A stretch of 64,000 nucleotides of DNA. Origin: Nautilus pompilius (lineage: Eukaryota; Mollusca; Cephalopoda; Nautilida; Nautilidae). This document shows, piece by piece, positions 1-64,000 of this stretch. Both the position numbers and the translations under genes were made by a program. The DNA lies in the NCBI GenBank assembly GCA_018389105.1, contig JACATO010002729.1, positions 62,001-126,000 on the forward strand. The letters run 5' to 3'. Positions within the stretch are counted from its first letter, which is position 1. Each line of letters begins with the position of its first letter. The notes beneath the pieces were generated by a model, which was not told where the DNA came from, did no database searches, and saw nothing but the letters and a program-made list of their open reading frames with translations.

Positions 1-3000
1 CAATGCATGGAGACCTGCGCTACAGAGCAGCCACAGAATGCCGCTGTCGCGAAGAAATCGGGTATTTTCTCGAGTTCTGAAGAATACACGCAGACAGATT
101 AACCCTCATTCCGTACGCGTAGAACTGCATAAAGATGTTGAACGGGGTGCATTATCGCTGACGAGCAGCCGTTAGAATTTCGCGACCGGCTCCGCTTCGC
201 TTAATGCGCACGTCAGACCAGCCTGGAAAATGCGGAATCCAAAATAAGGGGAGGGCGTGATGGAAGGAGAGGTCACGTGTACTGACAGGTAACATCTGCT
301 ATGGGAAGTCTGCATGCTTCATAAGAAGCTCGTGTCAGTGCCGACTTTATGAGACTAGGCGAGCCATACCATACTAGGGCAAAGGTAGAAGTTTTATTTC
401 TTCAGATGTATAACGACGATAATCTGAGCAGTTCTCGAAAACGAAATCTTTGTTGCTTCTATTATGTCATCGTGCGATGAACACCTGTACTCAGCAGCGA
501 GTTTACATTCTGCTATTTGAAAGCACTGAAGAGTTACGTGCGCAAAAGCCCATATCCTTATTTTGTTCAGGACGATGCATCTAATCACAGAAGAATTATT
601 TTAAAAGCCACACATTATACTGGATTACATCGGTGCCAGAGGAGGGGTGGATGGGGGCATCGATTCGGCTCAATGGCTAATAAACTAACACAGACGCAAG
701 CATAGAAGGAAACAGCGGTCGATGATAGTAGTGTTTGGCTCTCGGTGTCGGCGAGTCGCAATTTTTGTATAGAAATAAACTACTACTGCACGAATATCGG
801 ATTTCGGCCATCTTACACCAACAACATCCGGGTATAAGTCTAGCATTCGGTGCCGTTCCTGACATCGGCCAATGCATATAGATGATCGATAATTCAATTA
901 TCAAAAAAAAAAAGGATTAATGGAAGCAGATCAGACAACAGCCATTTTCATGTAGAAACCTTATAGATAAGTGTAATATAGAAATTAAAGTACACAGCCG
1001 CAGAAGATAGAATTATTTTCCAAGACGATCTTATCTGTGCTGCTGTAATTTTACGGGATCTTGTCGCCCCGACTACCTTTCGTCGGAACAGTCCTGAAGA
1101 TGGTGAGAGGAATGCTTCGAAACCTTGATGAAAAGGAAAAAAAAGTTTCCATCTGGTGGTAAAAGACGCAAAAAAATATGTCCAAGATAAGCCGCGTAAT
1201 TAAGGGTATTCAGCTTAGGGGCAGTAATCCATTCTTTCCAGCATGGTGCGATGTTGGCGAGAAAACGTAGTGAACACGGGGAATAAATTACTGGCGGTGA
1301 CAGTGGTTAATATATAACACTGTCAATCAGCTTTAAAAATCGTACTGATAAGCTTTTTTCCTGAGAATCCTGTCTAAATCCTGGGAGGCCCCTTTCTCGC
1401 CCCTTAATCAGCAAAGATCTGCAGATGAAACGTTTTTCCGACAACGAAAAACCTAAGGTGTTATCTGAGTAGAAACCGCCTTAAAGATCCTACCTAAGAC
1501 AGAATTAAAATTTTGCAAAAAAATTCTAAAATACCTTTGTTTTTATGAAAGATTTTATTTTTTAAAATATTTGTATATATTATGGTATTACGCTGAAAAT
1601 ATCTGCAGATAAAGGGAGCACTTTTTAGATGTCTATTTAGCGGATATAAAAGCGAAAGTAGAACAGATCTTCTGCTTCACAGCTCCAATAGAGCTGTTAC
1701 CGGTCTAACAGCAACAGTTCGGTGTCCGTGTGTGACAGAGGTAAACAACAGGTGGTAATGTCACCGCTGTAGTCTAATATAAGAATGAAAAATTATTTGA
1801 GTTCATCGTGGGCTGCAAGGCGGTGTCCAAGGAATCGACCGGCACAGTCCCACCCGATTTCACTGGTACCTCAACTGGGCAACATTCCGAGCCGGGTGCA
1901 GTTTCTGAAGCTTCCGATGCCAATGATGATCCCACTAGTTCATACTGTAATTCATATCAAGTGATCTGGTCGGTCAATCTAGTACCCGGGGTATCGTTTA
2001 TATTTTAAAAGCACCCCACACCCCATCCTCTCTACGGGGACTCGCATCGCCATGCCGCAAGATCTGACGTAACCTTGAGTGGCAATGACCACAGGCTGGG
2101 ATCTGAATTTGGAATTTGGCAGTCTCACCTTGAAACTGCTGCAACCTCCTCGTCAATCAGCTTTGAGAAAATCTCTCATGTTGGCGATAAATCGTGATGG
2201 GTCCATTCGCACGCAATACACCTGGATTTCTGAATTAAAAAAGTATGGCGCACCTTGCTCGATGACCCCCCCAATTTATTTCATCCAAGAAGCAGGACCC
2301 GACCACGGAGATATCATGGGCACTTTTACCATGAACATGCAGGCAAATACCAAAATCTCAGGTCAAAAAATCCTCTCAGGTGGGTTGATTTTTTAACCGG
2401 AAATTGTCAACATCCATCTAATTCATCATAATTTTCTTAAAAACGATATTTGTATTGCTTAAAAATGGCAAGATCGATTCTGCGTTTTTAATGCCTATTG
2501 GCATATGGACAGTTCATACTTTTAAATTTCCATAAATATTTACAGATTTACTATGTCTAAGGAAATTGCCAAGTAAAAATGCTTCCTTCTCAGGTTAAAA
2601 AGAAAGCAAAATTGTTATTTGGCAATCGGCAGAGACTTAAAGAACACCTGCCTGCAGCCAATCGGGATGGTATGGATGCCTCGTGTGACCAGGAGTTATG
2701 TATTGTGAAATAGAATCTTAAAGTAATGAAAAATGCCTCCTATTACTCGACGCCATTTATGGTTCACGTAACCTTAAACCTGGCCCTTTCTGATAACTTT
2801 CTCGATTTAAATCTTGCTTAGTGGTGGCAGACTGTCCAAAGTGTTGCGATCCTACTAGAATACCCACGCGTCAAGATTGTTAATTACCATCTATTGACAG
2901 GTTTGAAACCTTCCGTTAGAGAGCTACCAATGTTCGATGACAAGAAATGAAGCCATTACGCCTTGGATCGGAGCCATTTCGGTTATGATGTTAACGTAAA

Positions 3001-5939
3001 ATGGCAGCTTCGACGAAAAGTGATTCTAATTAACACGAACATCACTCGTCAAATTTCTGTTATTAATGTCTCTTCGAGTTTTTGCATACAGCCATTATTC
3101 CTTGAATAGTAACGGTATAAGAAAACTGTAACTCACTCGGATTTTCCAACTTTTAAACCGCAACTAACAATTTTAAAACTAAAAATAGATTGGTCGTCAT
3201 TCATTGGCTTCGCTGGGAAATTCCCCAACCTTAATAATTATATCTCTCTGAGAGACAATCCCGACAAAGAAAAGCCAGCTAAGCCTTTCCAGACAAGAGC
3301 CCAGACACTCTTTGCTGTCGGCAGAACTATTTAAACTCATGGTTGAGCTTTTAGAATCCTCTCAACGTTTATCTTTTAAAAAGAGGAAGAACGAACTGAA
3401 ATTGTTGGAGAATTAAGGATTTATACTTAAATTTTTTTCCCCGATATTCGTGCTAAACGTTAAAATGGCAGCAACCTTACATAGAATAGGACATTTTTAT
3501 AGCAAAGAAGAGAAAAATCCATTAATTTTATCATTAGTTTCTAGCGCACTTCTGTGCCTAATTATCAAATAGGGAAATGGAGAGGAGATGAATCTCTGAA
3601 CTCGTTTGAGGGAATAAATACTCTTTTGGTGGAGGGGTCAGCAATTAGCAGAGACCTAATGGAGCATTTTCATTTTTTTTCCCCACCAGCCTCTGAGACC
3701 GGACTCGTGCTATTGTGATGTCGACGTGATATTGGGCTGGTGAACTCCCATGTCAGTTAGCCCGCAGTCTTTGCGCCCTTCTATAAACCGTTTTCTGAAA
3801 AAGAATTTCTGGAATTTTTTGCCAACGGCCTTCGATCTCCAAACGTAGTTCGCTGTGACAGCGTGAGTCTACCGCTGGCCCTCTTGCGTGCTGCACTTGA
3901 AGCCGACACCTTGATTAGTCATAGTGCCCACAAATTGTCAGAAGAAGAAGAAATTCAATGTGCAAAAAATGTATTCGTTTGTTCGGAGGTTGCCTTTTAA
4001 AAATGTAGCGCGTGCCTTCGTTTAGATATAATCAGCCCCGAATGTTTAATTCCAGCGAAGACCGGCCCTTAATTCGGTAAAGACGGTGTTCAAACCTCTC
4101 GATTATCTCCAGTTCTCACCAGAGCAGTCGGGGACGAGGTTTGTATCTATAATTTTCAATAATAGAAAAGATCATAAAATTATTATTCTTTGTTTCGTCT
4201 GTAAATGCCCGCATTATCCTGCCCGTGAGGAGACCGTTAGAGGTAACAACCGACAGCCTTCATCAAAATAACGTTACCCCCGGAAGACGGCTGCGACAAT
4301 CTTCTCATTTGTCCGCCAAAAGGCGTTGTCGTCGCCGAAACTCGGTGGTGCGTTTGTAAATATATAAAATCTGTCTTAATTATTATATCGATGAAAAATC
4401 TACTTATTTTCTCAGTCAGTATCTGGTGTGCCATTGTCTACGGGTGTTAACGCAACCAATTGGATTGTTAGCACATGCCAGGAGAGCAGATGGAGTAGAC
4501 GGTGACGACAGTTGGGGTCAGATTCCAGGTTATGACGTCACAAACAGACATGGGAGGCGGTAACTCTACCTTTTGATCGTGTAATATTTGGAATGGAATT
4601 TGCAAAAGGGGTAAATCAGCTCTCAGCAGCAGACTGATGCCCATCGCTTTTAACACAGCTGGGACAATGATTAATTCTGACGGCTCATTTGTACTCGCCT
4701 TCATAAAGATTGTATAAACACTCCGCGTTTTCGGGGGAAAGTACCAATGCGATTAAATAAGAGCATACTCTATCGCCAATGTTTCAAGCAGACATAACTC
4801 AGGGTTTTGCATGCGCTTTTAGCCGACTGCGTGATAACATGTTTATACTTCGTTCGTTATTACCTCCCCTTTACGATGGACCCGCTTGTCTACGTCTTTG
4901 ATTGTAGGTCGCTCTTTTGTTGCCCCGCCACTGTGACCGTTATTAGACATCGGCCTCGTATTGGACAAGCTGCCTGGTCGTGGCTAACGCAAGCCACAGC
5001 CAATAGCTCGAGGATTAAAGACGGAACATAGCTGCTCCGGCTGAACATCTACAGACACTGCCTTCTCGTGTCCCCGTTAAATGAACTCACGGCCGACCGC
5101 TCTGTCCAATTTAAAAACAACAACATCTTCATCCAATGATGAAAGGCAACAATCGGGTTTAAATGAATTTCGCGAACTAACGAACTGATACATCTTCGAA
5201 TAACCGATCGATGCCCCTATTAGAAAATTAGCTTATTTGTTTCGATCATTAAAATCTCCGAGCTCTATGCTGCTGTGTTTTAATTATTATTGCGGTAGAA
5301 ATGAGCTGGACAAAAATTAATTACTTTCCACTTTATTCGGAAGTATTGTAGAGCTAACTAGAAACCCCGACAGCAACGAGGCTCTTGTCCAGCAGGGTCC
5401 TCGTAGAACGGTGCTCCCACTCACTAGCGCAGGTAAGTGACAGCCAATACGGCGAGGATAACGGTTCACTTCCCCGGTCTTGTTGACGAGGAAATTATAC
5501 TTTTAAATTGTAAAAGATGGGGGGAATAGAAGGAGGAAGAATTAGGAAGCAACAGAACGTAAAGGAGAACAGGTCGAAGCGAAATAATGGAAATGTAAAT
5601 AAATGCATCAGCAGGAAAGGGGAGGTGCTGAAGCTGGGCGGAAGTTTGTTCATCAGCGAGCAGAAGATCTTTGGAAACTAAGGAAAATCCGAAACTCGTC
5701 GGATGTCGGCTTCCCTTTTTTAAGTTATATTTTTCGCTGCTGGCCACCGACAAAGACAATAAGTTTTAGCTCTTAGAATTCGTTTACTTTAAGAGAAGTT
5801 GCTAATTAAGTTTATAAATTTTAATGAGTGTCGATTATCTTATTTTGCTGTTAGTTTGCACAGTATCACAATAGTAATGATCTAGTGACTAAAATATAAG
5901 CTAAGACATTTAAAAACTATTCTGATAGGAAAACTCTTT
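1..5939. other. Anonymous non-coding stretch
   Basis: No recognisable gene, RNA or mobile element. The longest open frame (2079-2396, + strand, 105 codons) has no family signature that I know and no neighbouring frame that continues it. A 66-codon frame just upstream (1808-2008) is rich in Ser, Thr and Pro. Stop codons are dense in all frames elsewhere. One isolated perfect TGACGTCA lies at 4533-4540. The stretch could be intergenic or intronic. Confidence 0.5.
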
Positions 5940-6950
5940 AAAGTTGGAATTGCGGGTATATAACGCATTTCATAGGTTTAGAATAGCGAGCTGATTACCG
6001 GAAATTATTGTTTTTGATTAGATTAGGATAGTAAGCGGATTAACGGAAATCTATCGTATTTCACTGGGCTACAATGGCGAGCAAGATACCGGAAACTCAT
6101 CCATTATGATAAGATTAAAATAACAAGTATATTACGAAAATTGTTTGCATCTCATGATTTAATATGGTCAAAATAGCAAAACAAAATCACTAAAATTTTA
6201 TCGTATTTGATAAGAGAAGATTATCGGAACTTTATTGGTTTTGAGTGTATTAAAAGAGCGAGCAGAACACCTGAACTTAATCATATTTAATGGGGTTTGG
6301 ACAGCGAGCGGATTACTGCAACCTTCTCGCATTTCATGGGACTAGAATAGCGATTAGATCAATAGAACCCTAGTGCCTCTGATGATGATAAGATAGCGAG
6401 CAAATACCAGAACGTTATTGTATTTTATGAGGTAAAAATTGCGAGAAGATTACCAAAACTTTATCTCAATTAATGAGGTTATAATAGCTGGCAGATTCTC
6501 AGGACGCTATTGATTTCTATTACGTTCAAACAACGAGCAAGTTACTGAAAATGTACTGCCAGATACGGAGTTAGAATAACAAACAGATTACTGGATCTTT
6601 ATTGTTTACTGTTATGATGGTATTTAAATAGCGCGCAGATTAACGGAATTTTATTGCTCTTCATATATTGCATAAATACCAAGCAGAATACCGGAACCTT
6701 ATCGTAGCTCATGGAGTTAGAATGACAGAGATTATCGGAACTTTGCTGCTTTTGATAGTGTTAACATTAATAGCAGATTTCGATAGATTTGTCGTATTTC
6801 ATGGTTGGAAGAATCGCCACCAGATTACCAGACGTTTTTTGCTTTTGATGGTGGTAAAATATCGAGATGATTACTGGAACGTTGTCGCCTTTAATAGGGT
6901 TAGAATAACGATTAGGCTTTTAGAAGATGACAAGATCTTGTATGTATTTT
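5940..6950. repeat. Ancient degenerate tandem array, about 46-bp unit, about 21 copies
   Basis: A core close to TAGAATAGCGAGCAGATTAC, followed by CGGAAC, TTATCGTATTT and CATGGGGT, recurs in one orientation. Copies begin near 5979, 6024, 6069, 6116, 6168, 6211, 6251, 6297, 6343, 6389, 6433, 6480, 6526, 6572, 6624, 6672, 6718, 6762, 6806, 6855 and 6901. Spacing runs from 40 to 52 and averages 46. No two copies are identical; every unit carries many substitutions and small indels, so the array looks old and is no longer being homogenised. A 112-codon open frame across its right part is a by-product of the repeat and not a gene. I do not recognise the satellite family. Confidence 0.88.
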
Positions 6951-7724
6951 ACTGTGCGCATTGTTCAAGAGTTTTAGGATCTTGTAAAATGCAGAACTTC
7001 AATTAGTTCACGGTTCTAGACTGAGTTGAATCGATGACGTATAAAACAGACAGGGGCAAAACGATTGCCATCGAAACACCGTGTAACTAACAGAAGTAGA
7101 ATTTTCTCTTAAAATTTAAAAAAAAAACGAGTGCTTAGAGACGCACATAAAGGGTCTTTGTTTGCCTACTTTACGGCCAACAGAAAGAAAAAGGAAATGG
7201 TTCCAGCTTTATTCCGCTATCTGTTTTCAAGTTAGATAAAGCCCTTACATTTACTATTAATTCGAGTAAAATCCGTTTTTAGTCTAATTTTGAAAAAATT
7301 CTGATCGTAAAAGGAGTGGAGAAAGATGTTTAAGTTCAATAGATATCACATGACTTTCACAAAATGAATAGAAATAAGTTATTCTAGCTAATGGACATGC
7401 TGAAAGGATGAATAATGAAACAATATGGTTGAAAATTGCCCGTGTAGACAGTGGAAGTGGTTTAATGTATGGGTTTTGATTGCTAATATTACATTAAAGA
7501 CCTTTCACAATAGAACATACGTTTTTTCGTCGTAAGTATATAAAAATAATGAGATTTTATAAACCTTTTGGCAAAACTCTCCTTAGAACAGAGAATTTAA
7601 TTTAAATTAGATTTTTTAGCGCACTGACTGATTTTAAAAAAATTACACAATTTAATGTTGGAGCCAAAAAGAATGAATCAGACAATGGAATATAATTTGT
7701 AGTAGCAGCAGCAACAACATCAAC
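6951..7724. other. Anonymous AT-rich stretch
   Basis: Low-complexity AT-rich sequence between the 46-bp array and an (AAT)n tract. I see no coding, RNA or mobile-element signal. Confidence 0.5.
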
Positions 7725-7727
7725 TAC

Positions 7728-7762
<35 letters not shown>

Positions 7763-7798
7763 TAATAATAATAATAAATAATAATAATAATAATAATA

Positions 7799-7842
<44 letters not shown>

Positions 7843-7850
7843 TAATAAAT
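7725..7850. repeat. (AAT)n microsatellite
   Basis: About 125 bp of AAT units with a few interruptions where one base is missing. It is preceded by a short CAG/CAA/CAT-like stretch. The 103-codon reading frame on the minus strand rich in Ile and Leu is an artefact of this tract. Confidence 0.97.
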
Positions 7851-8384
7851 ATGTCGGTTCGTATACTGTATGTAATAAAACAGAAGCATAAAACGCTGAA
7901 AAATATTAAACATTAAAAAGCTTTCATTTTCCGCTGTGTATATAAATGGATCCAGTTACTCGGTGTACCACAAGATATCTGAACTGTGTGACAGTTGTGT
8001 GCAACTATTCAGCAACAGTTAATGCAAATCCATTAAATATTGGTGCCTTAAAATAAGACCTTTCTAAATGGGTACTCGACTCCTTTGCGGGGGGGCCATC
8101 ACTATTGATATCCTCACCTTCTATCTTTGAAAGAGTCCCGGGACAGGGGAGTTTAGGCCATCATTAAGGCTTGTATTTAAATTTGTTGTCATTTCGAGTG
8201 TGATAGTCGTGTGGAGTAGCAAGATGTCGATCAGTGATGGGTCAGAACCACATATCGAAGTTTACTTTGTTTTATCACAGGTGTGCTGCAGTATGATAAG
8301 TACAAGGAAGGAGCTGTACGGGAAACGTCTCAACTGCTTCGCAACTATGCATTATCGCTGGTTTTATTCCCTTCTTCCTCTCCC

Positions 8385-8540
8385 TACACCAATATTTACA
8401 GCCGAACAACCCTGATGAAGGGATCATCGTGCCACGGTTATCCGGTAGGGAGAGCATCCTTCACCACGAGAGGCCCAGCACATCGGACTTCGGCAAGGAA
8501 AACCCTACTGGAACTCTTCATTTTTAGACGTAAGAGATAA
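8385..8540 (-). mobile_element. SINE-like element, family A (3' part)
   Basis: The piece around 8455-8530 contains CACGAGAGGCCCAGCAC, then CGGCAAGGAAAACCCTACTG, GAACTCTTCATTTTTAGA. The same string of words recurs at 14.69 kb (CGGCAGGGAAACCTGCCCTG, GAACTCTTCGG) and at 42.53 kb (CACGAGAGGCCTAGCAG, CAGGGAAATCTCTGCTAGAG). In those two copies a tRNA-like end follows on the right, which puts the promoter on the minus strand. This copy lacks a clear tRNA-like end, so it is probably truncated. The family assignment rests only on comparison inside the window. Confidence 0.6.
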
Positions 8541-11188
8541 TCAGAATAGCCTAAGGAAACCCACCCAACTGCCTGGTGACAACAGAAGAGAAGAAACAGA
8601 GCCAAGTACTCTTTTATCCGCTTCTTTATGCAAGTCGAACGAAAATATCTGTACTCCGTCAGTAAATAGCACCTATAGTTTGTCTTTAATTACAGTATAA
8701 ATGTTATGTGTAGACGGACTTTACTCACAGTCGGTCAGGGTGTCCTGAAGAAACAAAAGATTGGTTTTACGGGGCATTTACATGATATTAAATATGAAAT
8801 AATAAAGTTAATGTTTACTCCGCCGCATTAGATACTGTTTTTGGTTTTTTGTCACACGTACAGAACACAATCCAGGAAACCTTAGAAATAATAGCTAACA
8901 GCAGCAAAGATATCTCAGGGATACCCATTCATATCCATTCCAGTTGGTCAGGTCCAAACTTCTACTCCCAAATATGGAACTATCATATTCTTAAAGTCTT
9001 CCAAAAAGGCTGCTTATTTACTCAATAAAGCCCATCTTTACATGACATTTACGCGCATTTATTTCTAAAGCTGGATTTTACACAATATTTGTTGACTGAG
9101 ATATCAATTGGCCTTCTAGGACACTAGAATCTGATTTTTCAAACCATTTAGGAAAAAAAGGTTACATGGCATACTTGATATTTAGCTTAGAATTGGCGGG
9201 TTCGCAACTTTTGAGTTGTATGGTTGCCATGGTAATGCAAAAACATCACATCTTTCCCAGAGCTCATTAATTTGTTTCTTTCCCTTTTAATTTAAAGATA
9301 ACCGTTGTTGTACTGCCATCTGTTTTTTTTTTGTTATTGAATTTTTTGAAATTTTTCAATTCTCAAAATTTGACATTAAAATTTAGAAACTAATAAATAT
9401 AGCAAAATGTTCTCAAGACATTGAATTTGGCTTCGCGCTCAGACGGCTTTTCCAGAATATGTAGGCATGTGAATGACAGGTCAAGAAAGTTTTACATGCC
9501 AGAATATAATAAATACCTTAAAATACCACGTTTCTGGGAAACGCCCTAGAAAATACGGGTAGACATGGCACCATAGATCCCATGCGGTTGTTTGCAGCTT
9601 CTATTCCACTACAGCAGCTGAAAATCCACTAACGAGTCAAGTAGATATCCAAAAAGCTGTATTGCACGGCAGATCCAAATAAGAAGGTATCGCGAGTTGC
9701 AACTCCAGAAAAGTCCTTAAAACACTTTTCTTTCTTTCTATCCGATGCCAGCATTAGAGAGGGAAAGAGCAAAACATGGATGCTTAACTTCGTTCTTTTT
9801 TTTTTTTTCTTCTCAGCTTGCTTTGCTTTTAATTCTTTACTCCGTTTCAGTTGTCTCTTTACAGGCTTTTATTAACCCTGAGCTCGTTTGGAAATCATCC
9901 AGCTCTGCATCGATGTCGTTAAGAAATAATATAACTGCTTACATTGATATTTTCACGGAACAGAGCGCACTAGTGACAGCCTGATGAAGGCCTGTTTGTC
10001 CGCTATTTCCATTGGGCAGGAACTCAGCAACTGTCAGGCAGGAACGAATAAGACCCAGACATCTTCCGGTCGACCGCAGTTCTCTCCAAGCGAATATCTC
10101 TCGTACAGACGCAGGCAGGAGTGAAGCCGGGGACCGTCGAGAGTGCAAGAATCTAGGCTTTATTTAACTTGATAGGTTTAATTAGTTTAAACACTTTTAT
10201 TTTTCTTTACTGTAAACACGTGAAAATGAGAAGTTAAATGTTTTTAAAGGAAAGTAATTAATTACGGGAGAACGGTTGAGAGCCCTGACAGCAGAACATA
10301 TCGGTTAACCTTTTACTGTTGTTTCCACGAAGAGCGTTGGAAATAATTAAATATAGACGACAGCAAAATGATTTTACATATTTTTTGCCATTTTATTTAT
10401 GCATAAACAACCGTCTTCTTAATCAGATCTACGCTCAAAGCAGAAGTTTTTTAATAATTAAAAAAAAATTGTGTTTTAAACGATCTCCAAAAATCTGGGC
10501 AGACGTTTTGTCTTTTGTTACTATGGGAGAAATAAATATTAAAGCTGCAGGCCTTGATCGACTGCGGGGGCCAACCTTTTTATTATTATTATTATTATCT
10601 GTGCGTGTTTAGAGCCAGCAATCATGTCGCCTCGTGGCTGCTGAATTACTGCATCATTTCTGATGCTCCGAGCGCACCTGTCACTGACAAGTTGTACGTG
10701 CGAGGTCAGGGTTCAAATGAATCAGGCGCAATCATAGAATTTACATTACACATCTCTTTTAAAAATTGTATTAAAAAAGAACAAAATGCGTCGCATCGAA
10801 AAGCACCATATCTAAGAGAGGCTGCCTGACGTTAAATCCTTAACTTTTCTCCAAGCACCACTCTTTCGTTTTACACAAATCGTTCTTCATACAAAGTTAA
10901 TTAATGTTTTTTTTTAGAAAAAAAAAATGTTATCCTTAATTCATTTCATTTTGGCCGCGTTATGTTCCCTTAAAAAAATACACAACAGGATTATCTTCTC
11001 TTAACTTTATTAAACACCAGTCAAACTTTACGACAAAGAGTCAAATTCTGGGTCGCTCACGCGAGAGAAACAGTTAAATCGTCTTACAGTCCGGTGTCTA
11101 ACGTCAGATCGATTTGACACAGAAAGAGAGCAGAGGATTACACAAAAAAGATCTTGTAAAAAATGACAACTTTATTTTTTCTGCCTGC
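8541..11188. other. Anonymous non-coding stretch
   Basis: No gene or mobile element recognised. It contains short homopolymer runs, a small (ATT)n near 10577-10597, and a 79-codon open frame (9745-9984) whose middle is coded by a poly-T run. Nothing suggests coding. Confidence 0.5.
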
Positions 11189-11363
11189 CTCTCTCGCTCT
11201 CTCTCTCTCTCTCCATCATCTCTCTCTCCCCACCTCTCTCTCTCTCTCTCTCCATCATCTCTCTCCCCCCTCTCTCTCTCTCTCTCCATCATCTCTCTCC
11301 CCCTCTCTCTCCATCATCTCTCTCTCTCCATTCTCTCTCCCTCTCTCTCTCTCTCCATCATCT

Positions 11364-11443
<80 letters not shown>

Positions 11444-11480
11444 ATCTCTCTCCCCCCTCTCTCTCTCTCTGCCTCCTCTG
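11189..11480. repeat. (CT)n tract with CCATCATC spacers
   Basis: Nearly pure CT repeat about 290 bp long. The word CCATCATCTC is inserted six times, usually followed by TCTCCCCCC, which makes a loose minisatellite inside the microsatellite. A pure CT run of about 70 bp occupies 11371-11439. The Ser/Leu-rich open frames here (up to 124 codons) and the Arg/Glu-rich ones on the other strand come from the repeat. Confidence 0.96.
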
Positions 11481-13769
<2,289 letters not shown>

Positions 13770-13930
13770 AGTTTTTAGATTTAGAAGGAAGCCCACACGC
13801 TGGAGAACAAATTTGACCATGCCAATAAAGCGAGGAGCGCAAGCCATACCAAGCCAATTCCCACCGGGATTCAAACTACAATTCTCAGGCTTAGCAGCGC
13901 AGCAGTCTACCAGTGAACCGTCAGCTTAAT
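13770..13930 (-). mobile_element. SINE-like element, family A, tRNA-derived head on minus strand
   Basis: Left part: TTTTTAGATTTAGAAGGAAG, then CCCACACGCTGG and GACCATGCC, in the same order as the 42.6-kb copy. The right part carries GGGATTCAAAC, close to the reverse complement of the polymerase III B box (GGTTCGAATCC). It is followed by GGCTTAGCAGCGCAGCAGTC and AGTGAACCG, which read as the inverse of a tRNA D/anticodon region. It is a decayed copy with mismatches in the B box and is unlikely to be active. Confidence 0.6.
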
Positions 13931-14631
13931 CGCTGATTGTGGGGGAGTTGTAATCGCATTCTACTCTTTTCTTCTTTAATGTGTCAGTAATTATTAGTGT
14001 AATGCGGCTCATAGCATGGGAGATAACTCGCCTCCAGTTTGTGACGACTTGAAATTTTTACCGACTCCAGTGGACAATGAAAGACAAGGAAGTCACTTTC
14101 ACCGGGTTGGCTGGTTTGGCATCGAAGCGAGTAGAAATGTTTGTAGGAGATTCTTTAATGTGTCTCAGTAATTTCAACTTATTTGCAGTAGGTAAAAAAA
14201 GAAAAAAAGAAAAAAACTAAATAAATAAATATGTGAAATAGCTTAAAACATGTAGAGCCTCCGTCTGGACCAAGCGCCACTTCCTTATTAAGAGTTGTTG
14301 CAAAACCCGTTTGTGGAATTCAAAGAATTGCTGACAGATAACGACGCTTCAGAAATAGATAACCATGCTCTAAGACAGCTGTCCAAACTGTTTAAAGTCA
14401 GCACCAAGAACTCTGCGCCCCGTAAAAAAAAAAATAGAATTTAGGTGTTAGAACGATAACGTGTATGATACAATTTCATGACTTTAAAGCTGCACGATAC
14501 TCACCGACACCCATGACTGTTAATGATTTGCCCGATCGTCACTGAATGCGTGTGTTTGGACTTTTTAACTTTACTCCCGTCACAAGTCTCCACGAGAGGG
14601 GCCACCGCGCGCCCTGGAATATGAAATATTA

Positions 14632-14895
14632 ATGCGGCCATCCGCTACAAAGGGCTGTCTATCCAGCGCCATAAGGCCCCCAAACCGCCCACCTCGGCAG
14701 GGAAACCTGCCCTGGAACTCTTCGGTTTCGGATGTGGAAGAAAACTGGGGTGCCCAGAAAAGAGGCCACACGAAATCGGCTGATGGAGAAGAGATGATGG
14801 CGTGGGAGGGGAGTGCACTGAATCGAGTCCTCACCTGGCAGGCAGGTAGACTAACCCCTGCCGCCGGCCACCTCAAATCTGCACGATTAGCGGGT
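14632..14895 (-). mobile_element. SINE-like element, family A, fairly complete copy
   Basis: The body contains CGGCAGGGAAACCTGCCCTG, GAACTCTTCGG and GATGTGGAAGAAAAC, then GAGGCCAC. The right end (GAATCGAGTCCTCACC, CTGGCAGGCAGGTAGACTAA, CCCCTGCCGCC) looks like the inverted T-arm to D-arm part of a tRNA. Transcription would run on the minus strand from right to left. The opposing 93- and 107-codon open frames over this element are chance frames in a GC-rich repeat. Confidence 0.65.
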
Positions 14896-17800
14896 ATTGG
14901 CATTAAACAGTAAACCTAACACACACACACACACTGACTTTATTTAAATGTTAGTCACTGAAAAAATATGCAGATGTAAAGAACTTATAATAAATTTTAA
15001 TTTATCTGTTCATCTGTATTTTCAGTTTTGGAGGAAAGTATCCAATTCGGGCCTGTAAACTGAAAGGTTGCCTCTTAGCTGTTCGAGTTTCTTATCTTTG
15101 TATGCGGAGTATCCAGTTGTGCACTAATTGGAGATCAGCTAAAAATAAAGTGGAGGTTTTAGCAGAAGACGGCTAATAACAGACCGGTTTGTTTTGATGT
15201 TTATGGGAGATGTCCACCCAGCATCGTCTGAGCGGCTTCCACGCTGTTCCGCTGACGCATTATAAGGTTCTCACTTCGAGCGACACCTACAGGTTCGTGC
15301 TTCTGCCTCGCTCTACGGTCGGTGCCATCTGCTAAGTGTAAGACATCCCTGCTGTATCTGCTTAGCTCGCACTTCTTCCCCATCTCTGAAAGCGGGAAGA
15401 AAAAAAACGCTCTACGGGTTTGGACAGCAGCCTCACTGATCGGCGAGATGAACGAATAATAGATGTACGTCCGGGGTTGAGGAATAAGGGTCTCTGTGGC
15501 CGTATTTAAGGCCGGGAGTGGCTCGCGCTCTTCCGGGCTTGGTGGATGCTGATTCTAAAGACGCGAACCAAAGAGGAACGTTGCCAGGGCTCCAGCTGGT
15601 ATCACGTGTTAGGCGCCCCCGTCCCACGCACGTCAGGCCGACCTGATCGCCGAGTTTCCATTCCATTTAATTAAATACGCTAGGTAGGCTAGCGAAAGAG
15701 ACACGTGATTATGGCTCCACCGTAAGCCGAGAGAGTTCGGCGAACGGAGTAATAATTCCCCTGCCAACTTAATTAAACCCGTCTCTCTTAATAATGCATG
15801 GCTACGCACAAGGCTAACACAGATTTCGCCGAGCAGCAGCTGAGGCCACACCGTCGTTTCGGTGGTGGGCTTTTTTTTAAAAAGCAATTTGAAATATTTC
15901 CTTTTCCTTTAGGTCCGAGACAGCTTTAAGTGTACCGATTTAAACCCCGGCCGGAGAATCCCGCAGTTTGTTTATTTCCCCATCTTCTTGTACTCGGCGA
16001 CCCGGGCTGTAGGTGCGTGGAACTCGCCAATTTCGGCCTGGGAGACCGTCTCCAGTAGTCGCAGAACTGAGTCCTCGCAGTACCAGTAATTCCCGATTAA
16101 CCCTTCTCTACTAAGAAAGCGTTGCGAACACCGGAAGTAAGTCGTTACAGCGTCGGCGGCTAGATCAGTTATAATCGACGCCGTGCGCTTTAACTGTCCG
16201 GTTTACGCACATGACGTCAGCCACAGCTCATCCGTTTCGAGGTTGAGCCTCGTTCGCGCATCCGTTTACGAATCGGCGGTGCTGCAGCAACTTCACCCTC
16301 TAATAACTGGTCCGGGTCTACGCTATCCGGAACAGTTTGAAGACAAAACAGAAAGTTATTTTCGTCTGCGAAGGAAAATCCAATCTTCATAATAGCAAAT
16401 ATAATTTATGCATATTAGGTGTGATATTTTCGAGAACACGAAATTACTTCAGGTGGGTTCTGTGCGAATGAACTTTACAATATTTGCGGTTGTCTACAGC
16501 TCTTTACTTTCAGTTGGAAAAGAAAGCAGAAACTTTGGAATTATCAACTCTCTTAGATATGATTGAAATTATTTCCTTTCAATAAAGTCTTTTGCTAATG
16601 TGTTTTTATTCTCGGCTCTGCTGGGCACTGTAGTACATTCCTCTATTGAGGTGTACACTTTCTGTAAAATAAATTACAGATCTCCAAGGATTCTTACAGC
16701 TGTTTATCTGTAGTTTCTCTATCGTTCAAACTCATTCGTTCAGTACGGTTCTTCTTTTCTTTGGGTGTATGCAAAACATCCTTCTCTGGAATGAAACGAA
16801 TTGTTTCATTCTTCTTTGATTTCTCTTCTCTTTTTCTTTTTTTTTTTTTTGCATTTAATAACCAGAAGTGATAGTGGACCAGTATTTGTTAATTACCAAC
16901 AGTATCTGATGTGTGCACACCTCGCTTTAAAATAACAATTTGGAAAAGAAAGAAGGACAAAGGAACAGCTCTGGCCCATCTAGTGTTTATCTGTGTCCCG
17001 GCGGAGAGCTTGTCTATAGCCCGAGTCGCTCTTATCGACGCGATATTTGTTGCGGAACAATTAGGACCCCTTTCCTTCTGTCTTTTCTCGACAGGGGGCA
17101 CTAGCCGCGTACGTTTGGTCCAAGCGTCAACGAAGTTTTTCCTTAAACAGAATTTAGGAAACTTTCTGGGAATAGTAATAACAAAATAAATAAGTAAATA
17201 AACACTGGATAGAGGCTTGACGTAAACTGATACAGGGACCAACGTTAATAAGATCTACCCAGTGACGATAAATGGTTTAGAATGAATTTGGCAAATGTGG
17301 AGTTTTTTGGGGAACCAAGCTGGCGGTCTGCAGCCAAGACAGAATGAAAAGACTCTGAATGGACCCGCACTTCTTGTCAGTAATGCCTGTCGCCACACAG
17401 CCACAAACTTAATTTCCAACCAATGTCGTTTAGCACCGGTCGAAGTTTGTGGATATAATTCTGGTTGAGGGGGGCTAGACGCGCATCGACAAAAACCAGG
17501 ATCTTGTTTCAAGTCGGGGGGAAGATCGATAGTTACCACAAAAACAGAACTGGAGTGTCAAATTTTGTTATCCTTGTCGAAGTCAATCCGGTCGGTAAAT
17601 ATTTGATTTGTTTCTAGCATCGTTTGACAGTTAGCAGCCATCACAGGTGATGATCATCCGTTGTGGAGATCTCGTCGTCCGTGTCCGAGAAGTTCTCGCG
17701 TCTACGGGATCATTCGTCACCCCGGCCGCCATCAGCCGACCAGGAGAGAGACATCCCAACCTTTTGGTAAATTAAACTACATTAGATTTGGAAATTCCCC

Positions 17801-18194
17801 GTTCTTATCTTCCTATTATCTGTCACTGCCATTGCGTTTATTTCTCTCCCCTGTGTACGGTGCTAGGTGTCGTCGGAAGACTGCCACCGAAATCGATCTG
17901 TCTTACGAAATCGTGAGAGCATTCGCTGGTTTTGTTTACTTCGCGGCCGTCCGGGAAGAGCGCTCGCTATCTCGTCGCCGTTCTTGAGAAGAAACCTGGC
18001 GGCGTCCATCTAAACTAACCCGCGTTAGGGGCAGATAATGCGTCGATCAAAACACGCCTGGCTTTGACGGCCCGTAGGCTGGTGGGAGTAGGGAAGTACC
18101 AGGAAAAACTAACCAGAGGGAGGGCTAAGAGAACCAACTGTGACAGAACCGAATTCCCTCATGGTTCTGAAAGTGTAAACAAATTATTTAGCCT
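14896..18194. other. Anonymous stretch with CpG-rich patches
   Basis: A short (AC)n lies at 14920-14935. The segments 15.2-16.4 kb and 17.6-18.1 kb are noticeably richer in CG dinucleotides than their surroundings. They carry overlapping open frames on both strands (up to 117 codons at 16889-17242, minus) with no recognisable domains. An isolated perfect TGACGTCA lies at 16212-16219. GC-rich patches in such DNA can be old repeats or unmethylated regulatory DNA, and I cannot tell which. Confidence 0.45.
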
Positions 18195-18283
18195 TTATTA
18201 TTATTATTCTTATTATTATTATTATTATTTATTATTATTATTATTATTATATTATTATTATTATATTATTATTATTATTTTAT
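18195..18283. repeat. (ATT)n microsatellite
   Basis: About 88 bp of TTA units, complementary in sense to the AAT tract at 7.7 kb, with single-base phase breaks. Confidence 0.97.
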
Positions 18284-18933
18284 TGAAACAGTATCATATA
18301 ACTAAATTTTTTCAAACGTTGTGTACTTTCCAAAGCTGATTAATATTTTTTTTTTCTTTTTACAAATAATCAATCTGTGATCAATCATGCGGTTGTCTCC
18401 CTTATTTCTAAGGTTGCAGCACCAGAGCAATTTGTTATAGAAAAGACAACAACAACAAAACATTGACATCTGTCAGTGATGATAAAAATCTATGAGCCGA
18501 ATACGTGCGCTGTTTTTCTCTTTTTGTCTGTGAGAATTACTGGTTTTTGTTGTTTTTTTTTTAAAGGTCACTTGAACTTCATTTACAACTGATGCCTACC
18601 TTCAAACACGACCGTAGTTTGACTAATGGACTTGGAAGCTGAATTCTCCAAATCGGACAAAACGATGATTTTTATGTTGTTGTAATCTTCTAAAGTCATT
18701 AAAAAAAAGAAAAAGGAAATGATAGAATGTCTCATTTTGTTTAATAAATAAACTGTTTTGCAAAAGAATAATCTTTTTTTTATTATCATTTTTGCTTTTG
18801 TTTGTTTTAAGAATCAACGCAATTTTGAAAATTTTTTAAACGTTAAGATCACGAGAGATGCGTGAAAAGTACAAATTGATGGATTTACACGTGTGAACTA
18901 AACTATCACGAAGCTTTTTGAGACTACCCTTTC
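18284..18933. other. Unique AT-rich segment between two (ATT)n tracts
   Basis: About 650 bp of AT-rich sequence with poly-T runs. The 68- and 64-codon minus-strand frames are Phe/Lys-rich translations of these runs. No other feature seen. Confidence 0.5.
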
Positions 18934-18966
<33 letters not shown>

Positions 18967-18974
18967 TATTATTA

Positions 18975-19017
<43 letters not shown>

Positions 19018-19022
19018 TTATT
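18934..19022. repeat. (ATT)n microsatellite
   Basis: About 88 bp of ATT units in the same orientation and of nearly the same length as the tract 650 bp upstream. Confidence 0.97.
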
Positions 19023-21670
19023 ACAAAATTGGTAATCTAAAAATGTTTTATGCTTTCGTTTTGACGTTTTCCTATAAAATCCATCTTCTCAGCAACAGCA
19101 ACAAGAACCTTGTTGTTTTTTTTAAAACTGATTAAGGAAGATTTACAACAAGTAGACGATTTGGCAGTCAGATTGTCTCCGTTCTTTTTATTCTTTTCTT
19201 TCCATCTTCCCAGACAATTAAAGCTTGGTGCATTGCAATGTTTACTTAAAAAAGGCTTTTTGTCGTTGTTCTTTGCTTGTTGACTTTCTGATGCGGAAGT
19301 GGTACACCCACGTGTGCAATAATAGAAAGTCGATTTTATATTACTTTGTGATTCATATATATAGGCGTTCTAATGGACTGTGTTTAAGTAATTTTCCGAC
19401 GGAAAGTTCGTTTCTAAGAAATTGAAAACGAGGGAAAGCCAATTCGTTAACTCTTTCTCCACTAGTTTCATGACAGAAATAGAATGCGACGCGAAGAAGT
19501 CTGGGGGCGGGTAATTCTCGTAATTTCTGTATCGCCAGGAGATGTCTAAGCTGCGCCGGAATACACCATCAGGGATACGTTTGTCCACCATGCAGCCTAG
19601 CCGGCTCGAAGCCGATATCTACCCGGAGCTGCTAGTGCATCCTTAAAACCAGAGCTCGGATTCTTAATTTTTAAATAGCGAAATAAACTTTAAAATATTT
19701 TAATTTTACCAAGATAAAGAGTCATGCATGGACGTGTTTAACAAAGCAAATTATAGTTTTATTTGTTTCTTCTTTTTCTTGACCTTTATCATTTTCACAG
19801 TCTTTCCGGTCTCATATACAGCCACCTACTACGAATATAACCGCGACAGCCTTCTGCTGAAGCAAGATTTTGGTAACACCCCGCTACAACCCACGTGCTT
19901 TTCGTGTTTAGTAGTTACAAGAAAGCAGGAAGCGATTGTGTGCTTGCAAGACTCATCCCTCCCACATCCAGAGCAAGGAAAGAGAAATGGTTTTCGGCAC
20001 GATTTCTAAATCACTTAAAGTTATATTATTAACTAAACTAACTCTTATTTATTCAATTTCCCGATACCTGCTGGAATATTAGCTGCCTACTGAAGATATG
20101 AGAGGATCAAGTATTCGTACAGCGGAACTTACTTCCATTTTTGACATTCCAGTTAATTATTGTCTTATTCGTAGACGAAATGTACTGCTTCCTACTTTTG
20201 GGCTTTTCGATTCACAACTACCCGCTGTAATCGTTTTTGAGAAATACATTTTTTAACCCATAAATGATGCTCTCTAATCAGTTATCTCAGAAAAGAAATT
20301 GTCTGTCAGCTGGCTTCATCAACTGCTTCGCGTTTATCGGCAGTACTTGACACAAAAAATCCAAAAAAATTATCTTTAAAATTATTTTCAGAAGATCTTA
20401 CAGCCACAGATCTGATAAGTCGGGAAAGATTCCCAGTAAAATCTACGTTACGACTCCATGTGTAAAGTGACAGTTTGTCATCGTACACCCTCCCGTGCGT
20501 GGGGAGAGGCGAGGCGTATACAGCCGTAGAATTTTCTGAGGAATTCGTTTGCCAAACTGATAAATTTAACTGCCTTTATTCTGGGAACTCTGATTATCCA
20601 GGAGGGATAAGCCATTCGGGATTTCCTTCATTTTCCTCCTGCTGCCCGCCTACCTTGGGTGATTCCTTGTACGAGAAACAGTGGCATTGCTTCGTAAGGA
20701 GATGCAGTCTTTTTTGGTTCTGTTTCTTTGTGATAAGCGGGATTTTCACTTAGCATCCTCATTAATAAGATCTCTATGACTTATGTTCGACGTTTACATA
20801 GTGTGTAATACCTTATCATGGCAACGACACCGTGTCTACCGTATCACGCGAATCTCGACAGTTCATTTTCAAATCTCGTAAGAACCGAGGGAAAACGTTA
20901 TTTATGGTTTTCGACAGAGGCTGTAGAAAGGAAAGGTTGGTCATCGCCGAAGTTAACGCCCTGGCATGGACATTACCGAGCCAATATGACAGATGACGAG
21001 CCGAGAAAAGGTTATAGCGAAATACTCATTTGATTAATCTTTTCAAATGGCTTGCTTTATTGCTATCTAAATATCTGCTTCTATACAACGTTTTTATCGT
21101 TATATTGTTAAACGGTTGTCTGCAACAAATGTAACGCAAGGTGTTCTCGTAATTTCTCTTTTCGGGGGTGATGAATGACAGCTTGACAGCGTGAGAACTC
21201 CATCATAGGTTATAAGGGAAAATGTTAGTCAAATCAAAGAACGATCTGGAATTTTCCAGCTTTACTTATCATTTGTATAAAAAAAGAATTTACCTTGTAC
21301 TAAACATTAAAAAACAAGAATTCGCAAGAACTCCAACATTCTCCACAGGTTACAATGCATAGAAACTTTTTTGCCTCTTTTTTCAAGCAATACCGTCACA
21401 TTTACTTGTCACCGAAACCGGAAATAAATTCTAAATTTAGTATTACATTTTAGCAGGAACATCAGGACACATGGCAGTACACGAAATAGTGTTGCTATAA
21501 CCAACAATTATACACATGCGAATACATCCAAAATATTTAATCAATCTGATATTAAGATTTTTTTACACACTTAGTCGTTGGATATTACCTTTATATCATA
21601 ATATTCATTTTTATTTAAAATATGTTAAAATATTGTATTCTTTGATTTAGGATTTATTGGTTGGTTTGCT
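19023..21670. other. Anonymous non-coding stretch
   Basis: No gene or mobile element recognised. The 20475-20753 frame (+, 92 codons, Cys- and Ser-rich) has a mixed amino-acid make-up, but I know no family that fits. The rest is AT-rich and full of stop codons. Confidence 0.45.
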
Positions 21671-23150
21671 GGTTGTTACCATACAGTCACACTGCTGCTA
21701 CAGTTCTGCAGTACACGTTACCGATGTCACTACCTAGTAACATTAACTATACGGTCACACTGCTGCTACACCTGGTAACATTTACTATACAGTCACACTG
21801 CTGCTACAGTTCTGCAGTACACGTTACCGATGTCACGTACCTAGTAACATTAACTATACGGTCACACTGCTGCTACCACCTGGTAACATTTACTATACAG
21901 TCACACTGATGCTACAGTTCTGCAGTACACGTTACCGATGTCACTACCTAGTAACATTAACTATACGGTCACACTGCTGCTACACCTGGTAACATTTACT
22001 ATACAGTCACACTGCTGCTACAGTTCTGCAGTACACGTTACCGATGTCACTACCTAGTAACATTAACTATACGGTCACACTGCTGCTACACCTGGTAACA
22101 TTTACTATACAGTCACACTGCTGCTACAGTTCTGCAGTACACGTTACCGATGTCACTACCTAGTAACATTAACTATACGGTCACACTGCTGCTACACCTG
22201 GTAACATTTACTATACAGTCACACTGATGCTACAGTTCTGCAGTACACGTTACCGATGTCACTACCTAGTAACATTAACTATACGGTCACACTGCTGCTA
22301 CACCTGGTAACATTTACTATACAGTCACACTGCTGCTACAGTTCTGCAGTACACGTTACCGATGTCACTACCTAGTAACATTAACTATACGGTCACACTG
22401 CTGCTACAGTTATACAGTACACGTTACCAATGTCACGTACCTAGTAACATTCACTATACGGTCACACTGATGCTATACCTGGTAACATTTACTATACAGT
22501 CACACTGCTGCTACAGTTCTGCAGTACACGTTACCGATGTCACTACCTAGTAACATTAACTATACGGTCACACTGCTGCTACACCTGGTAACATTTACTA
22601 TACAGTCACACTGCTGCTACAGTTCTGCAGTACACGTTACCGATGTCACTACCTAGTAACATTAACTATACGGTCACACTGCTGCTACACCTGGTAACAT
22701 TTACTATACAGTCACACTGCTGCTACAGTTCTGCAGTACACGTTACCGATGTCACGTACCTAGTAACATTAACTATACGGTCACACTGCTGCTACACCTG
22801 GTAACATTTACTATACAGTCACACTGCTGCTACAGTTCTGCAGTACACGTTACCGATGTCACTACCTAGTAACATTAACTATACGGTCACACTGCTGCTA
22901 CACCTGGTAACATTTACTATACAGTCACACTGCTGCTACAGTTCTGCAGTACACGTTACCGATGTCACTACCTAGTAACATTAACTATACGGTCACACTG
23001 CTGCTACACCTGGTAACATTTACTATACAGTCACACTGCTGCTACAGTTCTACAGTACACGTTACCGATGTCACTACCTAGTAACATTAACTATACGGTC
23101 ACACTGCTAGTAAAATTTTACAGTAAACGATACCGATGTCACGGTATCCA
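21671..23150. repeat. Young satellite array, 106-bp composite unit, 13 copies
   Basis: Units start at ACAGTCACACTGCTGCTACA at 21683, 21789, 21897, 22003, 22109, 22215, 22321, 22496, 22602, 22708, 22815, 22921 and 23027. Spacing is 106 except 108 once, 107 once and 175 once. Each unit has a 68-bp half (start ACAGTC) and a 38-bp half (start ACGGTC). Both halves share the first 20 bp and the last 18 bp; the short half lacks 30 bp from the middle. The 175-bp interval holds an extra 68-bp-type half at 22389. Copies differ by only a few bases. The array ends in a degraded half unit at 23095-23150. Because 106 is not a multiple of three, the open frames through it are artefacts. Confidence 0.97.
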
Positions 23151-24429
23151 GAACGTTTTGCTATAAAGTTGAGCCAACGTTCTTTTCATGTTGAATCTCT
23201 TCAATTATACAAAGTTTTGGCATCCACTTTTGTCTCTGTCACCAACCCTAATTGCTTTAAGTCATCCCTTTATCCGACGGCAGGTTTCCTCGGTTACTGC
23301 TTATTCATTATCCACCAGTACAACAAAACTGCTATTCGGATTTAAGTTATCTTACGAATAACTGTTAAACTCTTCTTTTTATAAAAAAAAAATGTTTGAT
23401 GAGTTATCTGGTATCAACTCATTTGCTTCATTTACCTGCTAGTTAATTTTACTAAAATAAATGATATTAAAGAGAATCTGTGACATAAGGATGTTCTTAC
23501 GGTAGACATCGGCCGAGAGTCTGATCATGATAATGCCCTCTGAAGCCGTAGGACATATGAACATATATGCAAATACATGGCGAGATGCTCGCGCCTAGAT
23601 TCATTTAAACTGGATAGCTAAGGAATGAGATTCATTTTGTAAAAGTAACCGCATAATAGCTGATCTACGCTATAATAGTGCGGATGAAAGGTCCCCGCAT
23701 TTGTTCTGAGCAGTCTTCCCGAAATGTCCAGAACAGAGTCTTCCCTGGCGAACTGCTAAACGAGATGCGGTTTCCGTCACCCTGTCGAAACGTCAAATAG
23801 AACGGCTTTCTTCAGCATCAGGAGAGCCGCGCTGAGCCTTCGAACCATCCGTGGTTCTAGTCATTCGCTGGCCACCCCGGCCAGCCCCCTGCTGGGCCAC
23901 GCTACAGTACACAAACAAGTAAATACGGGTGGACGAACCGGACCTGTCTTGGCGTCAGAAAAATCCTACTTTCTACTGGAAAATTGATTTCCCCCTCACA
24001 CCTCTCACTACGCCATTAGTGAGTGACACCGGGCATTCTCGTTCTTTTTTACGACGACAAAATATCGCATTAACAGATTCATTCGGGAAAGGGTGTTTTT
24101 TTGCAGCTCTTCTGTACCTTATCGTACTTCTCCAAAAAATGAATATTTGTTGCTAATTAAAACGTCTCCTCCTACGGCCGAGCAGATTTCTGACGAACTC
24201 GAGTTCCAATCGTTAGTAGCAAGTCTGAGCTTTTTATTTCGATTTTTCTTTAAAAAAAGAAGTTATTTTCGGTGATCTCTCTCCTTTTTTCTAAAAGTCT
24301 TCCTTTAGCTCTCAGCCACCTTCATGGGGCCGGCTGGCCAGCTTTCCCTAATTACGGTAAGCAACAACGACGAGCTGGCATCAGGCCGAGGGAAATTAAA
24401 GTGGCATGTTTCGTATTTAAACGAAAGAT
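23151..24429. other. Anonymous non-coding stretch
   Basis: No gene recognised. Around 23.84-23.90 kb there is a GC-rich patch with CCTTCGAACCATCC and GGCCACCCCGGCCAG that could be a worn tRNA-like or inverted-repeat piece, but it is not clear enough to call. Confidence 0.4.
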
Positions 24430-24448
24430 GGTGTGTGTGTGTGTGTGT
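24430..24448. repeat. Short (GT)n tract
   Basis: Nine GT dinucleotides; a simple microsatellite. Confidence 0.9.
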
Positions 24449-24856
24449 ACCCCAACACAAATTTAACACTTTGGTGACGGCTGGCGAATGATTAGAATAC
24501 GAAAGTAAAAGTCAAGTTGCGAAATCGATCTCGACTGAAAACCGTATTTGTATAATTAGCACCGATACTTTTCGGAGATCTACGGCTTCACTTTAGATGT
24601 AATGTATTTGTTACAGCATAACCTGTATTTTACTCACATTTATTCCTTGCAACGTAAATATAAAACCATCATTAAGTCCGTGAAGAGATCGTTATAATTG
24701 TGGCTTCTTCTATTTCTTCTACAGTTTTCAGGAACAGAAAGCAAGTAACCTCCCTTTAATAATTATCTCCCCCTCTCTTTCCTTTCCAAATTTTCCATTG
24801 TTTTTTTTTTTTTCATTTAGAATTTGTTAATCCTGTTTTCAGATTATCCACAGCAC

Positions 24857-24920
24857 ACGTGTGTATGTGTGTGGTGTGTGTGTGTGTGTGTGTGTGTGCG
24901 AGCGCGCGCACGCGCGTGCG
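24857..24920. repeat. (GT)n passing into (GC)n: possible Z-DNA tract
   Basis: A CACACGTGTGTATGTGTGTG run continues as TG repeats and then as GCGAGCGCGCGCACGCGCG. That gives about 60 bp of almost unbroken alternating purine and pyrimidine, ending in a GC-rich half. Such alternation is the classic requirement for left-handed Z-DNA under negative supercoiling; whether it forms here is inference. Confidence 0.85.
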
Positions 24921-27900
24921 CTTTGGTTCTGAAAAGAGAGAGATAATTACTGCTGAGTGGAGATCGGTAGTTTCCCCTTTTATCTGCAGTTAACCGTATT
25001 TAATGGATCCCAAGACTTCACGGCACTATAAAGATTTCTTTACAAGAAAATTTCATTGATAGATGTATTTCTATTACAAGCGTTCACGCTTTTCGTGTAT
25101 GTGTGCTTCACTAATTCACTCTTGTATACTGTAAAGATATACCTCTATATAGTGCTGCAGTAGGGAGCCTAGGAGATCCGATAAGCAATCGGCCGTATGA
25201 AAATAAGCTCTTTTATAACCTTATATTATTTATTCAGCTAACGAAATTTTCGGTCAATTCTTCCTGTTGTAAATAATACTTCAAAGGGAAAGTGAAGACA
25301 TGCATCCTTTTTCTCTGTTTTCTTAAAGAAAAATTACGAAGGAGCCAAAGTTAAATTTTATAAATTTTGACCACTTAAGCAGATCTAAGACCTCAAGCTG
25401 AGAACGCATTAAAACGTTTTGCGGACCTAAATAATCCATAATTGGGAGTTATGAAGGTTTTGCGAGTTTTTAATTTCTGCGATGCTTAAAGAAAAACAAG
25501 AACATTATATCAAGTGACGTGGAGATGCTTTATATTAAGATCAATAAATTTCTTTGTCAGATTTTTATGACTTTGATTTTCTTTGTTTTTAATAAAATGT
25601 GTGAAGGTCCCGTGACTTCAAAAAAAAAACTTTATAAAAAGATGTGCTTAATTAAACTTCAAAGGTTTCTCCGAAAATTCCAGCAGAATGAAAAAGATTC
25701 TCGCTGATGCTTTGCGCTCAGTAAGTGATAAATCTCTGTATAAAGCCAGAAATATCGAGAAAATCTGACGCCGAACATTTGACAAAAGTCTGCGAAGCCA
25801 GTGAATATACACTGTGGCGTTGGCAAGTGGTAGATTAGTTTGTGTGGGTCAGTAACGAGTAGTACACAGCGCCCTCTTGCGGAATATTTCTAGTTCAGTT
25901 AGCGTTCCTTTCTGATGCGGCGGTGCCTTAATCTCCCTGCCAAATTCGAGAACGTACTGGTAGCGAACGCCACATAAGGAAATATAAAGTCGGTGTCAGA
26001 TGAGATCCGATTTAACAGAAGAAGAACCGAAAACTAAATACATTAAAGTCTTCCGTGACGGCAATTTTGTGGACACATTCCCAGCGATGGCGAATGCTAT
26101 CGATTCTTCCTTCGAGAAGAAGAAGAAGAAGCAGAAAAGGAAGAAAAAAAGAGTCTTTGCTCATCTCTGCTTATTGGAATTACTTTTTCTTCTCAAATTT
26201 CTTTTGTGATATTGATTAGATTTCACTATGTCGCTTCAAGTGATCAGAGTTATTTAATCTAAGAGATTACGGAGAGAGACTGGTTCCGAATAATTCCCTA
26301 AGTGAATGGAAATGTCGGCGTCTTGCCGAGAAAGCAACCAACACATTTTCCAATTTCCCTTGAGAGATTATACATAGCTCTGGTAATAAATAAAAAAATG
26401 ATAATAAAATCATTTGAATATTTTTCAAGAATAATTGTCTTTTTTTAGAATTAATAAGTGATATAAATCGGATTTATCTTTATCAAAATCTAAATAAATG
26501 AAAGAAATATGGCAAAAACAAACTATGCATTCTTCGCAGTTTTGCCAACTTTAATTCACTTTCTTCTATCTATTCGCCGTGTTGTTAGTATCTACCAAAA
26601 CAATTTTAGTCTGTTGAGATCTAAAACGGACTTTCCTTATTTTCTACTCTTCTTCAAAGAAAAAAAAACTTTGAAATTATATCTATAATTATTAGAGTAA
26701 AGGCTCAATAAGACACTATGCAAGCTTATTTCTTCCACCTCATATTTAGATTGACATCATCAATATGGATAGATAAAAACGGTGCTTAAATGTATAAAAT
26801 AATGAAGCAATCTAATCTGTATTAATAGTTGTTACTGGCTGATTTTGTGTGCCATACTTCGCAGAATTCAATACTCATAGATTTCAGAAGGACATTACAG
26901 AGAAACATAGTTAAGTACGTGTAAGGACGTATGACTCGAGTAAAGCTCTGACAACATTAAAAGTATGGAAATCTCAACATGTAGCTGGCCGACGCATCGC
27001 TAACTGAAAGAGAGAGTTACCCTCCTTTGCGCTCGTTTCCGGTTAACGACCCAAGCAGTGAAAACGAAACCAGTTGATTATGCCGGGTAGTCATAGACCA
27101 GTCATGAGTTTAAATTTTACTCATACTGTTACAAGAGATCTTCTTTAAACTTTGGAATTTTCAAGAAAGAAAAAATTGCATTGCGTCCACGTCTCTTTTT
27201 TTTATAGCTGCGGTTGTAGACCTTGAAGCCATCTTTACCAAAATGATAGTTGTTAATAAAAAGGCCGCTAGGTGGCGAAACATTCTTTTTTTCGCTTATG
27301 TTAAGTTTCTTGATACACTAAGGAAAGTTGGTAAAATAAAGGTAGGTATGTTATTAGATAATATACAATCCCAAATGTGTGGTTAAGATCTATTTATCCT
27401 TAATATTATCGACCTTTGATTACAGGCAATACATCATCACAAGACGTCTGATGAATTGATTCTCTTTTGATTACATTTCTGTAGTATTTATCATATACAA
27501 ATCTACATTCCATGGGAAAAATAGAAACTTTAAAAAAATCTGAAATGTGGAATCTAGAAAACAAAAATAGTATGTAAAGAAGCTGGAATGTGATGCCTTG
27601 ATTAAAACCCCCTTTAGTTCAAACCTTGCTAGGATACTTTTAATGGTTACTCACTTTCACTTTCCGTACATCTAAACTTTAGTTTTAAGGAGCATATTCA
27701 ATTTCTTCGCGCTCGTCTGCTAGAAGTCTTTTGATTTTGGTAACAAGTATTTTAAAAAAAGCAGCAACATTCAGCGTCTGTCGCTGAGACTTTTGTAAAG
27801 CTGGTAGATCAGCGTAAAACTTACCTTCAAAGTAAAGAATTCGTCTAGCTGGTGTCCATGGAAACAGAGCTTCGAAATATATATGCTCAGCAAAGGTGTA

Positions 27901-29814
27901 GCTTGACCCGTTAGCAACGAGGAATAAACAGCCGACACTTATTTATTAAAGTACTATGTTATATATCCTGTCAAAATGACAGTTTTATGTAGAATGCAAT
28001 GAAAAGTAAAGACTACAATTCCTTAATGCTATGACAAAAACGATATCAGGCGAAAAGGAATCAAAATGGCATCTCAAGATATGCAGGATTTAGATGTGAT
28101 CTTCTGGAGCAATGAGACCAATCTAAGGCTTTCGCTGTTTTCCATTAACCACTGAAGAATTATGGGGAAAGGACCTCAGAATCTGACCTTGGCGTATAAA
28201 TGCAAGGAGGGATTCTGTTCTTCATTCCATAGTTATTCTAATCGCGGTGAAAGTAGCGTTTTGTAGCAAGAAGGGTGACTGGAAATCGTTCTTCATCATA
28301 AAGATTGAATGACTAGGAGCGAACGTTGACCTAATCTATGTTTTTTATGTAGAGATCACTAAACGATTTAAAAGGCTTGAAGACATCGTGTTGTTCTGGT
28401 GCGAAGGTCGTCTCTACGTTAGAACAAAATATTGGCCCGCTTGTCAAAAGCAAAAGGAAAAAAATGACTACGACAGGTCCTCGTACAGTATGAGAAGATG
28501 GTGATGATTTGACATCAGTAGTATATAGACTACTTCTCAAAGCTTGATTACGAGGGACGCAGAGTCAGAAATAAACCATTACTAAATGGACTGCGATGTC
28601 ATCGTTAACTGCCTTAGACAGGGCAAGACCAGTAGTAATTTTATTGTTGTTGTTGTTGCCCATGAATATGAAGACGGTCGTTTGTTATCAATGCTGTATA
28701 AATATTCTGACAACTGTACCCCGGATCTAGCAGCATATCTTTTACGGTCCACACACCTGTTTATATGAAAGCGCGCAAAATTTACAGTGAATCGTCTCTG
28801 TTTATTAAACAGAACGCTGCCAGAGGTTTCGGAATGGTCGGTCTTTCTTGTTCCTGAACTAATAGCCCGTTCACAGCATTCTCTGACTGACCCTTCTTTA
28901 CGTCGGTAATCTCCTCTTACTAAAAGAAGGAGACGTTTCCAAATATCGGTTTTGACAACCGTTCAAAGTCAGCGAGCTTTCCTCGCTTCGTTCGATGATT
29001 CATTCTGCTTCCTGTTAACCAAACTCGGAAGGCCGCTAAGGAATAAATTAAAAATGAAACTATAGAGAAAAATGCTATTTAATTAACTGAGTTCCATTGT
29101 ACTTGTCTAGTTATTACAGTGCCGCATTGAAAGAAAAGTAAAAGTAGAAATCTTGTGCAATATCGTACTGGAAATACTGTCATCGGTTGATATCATATGT
29201 GTAAATCCCTGTTATTAAATATTCATGTAACAGCTCACGTGACCTATACTTAAACTTATTTCACAAAAGCGAAAGGGAGGGATATCCGGTTAATTCTGAA
29301 GTTTAAAGATTCAAATTTGTATTTCTTTAATCTTAAAAAAAAAATGTAGAAATATTTCTTAAAATTAATTTTACACACAAGGCTCCAAAATTGTAGGGAC
29401 AAGAACATTTTTCTAGCTTGTCACACAAAGCCACAAATAATACATATGGTGTTCATCTAAGGAAAAATTATGGCACTGGAATGTTCTCTAAGTGAGCAAG
29501 ATTTCTCATCCATAAAAATAAATTTATCTTCTATTGCACCTGCGTATGGTCTGACATAGGAATCCAGAATCCTATCTCTATAACTCATTTCAGTCTTTCT
29601 TTCTTTTTTCTTCTTCTTCGATCACTCATTCATAAGAGTGGGATGCGTTGCACCGTCGTTATGCGCTCTCTGGTCCAGTGCCTCTGTCTTAAGCAGTGGT
29701 TTATTCTTCTGACTTTTCCTCGTCATAGGAGACTCGCCTCTGTCGTGGCTATAGAGCGACCCCCACCCTTGGTTCCTCTGTCTGAGTGCCTACACAGGCC
29801 ACTCTCCCCAGCAG
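24921..29814. other. Anonymous AT-rich stretch
   Basis: Nearly 5 kb without a recognisable gene, RNA or mobile element. It holds short homopolymers, a GTTGTTGTTGTTG run near 28643, and scattered frames under 80 codons. The frame at 26000-26209 ends in a Lys-rich segment coded by GAAGAAGAAG and poly-A. Nothing here looks coding. Confidence 0.5.
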
Positions 29815-29940
29815 CAATGCCAGTAAAGTACCTTGCTCAAGGATCACAACAATGTGCCGGCAGCGGGAACTGAACCCAGGACCCTTAGGTCCTGAAGCCA
29901 ACACACACTCACCACTGAGCCACATCGCCTGGCACACTCA
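29815..29940 (-). mobile_element. SINE-like element with tRNA-derived head, distinct from family A
   Basis: Reads AGTACCTTGCTCAAGG, then CACAACAATGTGCC, GGGAACTGAACCCAGGACCC, AGGTCCTGAAGCC and CTCACCACTGAGCCAC. The last parts are the reverse complement of a tRNA-type internal promoter (B box inverse near GAACTGAACCC, A-box region inverse near CACTGAGCCAC). The AGTACCTTGCTCAAGG word resembles a conserved block known from SINEs of several animal groups. Its order differs from family A, so I treat it as separate. It sits about 370 bp from a Tc1-like relic, with no sign that the two are linked. Confidence 0.6.
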
Positions 29941-30304
29941 TTTCAGTCAAAATTCCCTCTTGAAAAACCTGCAGATCTAAACACCCACTCCATGAAATTC
30001 CTGCCCAACCATCCACCTCCATGTTTATAATAAAGCCCATTTTCATATTATTTTACAACAGTTGTGATACATGAAGACGAGTTTGTGTTGACCATTTGGT
30101 GAATAAAACTTTAATAATTATTTTGGAAATATATTTGTTTTTGTTTGTTTATCTATTTTTTTATAAACGATATATTAAAATTAATATAATGCAAAATTTG
30201 GATTAAATGGCGCTAAATATTCGTTAAGTATGATCAGTTCCTTATTTTGTGCATATTTTAATTAAAAGTATGTTAGACTATTCAGTCATCTTCAGTGTTT
30301 CATG

Positions 30305-30690
30305 CAGACCCAGATTACTATTTGAGTCACACCGTTTGTGCCAACAGGGAAACGTGTGCAGGATGGGCTGTTTTGGAGATTCACCTATCGGTAATCTAGT
30401 TCAGATCATAGATAGAACAAGGAAAGAGAAATATAGTCGTGTTCTTCAGAATAACGTGATGCTCTTTGATGAACAACTGTTTGGCCGTGGACTCATTTTC
30501 CAAGAAGACAGCGTTACTAATCACACGTACAAGTTCTGCAAGGGGATATCTAGAGCACCGAAAGGCTTCCAGACATTAGGATACTCTGAGTTGGCCAGCC
30601 CAGCTGCCACGCTTGGAAACAACTGAATTTCGCTGGGATAAGCTAAGAAACCAGCCAGCCAAAGAACGTAACGCAGCTATGACAGTATTT
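30305..30690 (+). pseudogene. Tc1/mariner-type transposase relic (internal part)
   Basis: The translated segment keeps an ordered set of Tc1-family marks. A QQGNVCRMGCFGDSPIGNLV block corresponds to the usual GGSVMVWGCF region. Then come KEKYSRVLQNNVM and GRGLIFQED (30498-30509); the D of FQED is the second catalytic Asp. After a frame change, LSWPAQ, TTEF and RWDKL follow; the Glu at 30625-30627 stands where the third catalytic residue is expected. The Asp-Glu distance is about 39 codons against the usual 34, so small indels are present. The DNA-binding N-terminus and the C-terminus are missing, and the match stops just before a poly-A run. This is a dead fragment of a cut-and-paste DNA transposon. 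I see no terminal inverted repeats. Confidence 0.82.
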
Positions 30691-31784
30691 CCAAAAAAAA
30701 AAAAAACTACAACTAATTATTTATGAAAACTTTTGGACTGTGCACCCAGAGTTTACGAAACAAGTGTTAAGGCGAAGTGTGTGTGGGGCTATTTTAATGA
30801 GAATGAGATTTGACCATTAATAGCGCCCATAATGTTACTTAGTCGCATGTTGAGGCATTCTTATTCGTAATTCTTCACGATTTCGCTTAATGTTTTGTCT
30901 GATTTATAATTTTACTCTTTATTCAAGATGTTTCCTTTAATTTTTAACCATGGTCATTAAAGCTTAAGCCGTCTCTCGATGTATTTCCTATAGATACCCA
31001 CATTAAAGGCAATCTCCGTACTAAAATATCACTTTTTAAAAAAACAAACTTTTGTATCAGAACTATTAGCTCCCGAGTTTTCTTCATGGTTTTACACCGA
31101 ATACAAATTTAATTTCTTTAATCTTTTGGCCAAAGGGGAAAAGTTAGTGTAGCTGCTTTAAGTTTTGATTAAGTTAAAGGACCTGTGAAGAGCGATCTTT
31201 TAATAGCGTTCTACCACCTGATAACACATTATTTTAATAAATGCCTTTGGGCTGAAAAATTAATAAGATTGAAACCTTTTTTTAAAGTAATATTATTAGA
31301 TCTGAATTCTATGCTGTTACTATTTGGATATTCTGCTGCTAACTTTTTCTCCATTGTGCTTGATTTTTTAAAATAAACGCATCGTTATCAGGCTTTCAAC
31401 CATTTGTGGAAGAAATGCTCGTTATTCTATCTTTGATCTTCAGGGTTTTGCTGACGAATGCTAAGAAACAAAATGTGGAAGAAGCCCCCTTCTACGAGGC
31501 GAATTCCGCTGTTAATTTACAGCTTTGTATAGGAAAAAAACCGCTCTGTAAGGTCTGCTCACAACTTCCTTCCGGTCACCTGCTGTCTTCGTGTCGTAGA
31601 TTAGGTATGTAGAAAAGCATCGACGAGTAACTCCTTACAATTCTGCGTTAGCATTTTACCAATCTGCAAGCGATGGGTTCTTTACAGACGTTTCGGAAAT
31701 TCTTTATTGCTCGGTCGTCGGTTGCTACCTCCGACGGTTGACGAATGTAGACCGGAAACCAGAACACTGGTGGAGCTGCGAAGG
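30691..31784. other. Anonymous non-coding stretch
   Basis: AT-rich sequence after a 14-bp poly-A run. Two small frames (31185-31376, 31406-31612) have no recognisable family. No other feature seen. Confidence 0.45.
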
Positions 31785-32015
31785 GTGGATGTGCACGTCG
31801 ACTTGGGTCGGCCAAGCGCAACGTACCCGAAAGTGTCTGCTAAAAATCTCTATTTTCGGATACGGTAGAAAATATTAAAAACGAAAATGGAAGCGAGAAG
31901 AAACCACGTTAGGGAATCGCGACAAACTGAGCTAACCCCGATCAGAATTCAAACTCGAGCCTCTCGACCGTAGTTGTTCGATAAACTAACCACCGCACCA
32001 CCATGCCGCGCACGA
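31785..32015 (-). mobile_element. SINE-like element, probably family A
   Basis: Contains GCGAGAAGAAACCACGTTAG, matching the GAGAAGAAACCATGCC word of the 42.6-kb copy. To the right come GAATTCAAACTCGAGCC and AACTAACCACCGCACCACCA, which look like an inverted B box and an inverted D-arm with its A box. A minus-strand, tRNA-derived SINE is the simplest reading. The body to the left is too worn to align by eye. Confidence 0.55.
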
Positions 32016-33174
32016 ACAGCATATTACCGGATACTGTTTGAAGAGGAAATGGTTTACTTGTATAATAATGGTTGCTTCTGGTAACCGAAAATGATTGTTT
32101 ATATATTATATAGGAACACATGAACATGGGAGTTTTGTTTATAGTGTAGGAAAGTCTGTCCGCGTATCAACCACGCCCTTAGGTGGTGCAAAATTGTGTC
32201 AAGGAACATTTGAGAAGGGCAGTCAAATTACCACTCGCAGAACCATTATTCGAGTAGGCGATCGGATAACCGGGTCCCAACTTAGTGATAGACAAACGGT
32301 GGAAGGAAGGAAAGTTGTCTGATATTTCTCCTCATTTAGGAGCTCTTTTATAACGTAGTATTAGCAACTACTTTAGTTTTCTTGGTACGAGACAAGAAAC
32401 CATATGAAGCTGAACAAGGATCTATCTGCTGATCTGGCTTATTTTTAAACTATTTTTTCTGATAGCTATAATGGCTACTGTTGGAAAACTAAGTGTATTT
32501 GTTTGCAGATTTGCTGTTAAAAAAATACTTTTTTCCTGTGAAGTCAATTTCTAATGAACTCCCTTAGTAATTGTTGATAACCAAAACATTTTTTCTGCCA
32601 CCAGATAATTTTATTAGGTTCTGTTCCCACTCAGATGTCTCTTGGATTAAACAAAAATTCTGTTAGTGTTTTTTAATTGCTGAATAGTTTGGCTGTTTAA
32701 ATCTCAAATGAATTTTTTTAAACCTACGCTGGAAAACGTGATGTGATTCTAGAGTAGATATTATGCAAATGTCTTAACTATATTCAGAAAGAATCTGGAA
32801 CACAGATGTGAAATGGACATTCTTAAATTGATACTGCACTTTAATTACATTTTAAGTCATTAATAACTATCTATTTTGCGAATATTCCCTTTGCAAAATT
32901 TTACATTATCACAATAGTGCAATATATAAGGACATCTTTAATGGAGGATTCTGTCATTTCAGAATAAGCAACACTGTAAATTCTTTGACTAAATAGTCTA
33001 TTCTAAACCCTTTCTAGTGTCAGCCTGCTTTATAAAAGGTGGGAATCCAGTGCTTACTTTAGAGGTTACAATGCTGAACTCTAATTAAAATGTTGAAAGA
33101 TCCTCTCTCTGTTGTAGAAAATTTCTGTTTTTAAATTAGACACTCGCTTTAATTTCTCTGTGGTCTGATAGAGA
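32016..33174. other. Anonymous AT-rich stretch
   Basis: No gene or mobile element recognised before the GT-rich VNTR. Confidence 0.5.
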
Positions 33175-33323
33175 TATGTGTGTGTGTGGTGTGTGTGTGT
33201 GTGTGTGTGTGCCTGATTGTGTGCGAGAGTATCGGTATGTATGTGTGTGTTATGGTGTGTGTGTGTGTGTGTGGTGTGTGTGCCTGATTGTGTGTGAGAG
33301 TATCGGTATGTATATGTGTGTTA

Positions 33324-33356
<33 letters not shown>

Positions 33357-33870
33357 CTGATTGTGTGCGTGATTGTGTGCGAGAGTATCGTATGTATATG
33401 TGTGTTATGTATGTGTGTTGTGTGTTGTGTGTGTGTGTGCCTGATTATGTGTGAGAGTATCGGTATGTATATGTGTTTATGGTGGTGTGTGTGGTGTGTG
33501 TGGTGTGTGTGTGTGTGTGTGCGTGATTGTGTGCGTGATTGTGTGCGAGAGTATCGGTATGTATATGTGTGTGTATGTGTGTGTGTGTGCCTGATTGTGT
33601 GCGAGAGTATCGGTATGTATATGTGTGTTATGTATGTGTGTGTTGTGTGTGTGTGTGTGTGTGTGCCTGATGTGTGTGAGAGTATCGGTATGTATATGTG
33701 TGTTATGTGTGTGTGTGTGTGTGTGTGTTGCCTGATTATGTGTGAGAGTATCGGTATGTATATGTGTGTTATGAGTGTGTGTGTATGTGTGAGTTTATGT
33801 ATGTATGTATGTATGTGTAAGGGTTTGTGTGTATGTTTGTGTATGTGATGTGAGAGTGTGTGAGTGCGGG
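33175..33870. repeat. GT-rich VNTR with a conserved core, eight copies
   Basis: Eight copies of a core close to GCCTGATTGTGTGCGAGAGT followed by ATCGGTATGTATATGTGTGT are separated by (GT)n of variable length. GAGAGTATCG occurs at 33225, 33296, 33381, 33453, 33547, 33603, 33678 and 33744, with spacings from 56 to 94. The cores differ by one to three bases, while the GT spacers account for nearly all length change. The 186-codon Cys/Val-rich reading frame (33288-33848) is the longest in the window and is purely a product of this repeat. Confidence 0.95.
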
Positions 33871-35050
33871 TGTGTTTGACGCTTAGGTCAGAAATTTAGA
33901 ATTTTTGGCATGCCATCTAATCACGTGCTGCGATGGAAACGTGATTAACATTGGTAAGCTTATGGAAATTTTTAAAATCTATAAACCTCATTAAAATTTA
34001 TCGATTTGTCTTTTCAGTATTAGAAATTACTGATTTCTGAACCAACAAAAGTAAAAAAAAATTCTATGTCAAACGTCAGCTGTCAGAAATATAATGGGAT
34101 TTTCCGGATATTCTTCAGATCGCATTGACTACAAAGTGTCGTCTGACCGAATCCACCTTTCATCCACCTTTTCCTTCTTCTGATTTTGCTTTTTTTTTAC
34201 TTTAGAAGGTGAGTTGTTCGTGATATTTTTTTTTGCTTTTTTCATTATTTATTCCAAGAGAGAAACCGTAACTTTGTCTCTGCAAATTGTGAGGACAGTT
34301 GATGAGAAAAAGTTATCAGCATCTCCGCCGACTGTTGGAGGAGGATGCCGCTCTAGGAATTGATGATGTCATTGCTGACAGCCAGTACTCGTCTAAAATA
34401 AACACCTGAGGGCAAAAAATCTGCTTTGAAAAATTCGTTTCTACTCCGACGCCTGGTAATGATTTTTTTCTGCTTTTCTCTTCAGTAGCCTGAAGGCCTT
34501 TTCTCTGTTTTCAGCGACCACGCCGCCGGAAGGCCGTCAACTCCACACGGGATATTTCAATTTAATACAGACCCTTTGTCTGGAAAACACACAGACACGA
34601 TCTGAGGAAATGAATGTCAAAACCTTAATCTCTTAAGGTAATTAAGAAGTTTCCTTTTAAGTTTTATACGAAGCCCAGTCGACGTTTACCTAATTTCTAA
34701 TTACTATAAGAGAAGTAAGTTAAATAACCTCGTTGTAGCCCTGCTGGCTTTTCTTCATTCCATCTTGCAAACTCACCCCCCCCACAGTTTACTGCTCATT
34801 AAAGATTTACCTGAGCATATTTGAGTAAATCACTAATTTTATGAGTTTTACCTACACTGAAGTCGCTCCAAAGAATGTAAGTATAGTGATTATAGATCAA
34901 GAGAGAAAGGTGGTTGTTATAAAGATTATGCAAGTGTCACTAATAAATATAGAAAAATGTGCGGTGCTGCTTTTCTGACCGAAATTTCTCAATTTTAAAT
35001 TGAAACATTCTTATATGCTCGGTTTCCTTACTGAAAGTAAGAGCAAGAAA
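33871..35050. other. Anonymous non-coding stretch
   Basis: No gene or mobile element recognised. Confidence 0.5.
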
Positions 35051-35096
35051 TTGAGAGAGAGATGGACAAAGAAACAGAGAGACACAGAGAGAGAGA

Positions 35097-35170
<74 letters not shown>

Positions 35171-35212
35171 GAGGACAAAGAAACAGAGAGAGAGAGATAG
35201 GACAACGGAAAC

Positions 35213-35246
<34 letters not shown>

Positions 35247-35249
35247 GAG

Positions 35250-35287
<38 letters not shown>

Positions 35288-35299
35288 AGATGGACAAAG

Positions 35300-35365
<66 letters not shown>
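35051..35365. repeat. (GA)n tract with GGACAAAGAAACAG spacers
   Basis: About 310 bp of GA dinucleotides. A GGACAAAGAAACAGAGAGA word or a close variant appears four times (near 35063, 35173, 35199 and 35291). Long open frames on both strands (Arg/Glu-rich or Ser/Leu-rich, up to 178 codons) are artefacts of the repeat. Confidence 0.96.
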
Positions 35366-36134
35366 CATAAAAAGTCCACTTGAACTGTTTTCATCAAAAT
35401 AACACATTAATCCAATATCAGAACGAAGCCCTTGGTTAAGAAGACAGATAATCCTTAAGCGAATTTTGGCAAGCAATTTATCTGTAATTTGGGATTTTCA
35501 GCTGTCACTGCGGTGTTTATCTAAATGAAAGTTTTTCAGTGTTTGATTAAATGATTTTTATTTAATGCATTTGTGGGCTTTTATGTTTGTCCGTTTCTTT
35601 TGGTTACGTGGAATTATTCAGAGGTCAGGGCTTTCATCACTATTGCGATTCGCGGTAATTATTCAGCCAAAGTAAGCCGAGGACTTGGCGATGAACAGGG
35701 GGCTTGTAATAAAATAATGCTTGTAGACAATATTCTACCTGAAAGGAGATGCTCAGAAGTCTATTTTGATATTTCAGCAGGCCTTCGTCGCCCCATACTT
35801 GTTCTTGTATCATTTAATCCCAAATGGTGCGTGCTTTTCTAGATCAGCCTCCACAAACAGTACGAACATGGTCTTAGTAAAGTTGACGAGTTTTGGAAAA
35901 TCTTCTACTATTTAATTTAATTATCCCCGACATGTTAACTCTTCAAAATGTGTAGGCTTGGCAACATCCATAGAGCATAAAAACGTGCAGGGGGGAGATT
36001 TGATATTTTAGAACCGTTTATTTAACTTTCGCTAACGTACGTACTCACCCGCCACCAAAAGGTTCATCGTGCAGACTCTCGTACAACGATCGTTTTTTAT
36101 ATTAAAGCTCTGTTTTGGACGCCTAATTCGACAG
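35366..36134. other. Anonymous non-coding stretch
   Basis: No recognised feature. The 89-codon frame at 35573-35842 (+) has no known family signature. Confidence 0.45.
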
Positions 36135-36215
36135 CCGTTTGATGGTAAGCATTGCTAATCGCTCAGCAGACAGGACTGCTATGGAATTTTATTAGCGAAT
36201 TCGAATCCGTGCAGA
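36135..36215 (+). mobile_element. Possible tRNA-like SINE head
   Basis: GGTAAGCATTGCTAATCGCT stands where an A box would be, and GCGAATTCGAATCCGTGC about 45 bp later contains TTCGAATCC, a near-perfect B-box core. The spacing suits a polymerase III internal promoter. The stem-forming parts of a tRNA are not conserved, so this is not a tRNA gene. Confidence 0.4.
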
Positions 36216-36633
36216 AATCGGTTGGCGATGAGGGGAGGTTCGCTCAGAAACAGTCAAAATGTGGTCGTGAACAAAGACCAAAGCCCCAGCTTCCCTGCAG
36301 CTGGTCGTGTTTGCGCGGGAGGTGATAGAGTTCTCAAAGACGGCGCTGCCAGGAGATATCGCTGGTGTATACAAAACATGTAAGGCGAGAGTCGGAACCA
36401 CTGTAATCTTTTATGAAGTCAGACTTGTGGTGATTCGTTTGCAGCTAGAATTCTGCCTGCTAGCGATTTGGCTCGGTTCCATAATCTTTGATCTACTTGA
36501 AGCCGATAACCAGTTTGTTTTTTATCCTCCCCCCCCACTTTTGCCATTTTCCTTCTTTTCTCATCTTTTCGGTGTTTGTTTTGCAGCTCCATTGTGAAAA
36601 TGATTTGAAACACTGCGTTATTCGTAAACAAAA

Positions 36634-36780
36634 TGAGAGAGAGAGAGAGAGAGGAGAGATGAGAGATGAGGAGAGAGCAGAGAGAGAGATGACGTCATTA
36701 CACAGTGAGATGACGTCATTACACGCGAGAGCGCGAGATTATAACGTCAGGAGAGAGAGAGAGAGAGGCAGAGAAAGAGT
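36634..36780. repeat. (GA)n tract with TGACGTCA palindromes, second locus
   Basis: GA repeats enclose GAGATGACGTCATTACAC twice (palindromes at 36690-36697 and 36711-36718) and a worn third site, TAACGTCA, at 36742-36749. TGACGTCA is the full cAMP-response-element palindrome recognised by CREB/ATF bZIP proteins. The flanking words (ATTACA, GGAGAG) are the reverse complement of those at the 53.6-kb locus, so the three loci form one family. Repeat identity is seen; any regulatory role is inference. Confidence 0.9.
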
Positions 36781-37911
36781 TCTCGACCAAGGGAGTTCAC
36801 ACGTCCAAAATGGCTTCACCCATCAGCAACACAGCTCTTCACACCGATGTCGAGTTCGGCGTACGCCCTTCTCCCGTCATCACTGGCTTAATTTCCATAC
36901 CAGTTCCCTTGCAGAGTACGTATCGTCCAGGTCTCTCGTTTCTGCCGTCACGAATCTTCATGCCATTTGGAGCGTGACCATCGTCCCAGAATGACACTTT
37001 GAACGCTTCCATCTTGCCAACAGAGCTGATCAGTCGGGCTATCAACTGCCTTCGTTTTTGATGACGCCTGGACCCGATCGTTGAATTGCTGTAGTGGAGG
37101 GAGTTGATAGGAAGACGAGTGGTACTTTATTTAAAGGGTGTGCGGGTTAATCATCGAAAATGATAACGATTTCCTTTCTCATTTCCTCTTGACTGCTAGA
37201 CGTCAGCCACGAGGCCTCGTTGATCTCAGACTAGGCTTAGCAAGGCCACGACGTTCGCGAAACACCGCGCGGCTTCCCTGACAACGGGAGATTTTCGCTG
37301 CCAACCTCGAGGATCAGGCGCTTCTTACACCTTGCTTCCTCCTCTGCACTCACACCTTCAAAATCTGACCGGTTAGACATTAGACGGTAGAATGGCTTCC
37401 GTCTCATCAGCATTCAAGACGTTCCGATCGTATAATCCTTCGAGAGGTTCTGCTCGTGGCCGTCAGTCAGGTCCGCCATCGCGGCCGAATTCTCACCACT
37501 GGCTGAACGATACGCATCGTCGTGGCGTGAAGCCTGGCTAGCCTGGCATCTTCACCAGAGCAGCTTTTTGTGGCCCTCTCCACTCGGGTTGGGGCAGGGG
37601 TGTTCCAGCCATTCACATTCGCTTTCTCCTCGTAGGAGAGAAAGACTGGTTGCTGAGCCGCTTTCTGTCAAGATGGCCGACAGGGTTGATGGTTTGATGC
37701 CTTCATGTCTGCTTTACGTTTTTTCGCCTTTCGCTTCTCAAACTGTTCGATCAGCTTAACTTCTGTTTTTGTTGTTGTTGTTTTCTCTCACAAAGATTTA
37801 GAAAAAAAAAGACTTCAGTTTTCGCCCTTATCAGAAGTTCCGGATGCCGTTCCACGGATAATGTCGACGGGAAGGTGTCTTCGGGTTTGCCTTTCGTGGA
37901 CATCTGACTAC
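36781..37911. other. Anonymous CpG-rich stretch
   Basis: From about 36.8 to 37.95 kb the sequence is richer in CG dinucleotides than its surroundings. It holds frames on both strands, for example 36839-37045 (minus, 68 codons), none with a recognisable domain. It could be an old repeat or unmethylated regulatory DNA. Confidence 0.4.
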
Positions 37912-37985
37912 TGATTAGTCCGAGTGGTCATGCGCTCTTGACTTCCGGTCGGCCGACCGTCCTCTGCGCTTCCGTAGCTCAGAGA
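37912..37985 (+). mobile_element. tRNA-like SINE head
   Basis: ATTAGTCCGAGTGGTCATGC continues as GCTCTTGACTTCCGGTC. This strongly resembles the D-arm (A box) and anticodon arm of a eukaryotic tRNA, with CGAGTGGTCATG close to the A box. The following CCGACCGTCC may be a worn B-box region. No complete acceptor stem or T-arm is present, so a retroposed tRNA-derived piece is likelier than a tRNA gene. Confidence 0.5.
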
Positions 37986-40900
37986 AAGTCGGTGAGTCTA
38001 GTATATTGCTTTCCTTGCGGCGTCGAACAAAAATTCTTTACATCATATCGACCGGTTCAGAAATTCTCCTGTCGCGAGTTGCGTCTGCACATATTCTCAG
38101 CAAGAGGAAATAGACGCAAGCGGGGTACATTAAAGAATAAACCTACTCAGTCGATGGGGAACTTTTATTTAATATAAAATCAGTCTCACGCGCTTTGGAG
38201 TCTGGGGCGTCAACACGAATGTTACACTGTAATACAGCAGAGCCGTGGGTGTTGTAGTTAAAATGTTTACGCAACAAACCATTGCGGTTGACTGGTCAGC
38301 GGCCCGTATTTTAAAAAGATCTCCACGTCTACTGCAAGGCTTCATAACGGACAATTAGCAGCGAAAACCAAAGTTGCTAGAATCAATGTCTATCAGTTAG
38401 TTCCAACTTTTTATTGAACAAATGCAAGAATTTTACTCTCTTTTTTTATTAGTTTACTGCGTGAATTATTGATGACGAAAAGTGTGGATTAGGGAAACTT
38501 AAAATGTTTTCGAATTGTTTCTGTTATTATTGGATTGTTTCTTTTTGAGTTTTTTTTTGTTATATGTGCGGGTACATGTTGGGGAGAGAAACAAGTTTAT
38601 AATGCTCCCATAAACGTTTATCTGTTATTAGCCTGCTGCTGGGGTTACGTATTTCTATCGTGGTTACGTGGTTAGGGATCGTTACTCGTATTCTGATCTG
38701 GAATGCTCCGAAGAAATATGCAATTTGATGGTAAACTGTTGTAGGCAAGTATGGCTATTGTTACGTTCTGAAGCATTCCTTGAATATTTTGATGTTATTC
38801 CCATTTATACATGGATTTACTTGGTAAAAATACTGGAACTGTTTCTTACTTTAAATTTAAGTTAATAACGCTGGGTAATGAAGTAAGAAAAAAGAATTGC
38901 ATGAATTAGTCGGTTACTTCTACTGTTGGTGTCGACGGCCCTTTCTCTGCACACCATTAATGCCTACCAGATGCTTACCAAAGACAGAGATGCTTAGACT
39001 GATGAAGCTGATGTTTCAGTATGAATGCTCGGCTGAGTAATTCGCGAAAAGCTAAGGTTTGTGGTTTTGGCCCCATAAGGCTTATTTGTGTGGAAGTCTG
39101 CGTGGGCTTCATCGCTGACGCACAGTCACTTGGCAATCTAGTGATTGCAGGTTCTAATGAGTCAGACACGTGCCTGGCGTATTCAGCGAACCCTCAGTTC
39201 CGGCGGGCTGGTTACACGTCACAGCAATTTAGGCCAATAGATGAGTGCGAAACTACGGGCGGTTGGCGACTCCCCTCCCCTTTTTTTTCGGTTTAAACAG
39301 CCTACCCAGGATAAAATAGTATTTCCTCTTTCTTCTACGGCTGTTATTAAGATCACGATCTGGTCATGTGACTATTCGACGGAAACAGGGTTTTAGTAAG
39401 AAATAAATTCAAGTTATTTGTTCATGCGAGCCGTTAAAGAAGACGACTTTATTCAGTTTGAGAGAATGTGAACAATTAAGCATTTTTATAATTAATGATA
39501 ATTTTAAAATGCACTTCCTTTGCCACCATCAAGAAAGCCATATCTTGGACCTCCTACAACGGTCTATTCCGCCCTTCACGCCCCAGTATCCACTTATCTC
39601 ATATTAAGATTAACCACATAAGTTGGCAGTGACGGACTGTTTTGTAGCTCTCGTAGTTTCCCTTTTTTCCCCCTGCCTTTTCTCTATTTGTTTGATGATT
39701 GAAAACTGATTGTTTCTGATGTTGCAAGGTGTTTTGTCTTTTTTAAATGCATTTATTGTATTTTTACAGCCGTTTCATTCTTTTACACGTAAACTTTCTC
39801 AATTTTTTTAGTTTCCATGACGTTTATATCATTATGTGAAACAAATTCTCTTATAAATCAGAAAATCCTTTCACAATCCATAGTCTTTTCCATACCAAAC
39901 CTTTACATTCGTTTATTTTAATTTCGTTTTTAAAACGATTTTTAAAGAATGATAACTTTCCGTGTAACCCTGTAATTTTGGGGGGTTAGGGTAGTTTGTT
40001 TGATAATGCAGCTGAAGACTTCCGTATGCAAGATTAATTCTACTGTCAACATCAGCATCACGATGAAGATCTTGTCTAAACAATTCAAAACATCGAAACT
40101 TCTGTCTTCTGGCCGAATATTTTAAAAAGTGCGTCCATTAAACCAGCGGCGAGTTAATTAAGAATATCTTTTGTTTCATTTATCATTGTTGTTTCCTTCT
40201 TATTATTATCTTTTTTTAACAAAGAAAATCATCCGAATTCATCACAGGGTTATGTTCATATTTTTACTTTTCGGTCCGAGATGAGCTGGATTTGCGCTGC
40301 TCTTCGCACAAACTCCTGGGAATCGCCGAACGATTCTGCATCACGAAGCACCGACTTCATTTATCGAAAGCAGCCGGGCATCGCGCCATCCTTGTTATCT
40401 GCCGCATCGAAAGGCGATTCATCAGACCGTCGGCCGGCTCACGATTAGTTGGCGAGACAGACGGAAAAACTTTGTGGCTTAGCCGCCGGCAGCAGCGAAA
40501 ATCTCCTCCTGGTTTTCCACCCGTCCTCATCTACTAGTCATCAGTCTCAGAAGTGGGCTCGTCACAAATCCTCCCCACAAAAAAACACCTGGTTATCGTT
40601 TCATCGATTTAATTTTTCAACACAAAATCGAGAGTAAACAACCTTCCTTTGACGTGTTTGCCAAAAAGCTAAGTTCTGGATGCACTTGCAAACCGTCTTT
40701 GTTAATGACTGACCTTCGTCTCGGCAGCCGTCGAATACAGCTCCAGTACTGGGTAGATAGTATAATTTGTGCAAAACAGATCGGAAAGTAGTGCAAAGAT
40801 TAAAGCCGATGACAGAGCGTTTACACTACCCTATTTAAAAACCACGTGATCAGACAAGTAACTTCCGGGTTTTTCCTCACACAAAATGTAATTCTTGTTT

Positions 40901-42475
40901 TTGCTTATCACGTGATTCGTTGAATTATAGCAACTGAAGGCACATCGACATTTTTCTGTCTCTCGTCGATTTATCTCAGATTATAACCGGAAGGTCAATA
41001 AAACAGCATCATACAAGCCCAAGGCCTGCAACAGTTACTTTATTTTTCCTAAACGCGGGAACCTATCAGCTGCGAAAGCTAACTCCTGTACTGGACTTTA
41101 CAGACAAACGGTTCTCTGTCTACCACTTCCCATTGATAACCTTTTGTCATCACGGTATTTAAGATCATCTTTAATTTTTTTGAAAACGAAAGTCAACACC
41201 AAAGACCCATCATCCTTGTAAAACTAAATTATGACCACAAAAAATATTGTCTTTTTAGAATTTCTGACTCGACCAAAGTCTCCTAGTACAACTTTAAGTA
41301 AACTATTTAAATCAGATCAGATTAATTATTGTTTACATAGCGATGAAGAATTTTTATACGCTTCGTTGTCTTGGAAAATAACCGTAAATTAATTTATGAT
41401 CACTTTCCTTTAAGTTTGATTTTGTTCTTTTCGGAAAAAAATTTCTTATGTATTTTCTCTTCATAATTTTATGGATAATAGGATTTTTAATATTAAAATC
41501 TTACATTTGCTTTCTTTATACAATTTTGTTATTGTGATTTCCTATGAAACAATAAAAAATTAGAAAAAATGCCATAATATAAATTTAACATAAATCTGAT
41601 ATTTACCGGAAAAAAAACTTATCTGTGTTTCATTGAACAGCTGATAAAGCTGCAAAAATCTATCTTTATGTAAACTTTACATGATATTTAACATCTTTTA
41701 TTTCTGAAGTCAATTAAGTGTCACGTTACGACGTAAAAGATGATCTGTCAGTCATGGAGGACGAAGTAATGATGGCCTTTCCGCCGGAAGTTTATTGATG
41801 ATATGCTGTCCATATTTTCCAGACTCAAGAGTACCTGGTAGGTATCGAGTGTATGCAATCACGTGTTCATGCTCTAAAAGAAAAAAAAAATTATGGCCGC
41901 CGTAGTTTCTTTTCAATAAATTAAATCTCAGCAGGTTGCTAACGAATGGAATAATGTACAGAAGCTGTGGAAACCTAGACAGATGATTCCCCGTTTTAGC
42001 TGCATTTTAAATCATTCATTTCAGTTCAACTCTAGTTGGTAGAAATCCGCTCTGTTTCGGATTTTAAAGTCCTTAAAGGATTTACTTTATTGAAGAAAAC
42101 CATTCCAGTTTTTTTCCTCCTCTACATGTGGACAGATTGAAGATGCCAGTCGCATCTATACTTCCCATTACACAGAAAAGCAAGAGAGCGCGGCACCGTT
42201 ATTATATGTGGCTGTTCTACCAGACCACAGTCTAATCGGAAGTTTAAATCACTGTTTTATGTCTTTTAATATTATGATGGTCTGACAACACATATTCGTC
42301 TTCCACGTTATTTCTACTACTACTGTTATATTCAAAATTATGAATCCAGGGGGGGGGTGACGTAAAAATTAGACAAAAGGAAAATCATTTACAATTTTCG
42401 CCGCTTAAAACTATTTGCCTATTAAAAATTTTTATTTCGATTTTGTTTTCTTTCCTACGCTGGTCTTTACAAGGG
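37986..42475. other. Anonymous non-coding stretch
   Basis: No gene or clear mobile element over about 4.5 kb. The 39.1-39.2 kb part has GATTGCAGGTTCTAATGAG, a weak B-box-like word. Scattered frames are under 95 codons without family signatures. A GC-richer patch lies at 40.28-40.56 kb. Confidence 0.45.
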
Positions 42476-42722
42476 AGATAACCTCTCTGCGTTAAAGACA
42501 GCCGTAGTGCCGTGCCAGAGAGCAGCTATCCTTCGCCACGAGAGGCCTAGCAGTTCTAACTTAACAGGGAAATCTCTGCTAGAGCTTTTATATTTTAAAT
42601 GTGGGAAGAATCCCACACGACTGGATGGTAAAAGAGGTCGAGAAGAAACCATGCCAGAGAGGTACTCCAAACCGAACGAGCCCCGACTGGGACTCGAACC
42701 CTCAGCCTTGGCAGTCAAATAG
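42476..42722 (-). mobile_element. SINE-like element, family A, best-preserved tRNA end
   Basis: The left part has CACGAGAGGCCTAGCAG, CAGGGAAATCTCTGCTAGAG and TTTTAAATGTGGGAAGAA. The middle has GAGAAGAAACCATGCCAGAG. The right part has GACTGGGACTCGAACCCTCA, then GCCTTGGCAGTCAAAT. GGGACTCGAACCC is a near-perfect reverse complement of the B box with T-arm, so the element is oriented to the minus strand. Short complementary open frames (71 and 83 codons) over it are chance frames. Confidence 0.7.
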
Positions 42723-43929
42723 ACTAAATCAATGGATACCCGTCAGCGTTATACGAATTACTTTGCTATAAAGTCAAAACGTATAGGTGAGCGGAATTAT
42801 GCGCAGTATTTCTAATGTCAAACAGATTATACAAGAAGTTACTACAGCTATCGGGTTATTAGTAGAACAAATCTCTGAAAGAAATGTAAAATCTGCAGAG
42901 ATGAGTTTATGCAACTGCTGGAAAGAATATGTAATTTTTCATTATTTTACATCGTGCTATCTCTGAGTAACAACATTTCCCACACCCTCGTCAAACATAT
43001 ATAACATAATACGCATCTTATTCGTAACATAAAGTATGGCATTCGATAATTTCTAAATATCTTTCTGTATTCGTAATGCATAGAAATATTACAAAGGAGC
43101 CTTTAGACAATTTCCAAAAGTAAAATCGATTTAAAAATGAAATAAATTAGCTAATATTGATTTGAATTGATGTCTTTTAATTCAGGGATTATCAGGCCAA
43201 GTTCTGCTCAGAGATATCCTCTTTTTTTGGCAACAAAAATTCGCTTTTCTGGGAATAAATCTCAGGAAAACACCGAAACTATATTAAGTTCTTATCGACT
43301 TTGGTCGTTAATTTAAAATCCAGTACAGAAGAAACAGTCAGCACAGTAAAAATTGTTGTTACACTATTTGAAAGTGTTAATAATATTAACTTTTACTGGT
43401 ACGTAAATGAACTTTTATAGTTTTGTGCAAATAATTATTTTAAAAAAAAACAACAATTTTTAATAGAGTCACGGACTTTGGAGTTTAGGCCAATTGTTTG
43501 ATTTGCATCATTACTCCTTTCTTCCTTCCTTTCTAGAAGAAAGCTACGGTCAAAATTCCAGCTAGCTTAAATACTCGAAACGTCGCATCCATTGCTTCGT
43601 GATGATTATGTCTAGTGTTCAGTTCTTCATTCTTCCAACTAATGGCTGCATATCCAGGTTTTGCGAATAAACCACTCGCTTTGCTGGTAAATGTCGGAGA
43701 ATAGTTAAAAAAAAAACAGATCTCTTCACTTGTCTCAGTTTCGGGAGAGGGCAAAGAATTACTTAACGGTCTCACAGCTTTCGTTCTTGAAAACTATCAG
43801 AGCACTTTCGGAAAAGAAAACGTCAATGTCACGATCTCTCTTCATTTAAGTTACTCTCGCCCTGGCCACCGGGGTAAAACACTTCAAGGCTGCCTGGTTA
43901 GCATCTTACCGTTCTTAACGACTCGTTAT
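42723..43929. other. Anonymous non-coding stretch
   Basis: AT-rich and without recognisable features up to the reverse-transcriptase relic. The body of that element may extend leftwards, but I cannot follow it by eye. Confidence 0.4.
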
Positions 43930-44030
43930 TTTCCCCGGTGTACCTCGGGGCTCTGTTTTTGGCCGCCCGCTCTTTCGTATTTTTATATAAGTGACTCACC
44001 TAATTCTTCCGGCAGTTTACGATTTTGTTT
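43930..44030 (+). pseudogene. Non-LTR retrotransposon reverse-transcriptase relic
   Basis: Bases from 43937 translate to GVPRGSVFGRPLFRIFI, an excellent match to the GVPQGSVLGPLLF block of LINE-type reverse transcriptases. After a one-base frame change the next codons give YISDSPNSS, matching the usual YINDLP segment that follows. A stop codon in the original frame (43988-43990) and the shift show that it is dead. The catalytic FADD box is not readable downstream, and nothing recognisable of the endonuclease remains. Only this fingerprint of about 30 codons supports the call, but motif order and spacing are right. The clade cannot be set. Confidence 0.7.
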
Positions 44031-44779
44031 TATTTTTGTCACTTGCCTCTTAAAAACGCAACAACAACAACAACAACAACCCCATTAAACTTGGCTCTCA
44101 CGTATAAGAACGATTCCCTCTGAATTACTGACTGGCGACAGTGAGTATTAATGGACACAATAATAAAATTCATTTAGCTTAATTATTTTTTTTTTTATCA
44201 TTTAGGAATTATCCCACACATAAAAATTACCTTAACCAAATCTTCTCCCCCCCCACTTCTGGTCCTGAATGAATTCCTTCTGCATAATTGACCATTATTT
44301 GGGAGGTGTTTCTGTCTCGCCGTGTTAACGACCTACCGAAAACGTCTTGCCTGCGCAGCTCCGCTCATTAACCAACTCGCGGCCTTTCACTATTTTATCG
44401 CCTCCTGCCAACATTTCACCTGAACCCTAATTCTCACCTTTTTCTTGTTGTTAATGTGAGAGACTTTCATCTCAAAGTTCTCCTCGTAATGTTTTTTTTC
44501 TTTTTTTTTTTTTTACTTTAACCGCCTCCCCTCGTTTAAGCAATAATTACTTTAGTCAGACACCGTGAGTCATCTGGGGTGTTTGTTTTTGTTTTTTTTT
44601 CAAACGATTGAACATTTTTTTTTTTTTAAAAATCGCCCGGCGGAAAGTTTGCTCCCCTTTACTATTTTAGCTCCACCAGGGGGCGGGCGCGCACGCAACT
44701 TCACTTTCAATCTAACGAATCTACTGCTCGTGACATATAGACGCTATTTACCGCGAAACGACGTCTCCGTCCAGAATGC
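44031..44779. other. Anonymous stretch with homopolymer runs
   Basis: Contains a short (CAA)n near 44060-44079 and several poly-T runs of 9-13 bases. No coding signal. Confidence 0.5.
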
Positions 44780-44995
44780 GAAGATCTCTTCGTCTTCGAG
44801 CCCGCTTGCCTGCCGACTCCGACATCCCACCACCCTTACGGCATCAGCTTCCCGAACCCCGTCGGAAGATAATAAGGCAGGTGCGAAGATTATCCGCGTG
44901 CCAACCGCGCAGACATTCATCTGGGAAGAAACGGCGCCAGGGACGGAAAGCCAGACCGAGATTCGAACTCAAGCAGGCGGTTGGTTCAGGCCCTT
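44780..44995 (-). mobile_element. SINE-like element, probably family A
   Basis: CTGGGAAGAAACGGCGCCAG and GAGATTCGAACTCAAGC lie in the order seen at 42.6 kb (GAAGAAACC, then inverted B box). GATTCGAACTC is a near-perfect inverted B box. The left half is GC-rich and more diverged. The 156- and 84-codon open frames across it are chance frames in a GC-rich repeat. Confidence 0.5.
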
Positions 44996-46629
44996 ATATA
45001 TTTTCCATCGCCTTGATTTTTATTTACTGAACTAAATAAACTAATTTATGCATCATTTTAACACAAAAGTGTATTACTTAATTTTTAAAAGAATTGGACG
45101 GGTTGAGTTATACTTTAAATCGACACTGGTACATAATTTTTTGTGTAATTATGAGAAAATGACATAGTGATTATTACTATTTGCTAATTTCCGTATTTTA
45201 TTTGAATATTCACAAGGGTTATGGCTCCGCTGGAAGTAATGATCCCTAATTAGAGAGATAAATGTGCCATTTGGACAAACCAGTGATTTCATTCACACAA
45301 AGTGAAACTTCTGGGGAAAGACCGGAGCAACTGGCCGCTCCAGACTGTTCGCACCTGCCGGTGTTTACACCCAACTGCTAAAAACCGTTCGTAACAAATT
45401 GGGACTTCCAGGAGAGCAGTTCTGACCATGGAGGAGTTGGTAACTCAAGAGCGAGGTCAGAATTTTGTTTCATGAATGGCTCTGTCATAGCTGTTTTGAG
45501 GTAGATGAGCCGGGACAACAACCTGAACAAAACCTCAGGCTGCTGGCGACAGATCGCAGCGAGAAGGCTTTCCTGGCCATTTGCCGGGTGATTTCCGCCC
45601 GACGGGTCGCCACTTCCGTTTATGCGCTCTGAGATCCGCTCTAATTTCGGTGAACGTCAACACGGTGGTGGTTCTCTTTAATTCCCTTGCTAAGCCGCCA
45701 CTAGGGGTAAGCAAAAAGACATATGCATCAGATATGGTTTCTTAAAATTTTTTAAATCCATTAGTTTAGTCGCACTGAAGATAAATTGTATTATTCCAAG
45801 TCTGCAGTTCTATTTATATATATTTTAAATCATTGTACATTTACAGGGATAAGAAATCTCTGCCTTCATTATCGACCACTCAATCCCTCCATCTTCCAAC
45901 AGATACTATACGCACAACCAAACAAAAGCATCTAATTAGCTGCAGATATTTATAGGCAATTTTATTAAATCGCACTAGCGGACGGGATGTACTCATGGGA
46001 CGGTATAAAATACCGGTGCAAACAAACAAAAGATAGTTGTCAAATGTAGCTCGTAGATTAATGCAATTTATTTTCAGGTTGAATTGCAACGCAGAAAATA
46101 TCGTGACATTCATAGAAAGGAAGAGGGAAAAAAGCTTAATCATTGCCATGGCAACAGAAAAATTGAGAAATTTATTATAACAGCTACCAAAAAAGTGAGA
46201 GAGAGAGAGAAGACTAAGTGAAAATATTGCGATATTAAAACGGATAGCAGCCCCGCGTTTACACATTGATCAAGCTACATATTAAGTTGCCATCCTATTT
46301 CCTAAATGATAAATCGTTAATCCCCTGTCGAGGCGGAAGCGGTGTCTCAGAAGATCTGTCCCCAGATTTTATCTGTAAATGTTTGCCCTTTTTTTCTTTT
46401 TTTTAATTCCCTCAGTAAATAGTATTCAGGATCTCAATCTGCTAATGGCTTCGCCATACGTCGCTGGTGGAAAATTTATCGCCTCGTTCCATATGGGACA
46501 GTCGCGAGCCCGACTGACTCGTCTCGTTAAGATATGATTCCTAAGAATAATAGAATTATTGCGGCTTTTCGATGCGCTGTTGGTTCGTACCTTAGCGCTA
46601 GGCAGCGTTCGGAATTATTAGTGACAGCG

Positions 46630-46630
<1 letters not shown>
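44996..46630. other. Anonymous non-coding stretch
   Basis: No gene recognised. A minus-strand frame of 128 codons (45880-46266) has no family signature and includes a stretch coded by GA repeats. A GC-richer patch at 45.3-45.7 kb has no recognisable content. Confidence 0.45.
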
Positions 46631-46701
<71 letters not shown>

Positions 46702-46702
46702 T
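46631..46702. repeat. (AAT)n microsatellite
   Basis: 24 uninterrupted TAA units, the purest triplet tract in the window. The poly-Ile frame on the minus strand is an artefact. Confidence 0.97.
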
Positions 46703-47060
46703 AGGTCAAATTACTTCCATGTGGGCGACATCTGAGCGCACAAATCCTGACAAAAGAAAGATTCATCTGCAAAACAAATCGATTTTGATGGAATGGTGGC
46801 CGACGATAAGAAGAGGGCTGTCCATCCTCTGGGTTGTTGGACCTTCGTGAACACTTTCAGACGGGGGTGTTCGTGCTGGTGTCGAAGGTGCGCAGCGAGA
46901 ACAAAAGAGGTTCCTGACAAAATCCTGGGACACGCCAGTAAGGACCTGGGATCTGTTACTGCTCTCTGCTTTCCGTGAAAAGAAATAATCTGAGCCGATG
47001 TTCTTACACCTGTAATTAACCTCCGGATACCTGGCATCGTTCACGGAGATTTGCATGGCA
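46703..47060. other. Unassigned GC-balanced patch with overlapping minus-strand frames
   Basis: Two overlapping minus-strand frames (108 and 97 codons) end beside the (AAT)n tract. One contains FADESFF, which faintly recalls the SDE box around the first Asp of Tc1/mariner transposases. The residues around it do not follow any transposase that I know, so I leave it unassigned. Confidence 0.25.
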
Positions 47061-50000
47061 AAAACACTTTTTCATAATCTTGCGGTGACGGTATCCTTCA
47101 CCATCTTCCTCTTTCGTTCAGTTCAGCAGATTACAGCTGTTTGATGCCTTTCTGCCAACTGAAACGAATCGGTCTGTAAGCAAAAATAATCCGGCCTTTC
47201 ATGAAAGTTCATGTCATAAAATCCACAAATATTTGTTCCGTATAATAAATAGAACAGGTTTGTCTCCATCGACAAATTATTAGGAAAGTGGGGATCTGCG
47301 TATTTTTATCATCTCGTTTGCTTACCTGCGCAAACATTACTTCAGGTTTTGTAACTTTCACTATTCAGCATTAACGTCTACCCTCTTTTTCTCAATGGTC
47401 CCTATTATGATCGTTCTTTAGAATGAAATATTTGGTTTATTTTACTCTATTCTTTTGATAATCCGCGGTCGGTTCATAGTTTCTTCTTGTCCATCTATGT
47501 CAGTCCGTCCGCGTGCCTACAAACACTCCGGTTTTCTGTCTCACCTGAACAGAAAAGTTCTAGTAGGGATTCTTCGGACACCTGTCTGGAAGATTCGGCG
47601 GGTAACTTTTGAATGACTTGCACCCCGGCCGCTGCCCAAAAGTTCCTAATCGTATCCAGGTAATTAGCTTGGTTACCAAGAGCGATTGCCCCATACCTGC
47701 CTCATATAGCTCACTGCTGTCAAATGTACACAAAACATCGAAGTCAAAGCAGGGGTTGGAAAAAGAAGAAATGAAGGTATTTTACTTCTTTATGTCTTAA
47801 CTTTGTTAATGAATACTTCAAGATCCCTCAAAAGTCAAAACTGCGCAGAAATATCTTGTGCCAAGTATGGATCAGAGTCAGACTTACTCCTTACTTATAA
47901 TTTAAACTTTTTTCCCAATATATATTTATATATTTAACCGTTTATTGAGTTATACTTTTCTTATTAGACTGTTTTATCCCTACTTCTGAGACTGTTTTGT
48001 TTTTGTTTCTCCTGTTTCAATGTAATACAGTTAAATTTATCAGGTAAAAGAAATATTGTGTATGGTGCAGCATGTGAAATGGCGTTAACCAAAACCCGTC
48101 CTGCCGGAAAAGACTTTGCTTTTTGGTGTTTGGGTTCAGCAAAACAGGTGACAGATTGTTTCTTTGGTAATTTTTGTTTCTTTTTTATTGCGCATCGGTC
48201 ACGCTAGAATTAGCTAGAATCTTTTACTGGCATATTTTACAGAAATACTAATATTCTTTACATTCTGCTATAAGTTAGCCTTTACATATTTTTGTTAGAT
48301 TGTTATTAGTAGTAGTAGTATTATTATCCTTATTATCAGTCGAATAATGTTTCATCTCTGAAAAAACACGGTCTTTCGGGGACTATTTGTCTCTCTTATC
48401 AAACGCATTAGGAAAGAAACAAAACGAAGCAGTTTCGTTCCGCCCTGTTAAACACTGGCTCGGCGGATGCTCAACAGCAGCCCTCTGCCGGATATAAATG
48501 ACTTTCTTTGCTCTAGACTAGGAATCACGAATATAAGTAGCGATGATGCAGACCTTGTAAGCATGGCCGACCAGGTAAAATCAATGCAGTGTTCGGGACA
48601 TCGCAGAGACAAATAGCGGCAGACAGATTGAATGGAGAGTTATCGAGCGGTCAGTTTGTTTGGCACCTGTGGCCAAAGTGCTTCGTCGTTGATGCGACCA
48701 AGAATCTGCTCGCTGAAAATCAGTTGGTATTGATTTTGCCAGCAACTGTTTCTCGCTAGGCGACCGCTTAGGTTACGTTGGTATACAATTGATTTAGCGT
48801 CTGGTAGTAGCACTAAACTCGGACGGCCAGACACCAGGGTCTCATAGCCGACGCATGGTTAGCATACTTCGTTAAATCAATAATTTATTCAAATAGTAGT
48901 TAAAATCGTTTACAATATCTAAACTTTTTAAAAAAAAAAAGAAAAAAAGAAATCTGATGAAAAATATCATTTCAGTAATGAAAATTGGTATGTGGCGTAA
49001 ATAGTCCGCTCACAAGTACCTCAAACCGGATGTCTAACGGAAGCGAGGCTGCTTTAGCTTTTATGAACGAAAGCAGAGCATCAGCCATTAAGGAGCTCAA
49101 TAGAGATACATTTATACAATACAATACATACTAAAGTAAAATATTTAGTGACCGAGTCTCAAAGATATTTTATTAATCCAACAATTCGCTGGTCGTGCTA
49201 GCAGGAAAAAAAAATCTATTTTAATAAAGATACAATACCAATTTTAAATGGTGTGCTTTCCAATCCACGGAGAAGGCAGATTGACACTTTAAGCAGCTCA
49301 AACAATGCTAAAGCTGACAGAAATAGGAACGTTTTTAAAAAAGATTTTTGTTTTGGTTCTAAGTTGTGCGAGGTATTCGTTTGTTCCAAAATATTTGCAT
49401 TTTTATTTTCACTCCTTTGATGAAGTGAAGATAATTCCAGTATAAACTCTGATTGGCATATTTGTTTGCTTGTTGTTTGTTTGCTAGTCGGTTTTACGGT
49501 GTCTTTTATTAAAGTTGCTATCAATTTAAAAACCAGCTGTTGCTCGCGGAAAGCAACAGTCCTGGCTCTTGTACAGCCGAGGACAGTCGATTTAGTCTGC
49601 TCAGTAGTTCTCACTGTTTGCTTTTTGTGAGAAAGTTTTCAACATTAAAACCATTTCCCACACCCATATCATAATTTATTAGTCTTGCCTTTAGTGAAAC
49701 TAGCACCAACATGGAAGATGGCAGTTTTGGAAACGAAAAAAGTTTTATTGTCAATAATGAAAATTGGCATTAATCAAAATATTCTGGAACTTTCCATTAT
49801 ATTCTAGATAATTGCCGATCCTTATTTTTTATTCTAGAAACTGTCAAAAACTCTTTTTTTCCTTTTCAGTATACAAATTTTAATGATTTCTAGGAATTTC
49901 TTCATAACTTTACAAGTATAGAAATAGCCATTCATTCATCAGCATCTCTAGGCGACGCTGAAGTAATTTATTGAAACAGATGCGTGACTTGTGAAAAGTG

Positions 50001-53000
50001 GGTAAGAGATCGCGGCAAACGGCAGATTGTTCCATATGTTAAAATAGCTTTGACAAGGTAAAATATGCTGAGAAACTTGGTTTCTCGTAAGAATTGCTGA
50101 TAAGATTATTAGAATGATTAAGAAAGCTGAACATTCTTCCCCCGAGAAAAAAGATTTAGATCAGCAAGAAATACTGCCGCTGGGGAAGAACAAATTCTGG
50201 CAAGGCTTCAGGACGTAGATAGGTTTGTCTTAAGCGGTACATTAGCTAAAAAATTTGGAGAAAGTATTCCCAAGAAGATATTGGACGTGTTTGCTAGAAC
50301 ATATTTGCTTAATTGGCTTAAAATCACACACCTCAGTTAGAGATACAGGACTTTCTGCCACAAAAAGAGGCTTCAGTTTTGAAAGAAATAACGGAATTGA
50401 GGATTGGAGGAATATGATATTTGGAGATGGAAGTTTGGCGCTTACAGAGTAAAAAAATAAGCTGAAATATTTCAATCAAACTGTATTTTACCGACATCGG
50501 AGGATCCAGAAAATGTTCTCATTTGGATGTTTCTCTGCCAGCGGTAAATAAAATATGGTAATGCTACCGAAAGAAACATCAATGAATATAAATTGGTATT
50601 TGAATTTTTTTTTTAAAAAAAAACATCTTTTATAGAATCTGTTAAGAAATTCCACGCTGATGGTAACTTTTGGTTTTTACGAGATGAGGCACTGTCACTC
50701 ACGAGGGAAATACTTCTCTCGGTCCAAGACAAATAAATCCATTCGTTTAAAGGTTGGTCTGGGAATTCTCTTAAGTTAAATCCAAGTGAGAACATACCGA
50801 CAGTGATAAAACAATATATTTTTTTAAAAAATCCATCCAAGGAATAGGAAAAAAAAATAGGCAAAAGCCATTAAGAGGCTTGGGGAAAGATTTTTTCAAG
50901 CAAGTCATTAATTGAAACAATGCCAGAAGAGTAAAAGCATTCATTAGAAACATTGTTAAGTGGTCGAAATATTAACAAATAATAAGACTTTGTAGTTTTA
51001 ACTCGTTTTTGTTATCATAATTTCAGACTTTGTTTTGTAATTTTATAAAATCACGTTTGTTGATGAATACTAGATAAAACCTAAACACTTTCACCTGGAT
51101 TAAGCACTACGTGTTAAAAAATAAATGCATAAAAACAATGAAAATGATGGAGTAAGTCAAATTGGTTGACTAACAGATTATTATGGATCTGGGGAACTAA
51201 TGAATTGATACAGGTGAAATTTTGTACGCTTTACAGGTAAACCATTTAAAATTGACGTAATTTATGAGTCCTTCACTATGCTCCTTAATTATGGAATTAT
51301 CAAAAGAAATTAAATTTTTTACAGATTTGTAATGTTGTACAAACAAAGCACTTCAAAATTATATCCCATCAAAGTGAAGCTGATCGCTATCCTTCATAGA
51401 AAAGAACTTCAAAATCAAAGAAACATAATGGGTTTGTGGATATACAATGTATTGTTTTGACTCTCCCCACTTTCCTAATTATTCGTGTACTTTATTCTTA
51501 AACTCCGTTTATAGTATTCTATCAGTTAGAGATAAAACCGGATTTTCTCGTTTACCTGTTTTATTTTAGATTAAAGAATTCAAAGTCTTACGTCAAGCTC
51601 GTGATTTGGTTTAGTTCCACACCGTTCGTTATATTTACCATCTTGCTTCATGAAAAATTAATACATCGCTCGTAAGTTTTGTCCGTCTCCTTAATGCAAA
51701 GACAAAACAAATTATTCATAGAGCAAACCATGCTTTTGTTTTCGTGTTCGTGTAAAACAATGGCCTGCATAATACGACAAAGACCAGTCAATAAAATAAC
51801 CAGATCTACTTTGGGGTTAATAATAGATGTTCTTTGCCATGCAGTCGTCAGAAAGTCTGCGCAAAGCGATCAAATTGCAGATTTTTGTTGGCTATTTTTT
51901 AGAAGCTGTTTGCGTGCTTCAATTTCTAATCAATCACGTGAATATTAAATAAACGATCCCACATACGTTAAGCGGACTCGTTCCGCCAGGTCTTAATCTG
52001 AAACCTGTACGGGCAGGAGCCATTGTCGCGTGACGAATAATGGCACTGATTAATAAGTACTTCATTCGGCCCGCTCTTCTGGCTCCGGCTTATTTCTTTC
52101 TTTCTTTCTTCTTCTTCTTCTTTTTTTTTTTTATATTTCGCAACCTGAAAATGTCTCGGAATCAAACAAATAAACGAAATTTGAAAATTGCGAAATTATT
52201 CTTTGTTGTGGCATAATTCGAACAGAGCAGTTAAGCTAACCGTAAAAATCCCTGCAGACCGACGCTTTCTTGTGATCAGCACGAGGCGGGAAGCATCTCT
52301 CGCTGCCCTCTGTGCCATTTCCAACCTCACCGTGCATAGCTCTCGATTATGGTGGAATCCGGAGGCGAAGGGAAGAACACGCACTCGCCAGATTGTAGCA
52401 ATGAGGATCTGAAGCGCGATGGCCGGTTTTGTTCCTTTTTTTCTGCAGGCCTCGCCTTTCATCCCTTGGTAACTTAAGTATGTTGTTCTTCTTAGTAGGC
52501 AGCCGTGTTTGAATCATCATCATCATCACCTAAACTAATGTTCCGCCGGGAATTTTTGTTCGTATCTTTAATCTAAACACTGCAGATTATCAGCTGTGCA
52601 TCCCGTTTGTGTGACCATTCCAACAACTTGTTTACATTTACTTCCGTAACGTTTGTTAAATCTCTATGATTGTTAAATTCGGAGTAACTCCAAAGATCAG
52701 AAACAAAACACTGACTCTAACGTTCTCCACATATCCGGCTACTAACCAGTATTCAACGTTCTAAATAAACATATTTATTTAATTTCTTTTGCTGTATTTA
52801 AGTGATCCAATTAAAAAATTCTGGATCTGCTAGACAAGAAATCCTACTAAAATCAACATTACTTTGTATTTTTAAACAGATTTAAGTTTTCATTATAAAT
52901 GGATATCTTCGTCGTTTTCTAAAAAAATTGTGTCAGCTGTTTGGCCCTTATTTACAAATATTTTGCACTAATGAGTCTAAGCAAGGATCATCCACAAACT

Positions 53001-53369
53001 TTAATTTCTTGAAATTTCTGGATTATGGACACGCATCAGATTATCTTTTATCAATTTATATAAAAATTTTATGGACAGTTTGCAGTTTAAAGGTCATAAA
53101 AAAGTAGCCCATCTATTTCATAAATTTAAAACTCAGTATATATCTTTTTAAATTTTAAAATAATCTATTAAAGGCTAATACAAGACAACCTTTGGACTGA
53201 GATATTGTCAGAAAATAGATTCTATTGTGTATTTATATTTTTTTGTTAGTTAGTTTTGTTATTTTGGCTGAAATAAACAGTTCGTGCATTTACTTAAGCG
53301 TTGTTCGAATCTCGTGTATTTTGTTTAGGTTTAATTTGTTTATCGCAGAAATAAGAGTGAGCAGCGCGC
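47061..53369. other. Anonymous AT-rich stretch
   Basis: Over 6 kb without a recognisable gene, RNA or mobile element. Frames are short; the largest is 132 codons on the minus strand at 49216-49614, Thr/Lys/Leu-rich and of no known family. Small simple repeats occur near 48309 (GTA) and 52515 (CAT). Confidence 0.45.
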
Positions 53370-54024
53370 TCCTCTCTCTCGCAGTCTCTCCTCTCTCGCT
53401 CTCTCGCGCTCCCCCTCGCTCGATCTCTCCCCCCTCTCCTCTCTCTCGCTCCCCCCGCTCTCTCGCGCTCTCTCTCTCTCGTCTCTCTCTCTCTCTCGCT
53501 CTCGGCTCTCTCTCTCTCGCTCGGCAGGTTCTCGCTCTCTCTCTCTCTCTCGTCATCTCTCTCTCTTCATCTCTCTCTCTCTTCATCTCTCTCTCTTCAT
53601 CTCTCTCTCTTCATCTCTCTCCATCTCTCTCTCTCTCTCTCCTGACGTCATATCTCTCTCTGTAATGACGTCATCGCTCTTCCTGTACTGACTTAATCTC
53701 TCTGTAATGACGTCATCTCTCTCTCTCTCTCTCTCCCTCTCTCTCTCCCTATCTCTTATCTCTCTCCTTTCTTTCTCTCTGTATGACGTCATCTTCTCTC
53801 TCCTGACGTCATATCTCTCTGTACTGACGTCATATCTCTCTCTGTACTGACATCACTCTCTTCTCTCTCCTGACGTCATCGCTCTTCCTGTACTGACTTA
53901 ATCTCTCTGTAATGACGTCATATCTCGCTCTCTCTCTCTCCCTATCTCTCTCTCTCCTCTCTCTCCCCCCCTCTCTCTCTTTCTTTCTCTCTGTACTGAC
54001 GTCATCTCTCTCTCTCCTGACGTC

Positions 54025-54094
<70 letters not shown>
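53370..54094. repeat. (CT)n tract with ten perfect TGACGTCA sites, main locus
   Basis: The left quarter is CT repeat broken by CGCTC, CCCCC and CTTCATCTC words. Perfect TGACGTCA palindromes start at 53643, 53666, 53708, 53784, 53804, 53825, 53871, 53913, 53997 and 54018. Worn versions (TGACTTAA at 53689 and 53894, TGACATCA at 53848) fill the series. They come in two contexts: CTCTCCTGACGTCAT and CTGTAMTGACGTCAT (M is A or C), often alternating. The right end is a pure CT run of about 65 bp. TGACGTCA is the consensus CRE for CREB/ATF dimers; a cluster this dense is a potential binding platform, but no gene is visible beside it. Confidence 0.95.
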
Positions 54095-54099
<5 letters not shown>

Positions 54100-54776
54100 G
54101 CCTCAGATTGCTTTCATAAAATGTTTTAAAACAGAAATTAATAAATGTAATTAGCACGTGGCTGTTTTCTGTTTAAATTTTATATCAAAATCAGTAGGTC
54201 AACAACATTCAATGGAGAAAAGATTTTTATTTAGGTTTGAAAGCGTTTATTCATCCGTAAAGATTTTATTTTTACTATACTACTGTGACGTTCCGCCACA
54301 TAGTGGTTACACAAGATGATACAAAATGAAATTCTACTTTATCGCCAATTTCTCGGATTTTGTTTCATATGTAGAATTGAATCCCCTGCAGACGTTTCCC
54401 CCTCTTGTTTCATTTATTCGTTTATTTATTTAAAACTAAAACAAATATTAATAGTGTTTGGTTACTTTTAGTTTACAAATTAGTATGGACAAAACCTCAT
54501 TTTAGAGAACGCACGGGTATATCCGACCGCGCGGTTGCCATACTGGTCCCCTTCCCAGAGCGGATGCTCTGGCCAGCTAAGTTGAGAGGGCGGATCAGAA
54601 CTGCGCCTTTCCGCACTCCAAACCTTTTCCAGAAAATTTTTGTTTTTTTTTTCTTCTTTTAATTCATAAAATCTTAAGATATTATCTCTGGATGGATGGA
54701 GGTAATTCTGTCAGCACTTTTCTCAAAGCTGAAGAGAATCTAGACAGCTTCAGCGCAAACGCACGGGTAGCCGTCA

Positions 54777-54779
<3 letters not shown>
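54095..54779. other. Anonymous stretch between CT tracts
   Basis: AT-rich, with a GC-richer island near 54.51-54.62 kb. No gene or element recognised. Confidence 0.45.

Positions 54780-54862
<83 letters not shown>
54780..54862. repeat. (CT)n microsatellite
   Basis: About 82 bp of CT dinucleotides with one CCCTC break. It lies 690 bp to the right of the large CRE-bearing tract. Confidence 0.97.
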
Positions 54863-54864
<2 letters not shown>

Positions 54865-55309
54865 GACTCAGGCTGGCAAAACAGTTCATACCAACTTCAG
54901 ACGTTTCTGTTACGGAAGCGATGGAGAAGCCCAGTGAATATATACACGAAAAGATACGGTATCGATAAGAATTTATTAATAGGATTTTTGCCTTGTTCGC
55001 AAATTAATCTATCACCGAAGAAAAATTCGTATTTACTGTCTACTTCGGCGGAAATGACTAAAGCCTGTCTTACATTTAATAATCAGTATATAATGTTACA
55101 AATATAGTGATTCGTTAATGACGCGCCTTTCGCTTTTCTTGTCCAGTTTAGGCATATAGCTACTTCCATTTTATTTGCAAGTATAATGTTCACCAGAGTT
55201 AAAAGCAAGTATTTACACTAATGATCGACTTTCCCTCCTTATTAGTAAACATCTGGTAGTTATTTTCGTATATAGAACTCTTCTAATCACAGATTATCCG
55301 TGGTTTCAA
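54863..55309. other. Anonymous AT-rich stretch
   Basis: No recognisable feature. Confidence 0.5.
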
Positions 55310-55430
55310 CTTGAGGGTACAGAGCACGCTACCTCGTCATTCATGGAGCAGCAATCTTGACGTTTCGACCAGTGTTCGAAGGTTGCAGGCCTCGCAGCCA
55401 AGAGTTCAAATCATGTCACGCGAGCTGAAC
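55310..55430 (+). mobile_element. Possible tRNA-like SINE head
   Basis: GGTTGCAGGCCTCGCAGCCA is followed by AGAGTTCAAATCATGTC, which contains a B-box-like GAGTTCAAATC. It is preceded by GAGCACGCTACCTCG and GTGTTCGAAGG. The order suits a worn tRNA-derived sequence, but no stem pairs cleanly. The call is tentative. Confidence 0.3.
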
Positions 55431-55699
55431 ATGGAAATTAATTTCCACTCTTTTACTCGAGAGAATAAGAAATGAATCTTTAATGTTACTGCTTTGGAAT
55501 CTGAATCAAATGAGCACTGCTCATGATACAGGAGTATTCATCATTATTCCGTTTTTAGATCTAACGAGTAATTTGTAGACATGCGTTAAAAGCATCGTTA
55601 CAAGCAATTCTCTTTATCCAACTTTTGTTTCCAAAGTTTAATTGGCCCAACTTTCATATGTAATCTCCGGACTCAAAATATGGCCTTTATATCAATGCA

Positions 55700-55724
55700 T
55701 CTCTCCTCTCTCTCTCTCTCTCCT

Positions 55725-55768
<44 letters not shown>

Positions 55769-55840
55769 TCTCTCTCTCTCTCCCCTTCATCTCTCTCTCT
55801 CTCCATCTCTCTCTCTCCCTTCATCTCTCTCTCTCTCTCT
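55700..55840. repeat. (CT)n tract with CTTCATC and CCATC spacers
   Basis: CT repeats broken by TCTCCATCTC and CCCTTCATCTC. The CTTCATC spacer also occurs in the 53.55-53.62 kb part of the large CT tract, suggesting related slippage products. Confidence 0.96.
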
Positions 55841-58811
55841 GCTAACATCTAAATTATCATAGATGGCGTCGCCTTTTCTTTTGGAAAATATCTTCTTGTA
55901 TTCAGATGCGCCTTGTCATCAGTAAATATGATGCTTTCCACATTATCTCTAGATACTGACTACAAATTCTTTCGCTATTCTTTCTGGTTGCTGAGTCTTG
56001 GCCAGACGGTTAGCGTTCTTCTTCTTTCAACTTTTGTTCTAATTTCCGTACATCATCGCCGATTTCCCATATCCGGAACCGAACAGAAAGTGCGCACGAT
56101 CAAGTTGAATTACCCACGAGTCTTTCTAAAAATTGTATTGCTCCCTATCGACTCCTTTCATTATAGCACTGAAAAATGAAAGAAAAAAGCCAACAACATG
56201 TAGTCGGTGATAGCAGGTGTGTGAAAGCAGTCGTTTGCTGTTGCCCGCACAATGAACGATTACGTCACGTCGGATCTACAGGTTAGATTCTCGGCCGATC
56301 ATTACGAACACAACTGGCTGGTGTCAATGGCCACTGATGAAAAGGAAATTATCGGTCGAACGTTTGCAGTAAAAAATTACCTGTGCGAGATGCTTCCTGA
56401 AATGGAAAAGGAGTTTAGCTGCCAAGCCAATATTTTCGAATTATATTCGAGCTATCAGAGACAGGGTAACTAGCCTCGCGTCTTCCTAGATACAAGACCC
56501 TTGAACTCTAACGAGTCGGTGTAATCAGCGAAGTAAGTGGTCGCCCCTTCAGCGTCCTCAGTAATGAACAGATGGCGCCATCGGCGAGTAAGAATTAGAG
56601 CAACTACGACGTCTTGACTCTAAGAACGGCTTCCTAATCTTTGTTTATTGTTTCGCGTTAACAGATACTCATTAAATGAACACTACAAACGCTCTGTAGA
56701 ATCTATTTGTGCGATCATCAATATTCAGATGACAGATAATTTGGAGTGAAAAATAAATCAAAATATTTTTTTTAAAAAAAAGGTAATAAGCAAAAACTTA
56801 TTCCAAAATATGAAGCTAATCGTTTAAAAAGATGGGGCTGTGTAAGGCTCTCCGCTGTACACAACTCAGTGCGTAGTTTGGTGATGAGAGCTTCCGTTCC
56901 GTCTGAACCAGGTGATGGACAAAGCACTCTTTGGGTCGGTGGATGTGCGGCAGAAACGATAGCAGAGTACTTTCTGGGTGATGTGCAATAGAGAACAAAG
57001 TCAGGGGCGCAGTCGGGTTCCTACCCGCCGTTGTTCTTCGGGCTCAGCACTCTTCGTTCAGCCACGCGGAATTACTCCACCAGAGACTGCAGAAAACGCT
57101 GAAGGTTGGCTACAAGGGGGCCACTTGTTTCCCCAGCCAGCCGTCGTCCAAAGAAAGCGGGTGCCGCTGTCTAAAGGCGACCAACAGAATTGGCCTCGGC
57201 ATCAAACGAGCCGGCGGAACTTTGCGACTCTGATTTTATCTGCATGTCCCCTCGGAAGTTAGCAATTTGTATAGACCCCCCAATGATGTGTCGTATCTGA
57301 ATGGTGAGAACGGAAGCATCTGGATACTGTACACGGACTGTCCGAAGTCTTCTCGTCCGAGATCTTCATCCGGCCAAGTTTACAGATTCGCCACCGATGT
57401 CGGGAGATGCTACGGGACGTCTTGCTGCTTTCATCTCAGCTGGTAGGATAATTTCTAAGAGCGCATCACTCTCCTCATTCCCCATTTACTGTTTTATCTG
57501 TAAATACGCCGAAATCGGGGGACATTTTAACGCTGGACTGACGAGTGTTAGACTGAGCGAAGGTTATCGAACTGCTGCCTGACCACGTGAATCTTGGTCA
57601 AATCTGTAACATCTGAAAGCCGGTAATAACCGGAATGACATCGCTTGATATCTGGCTTGGCGTTTTGCCGAATGGCTGCCCACCTGGCTGTACACACTAC
57701 ATCAGCTAATCGGGAAAAGAGAAGAAAAAACACGCAATGAAATTAAAGAACATCTTTAAAAATTCTCTCTTTCTTAGATGAGTTTTAAAAAAAAAACTGT
57801 TGATGGCGTCAAGAAGAAGGCATCAAATATATATTTTAAAATAATATTTTGGGTATAAACTTAATTTTCTGATAAAGTACGAGATTTAGTGACAAATTAG
57901 TGCAAAGATCTGTTCTCTTTTTGGTGGAATAGATAAATCTAAACACACTCAGTCCATTCTATTTTCAATTAAAATCGAATCGAGTATTATTAATTATACT
58001 AACATAGTTAAAATAAAATTTCTAGAAGAGCACGAAAATGAAAATACTTGGCTTTAAATCGTTTGATATTCATTTTCCGCTTTCCTTTATAATTGTGATG
58101 TTACAGAGATTAAACTTTTATCACTGATCTTGTTTCTCCATTTCAGATACTTTAAATTAAAAGCGATAGCAATTAGCGTGGCAGGGTTACGGTGATTCAA
58201 CCTTTTAATACTCTCAGTGATAGCAACAACAAAATCTGAATGTTAACAATAAAACTGCTCGCTTACAATTTTTGATGTGATTTCAGGCAAAAACGGAAAA
58301 TGTCTTAATTTTAATGATACGGTGTCTTACAGTTCACCGTCAAATTAACAGCCGCTTTTACGAACTCAAATAATGTCTGCAAAAGAGGAATTGCATTCGA
58401 CATTTTACCAAAGACGGTGTCTTACTCCTCTGTGTAAAGACGCCAGGTTTCGGTTTTTAATTTGTTAGTCATCCTTCGGACTTGTCTGCAAAAGAAAGCT
58501 AAATATATATATAAACCTTCAATAAAAACGAGAAATTTTGTCGCATTTTATTTAACCCTTTATATACCAACTCTGGTGCGCTTGTAACTACTATTCTTCA
58601 GATCTCTGTTACTCGGCACAAGGAGAACCATAGGATCTGTGACACACGCGTACTTTTCTCATTAATATAACGCCTTGTAACGACGAGCTCGTGTATCGCC
58701 CCAACTCCCACTTGTTTTGCATTATGAGTTTCCCGACTAAATGCACAGCCAATTCGATACAAATGGTAGCTAGTGTTTCTATGAGTAAGGTACAAATTTA
58801 TAAGGTGATGT
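55841..58811. other. Anonymous stretch, partly CpG-rich, with a few protein-like small frames
   Basis: The 56252-56473 frame (+, 73 codons) has a balanced, acidic composition unlike the repeat-derived frames. It ends in CAGAGACAGGGTAACTAG, where CAGG followed by GTAACT could be a splice donor, so it is the least unlikely exon in the window. I recognise no family in it. Another frame at 55913-56179 (88 codons) contains a hydrophobic stretch. The 56.9-57.6 kb part is GC-richer and has open frames without domains. The rest is AT-rich. Confidence 0.3.
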
Positions 58812-58965
58812 CTTCACTTCACTAGCTCCCTAGGTCGTTGGGGCACCTCCAGAGCTGTGGAGTTCCGGTTTCAAGTTTTTGGCCCTCGTCAGTAGCACAT
58901 ACCTCCTACCCGACCGGAGATCGAACCCACGACACAAATAAGGTGGTATACCGAAAGTTAAATAG
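58812..58965 (-). mobile_element. SINE-like element, inverted tRNA end
   Basis: GACCGGAGATCGAACCCACG contains GATCGAACCC, a near-perfect inverted B box, followed by AAGGTGGTATACCG. The left part (GGTCGTTGGGGCACCTCCAG, GTTTTTGGCCCTCGTC) is GC-rich and shares no words with family A, so it may be another family. Confidence 0.45.
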
Positions 58966-59404
58966 CGATGGCTGCACCTGAACATGTATGGTGCGGATGA
59001 CGTCAGATTTGTAGTGGCCTGATTCTGTCTGCTCGGATTCCCAATTGTAGATAACGGAATCTGTCAGATGCTTTAAAACTGATCTTCAAGATCAGAATTC
59101 ATCTTTTAATATTATTCCTGTAATTTCTCTTTCCGCTGACGTTTTTATTATTTAAATAAGCATTCTATTGGTAGATACACATGTTCTCCACGCCTCTGAA
59201 CTGAGATTATTTTCTCTTTGAGTCTGACATTTTCTTTCTCGACACTAAATTTTGATTATTTACTATATATTCGTGTCTTTTGTTCAAATTAGGTCTATGC
59301 TATCCTTACCTCCCTTTGTTTCGTGTTGTTGAATTCACTGTTATTTAAAATTATATTTAATTATTTTATAGTGTGCTGAATACTATAAACCACAGTTTTA
59401 GCTA
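58966..59404. other. Anonymous AT-rich stretch
   Basis: No recognised feature apart from one isolated TGACGTCA at 58998-59005. The N-terminal helix-turn-helix part of the transposase to the right would be expected here but cannot be read. Confidence 0.4.
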
Positions 59405-60091
59405 GTAAAGGCGACTTCATCTGGCAGATTCAAATTCGACGAGAACCCTTGCTGAGGAGACGCAACCAAACACAAGGCTGAAGTGAGCTGCAGAACCGAA
59501 ACAATGGGATGAACGGGAAGAAAGTGTTCTTTATTAAAGTCCAAGTTCGAACTGCTTGGCAATGACCAACGGCAGTCTGCTTGAAGGCGGACCAGGGAGC
59601 AATATAACAGCCAATGTAAAAATAACTAGTGTGAAGCATGGGAGTGGATCAATAGAAGTGTAGGTTGTATATCTGCCAAGGATGTCGGAGACAATTGAAG
59701 GTATACTGAGTGCCGGCGGGTACAGGCAGATTCTCATCCACCATGTCATTCCCTCAAGAAAACATCTCTTTGGGTGGTGATTTACCGTCTAGCATGACAA
59801 TTACACCAGGCATTTAGCCAATATGGAGAAAAACAATGTAGAGAGGCTGGTGTAACACTCATAGAGATACATTGGCTTGCACAGTCCTGATATGAACATC
59901 ACTGAGGCTATAAGAGGCCGTATGGCTACTGAGAAAGTCAAACAGCAACCAAAACCTTCGTTGAAGTGTGAAAAGTGCTACAGGATATTTGGGACAGCAT
60001 TCCACAGTCATACATTGATAACCTGTATGGGATCATGAAAATAAGGTATCATGTTTTATATAAAGCAAAGGACCCACAAACCAAATGTTAA
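59405..60091 (+). pseudogene. Tc1/mariner-type transposase relic (about two thirds of the protein)
   Basis: Read through several frame changes, the segment gives a colinear Tc1-type transposase. REPLLRRRN near 59440 is followed by KSKFELLGNDQRQSA and REQYNSQC (59540-59610). Next come SAKDVGDN (about 59675), then EGILSAGGYRQILIHHVIPS (59698 onward) and HDNYTRHLA (from 59797), which holds the second catalytic Asp. SPDMNITEAI (59889 onward) carries the catalytic Glu, and WDSIPQSYIDNLYGIMKIRY ends at a natural stop codon at 60089-60091. The first catalytic Asp is not readable; the SDE box is garbled around 59530. Many frameshifts and internal stops make it dead. It belongs to a different Tc1 lineage from the 30.3-kb relic. 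Terminal inverted repeats are not certain, although CAGTACTGTAC at about 60230 has the flavour of a Tc1 end. Confidence 0.87.
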
Positions 60092-60448
60092 TGCACTTTA
60101 AAACGTATTCATTTTGTTTTGTATATTTTTCCATAATATTGCATTGCGTATAGTATGTTTTGTATACGTCTATCAGTTGCAATTAGTTATTATTTGTGCA
60201 CATCTTGTGTGTGTTCCAATAATTATATTCAGTACTGTACATATACTAAACTTTATCTGGTCGTTAATTATAAATTTCTTCGTTACAATAAGAGAAAAGC
60301 CATTGGTCTTTTCTCTTTAAAGCGAAATAATTATCGAGTGGTTGGTTTAGGTGGCCGCTTCATCAAACACCTTCTATGGTCAGCTGGTATCGAAGAACGG
60401 TCACTCGACCCTGACTCCCTGTTTCTTGCTAGGATGACGGTGCGCGAT
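60092..60448. other. Probable 3' flank of the Tc1-like element, then unique sequence
   Basis: AT-rich sequence after the transposase stop codon. CAGTACTGTAC near 60230 may mark the transposon's outer end, but no matching left copy was found. The rest is anonymous. Confidence 0.35.
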
Positions 60449-60528
60449 CAGCTGACCCCGCGCCCTCCCACAGCCACCACCCTCAGACCAGCTGACCCCG
60501 CGCCCTCCCACAGCCACCACCCTCAGAC
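60449..60528. repeat. Perfect 40-bp tandem duplication
   Basis: Two identical 40-bp units start at CAGCTGACCC (60449) and again at 60489. The unit is C-rich on this strand. Identity implies a recent duplication. Confidence 0.95.
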
Positions 60529-62425
60529 CAGCCTCTCTGATTTCTACGCATCTTTTTGCCCTTTTTTAAACAAATTTTAATCCAAACTGAAGAAGTAGCA
60601 GACAGGTTCTGATTAGAACAGACGTCGATTTTCATCGAACGCGTGAAATTCCATTTTAATTAGCTGACTCCCTCCACCCCTCTGCAGTTACTTATAATTT
60701 AATTCATCTTTTCGGTTTCGCGCCGTCATTCCGAATGGGACTCAAACAGCCAACATGTGAGACAGCGGCGGGTGTCCGCCCCGAGGCTCGGCTCGCACGT
60801 CACGATATTTTAAAATGTCGCCAGCGCGACGCGATCTTGAATTTCGGTGCCATCCCGGACCGACGGCAGTCCATCAACACCCCACCCCCCCGAATCTGAG
60901 TGACATCATATATAATGATGAATAAATATCCCCAGTTCAGGGCATCCATCGCTGCTTCGAACTATTTTCTGCGCGAAGTTGGAGATCTTCAATGGAATTT
61001 TTATTAAATCAAATCAGCTGTTTATCTGACCAGGATTGCATTAGCACGACAACGAATTACCGAGCGGAAATGTCTCCAGGGCTCTGTTCTCGGAAACTCA
61101 CGTAGAAATTTTTTTTTTTTTTTGAAGTCTGGTGGAATGGTTAACGGTTTTCAAGAAAAATAAGGCTGAATCTCCATCTGTTAGACTACGTTAATCTAAC
61201 CGTATCAGAAGTTGGTTTTTATTAAGAATAGCCAACGTAGAGGGCGAACAGACAAGTTCCAAACAGAGGTAAACCTTGAGGTCTGCGATTGCAATCTCGC
61301 TTCACTATCCTCAATATAACTTACTGTAAAGAATAACAAAGATGGTTTATGCCATCGCTTCGAATTCCTCGCTACCAGACAATTCTGCAGTTTTGAAATC
61401 ATTTCTGGCTTTCGATTAGTTTCGTTTATAGCAACCTTCTTGTAGATGCTACTCTTGTCCGTTCGTTTAGGATGCTGTATTCTCCATTCCTTTACTCTAC
61501 CGTCTTGTATTTCCCGTTAAAACACCGAACCTGTAGGAGAGCCCTTTCGTCAAATCTGCCGTACATCTCGGGAGCAAGCAAATACAAAACAAGATCCCCT
61601 TTATTCTGACCGTGTTCATTTCAAAAGACTTTAAATTTCCCATCTATGCGCTTGCTTTTAAAAAATCGAAGCCAAATTAAAAATTTTTTTAACACTTCGA
61701 TTTAAAGTAAAGATCTCCAAGCGAATTCCTACTTTAAGAAAATACGAACCGCTAAAGTTAAAAGTTTTTTAATTTTTCAAAACTGCTCTCCATGTACAAC
61801 GCAGCTGATCTTAATTATATCCAATTAATTATGAATCTAAAGAAGGTCATCGGTTTTTTTTTTTCCTTTATGGAACTCAGGGAACGAAATTACGCTAATA
61901 AATTCGTTTTAATTAGACTATAAAATCTCTCATCAGCCGCACCTCGCATTAATACCAGCTCGGAATGTTTAACGAGATAATTATGGTTGTTCCTCTCCTC
62001 GATACTCCGCCAGGGCGGAGAATTCAAACTCTTTCTGAAATGTTTTATGAGTTATTACTGAGTAAATTTATTTCTGGAAAACTTAGGGCCGACCATAAAA
62101 TCGGTTCTTTGAGTCTGTGATGTTGGCTGGTTGTTTTTATTTTACAATCGTGAGGCAAATTTTCATTTTTTAAAAAACATCTCGACCAAGAAAATGCAGA
62201 CAGTGCATCTCCGTCCCCGTTGCTGGTTCCGCGTGCTTTTGTTCGGAAGATGGGGGGGACGAGGGGATGCTTTTGATTGGTCTATGTACCCCACAACTGT
62301 TCGCGTGGCCGAGAATGGTGAGGAGACTTCGTGGACGATAGAAATGTTTCTTGTTATAGACCCAAATCAAAATAAAAACAGTTTATAGAAGAGAGAATTA
62401 TCTCTCTGTGTGCGTACAAGTCTGC
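60529..62425. other. Anonymous stretch with one possible inverted tRNA-like piece
   Basis: At 60733-60800 the words GAATGGGACTCAAACAGCC and CGGGTGTCCGCCCCGAGG could be a worn inverted SINE head (GGGACTCAAAC against the inverted B box GGGATTCGAAC). A GC-rich patch continues to about 60.9 kb. The rest is AT-rich with poly-T runs and no gene. Confidence 0.4.
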
Positions 62426-62491
62426 ATGAGAGAGAGAGAGAGAGAGATGACGTCAGGAGAGATATGACGTCAGTACAGAGAGAGAGAGAGC
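62426..62491. repeat. (GA)n tract with TGACGTCA palindromes, third locus
   Basis: GA repeats enclose two perfect TGACGTCA sites (62448-62455 and 62465-62472) in the contexts ATGACGTCAGGAGAG and ATGACGTCAGTACAGAG. These are exactly the two alternating contexts of the 53.6-kb locus read on the other strand, so this is a short inverted copy of the same composite repeat. Confidence 0.93.
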
Positions 62492-62794
62492 TTCCGTATG
62501 TGCTTTAGTGCATCTTCCGAATTCAGGTGACATCTGCAGTCTCACCGAGAAGGTTTCCTGAACAGAAACAAAATGAAAATGGTGCATAGTGTCAGCTAAA
62601 CATGGCGGCGAAGAGATCGGTCTCCGGGGGAGTGCGCCGGAAAAATCTACGTTCATCCGGATAAATGAATCATGCCAAATGAAGATCTTTATGCGATAGC
62701 GGTACGAAAACCGGCCATAAAATCTCTCGTCCACTCGGTAGGGTGGGTTTTTATGTCAATTGCTCGATCAGACTCGTTTATGTCCGCTCTTTTC
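62492..62794. other. Anonymous stretch
   Basis: A minus-strand frame of 93 codons begins here and runs into the GA tract; it has no known family. No other feature seen. Confidence 0.45.
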
Positions 62795-62940
62795 TGTGCA
62801 CCGCAGTGGGGTAGGGGTTAAATATTCGCCTGAACTCTCACGTAGCTAGCTCCGACCATTTCCGAGTAGCCACGTGGTCGCTAAAGTCGGTGATGTTGTA
62901 ACACCTTTGGGCGAAAGGAACCGCCAACCACCTTCTCTAC
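62795..62940 (+). mobile_element. tRNA-like SINE head
   Basis: GCAGTGGGGTAGGGGTTAAA followed by TATTCGCCTG closely resembles the D-arm and anticodon arm of a eukaryotic tRNA, including an A box around GGTAGGGGTTAAA. A B box expected 30-50 bp later is only weakly visible (AGCTCCGACCATT). It is likely a degraded tRNA-derived SINE oriented to the plus strand. Confidence 0.5.
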
Positions 62941-64000
62941 ATTCAGTATCTATCTGGGTTTAATTCTTAATTTTTCAACTGGCTGGGCTCGCATTTTCTC
63001 TCTTCAGCCCGGTCTTTTTTAAATTCTCTACCTTGTTGTTGCTGCTGCTGCTTTCACTTTGGCTTTAGACCGCAATCGACACGATTCCGACCCCCACCCT
63101 CCTGCGCTGTTCGTCAGTATTCTAAGGCTCACGTCGAGTCTCTGCCTGGCCGTTTAAAACTTCATTGGCGACCATTTCAAGAGAGACCGCTCGATCGTCT
63201 TCCATGAGTCGAGAGTCGGCCACGTTCGAAAAACTTAGATTAATTTTGTCTTTCCAGTCGTTTTTAAAGCATATTTCTGTTTCCACTGCTCGACTTACAC
63301 CATTAGGACATTTTTATCTCTTTTTTTACTAAAATAAAAGAGAGAGAGACAGAGAAATCAACGTCTTTATTCCTGCTAACGACAAGTTCCACAAAGACGA
63401 GCCTCTCGTCATACCCCCCCCCGTCATCATTCGGCGCTACACAATCAAACAGGTAACATTTGATCTTCTAAATTAAAAAGGGCGATAGCGATCTCTGTAG
63501 GTGTATGCCCCAAAGACTGGTGGGAGTTTTCGATTAACTCGAAGACGCACATCGAAGCTGCAGAAATGCTCAGACAGGGAGAAGAATGGTCGGTCGGTCA
63601 GCAGGCTGGCGTGCCTTTTGGCTTCGGGATTAGAAGTTCACCACTACCAATATCACTTGATCCTGACAGAAATCTATAAACTAGAGAAAAGGGATTTCGC
63701 TTGTATTTCAGTAAAAAAAATGTTTGTTTTTTTTCTTGAAGTTAAAATCGGTTTTCTTTTATATTTGTTCTATAAATACTTTTATACTTTTTTAAAATAT
63801 TGTTTTATAAGTATTTTCGACTTATTTTGCGCTCATTCATTGGTATTTTTATTGTATTTTTTGAGTGTCCATTTACTTCTATTGTATTTCTAGAATGTCT
63901 GTTTGGTTATATTGAAGTATTTCGGTGATTAACCTCTCGAGCGTAAACTTATCCGATATCAAATATTACTATAAAATTCCGAATTTTTCTTTGAGAAAAC
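62941..64000. other. Anonymous stretch to the window edge
   Basis: Holds a short GA run (63339-63355), a C-run near 63414 and CTGCTGCTGCTGC at 63040. The 130-codon frame at 63501-63893 (+) is, in its second half, a Phe/Leu/Tyr-rich translation of AT-rich DNA, and its first half shows no domain. Confidence 0.45.

What the first reader, a model, noticed from the sequence alone, without database searches (positions are those of the whole stretch)
53630..54030. Dense array of perfect CRE palindromes embedded in a CT microsatellite
Ten exact TGACGTCA sites fall within about 380 bp, plus three worn ones, in two contexts that often alternate (CTCTCCTGACGTCAT and CTGTAMTGACGTCAT). An 8-bp word is expected about once per 64 kb by chance. 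Either a CRE-containing spacer has been amplified by slippage and unequal exchange, or the palindrome is kept by selection as a CREB/ATF binding platform. The perfection of the 8-mer beside freely varying flanks hints at the second, but replication-related causes are possible.
Basis: partly seen in the sequence, partly recalled or inferred. Interest (0 to 1): 0.72.

Follow-up and report, generated by a model that had tools for sequence, protein, structure and literature searches.

The report
Genome-wide repeat carrying CRE palindromes
The cluster of perfect TGACGTCA sites is one copy of a repeat that recurs inside CT-repeat tracts across this genome and grows by local copying; the sites do not look strongly protected by selection, so a role as a gene-control platform is possible but not shown.

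Summary
In detail: ten exact and three worn TGACGTCA sites lie in 53643-54025. It is not a local oddity. The same words recur, inverted, in two more GA tracts of the window and at 13 loci in 200 kb of another contig. TGTAMTGACGTCAT occurs 29,193 times in the 728-Mb assembly against 32 for its reversed control; TGACGTCA 93,914 times against 19,528 for a control palindrome. Loci share the repeat but no flanking DNA (16 loci). Each has its own tandem pattern, and units resemble those of the same locus most. Against this, genome-wide copy counts show core changes 2.2 and 3.5 times rarer than flank changes at two matched letters; by locus the gap is small. Best reading: a dispersed compound micro/minisatellite amplified by slippage and unequal exchange, CRE-CRE hairpins a plausible aid. 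How it disperses, and the organism, are unknown.

The parts
53372..54096 (+). CT microsatellite tract that holds the array
   Evidence: Tandem Repeats Finder row 53372-54096, unit CT, 352.5 copies, 64% matches
53630..54035 (+). CRE-bearing minisatellite array: 10 exact and 3 worn TGACGTCA in CTCTCC- and CTGTAM- contexts; ~205-bp duplication
   Evidence: (period 205, 1.9 copies, 87% matches)
53666..53811 (+). first copy of the duplicated block (sites 53666 to 53804)
   Evidence: alignment with 53871-54025: 0 of 40 core and 5 of 106 flank mismatches, 11 gap columns outside the cores
53871..54025 (+). second copy of the duplicated block
36626..36780 (-). second member: GA tract with TGACGTCA at 36690 and 36711 and a worn TGACGTTA (minus strand, 36742-36749); left contexts GTAA, GTAA, CTCC
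62424..62493 (-). third member: GA tract with one dyad GTAC-TGACGTCA-TATCTCTCC-TGACGTCA (sites 62448 and 62465)
   Evidence: exact 31-mer at contig C2545:124446-124476 = window 62446-62476

Best explanation
This is one locus of a dispersed compound micro/minisatellite family. Its unit, (CT)n-GTAM-TGACGTCA-T-(CT)n, often paired with a CTCC-TGACGTCA-T unit, sits in CT tracts (shown). At each locus it is multiplied into that locus's own tandem pattern by slippage and unequal exchange, so that spacings often differ by the 2-bp CT unit (pattern shown, mechanism inferred). Nearby CREs on one strand can pair as hairpins of about 8-10 bp while the CT spacers cannot, which probably stabilises slipped intermediates and gives misaligned strands a register (folding computed, effect inferred). 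The CRE words recur because they belong to the unit and are re-copied, not mainly because selection mends them. How the unit reached thousands of loci without shared flanks is not shown; exchange, conversion or template switching between CT tracts is my first choice, and a mobile element with CT ends is possible.
For: Genome: TGTAMTGACGTCAT 29,193 against 32 control; TCTGTACTGACGTCAT 16,313 against 0; TGACGTCA 93,914 against 19,528 for control palindrome ACTGCAGT. Association, in 264 kb: 30 of 70 CT tracts (7 or more perfect copies) have a CRE within 150 bp; GT 0 of 14, TAA 1 of 20, AT 2 of 12, CAT 1 of 1. Local amplification: locus-specific spacings (mostly 17, 19, 21, 23, 25, 27, 29; longer periods 38, 53, about 92) in 197 units at 17 loci; within-locus similarity (60 units); ~205-bp duplication. 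No shared flanks at 16 loci. Decay like the flanks in the sample. Mutant cores amplified, e.g. 8 copies of TCTGTACTAACGTCAT at C7:23228-23654 and 11 A3 mutants at C52. Hairpins: z -3.3 to -7.4 for 10 of 10 stretches folded.
Against: Genome-wide copy counts show fewer changes in the core than at the same letter in the flank (A: 539 against 1,193; G: 1,389 against 4,897), so some constraint on the core, or some need for it in amplification, is not excluded. The 200-kb sample is not typical: it has about five times the genome-average density of TGACGTCA (136 in 200 kb; 93,914 in 728 Mb). The exact dyad 31-mer, 8 times in the 264 kb beside 48 of the 16-mer, is listed only 55 times in the genome, on 18 contigs, beside 16,313 of the 16-mer, so the dyad is a regional form and not the genome-wide unit. 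Recurrence at many loci without shared flanks is not explained by slippage alone.
Confidence: 0.7

Rival explanations
1. Selected bZIP platform: arrays are kept because CREB/ATF-type proteins bind the CREs, perhaps with a GA-binding factor on the tract, as enhancers or as a genome-wide sink for bZIP protein.
For: The core is a textbook CRE, and both CRE and GAGA words are reported as conserved upstream words in flies and worms (PMC551538, passages). Copy counts of core mutants are 2.2- and 3.5-fold below flank mutants at matched letters. Isolated CREs also exceed chance: 4 outside tracts in the window, the highest of 96 same-composition palindromes, mean 0.65.
Against: Core and flank decay alike in the sampled DNA; by locus the genome-wide deficit is small and reverses for G>A/T (25 core against 10 flank loci); mutant cores form arrays of up to 11 copies; the non-CRE left flanks recur as faithfully.
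Confidence: 0.12
2. Mobile element: a short non-autonomous element with CT ends, or the end of a larger one, carried the unit to thousands of sites, where it was then amplified.
For: The same words stand on different contigs and in both orientations with unrelated DNA close on both sides. Retrotransposons that spread microsatellite families are known (RTE in Lepidoptera, PMC2887409, abstract).
Against: No shared body beyond about 40 bp, and no shared flank in 1.5 kb on either side at 16 loci; no target-site duplication evident by eye (not tested); a short-5'/long-3' CT asymmetry that I suspected was not borne out (p 0.22). The exact dyad is confined to 18 of 2558 contigs, which looks more like regional exchange than like one seed spread genome-wide; I lowered this rival from 0.20 to 0.18 for that.
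Confidence: 0.18
3. Recombination-driven repeat: CRE in the form ATGACGTCAT is the M26-type meiotic hotspot motif, and bZIP binding raises break and exchange rates in the tract, so that the motif promotes its own amplification.
For: Every core followed by T carries ATGACGT on the GA strand (10 of 10 intact array sites); M26 (ATGACGTCAT) is a hotspot needing Atf1-Pcr1 in fission yeast and is reported active in budding yeast (PMC3534124, title and passages). Core-mutant copies are under-represented by copy number.
Against: Mutant cores amplify into arrays of up to 11 copies. No recombination data. The same paper reports no significant genome-wide association of M26 with meiotic breaks in budding yeast.
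Confidence: 0.08

Closest known systems
Compound (interrupted) microsatellites and minisatellites
   Same: Tandem, locus-specific units of mostly 17-29 bp in a CT tract, 2-bp spacing steps, local duplications
   Different: The same interruption, a palindromic 8-mer with two fixed left contexts, recurs in tens of thousands of copies across the genome
Microsatellite-associated DNA families, e.g. RTE-derived in Lepidoptera (PMC2887409, abstract)
   Same: Repeat-linked sequence shared by many microsatellite loci of one genome
   Different: Those loci share a transposon-derived flank; here only words inside the tract are shared
CREB/ATF cAMP response elements
   Same: Exact TGACGTCA, followed by T at 10 of 10 intact array sites
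   Different: Dense CT-embedded arrays; no conservation above flanks in the sample; no binding evidence
M26-type CRE recombination hotspot (PMC3534124, passages)
   Same: ATGACGT in each core followed by T, and full ATGACGTCAT where the left base is A
   Different: No recombination measurement; mutant cores also amplify
Baculovirus homologous regions with clustered bZIP sites (recalled; only the reference title of Landais 2006 seen)
   Same: Clusters of bZIP-type sites in repeats
   Different: Here chromosomal CT tracts; no match in phage records (a collection of phages only), and viral-contig pattern matches are lone sites without CT runs

Membership tests
Compound microsatellite/minisatellite | Head-to-tail units within or beside a simple repeat | tested here: met
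Compound microsatellite/minisatellite | Local amplification: units more alike within than between loci | tested here: met
   0.816 against 0.714, 0 of 1000 permutations (60 units in 18 bins)
Compound microsatellite/minisatellite | Length polymorphism between individuals | not testable with these tools
   one assembly only
CREB/ATF binding platform | Exact CRE sequence, clustered beyond chance | tested here: met
CREB/ATF binding platform | Core conserved above its flanks | tested here: inconclusive
   equal in the sample; copy-number deficit genome-wide at two letters, small by locus
CREB/ATF binding platform | Protein binding or open chromatin | not testable with these tools
   no such data
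Transposon-derived microsatellite family | Shared non-repeat flank or element body | tested here: not met
   16 loci, 1.5-kb flanks, blastn: of 8 hits left after dropping low-complexity and near-self hits, 7 join array edges to arrays and 1 is a 69-bp match elsewhere
Transposon-derived microsatellite family | Target-site duplications and empty sites | not tested
   looked at by eye only; no relatives of this genome are held
M26-type recombination hotspot | ATGACGT heptamer | tested here: met
   10 of 10 intact array sites are followed by T, hence ATGACGT on the minus strand
M26-type recombination hotspot | Raised meiotic breaks | not testable with these tools
   no data

The most novel reading that the evidence does not exclude
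A self-promoting repeat: bZIP binding to CREs in CT tracts opens chromatin and raises breakage and exchange, spreading tens of thousands of CREs through the genome and in turn making a genome-wide sink or regulatory network for CREB/ATF-type factors. The copy-number deficit of core mutants fits, and nothing here excludes it.
Probability: 0.08. Interest if true: 0.85.

Novelty: new variant of a known kind. Interest (0 to 1): 0.5.

Why it matters
One eukaryotic genome carries about 94,000 CRE palindromes, nearly five times a control palindrome, and at least 29,000 of them have the fixed TGTAM left flank of this CT-embedded family. If they are bound, this would reset how many CREB/ATF targets such a genome has; if they are not, it is a large natural control for what a perfect transcription-factor site does without selection. 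It also warns that motif density alone, even ten perfect 8-mers in 380 bp, does not show function.

Tried and rejected
Viral origin or viral hr-like region: three IMG/VR pattern scans gave 0, 33 and 10 stretches, each with one pattern match and no (CT)6 or (GA)6 run anywhere in it, so they look like chance. The bacterial/archaeal scan gave 2 such stretches, where my arithmetic expects about 7 by chance. No phage match. Coding or RNA gene: 6 stop-to-stop ORFs of 150 aa or more, several of them repeat translations; no Pfam match over cut-off for 10 ORFs out of the 185 kept (three weak matches under cut-off); best PDB match of one ORF at E 0.41; no Rfam match in the window at gathering scores; no tRNA by the bacterial model. 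Shared transposon flank: none found. Short-5'/long-3' CT asymmetry, suspected by eye: not supported, and the boundary rule was crude. Helical phasing: spacings look like 2-bp steps, not multiples of 10.5 (read, no formal test). Organism: Pfam PF00379 (Chitin_bind_4; its link to arthropod cuticle is recalled) gave 0 matches in the own genome, but it also rang in none of 14 control genomes, so this is weak evidence against an arthropod. Literature: six module words gave two papers in the PMC library, each with one occurrence of one word, on unrelated subjects by title (listing only); searches found nothing; some searches gave listings, from which I opened four papers. A search for the distribution of TATCTCTCCTGACGTCAT to follow this up did not complete.

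Full report
Observation. The window holds 18 exact TGACGTCA sites against 0.79 expected from dinucleotide shuffles. Ten lie at 53643-54025 within a CT tract of 53372-54096; three worn copies lie among them. Shuffles of the tract alone give 0.0055 sites on average, 1 at most in 2000. The ten are not ten independent events: a ~205-bp duplication makes four pairs of intact sites copies of each other, and the pair 53689/53894 carries the same worn core.

Beyond the coordinates. Two GA tracts at 36626-36780 and 62424-62493 carry the same words on the other strand: of five cores there, four are exact and one is TGACGTTA, and all five use the same two kinds of left context. The four remaining exact sites (4533, 12680, 16212, 58998) have neither CT context nor these flanks. 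Other CT tracts in the window have their own repeated interruptions, for example CCATCATC six times at 11184-11481, so amplification of an interruption is not peculiar to the CRE. DNA outside the tracts is not shared by the three loci.

Genome scale. The window is C2545:62001-126000 of an unnamed 727.6-Mb assembly. TGTAMTGACGTCAT occurs 29,193 times, nearly equally on both strands, against 32 for the reversed control. TCTGTACTGACGTCAT occurs 16,313 times against 0. TGACGTCA occurs 93,914 times against 19,528 for the control palindrome. The tool calls these counts whole but also warns that counts of repeats may be lower bounds. In 200 kb of contig C1 there are 136 TGACGTCA, in 12 multi-site clusters and 13 singletons; 2 of the singletons are single modules in GA tracts. 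That stretch is about five times richer than the genome average, so it is a convenience sample. With about 8 intact sites per locus (136 at 17 loci), the excess over the control palindrome suggests of the order of 9,000 loci (inference from a rich sample). In C1 plus window, 30 of 70 CT tracts have a CRE within 150 bp, against 0 of 14 GT, 1 of 20 TAA and 2 of 12 AT tracts; a single CAT tract also has one.

Anatomy. In the sample the dominant left contexts are GTAC (99) and CTCC (41), and the dominant right contexts TCTCTCTCT (51) and TATCTCTCC (33), among 197 units at 17 loci. Units were accepted with up to 2 core mismatches and CT-rich flanks, so this is not an unbiased catalogue; it misses three exact sites, among them 36711 of the window. 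A dyad, GTAC-TGACGTCA-TATCTCTCC-TGACGTCA, stands at 12 places on C1 and one in the window. It is not the unit of the whole family: its 31-base form occurs 8 times in the 264 kb held, beside 48 of the 16-mer, but only 55 times in the genome, on 18 contigs, beside 16,313. C1 and the window's contig therefore share a regional form. Spacing is 17 within the dyad and otherwise mostly 19, 21, 23, 25, 27 or 29. Loci have their own longer periods, e.g. 23, 38, 53 or about 92 bp (38 and 60 by Tandem Repeats Finder in L095). Units are more alike within a locus (0.816) than between loci (0.714), 0 of 1000 permutations reaching the observed value (60 units). Among 16 loci, 8 flank hits were left after dropping low-complexity and near-self hits; 7 join array edges to arrays and 1 is a 69-bp match elsewhere.

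Is the 8-mer protected? Between the duplicated blocks, 0 of 40 core and 5 of 106 flank positions differ (p 0.32), with 11 gap columns, all outside the cores. Among 18 window units, 6 of 144 core cells are changed, while the left flanks show only the two forms; since the GTA units are defined by GTA, the figure of 0 changes in 36 GTA cells is partly circular, but no third form exists. In 264 kb, with 48 intact TCTGTACTGACGTCAT, single mutants number 23 over 8 core and 20 over 8 flank positions, or 13 and 14 when collapsed to loci. For the CTCC-side consensus they number 8 over 8 core and 10 over 10 flank positions (5 and 8 by locus). For the right-flank consensus they number 6 over 8 and 25 over 9 (4 and 15 by locus), 15 of the 25 at the last C, where the CT repeat simply runs on. 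Genome-wide, beside 16,313 intact, core G mutants are 1,389 and flank G mutants 4,897; core A mutants are 539 and flank A mutants 1,193. These speak for some deficit in the core. They count copies, not events; of the first 100 flank-G places listed, 67 are G>C, which restores the CT repeat. Collapsed to loci on the contigs covered by both capped lists, they are 26 core against 34 flank (A, C1-C123) and 27 against 33 (G, C1-C45); 25 against 10 for G>A/T alone, and 3 against 23 for G>C alone. Two core and two flank positions out of sixteen were counted genome-wide. Mutant cores form arrays of their own, up to 11 copies. I conclude that amplification does not need an intact CRE and that strong purifying selection is not seen, while a weak effect is open.

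Mechanism. Single-stranded DNA of the arrays folds so that nearby CREs pair as hairpins of about 8-10 bp around CT or GA loops, z -3.3 to -7.4 for 10 of 10 stretches folded, with 0 of 200 shuffles as stable in each. Slippage and unequal exchange, with CREs as register and hairpin stems, explain the local patterns; that step is inferred. Dispersal between loci is unexplained: no shared flank, and target duplications were not tested. Exchange or template switching between CT tracts is my first choice and a mobile element the main rival.

Known relatives. Compound microsatellites and minisatellites match in anatomy. Transposon-borne microsatellite families (PMC2887409, abstract) match in dispersal but fail on the shared flank. 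CRE and GAGA words as conserved regulatory words (PMC551538, passages) and CRE as the M26 recombination hotspot motif (PMC3534124, passages) are leads, not tests. In the PMC library six module words gave only two single-occurrence hits in papers on unrelated subjects (listing), so I found no description of this family there; papers outside that library were not searched.

Limits. The search machine was mostly busy, so only nine genome searches were answered.

Noticed in passing
window 21676-23108: Long minisatellite with a 106-bp unit and higher-order periods of 281 and 387 bp, 96-98% alike in the best rows.
   Followed up: no
window 11184-11481: CT tract with six copies of CCATCATC; it could be a deletion derivative of CTCTCCTGACATCATC (TGAC lost), a word seen on C1.
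   Followed up: partly
window 4533, 12680, 16212, 58998 and C1 singletons: Isolated TGACGTCA outside CT tracts also exceed chance: 4 in the window, highest of 96 same-composition palindromes (mean 0.65); 17 singletons in 264 kb, 2 of them modules. They may be ordinary CREs.
   Followed up: partly
G000, 18 contigs including C1 and C2545: The exact 31-base dyad is listed 55 times on 18 of 2558 contigs, 7 of them within C1:1-200000, while its 16-base half is spread widely; this may mark one chromosome or region.
   Followed up: partly
window 8447-8542 and 42517-42612: A 98-bp dispersed repeat pair, 71% identical, apart from the CT family.
   Followed up: no
window 35053-35374: GA tract with its own recurrent interruption, CTGTTTCTTTGTCC on the CT strand, a parallel case without CRE.
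   Followed up: no
window 33174-33875: TG-rich compound minisatellite of about 700 bp, 71-bp unit over its first part, open on both strands over most of its length, likely chance.
   Followed up: no
G000 C1 (L076-L095): The first 200 kb of C1 have 136 TGACGTCA, about five times the genome-average density; such repeats may cluster regionally.
   Followed up: no
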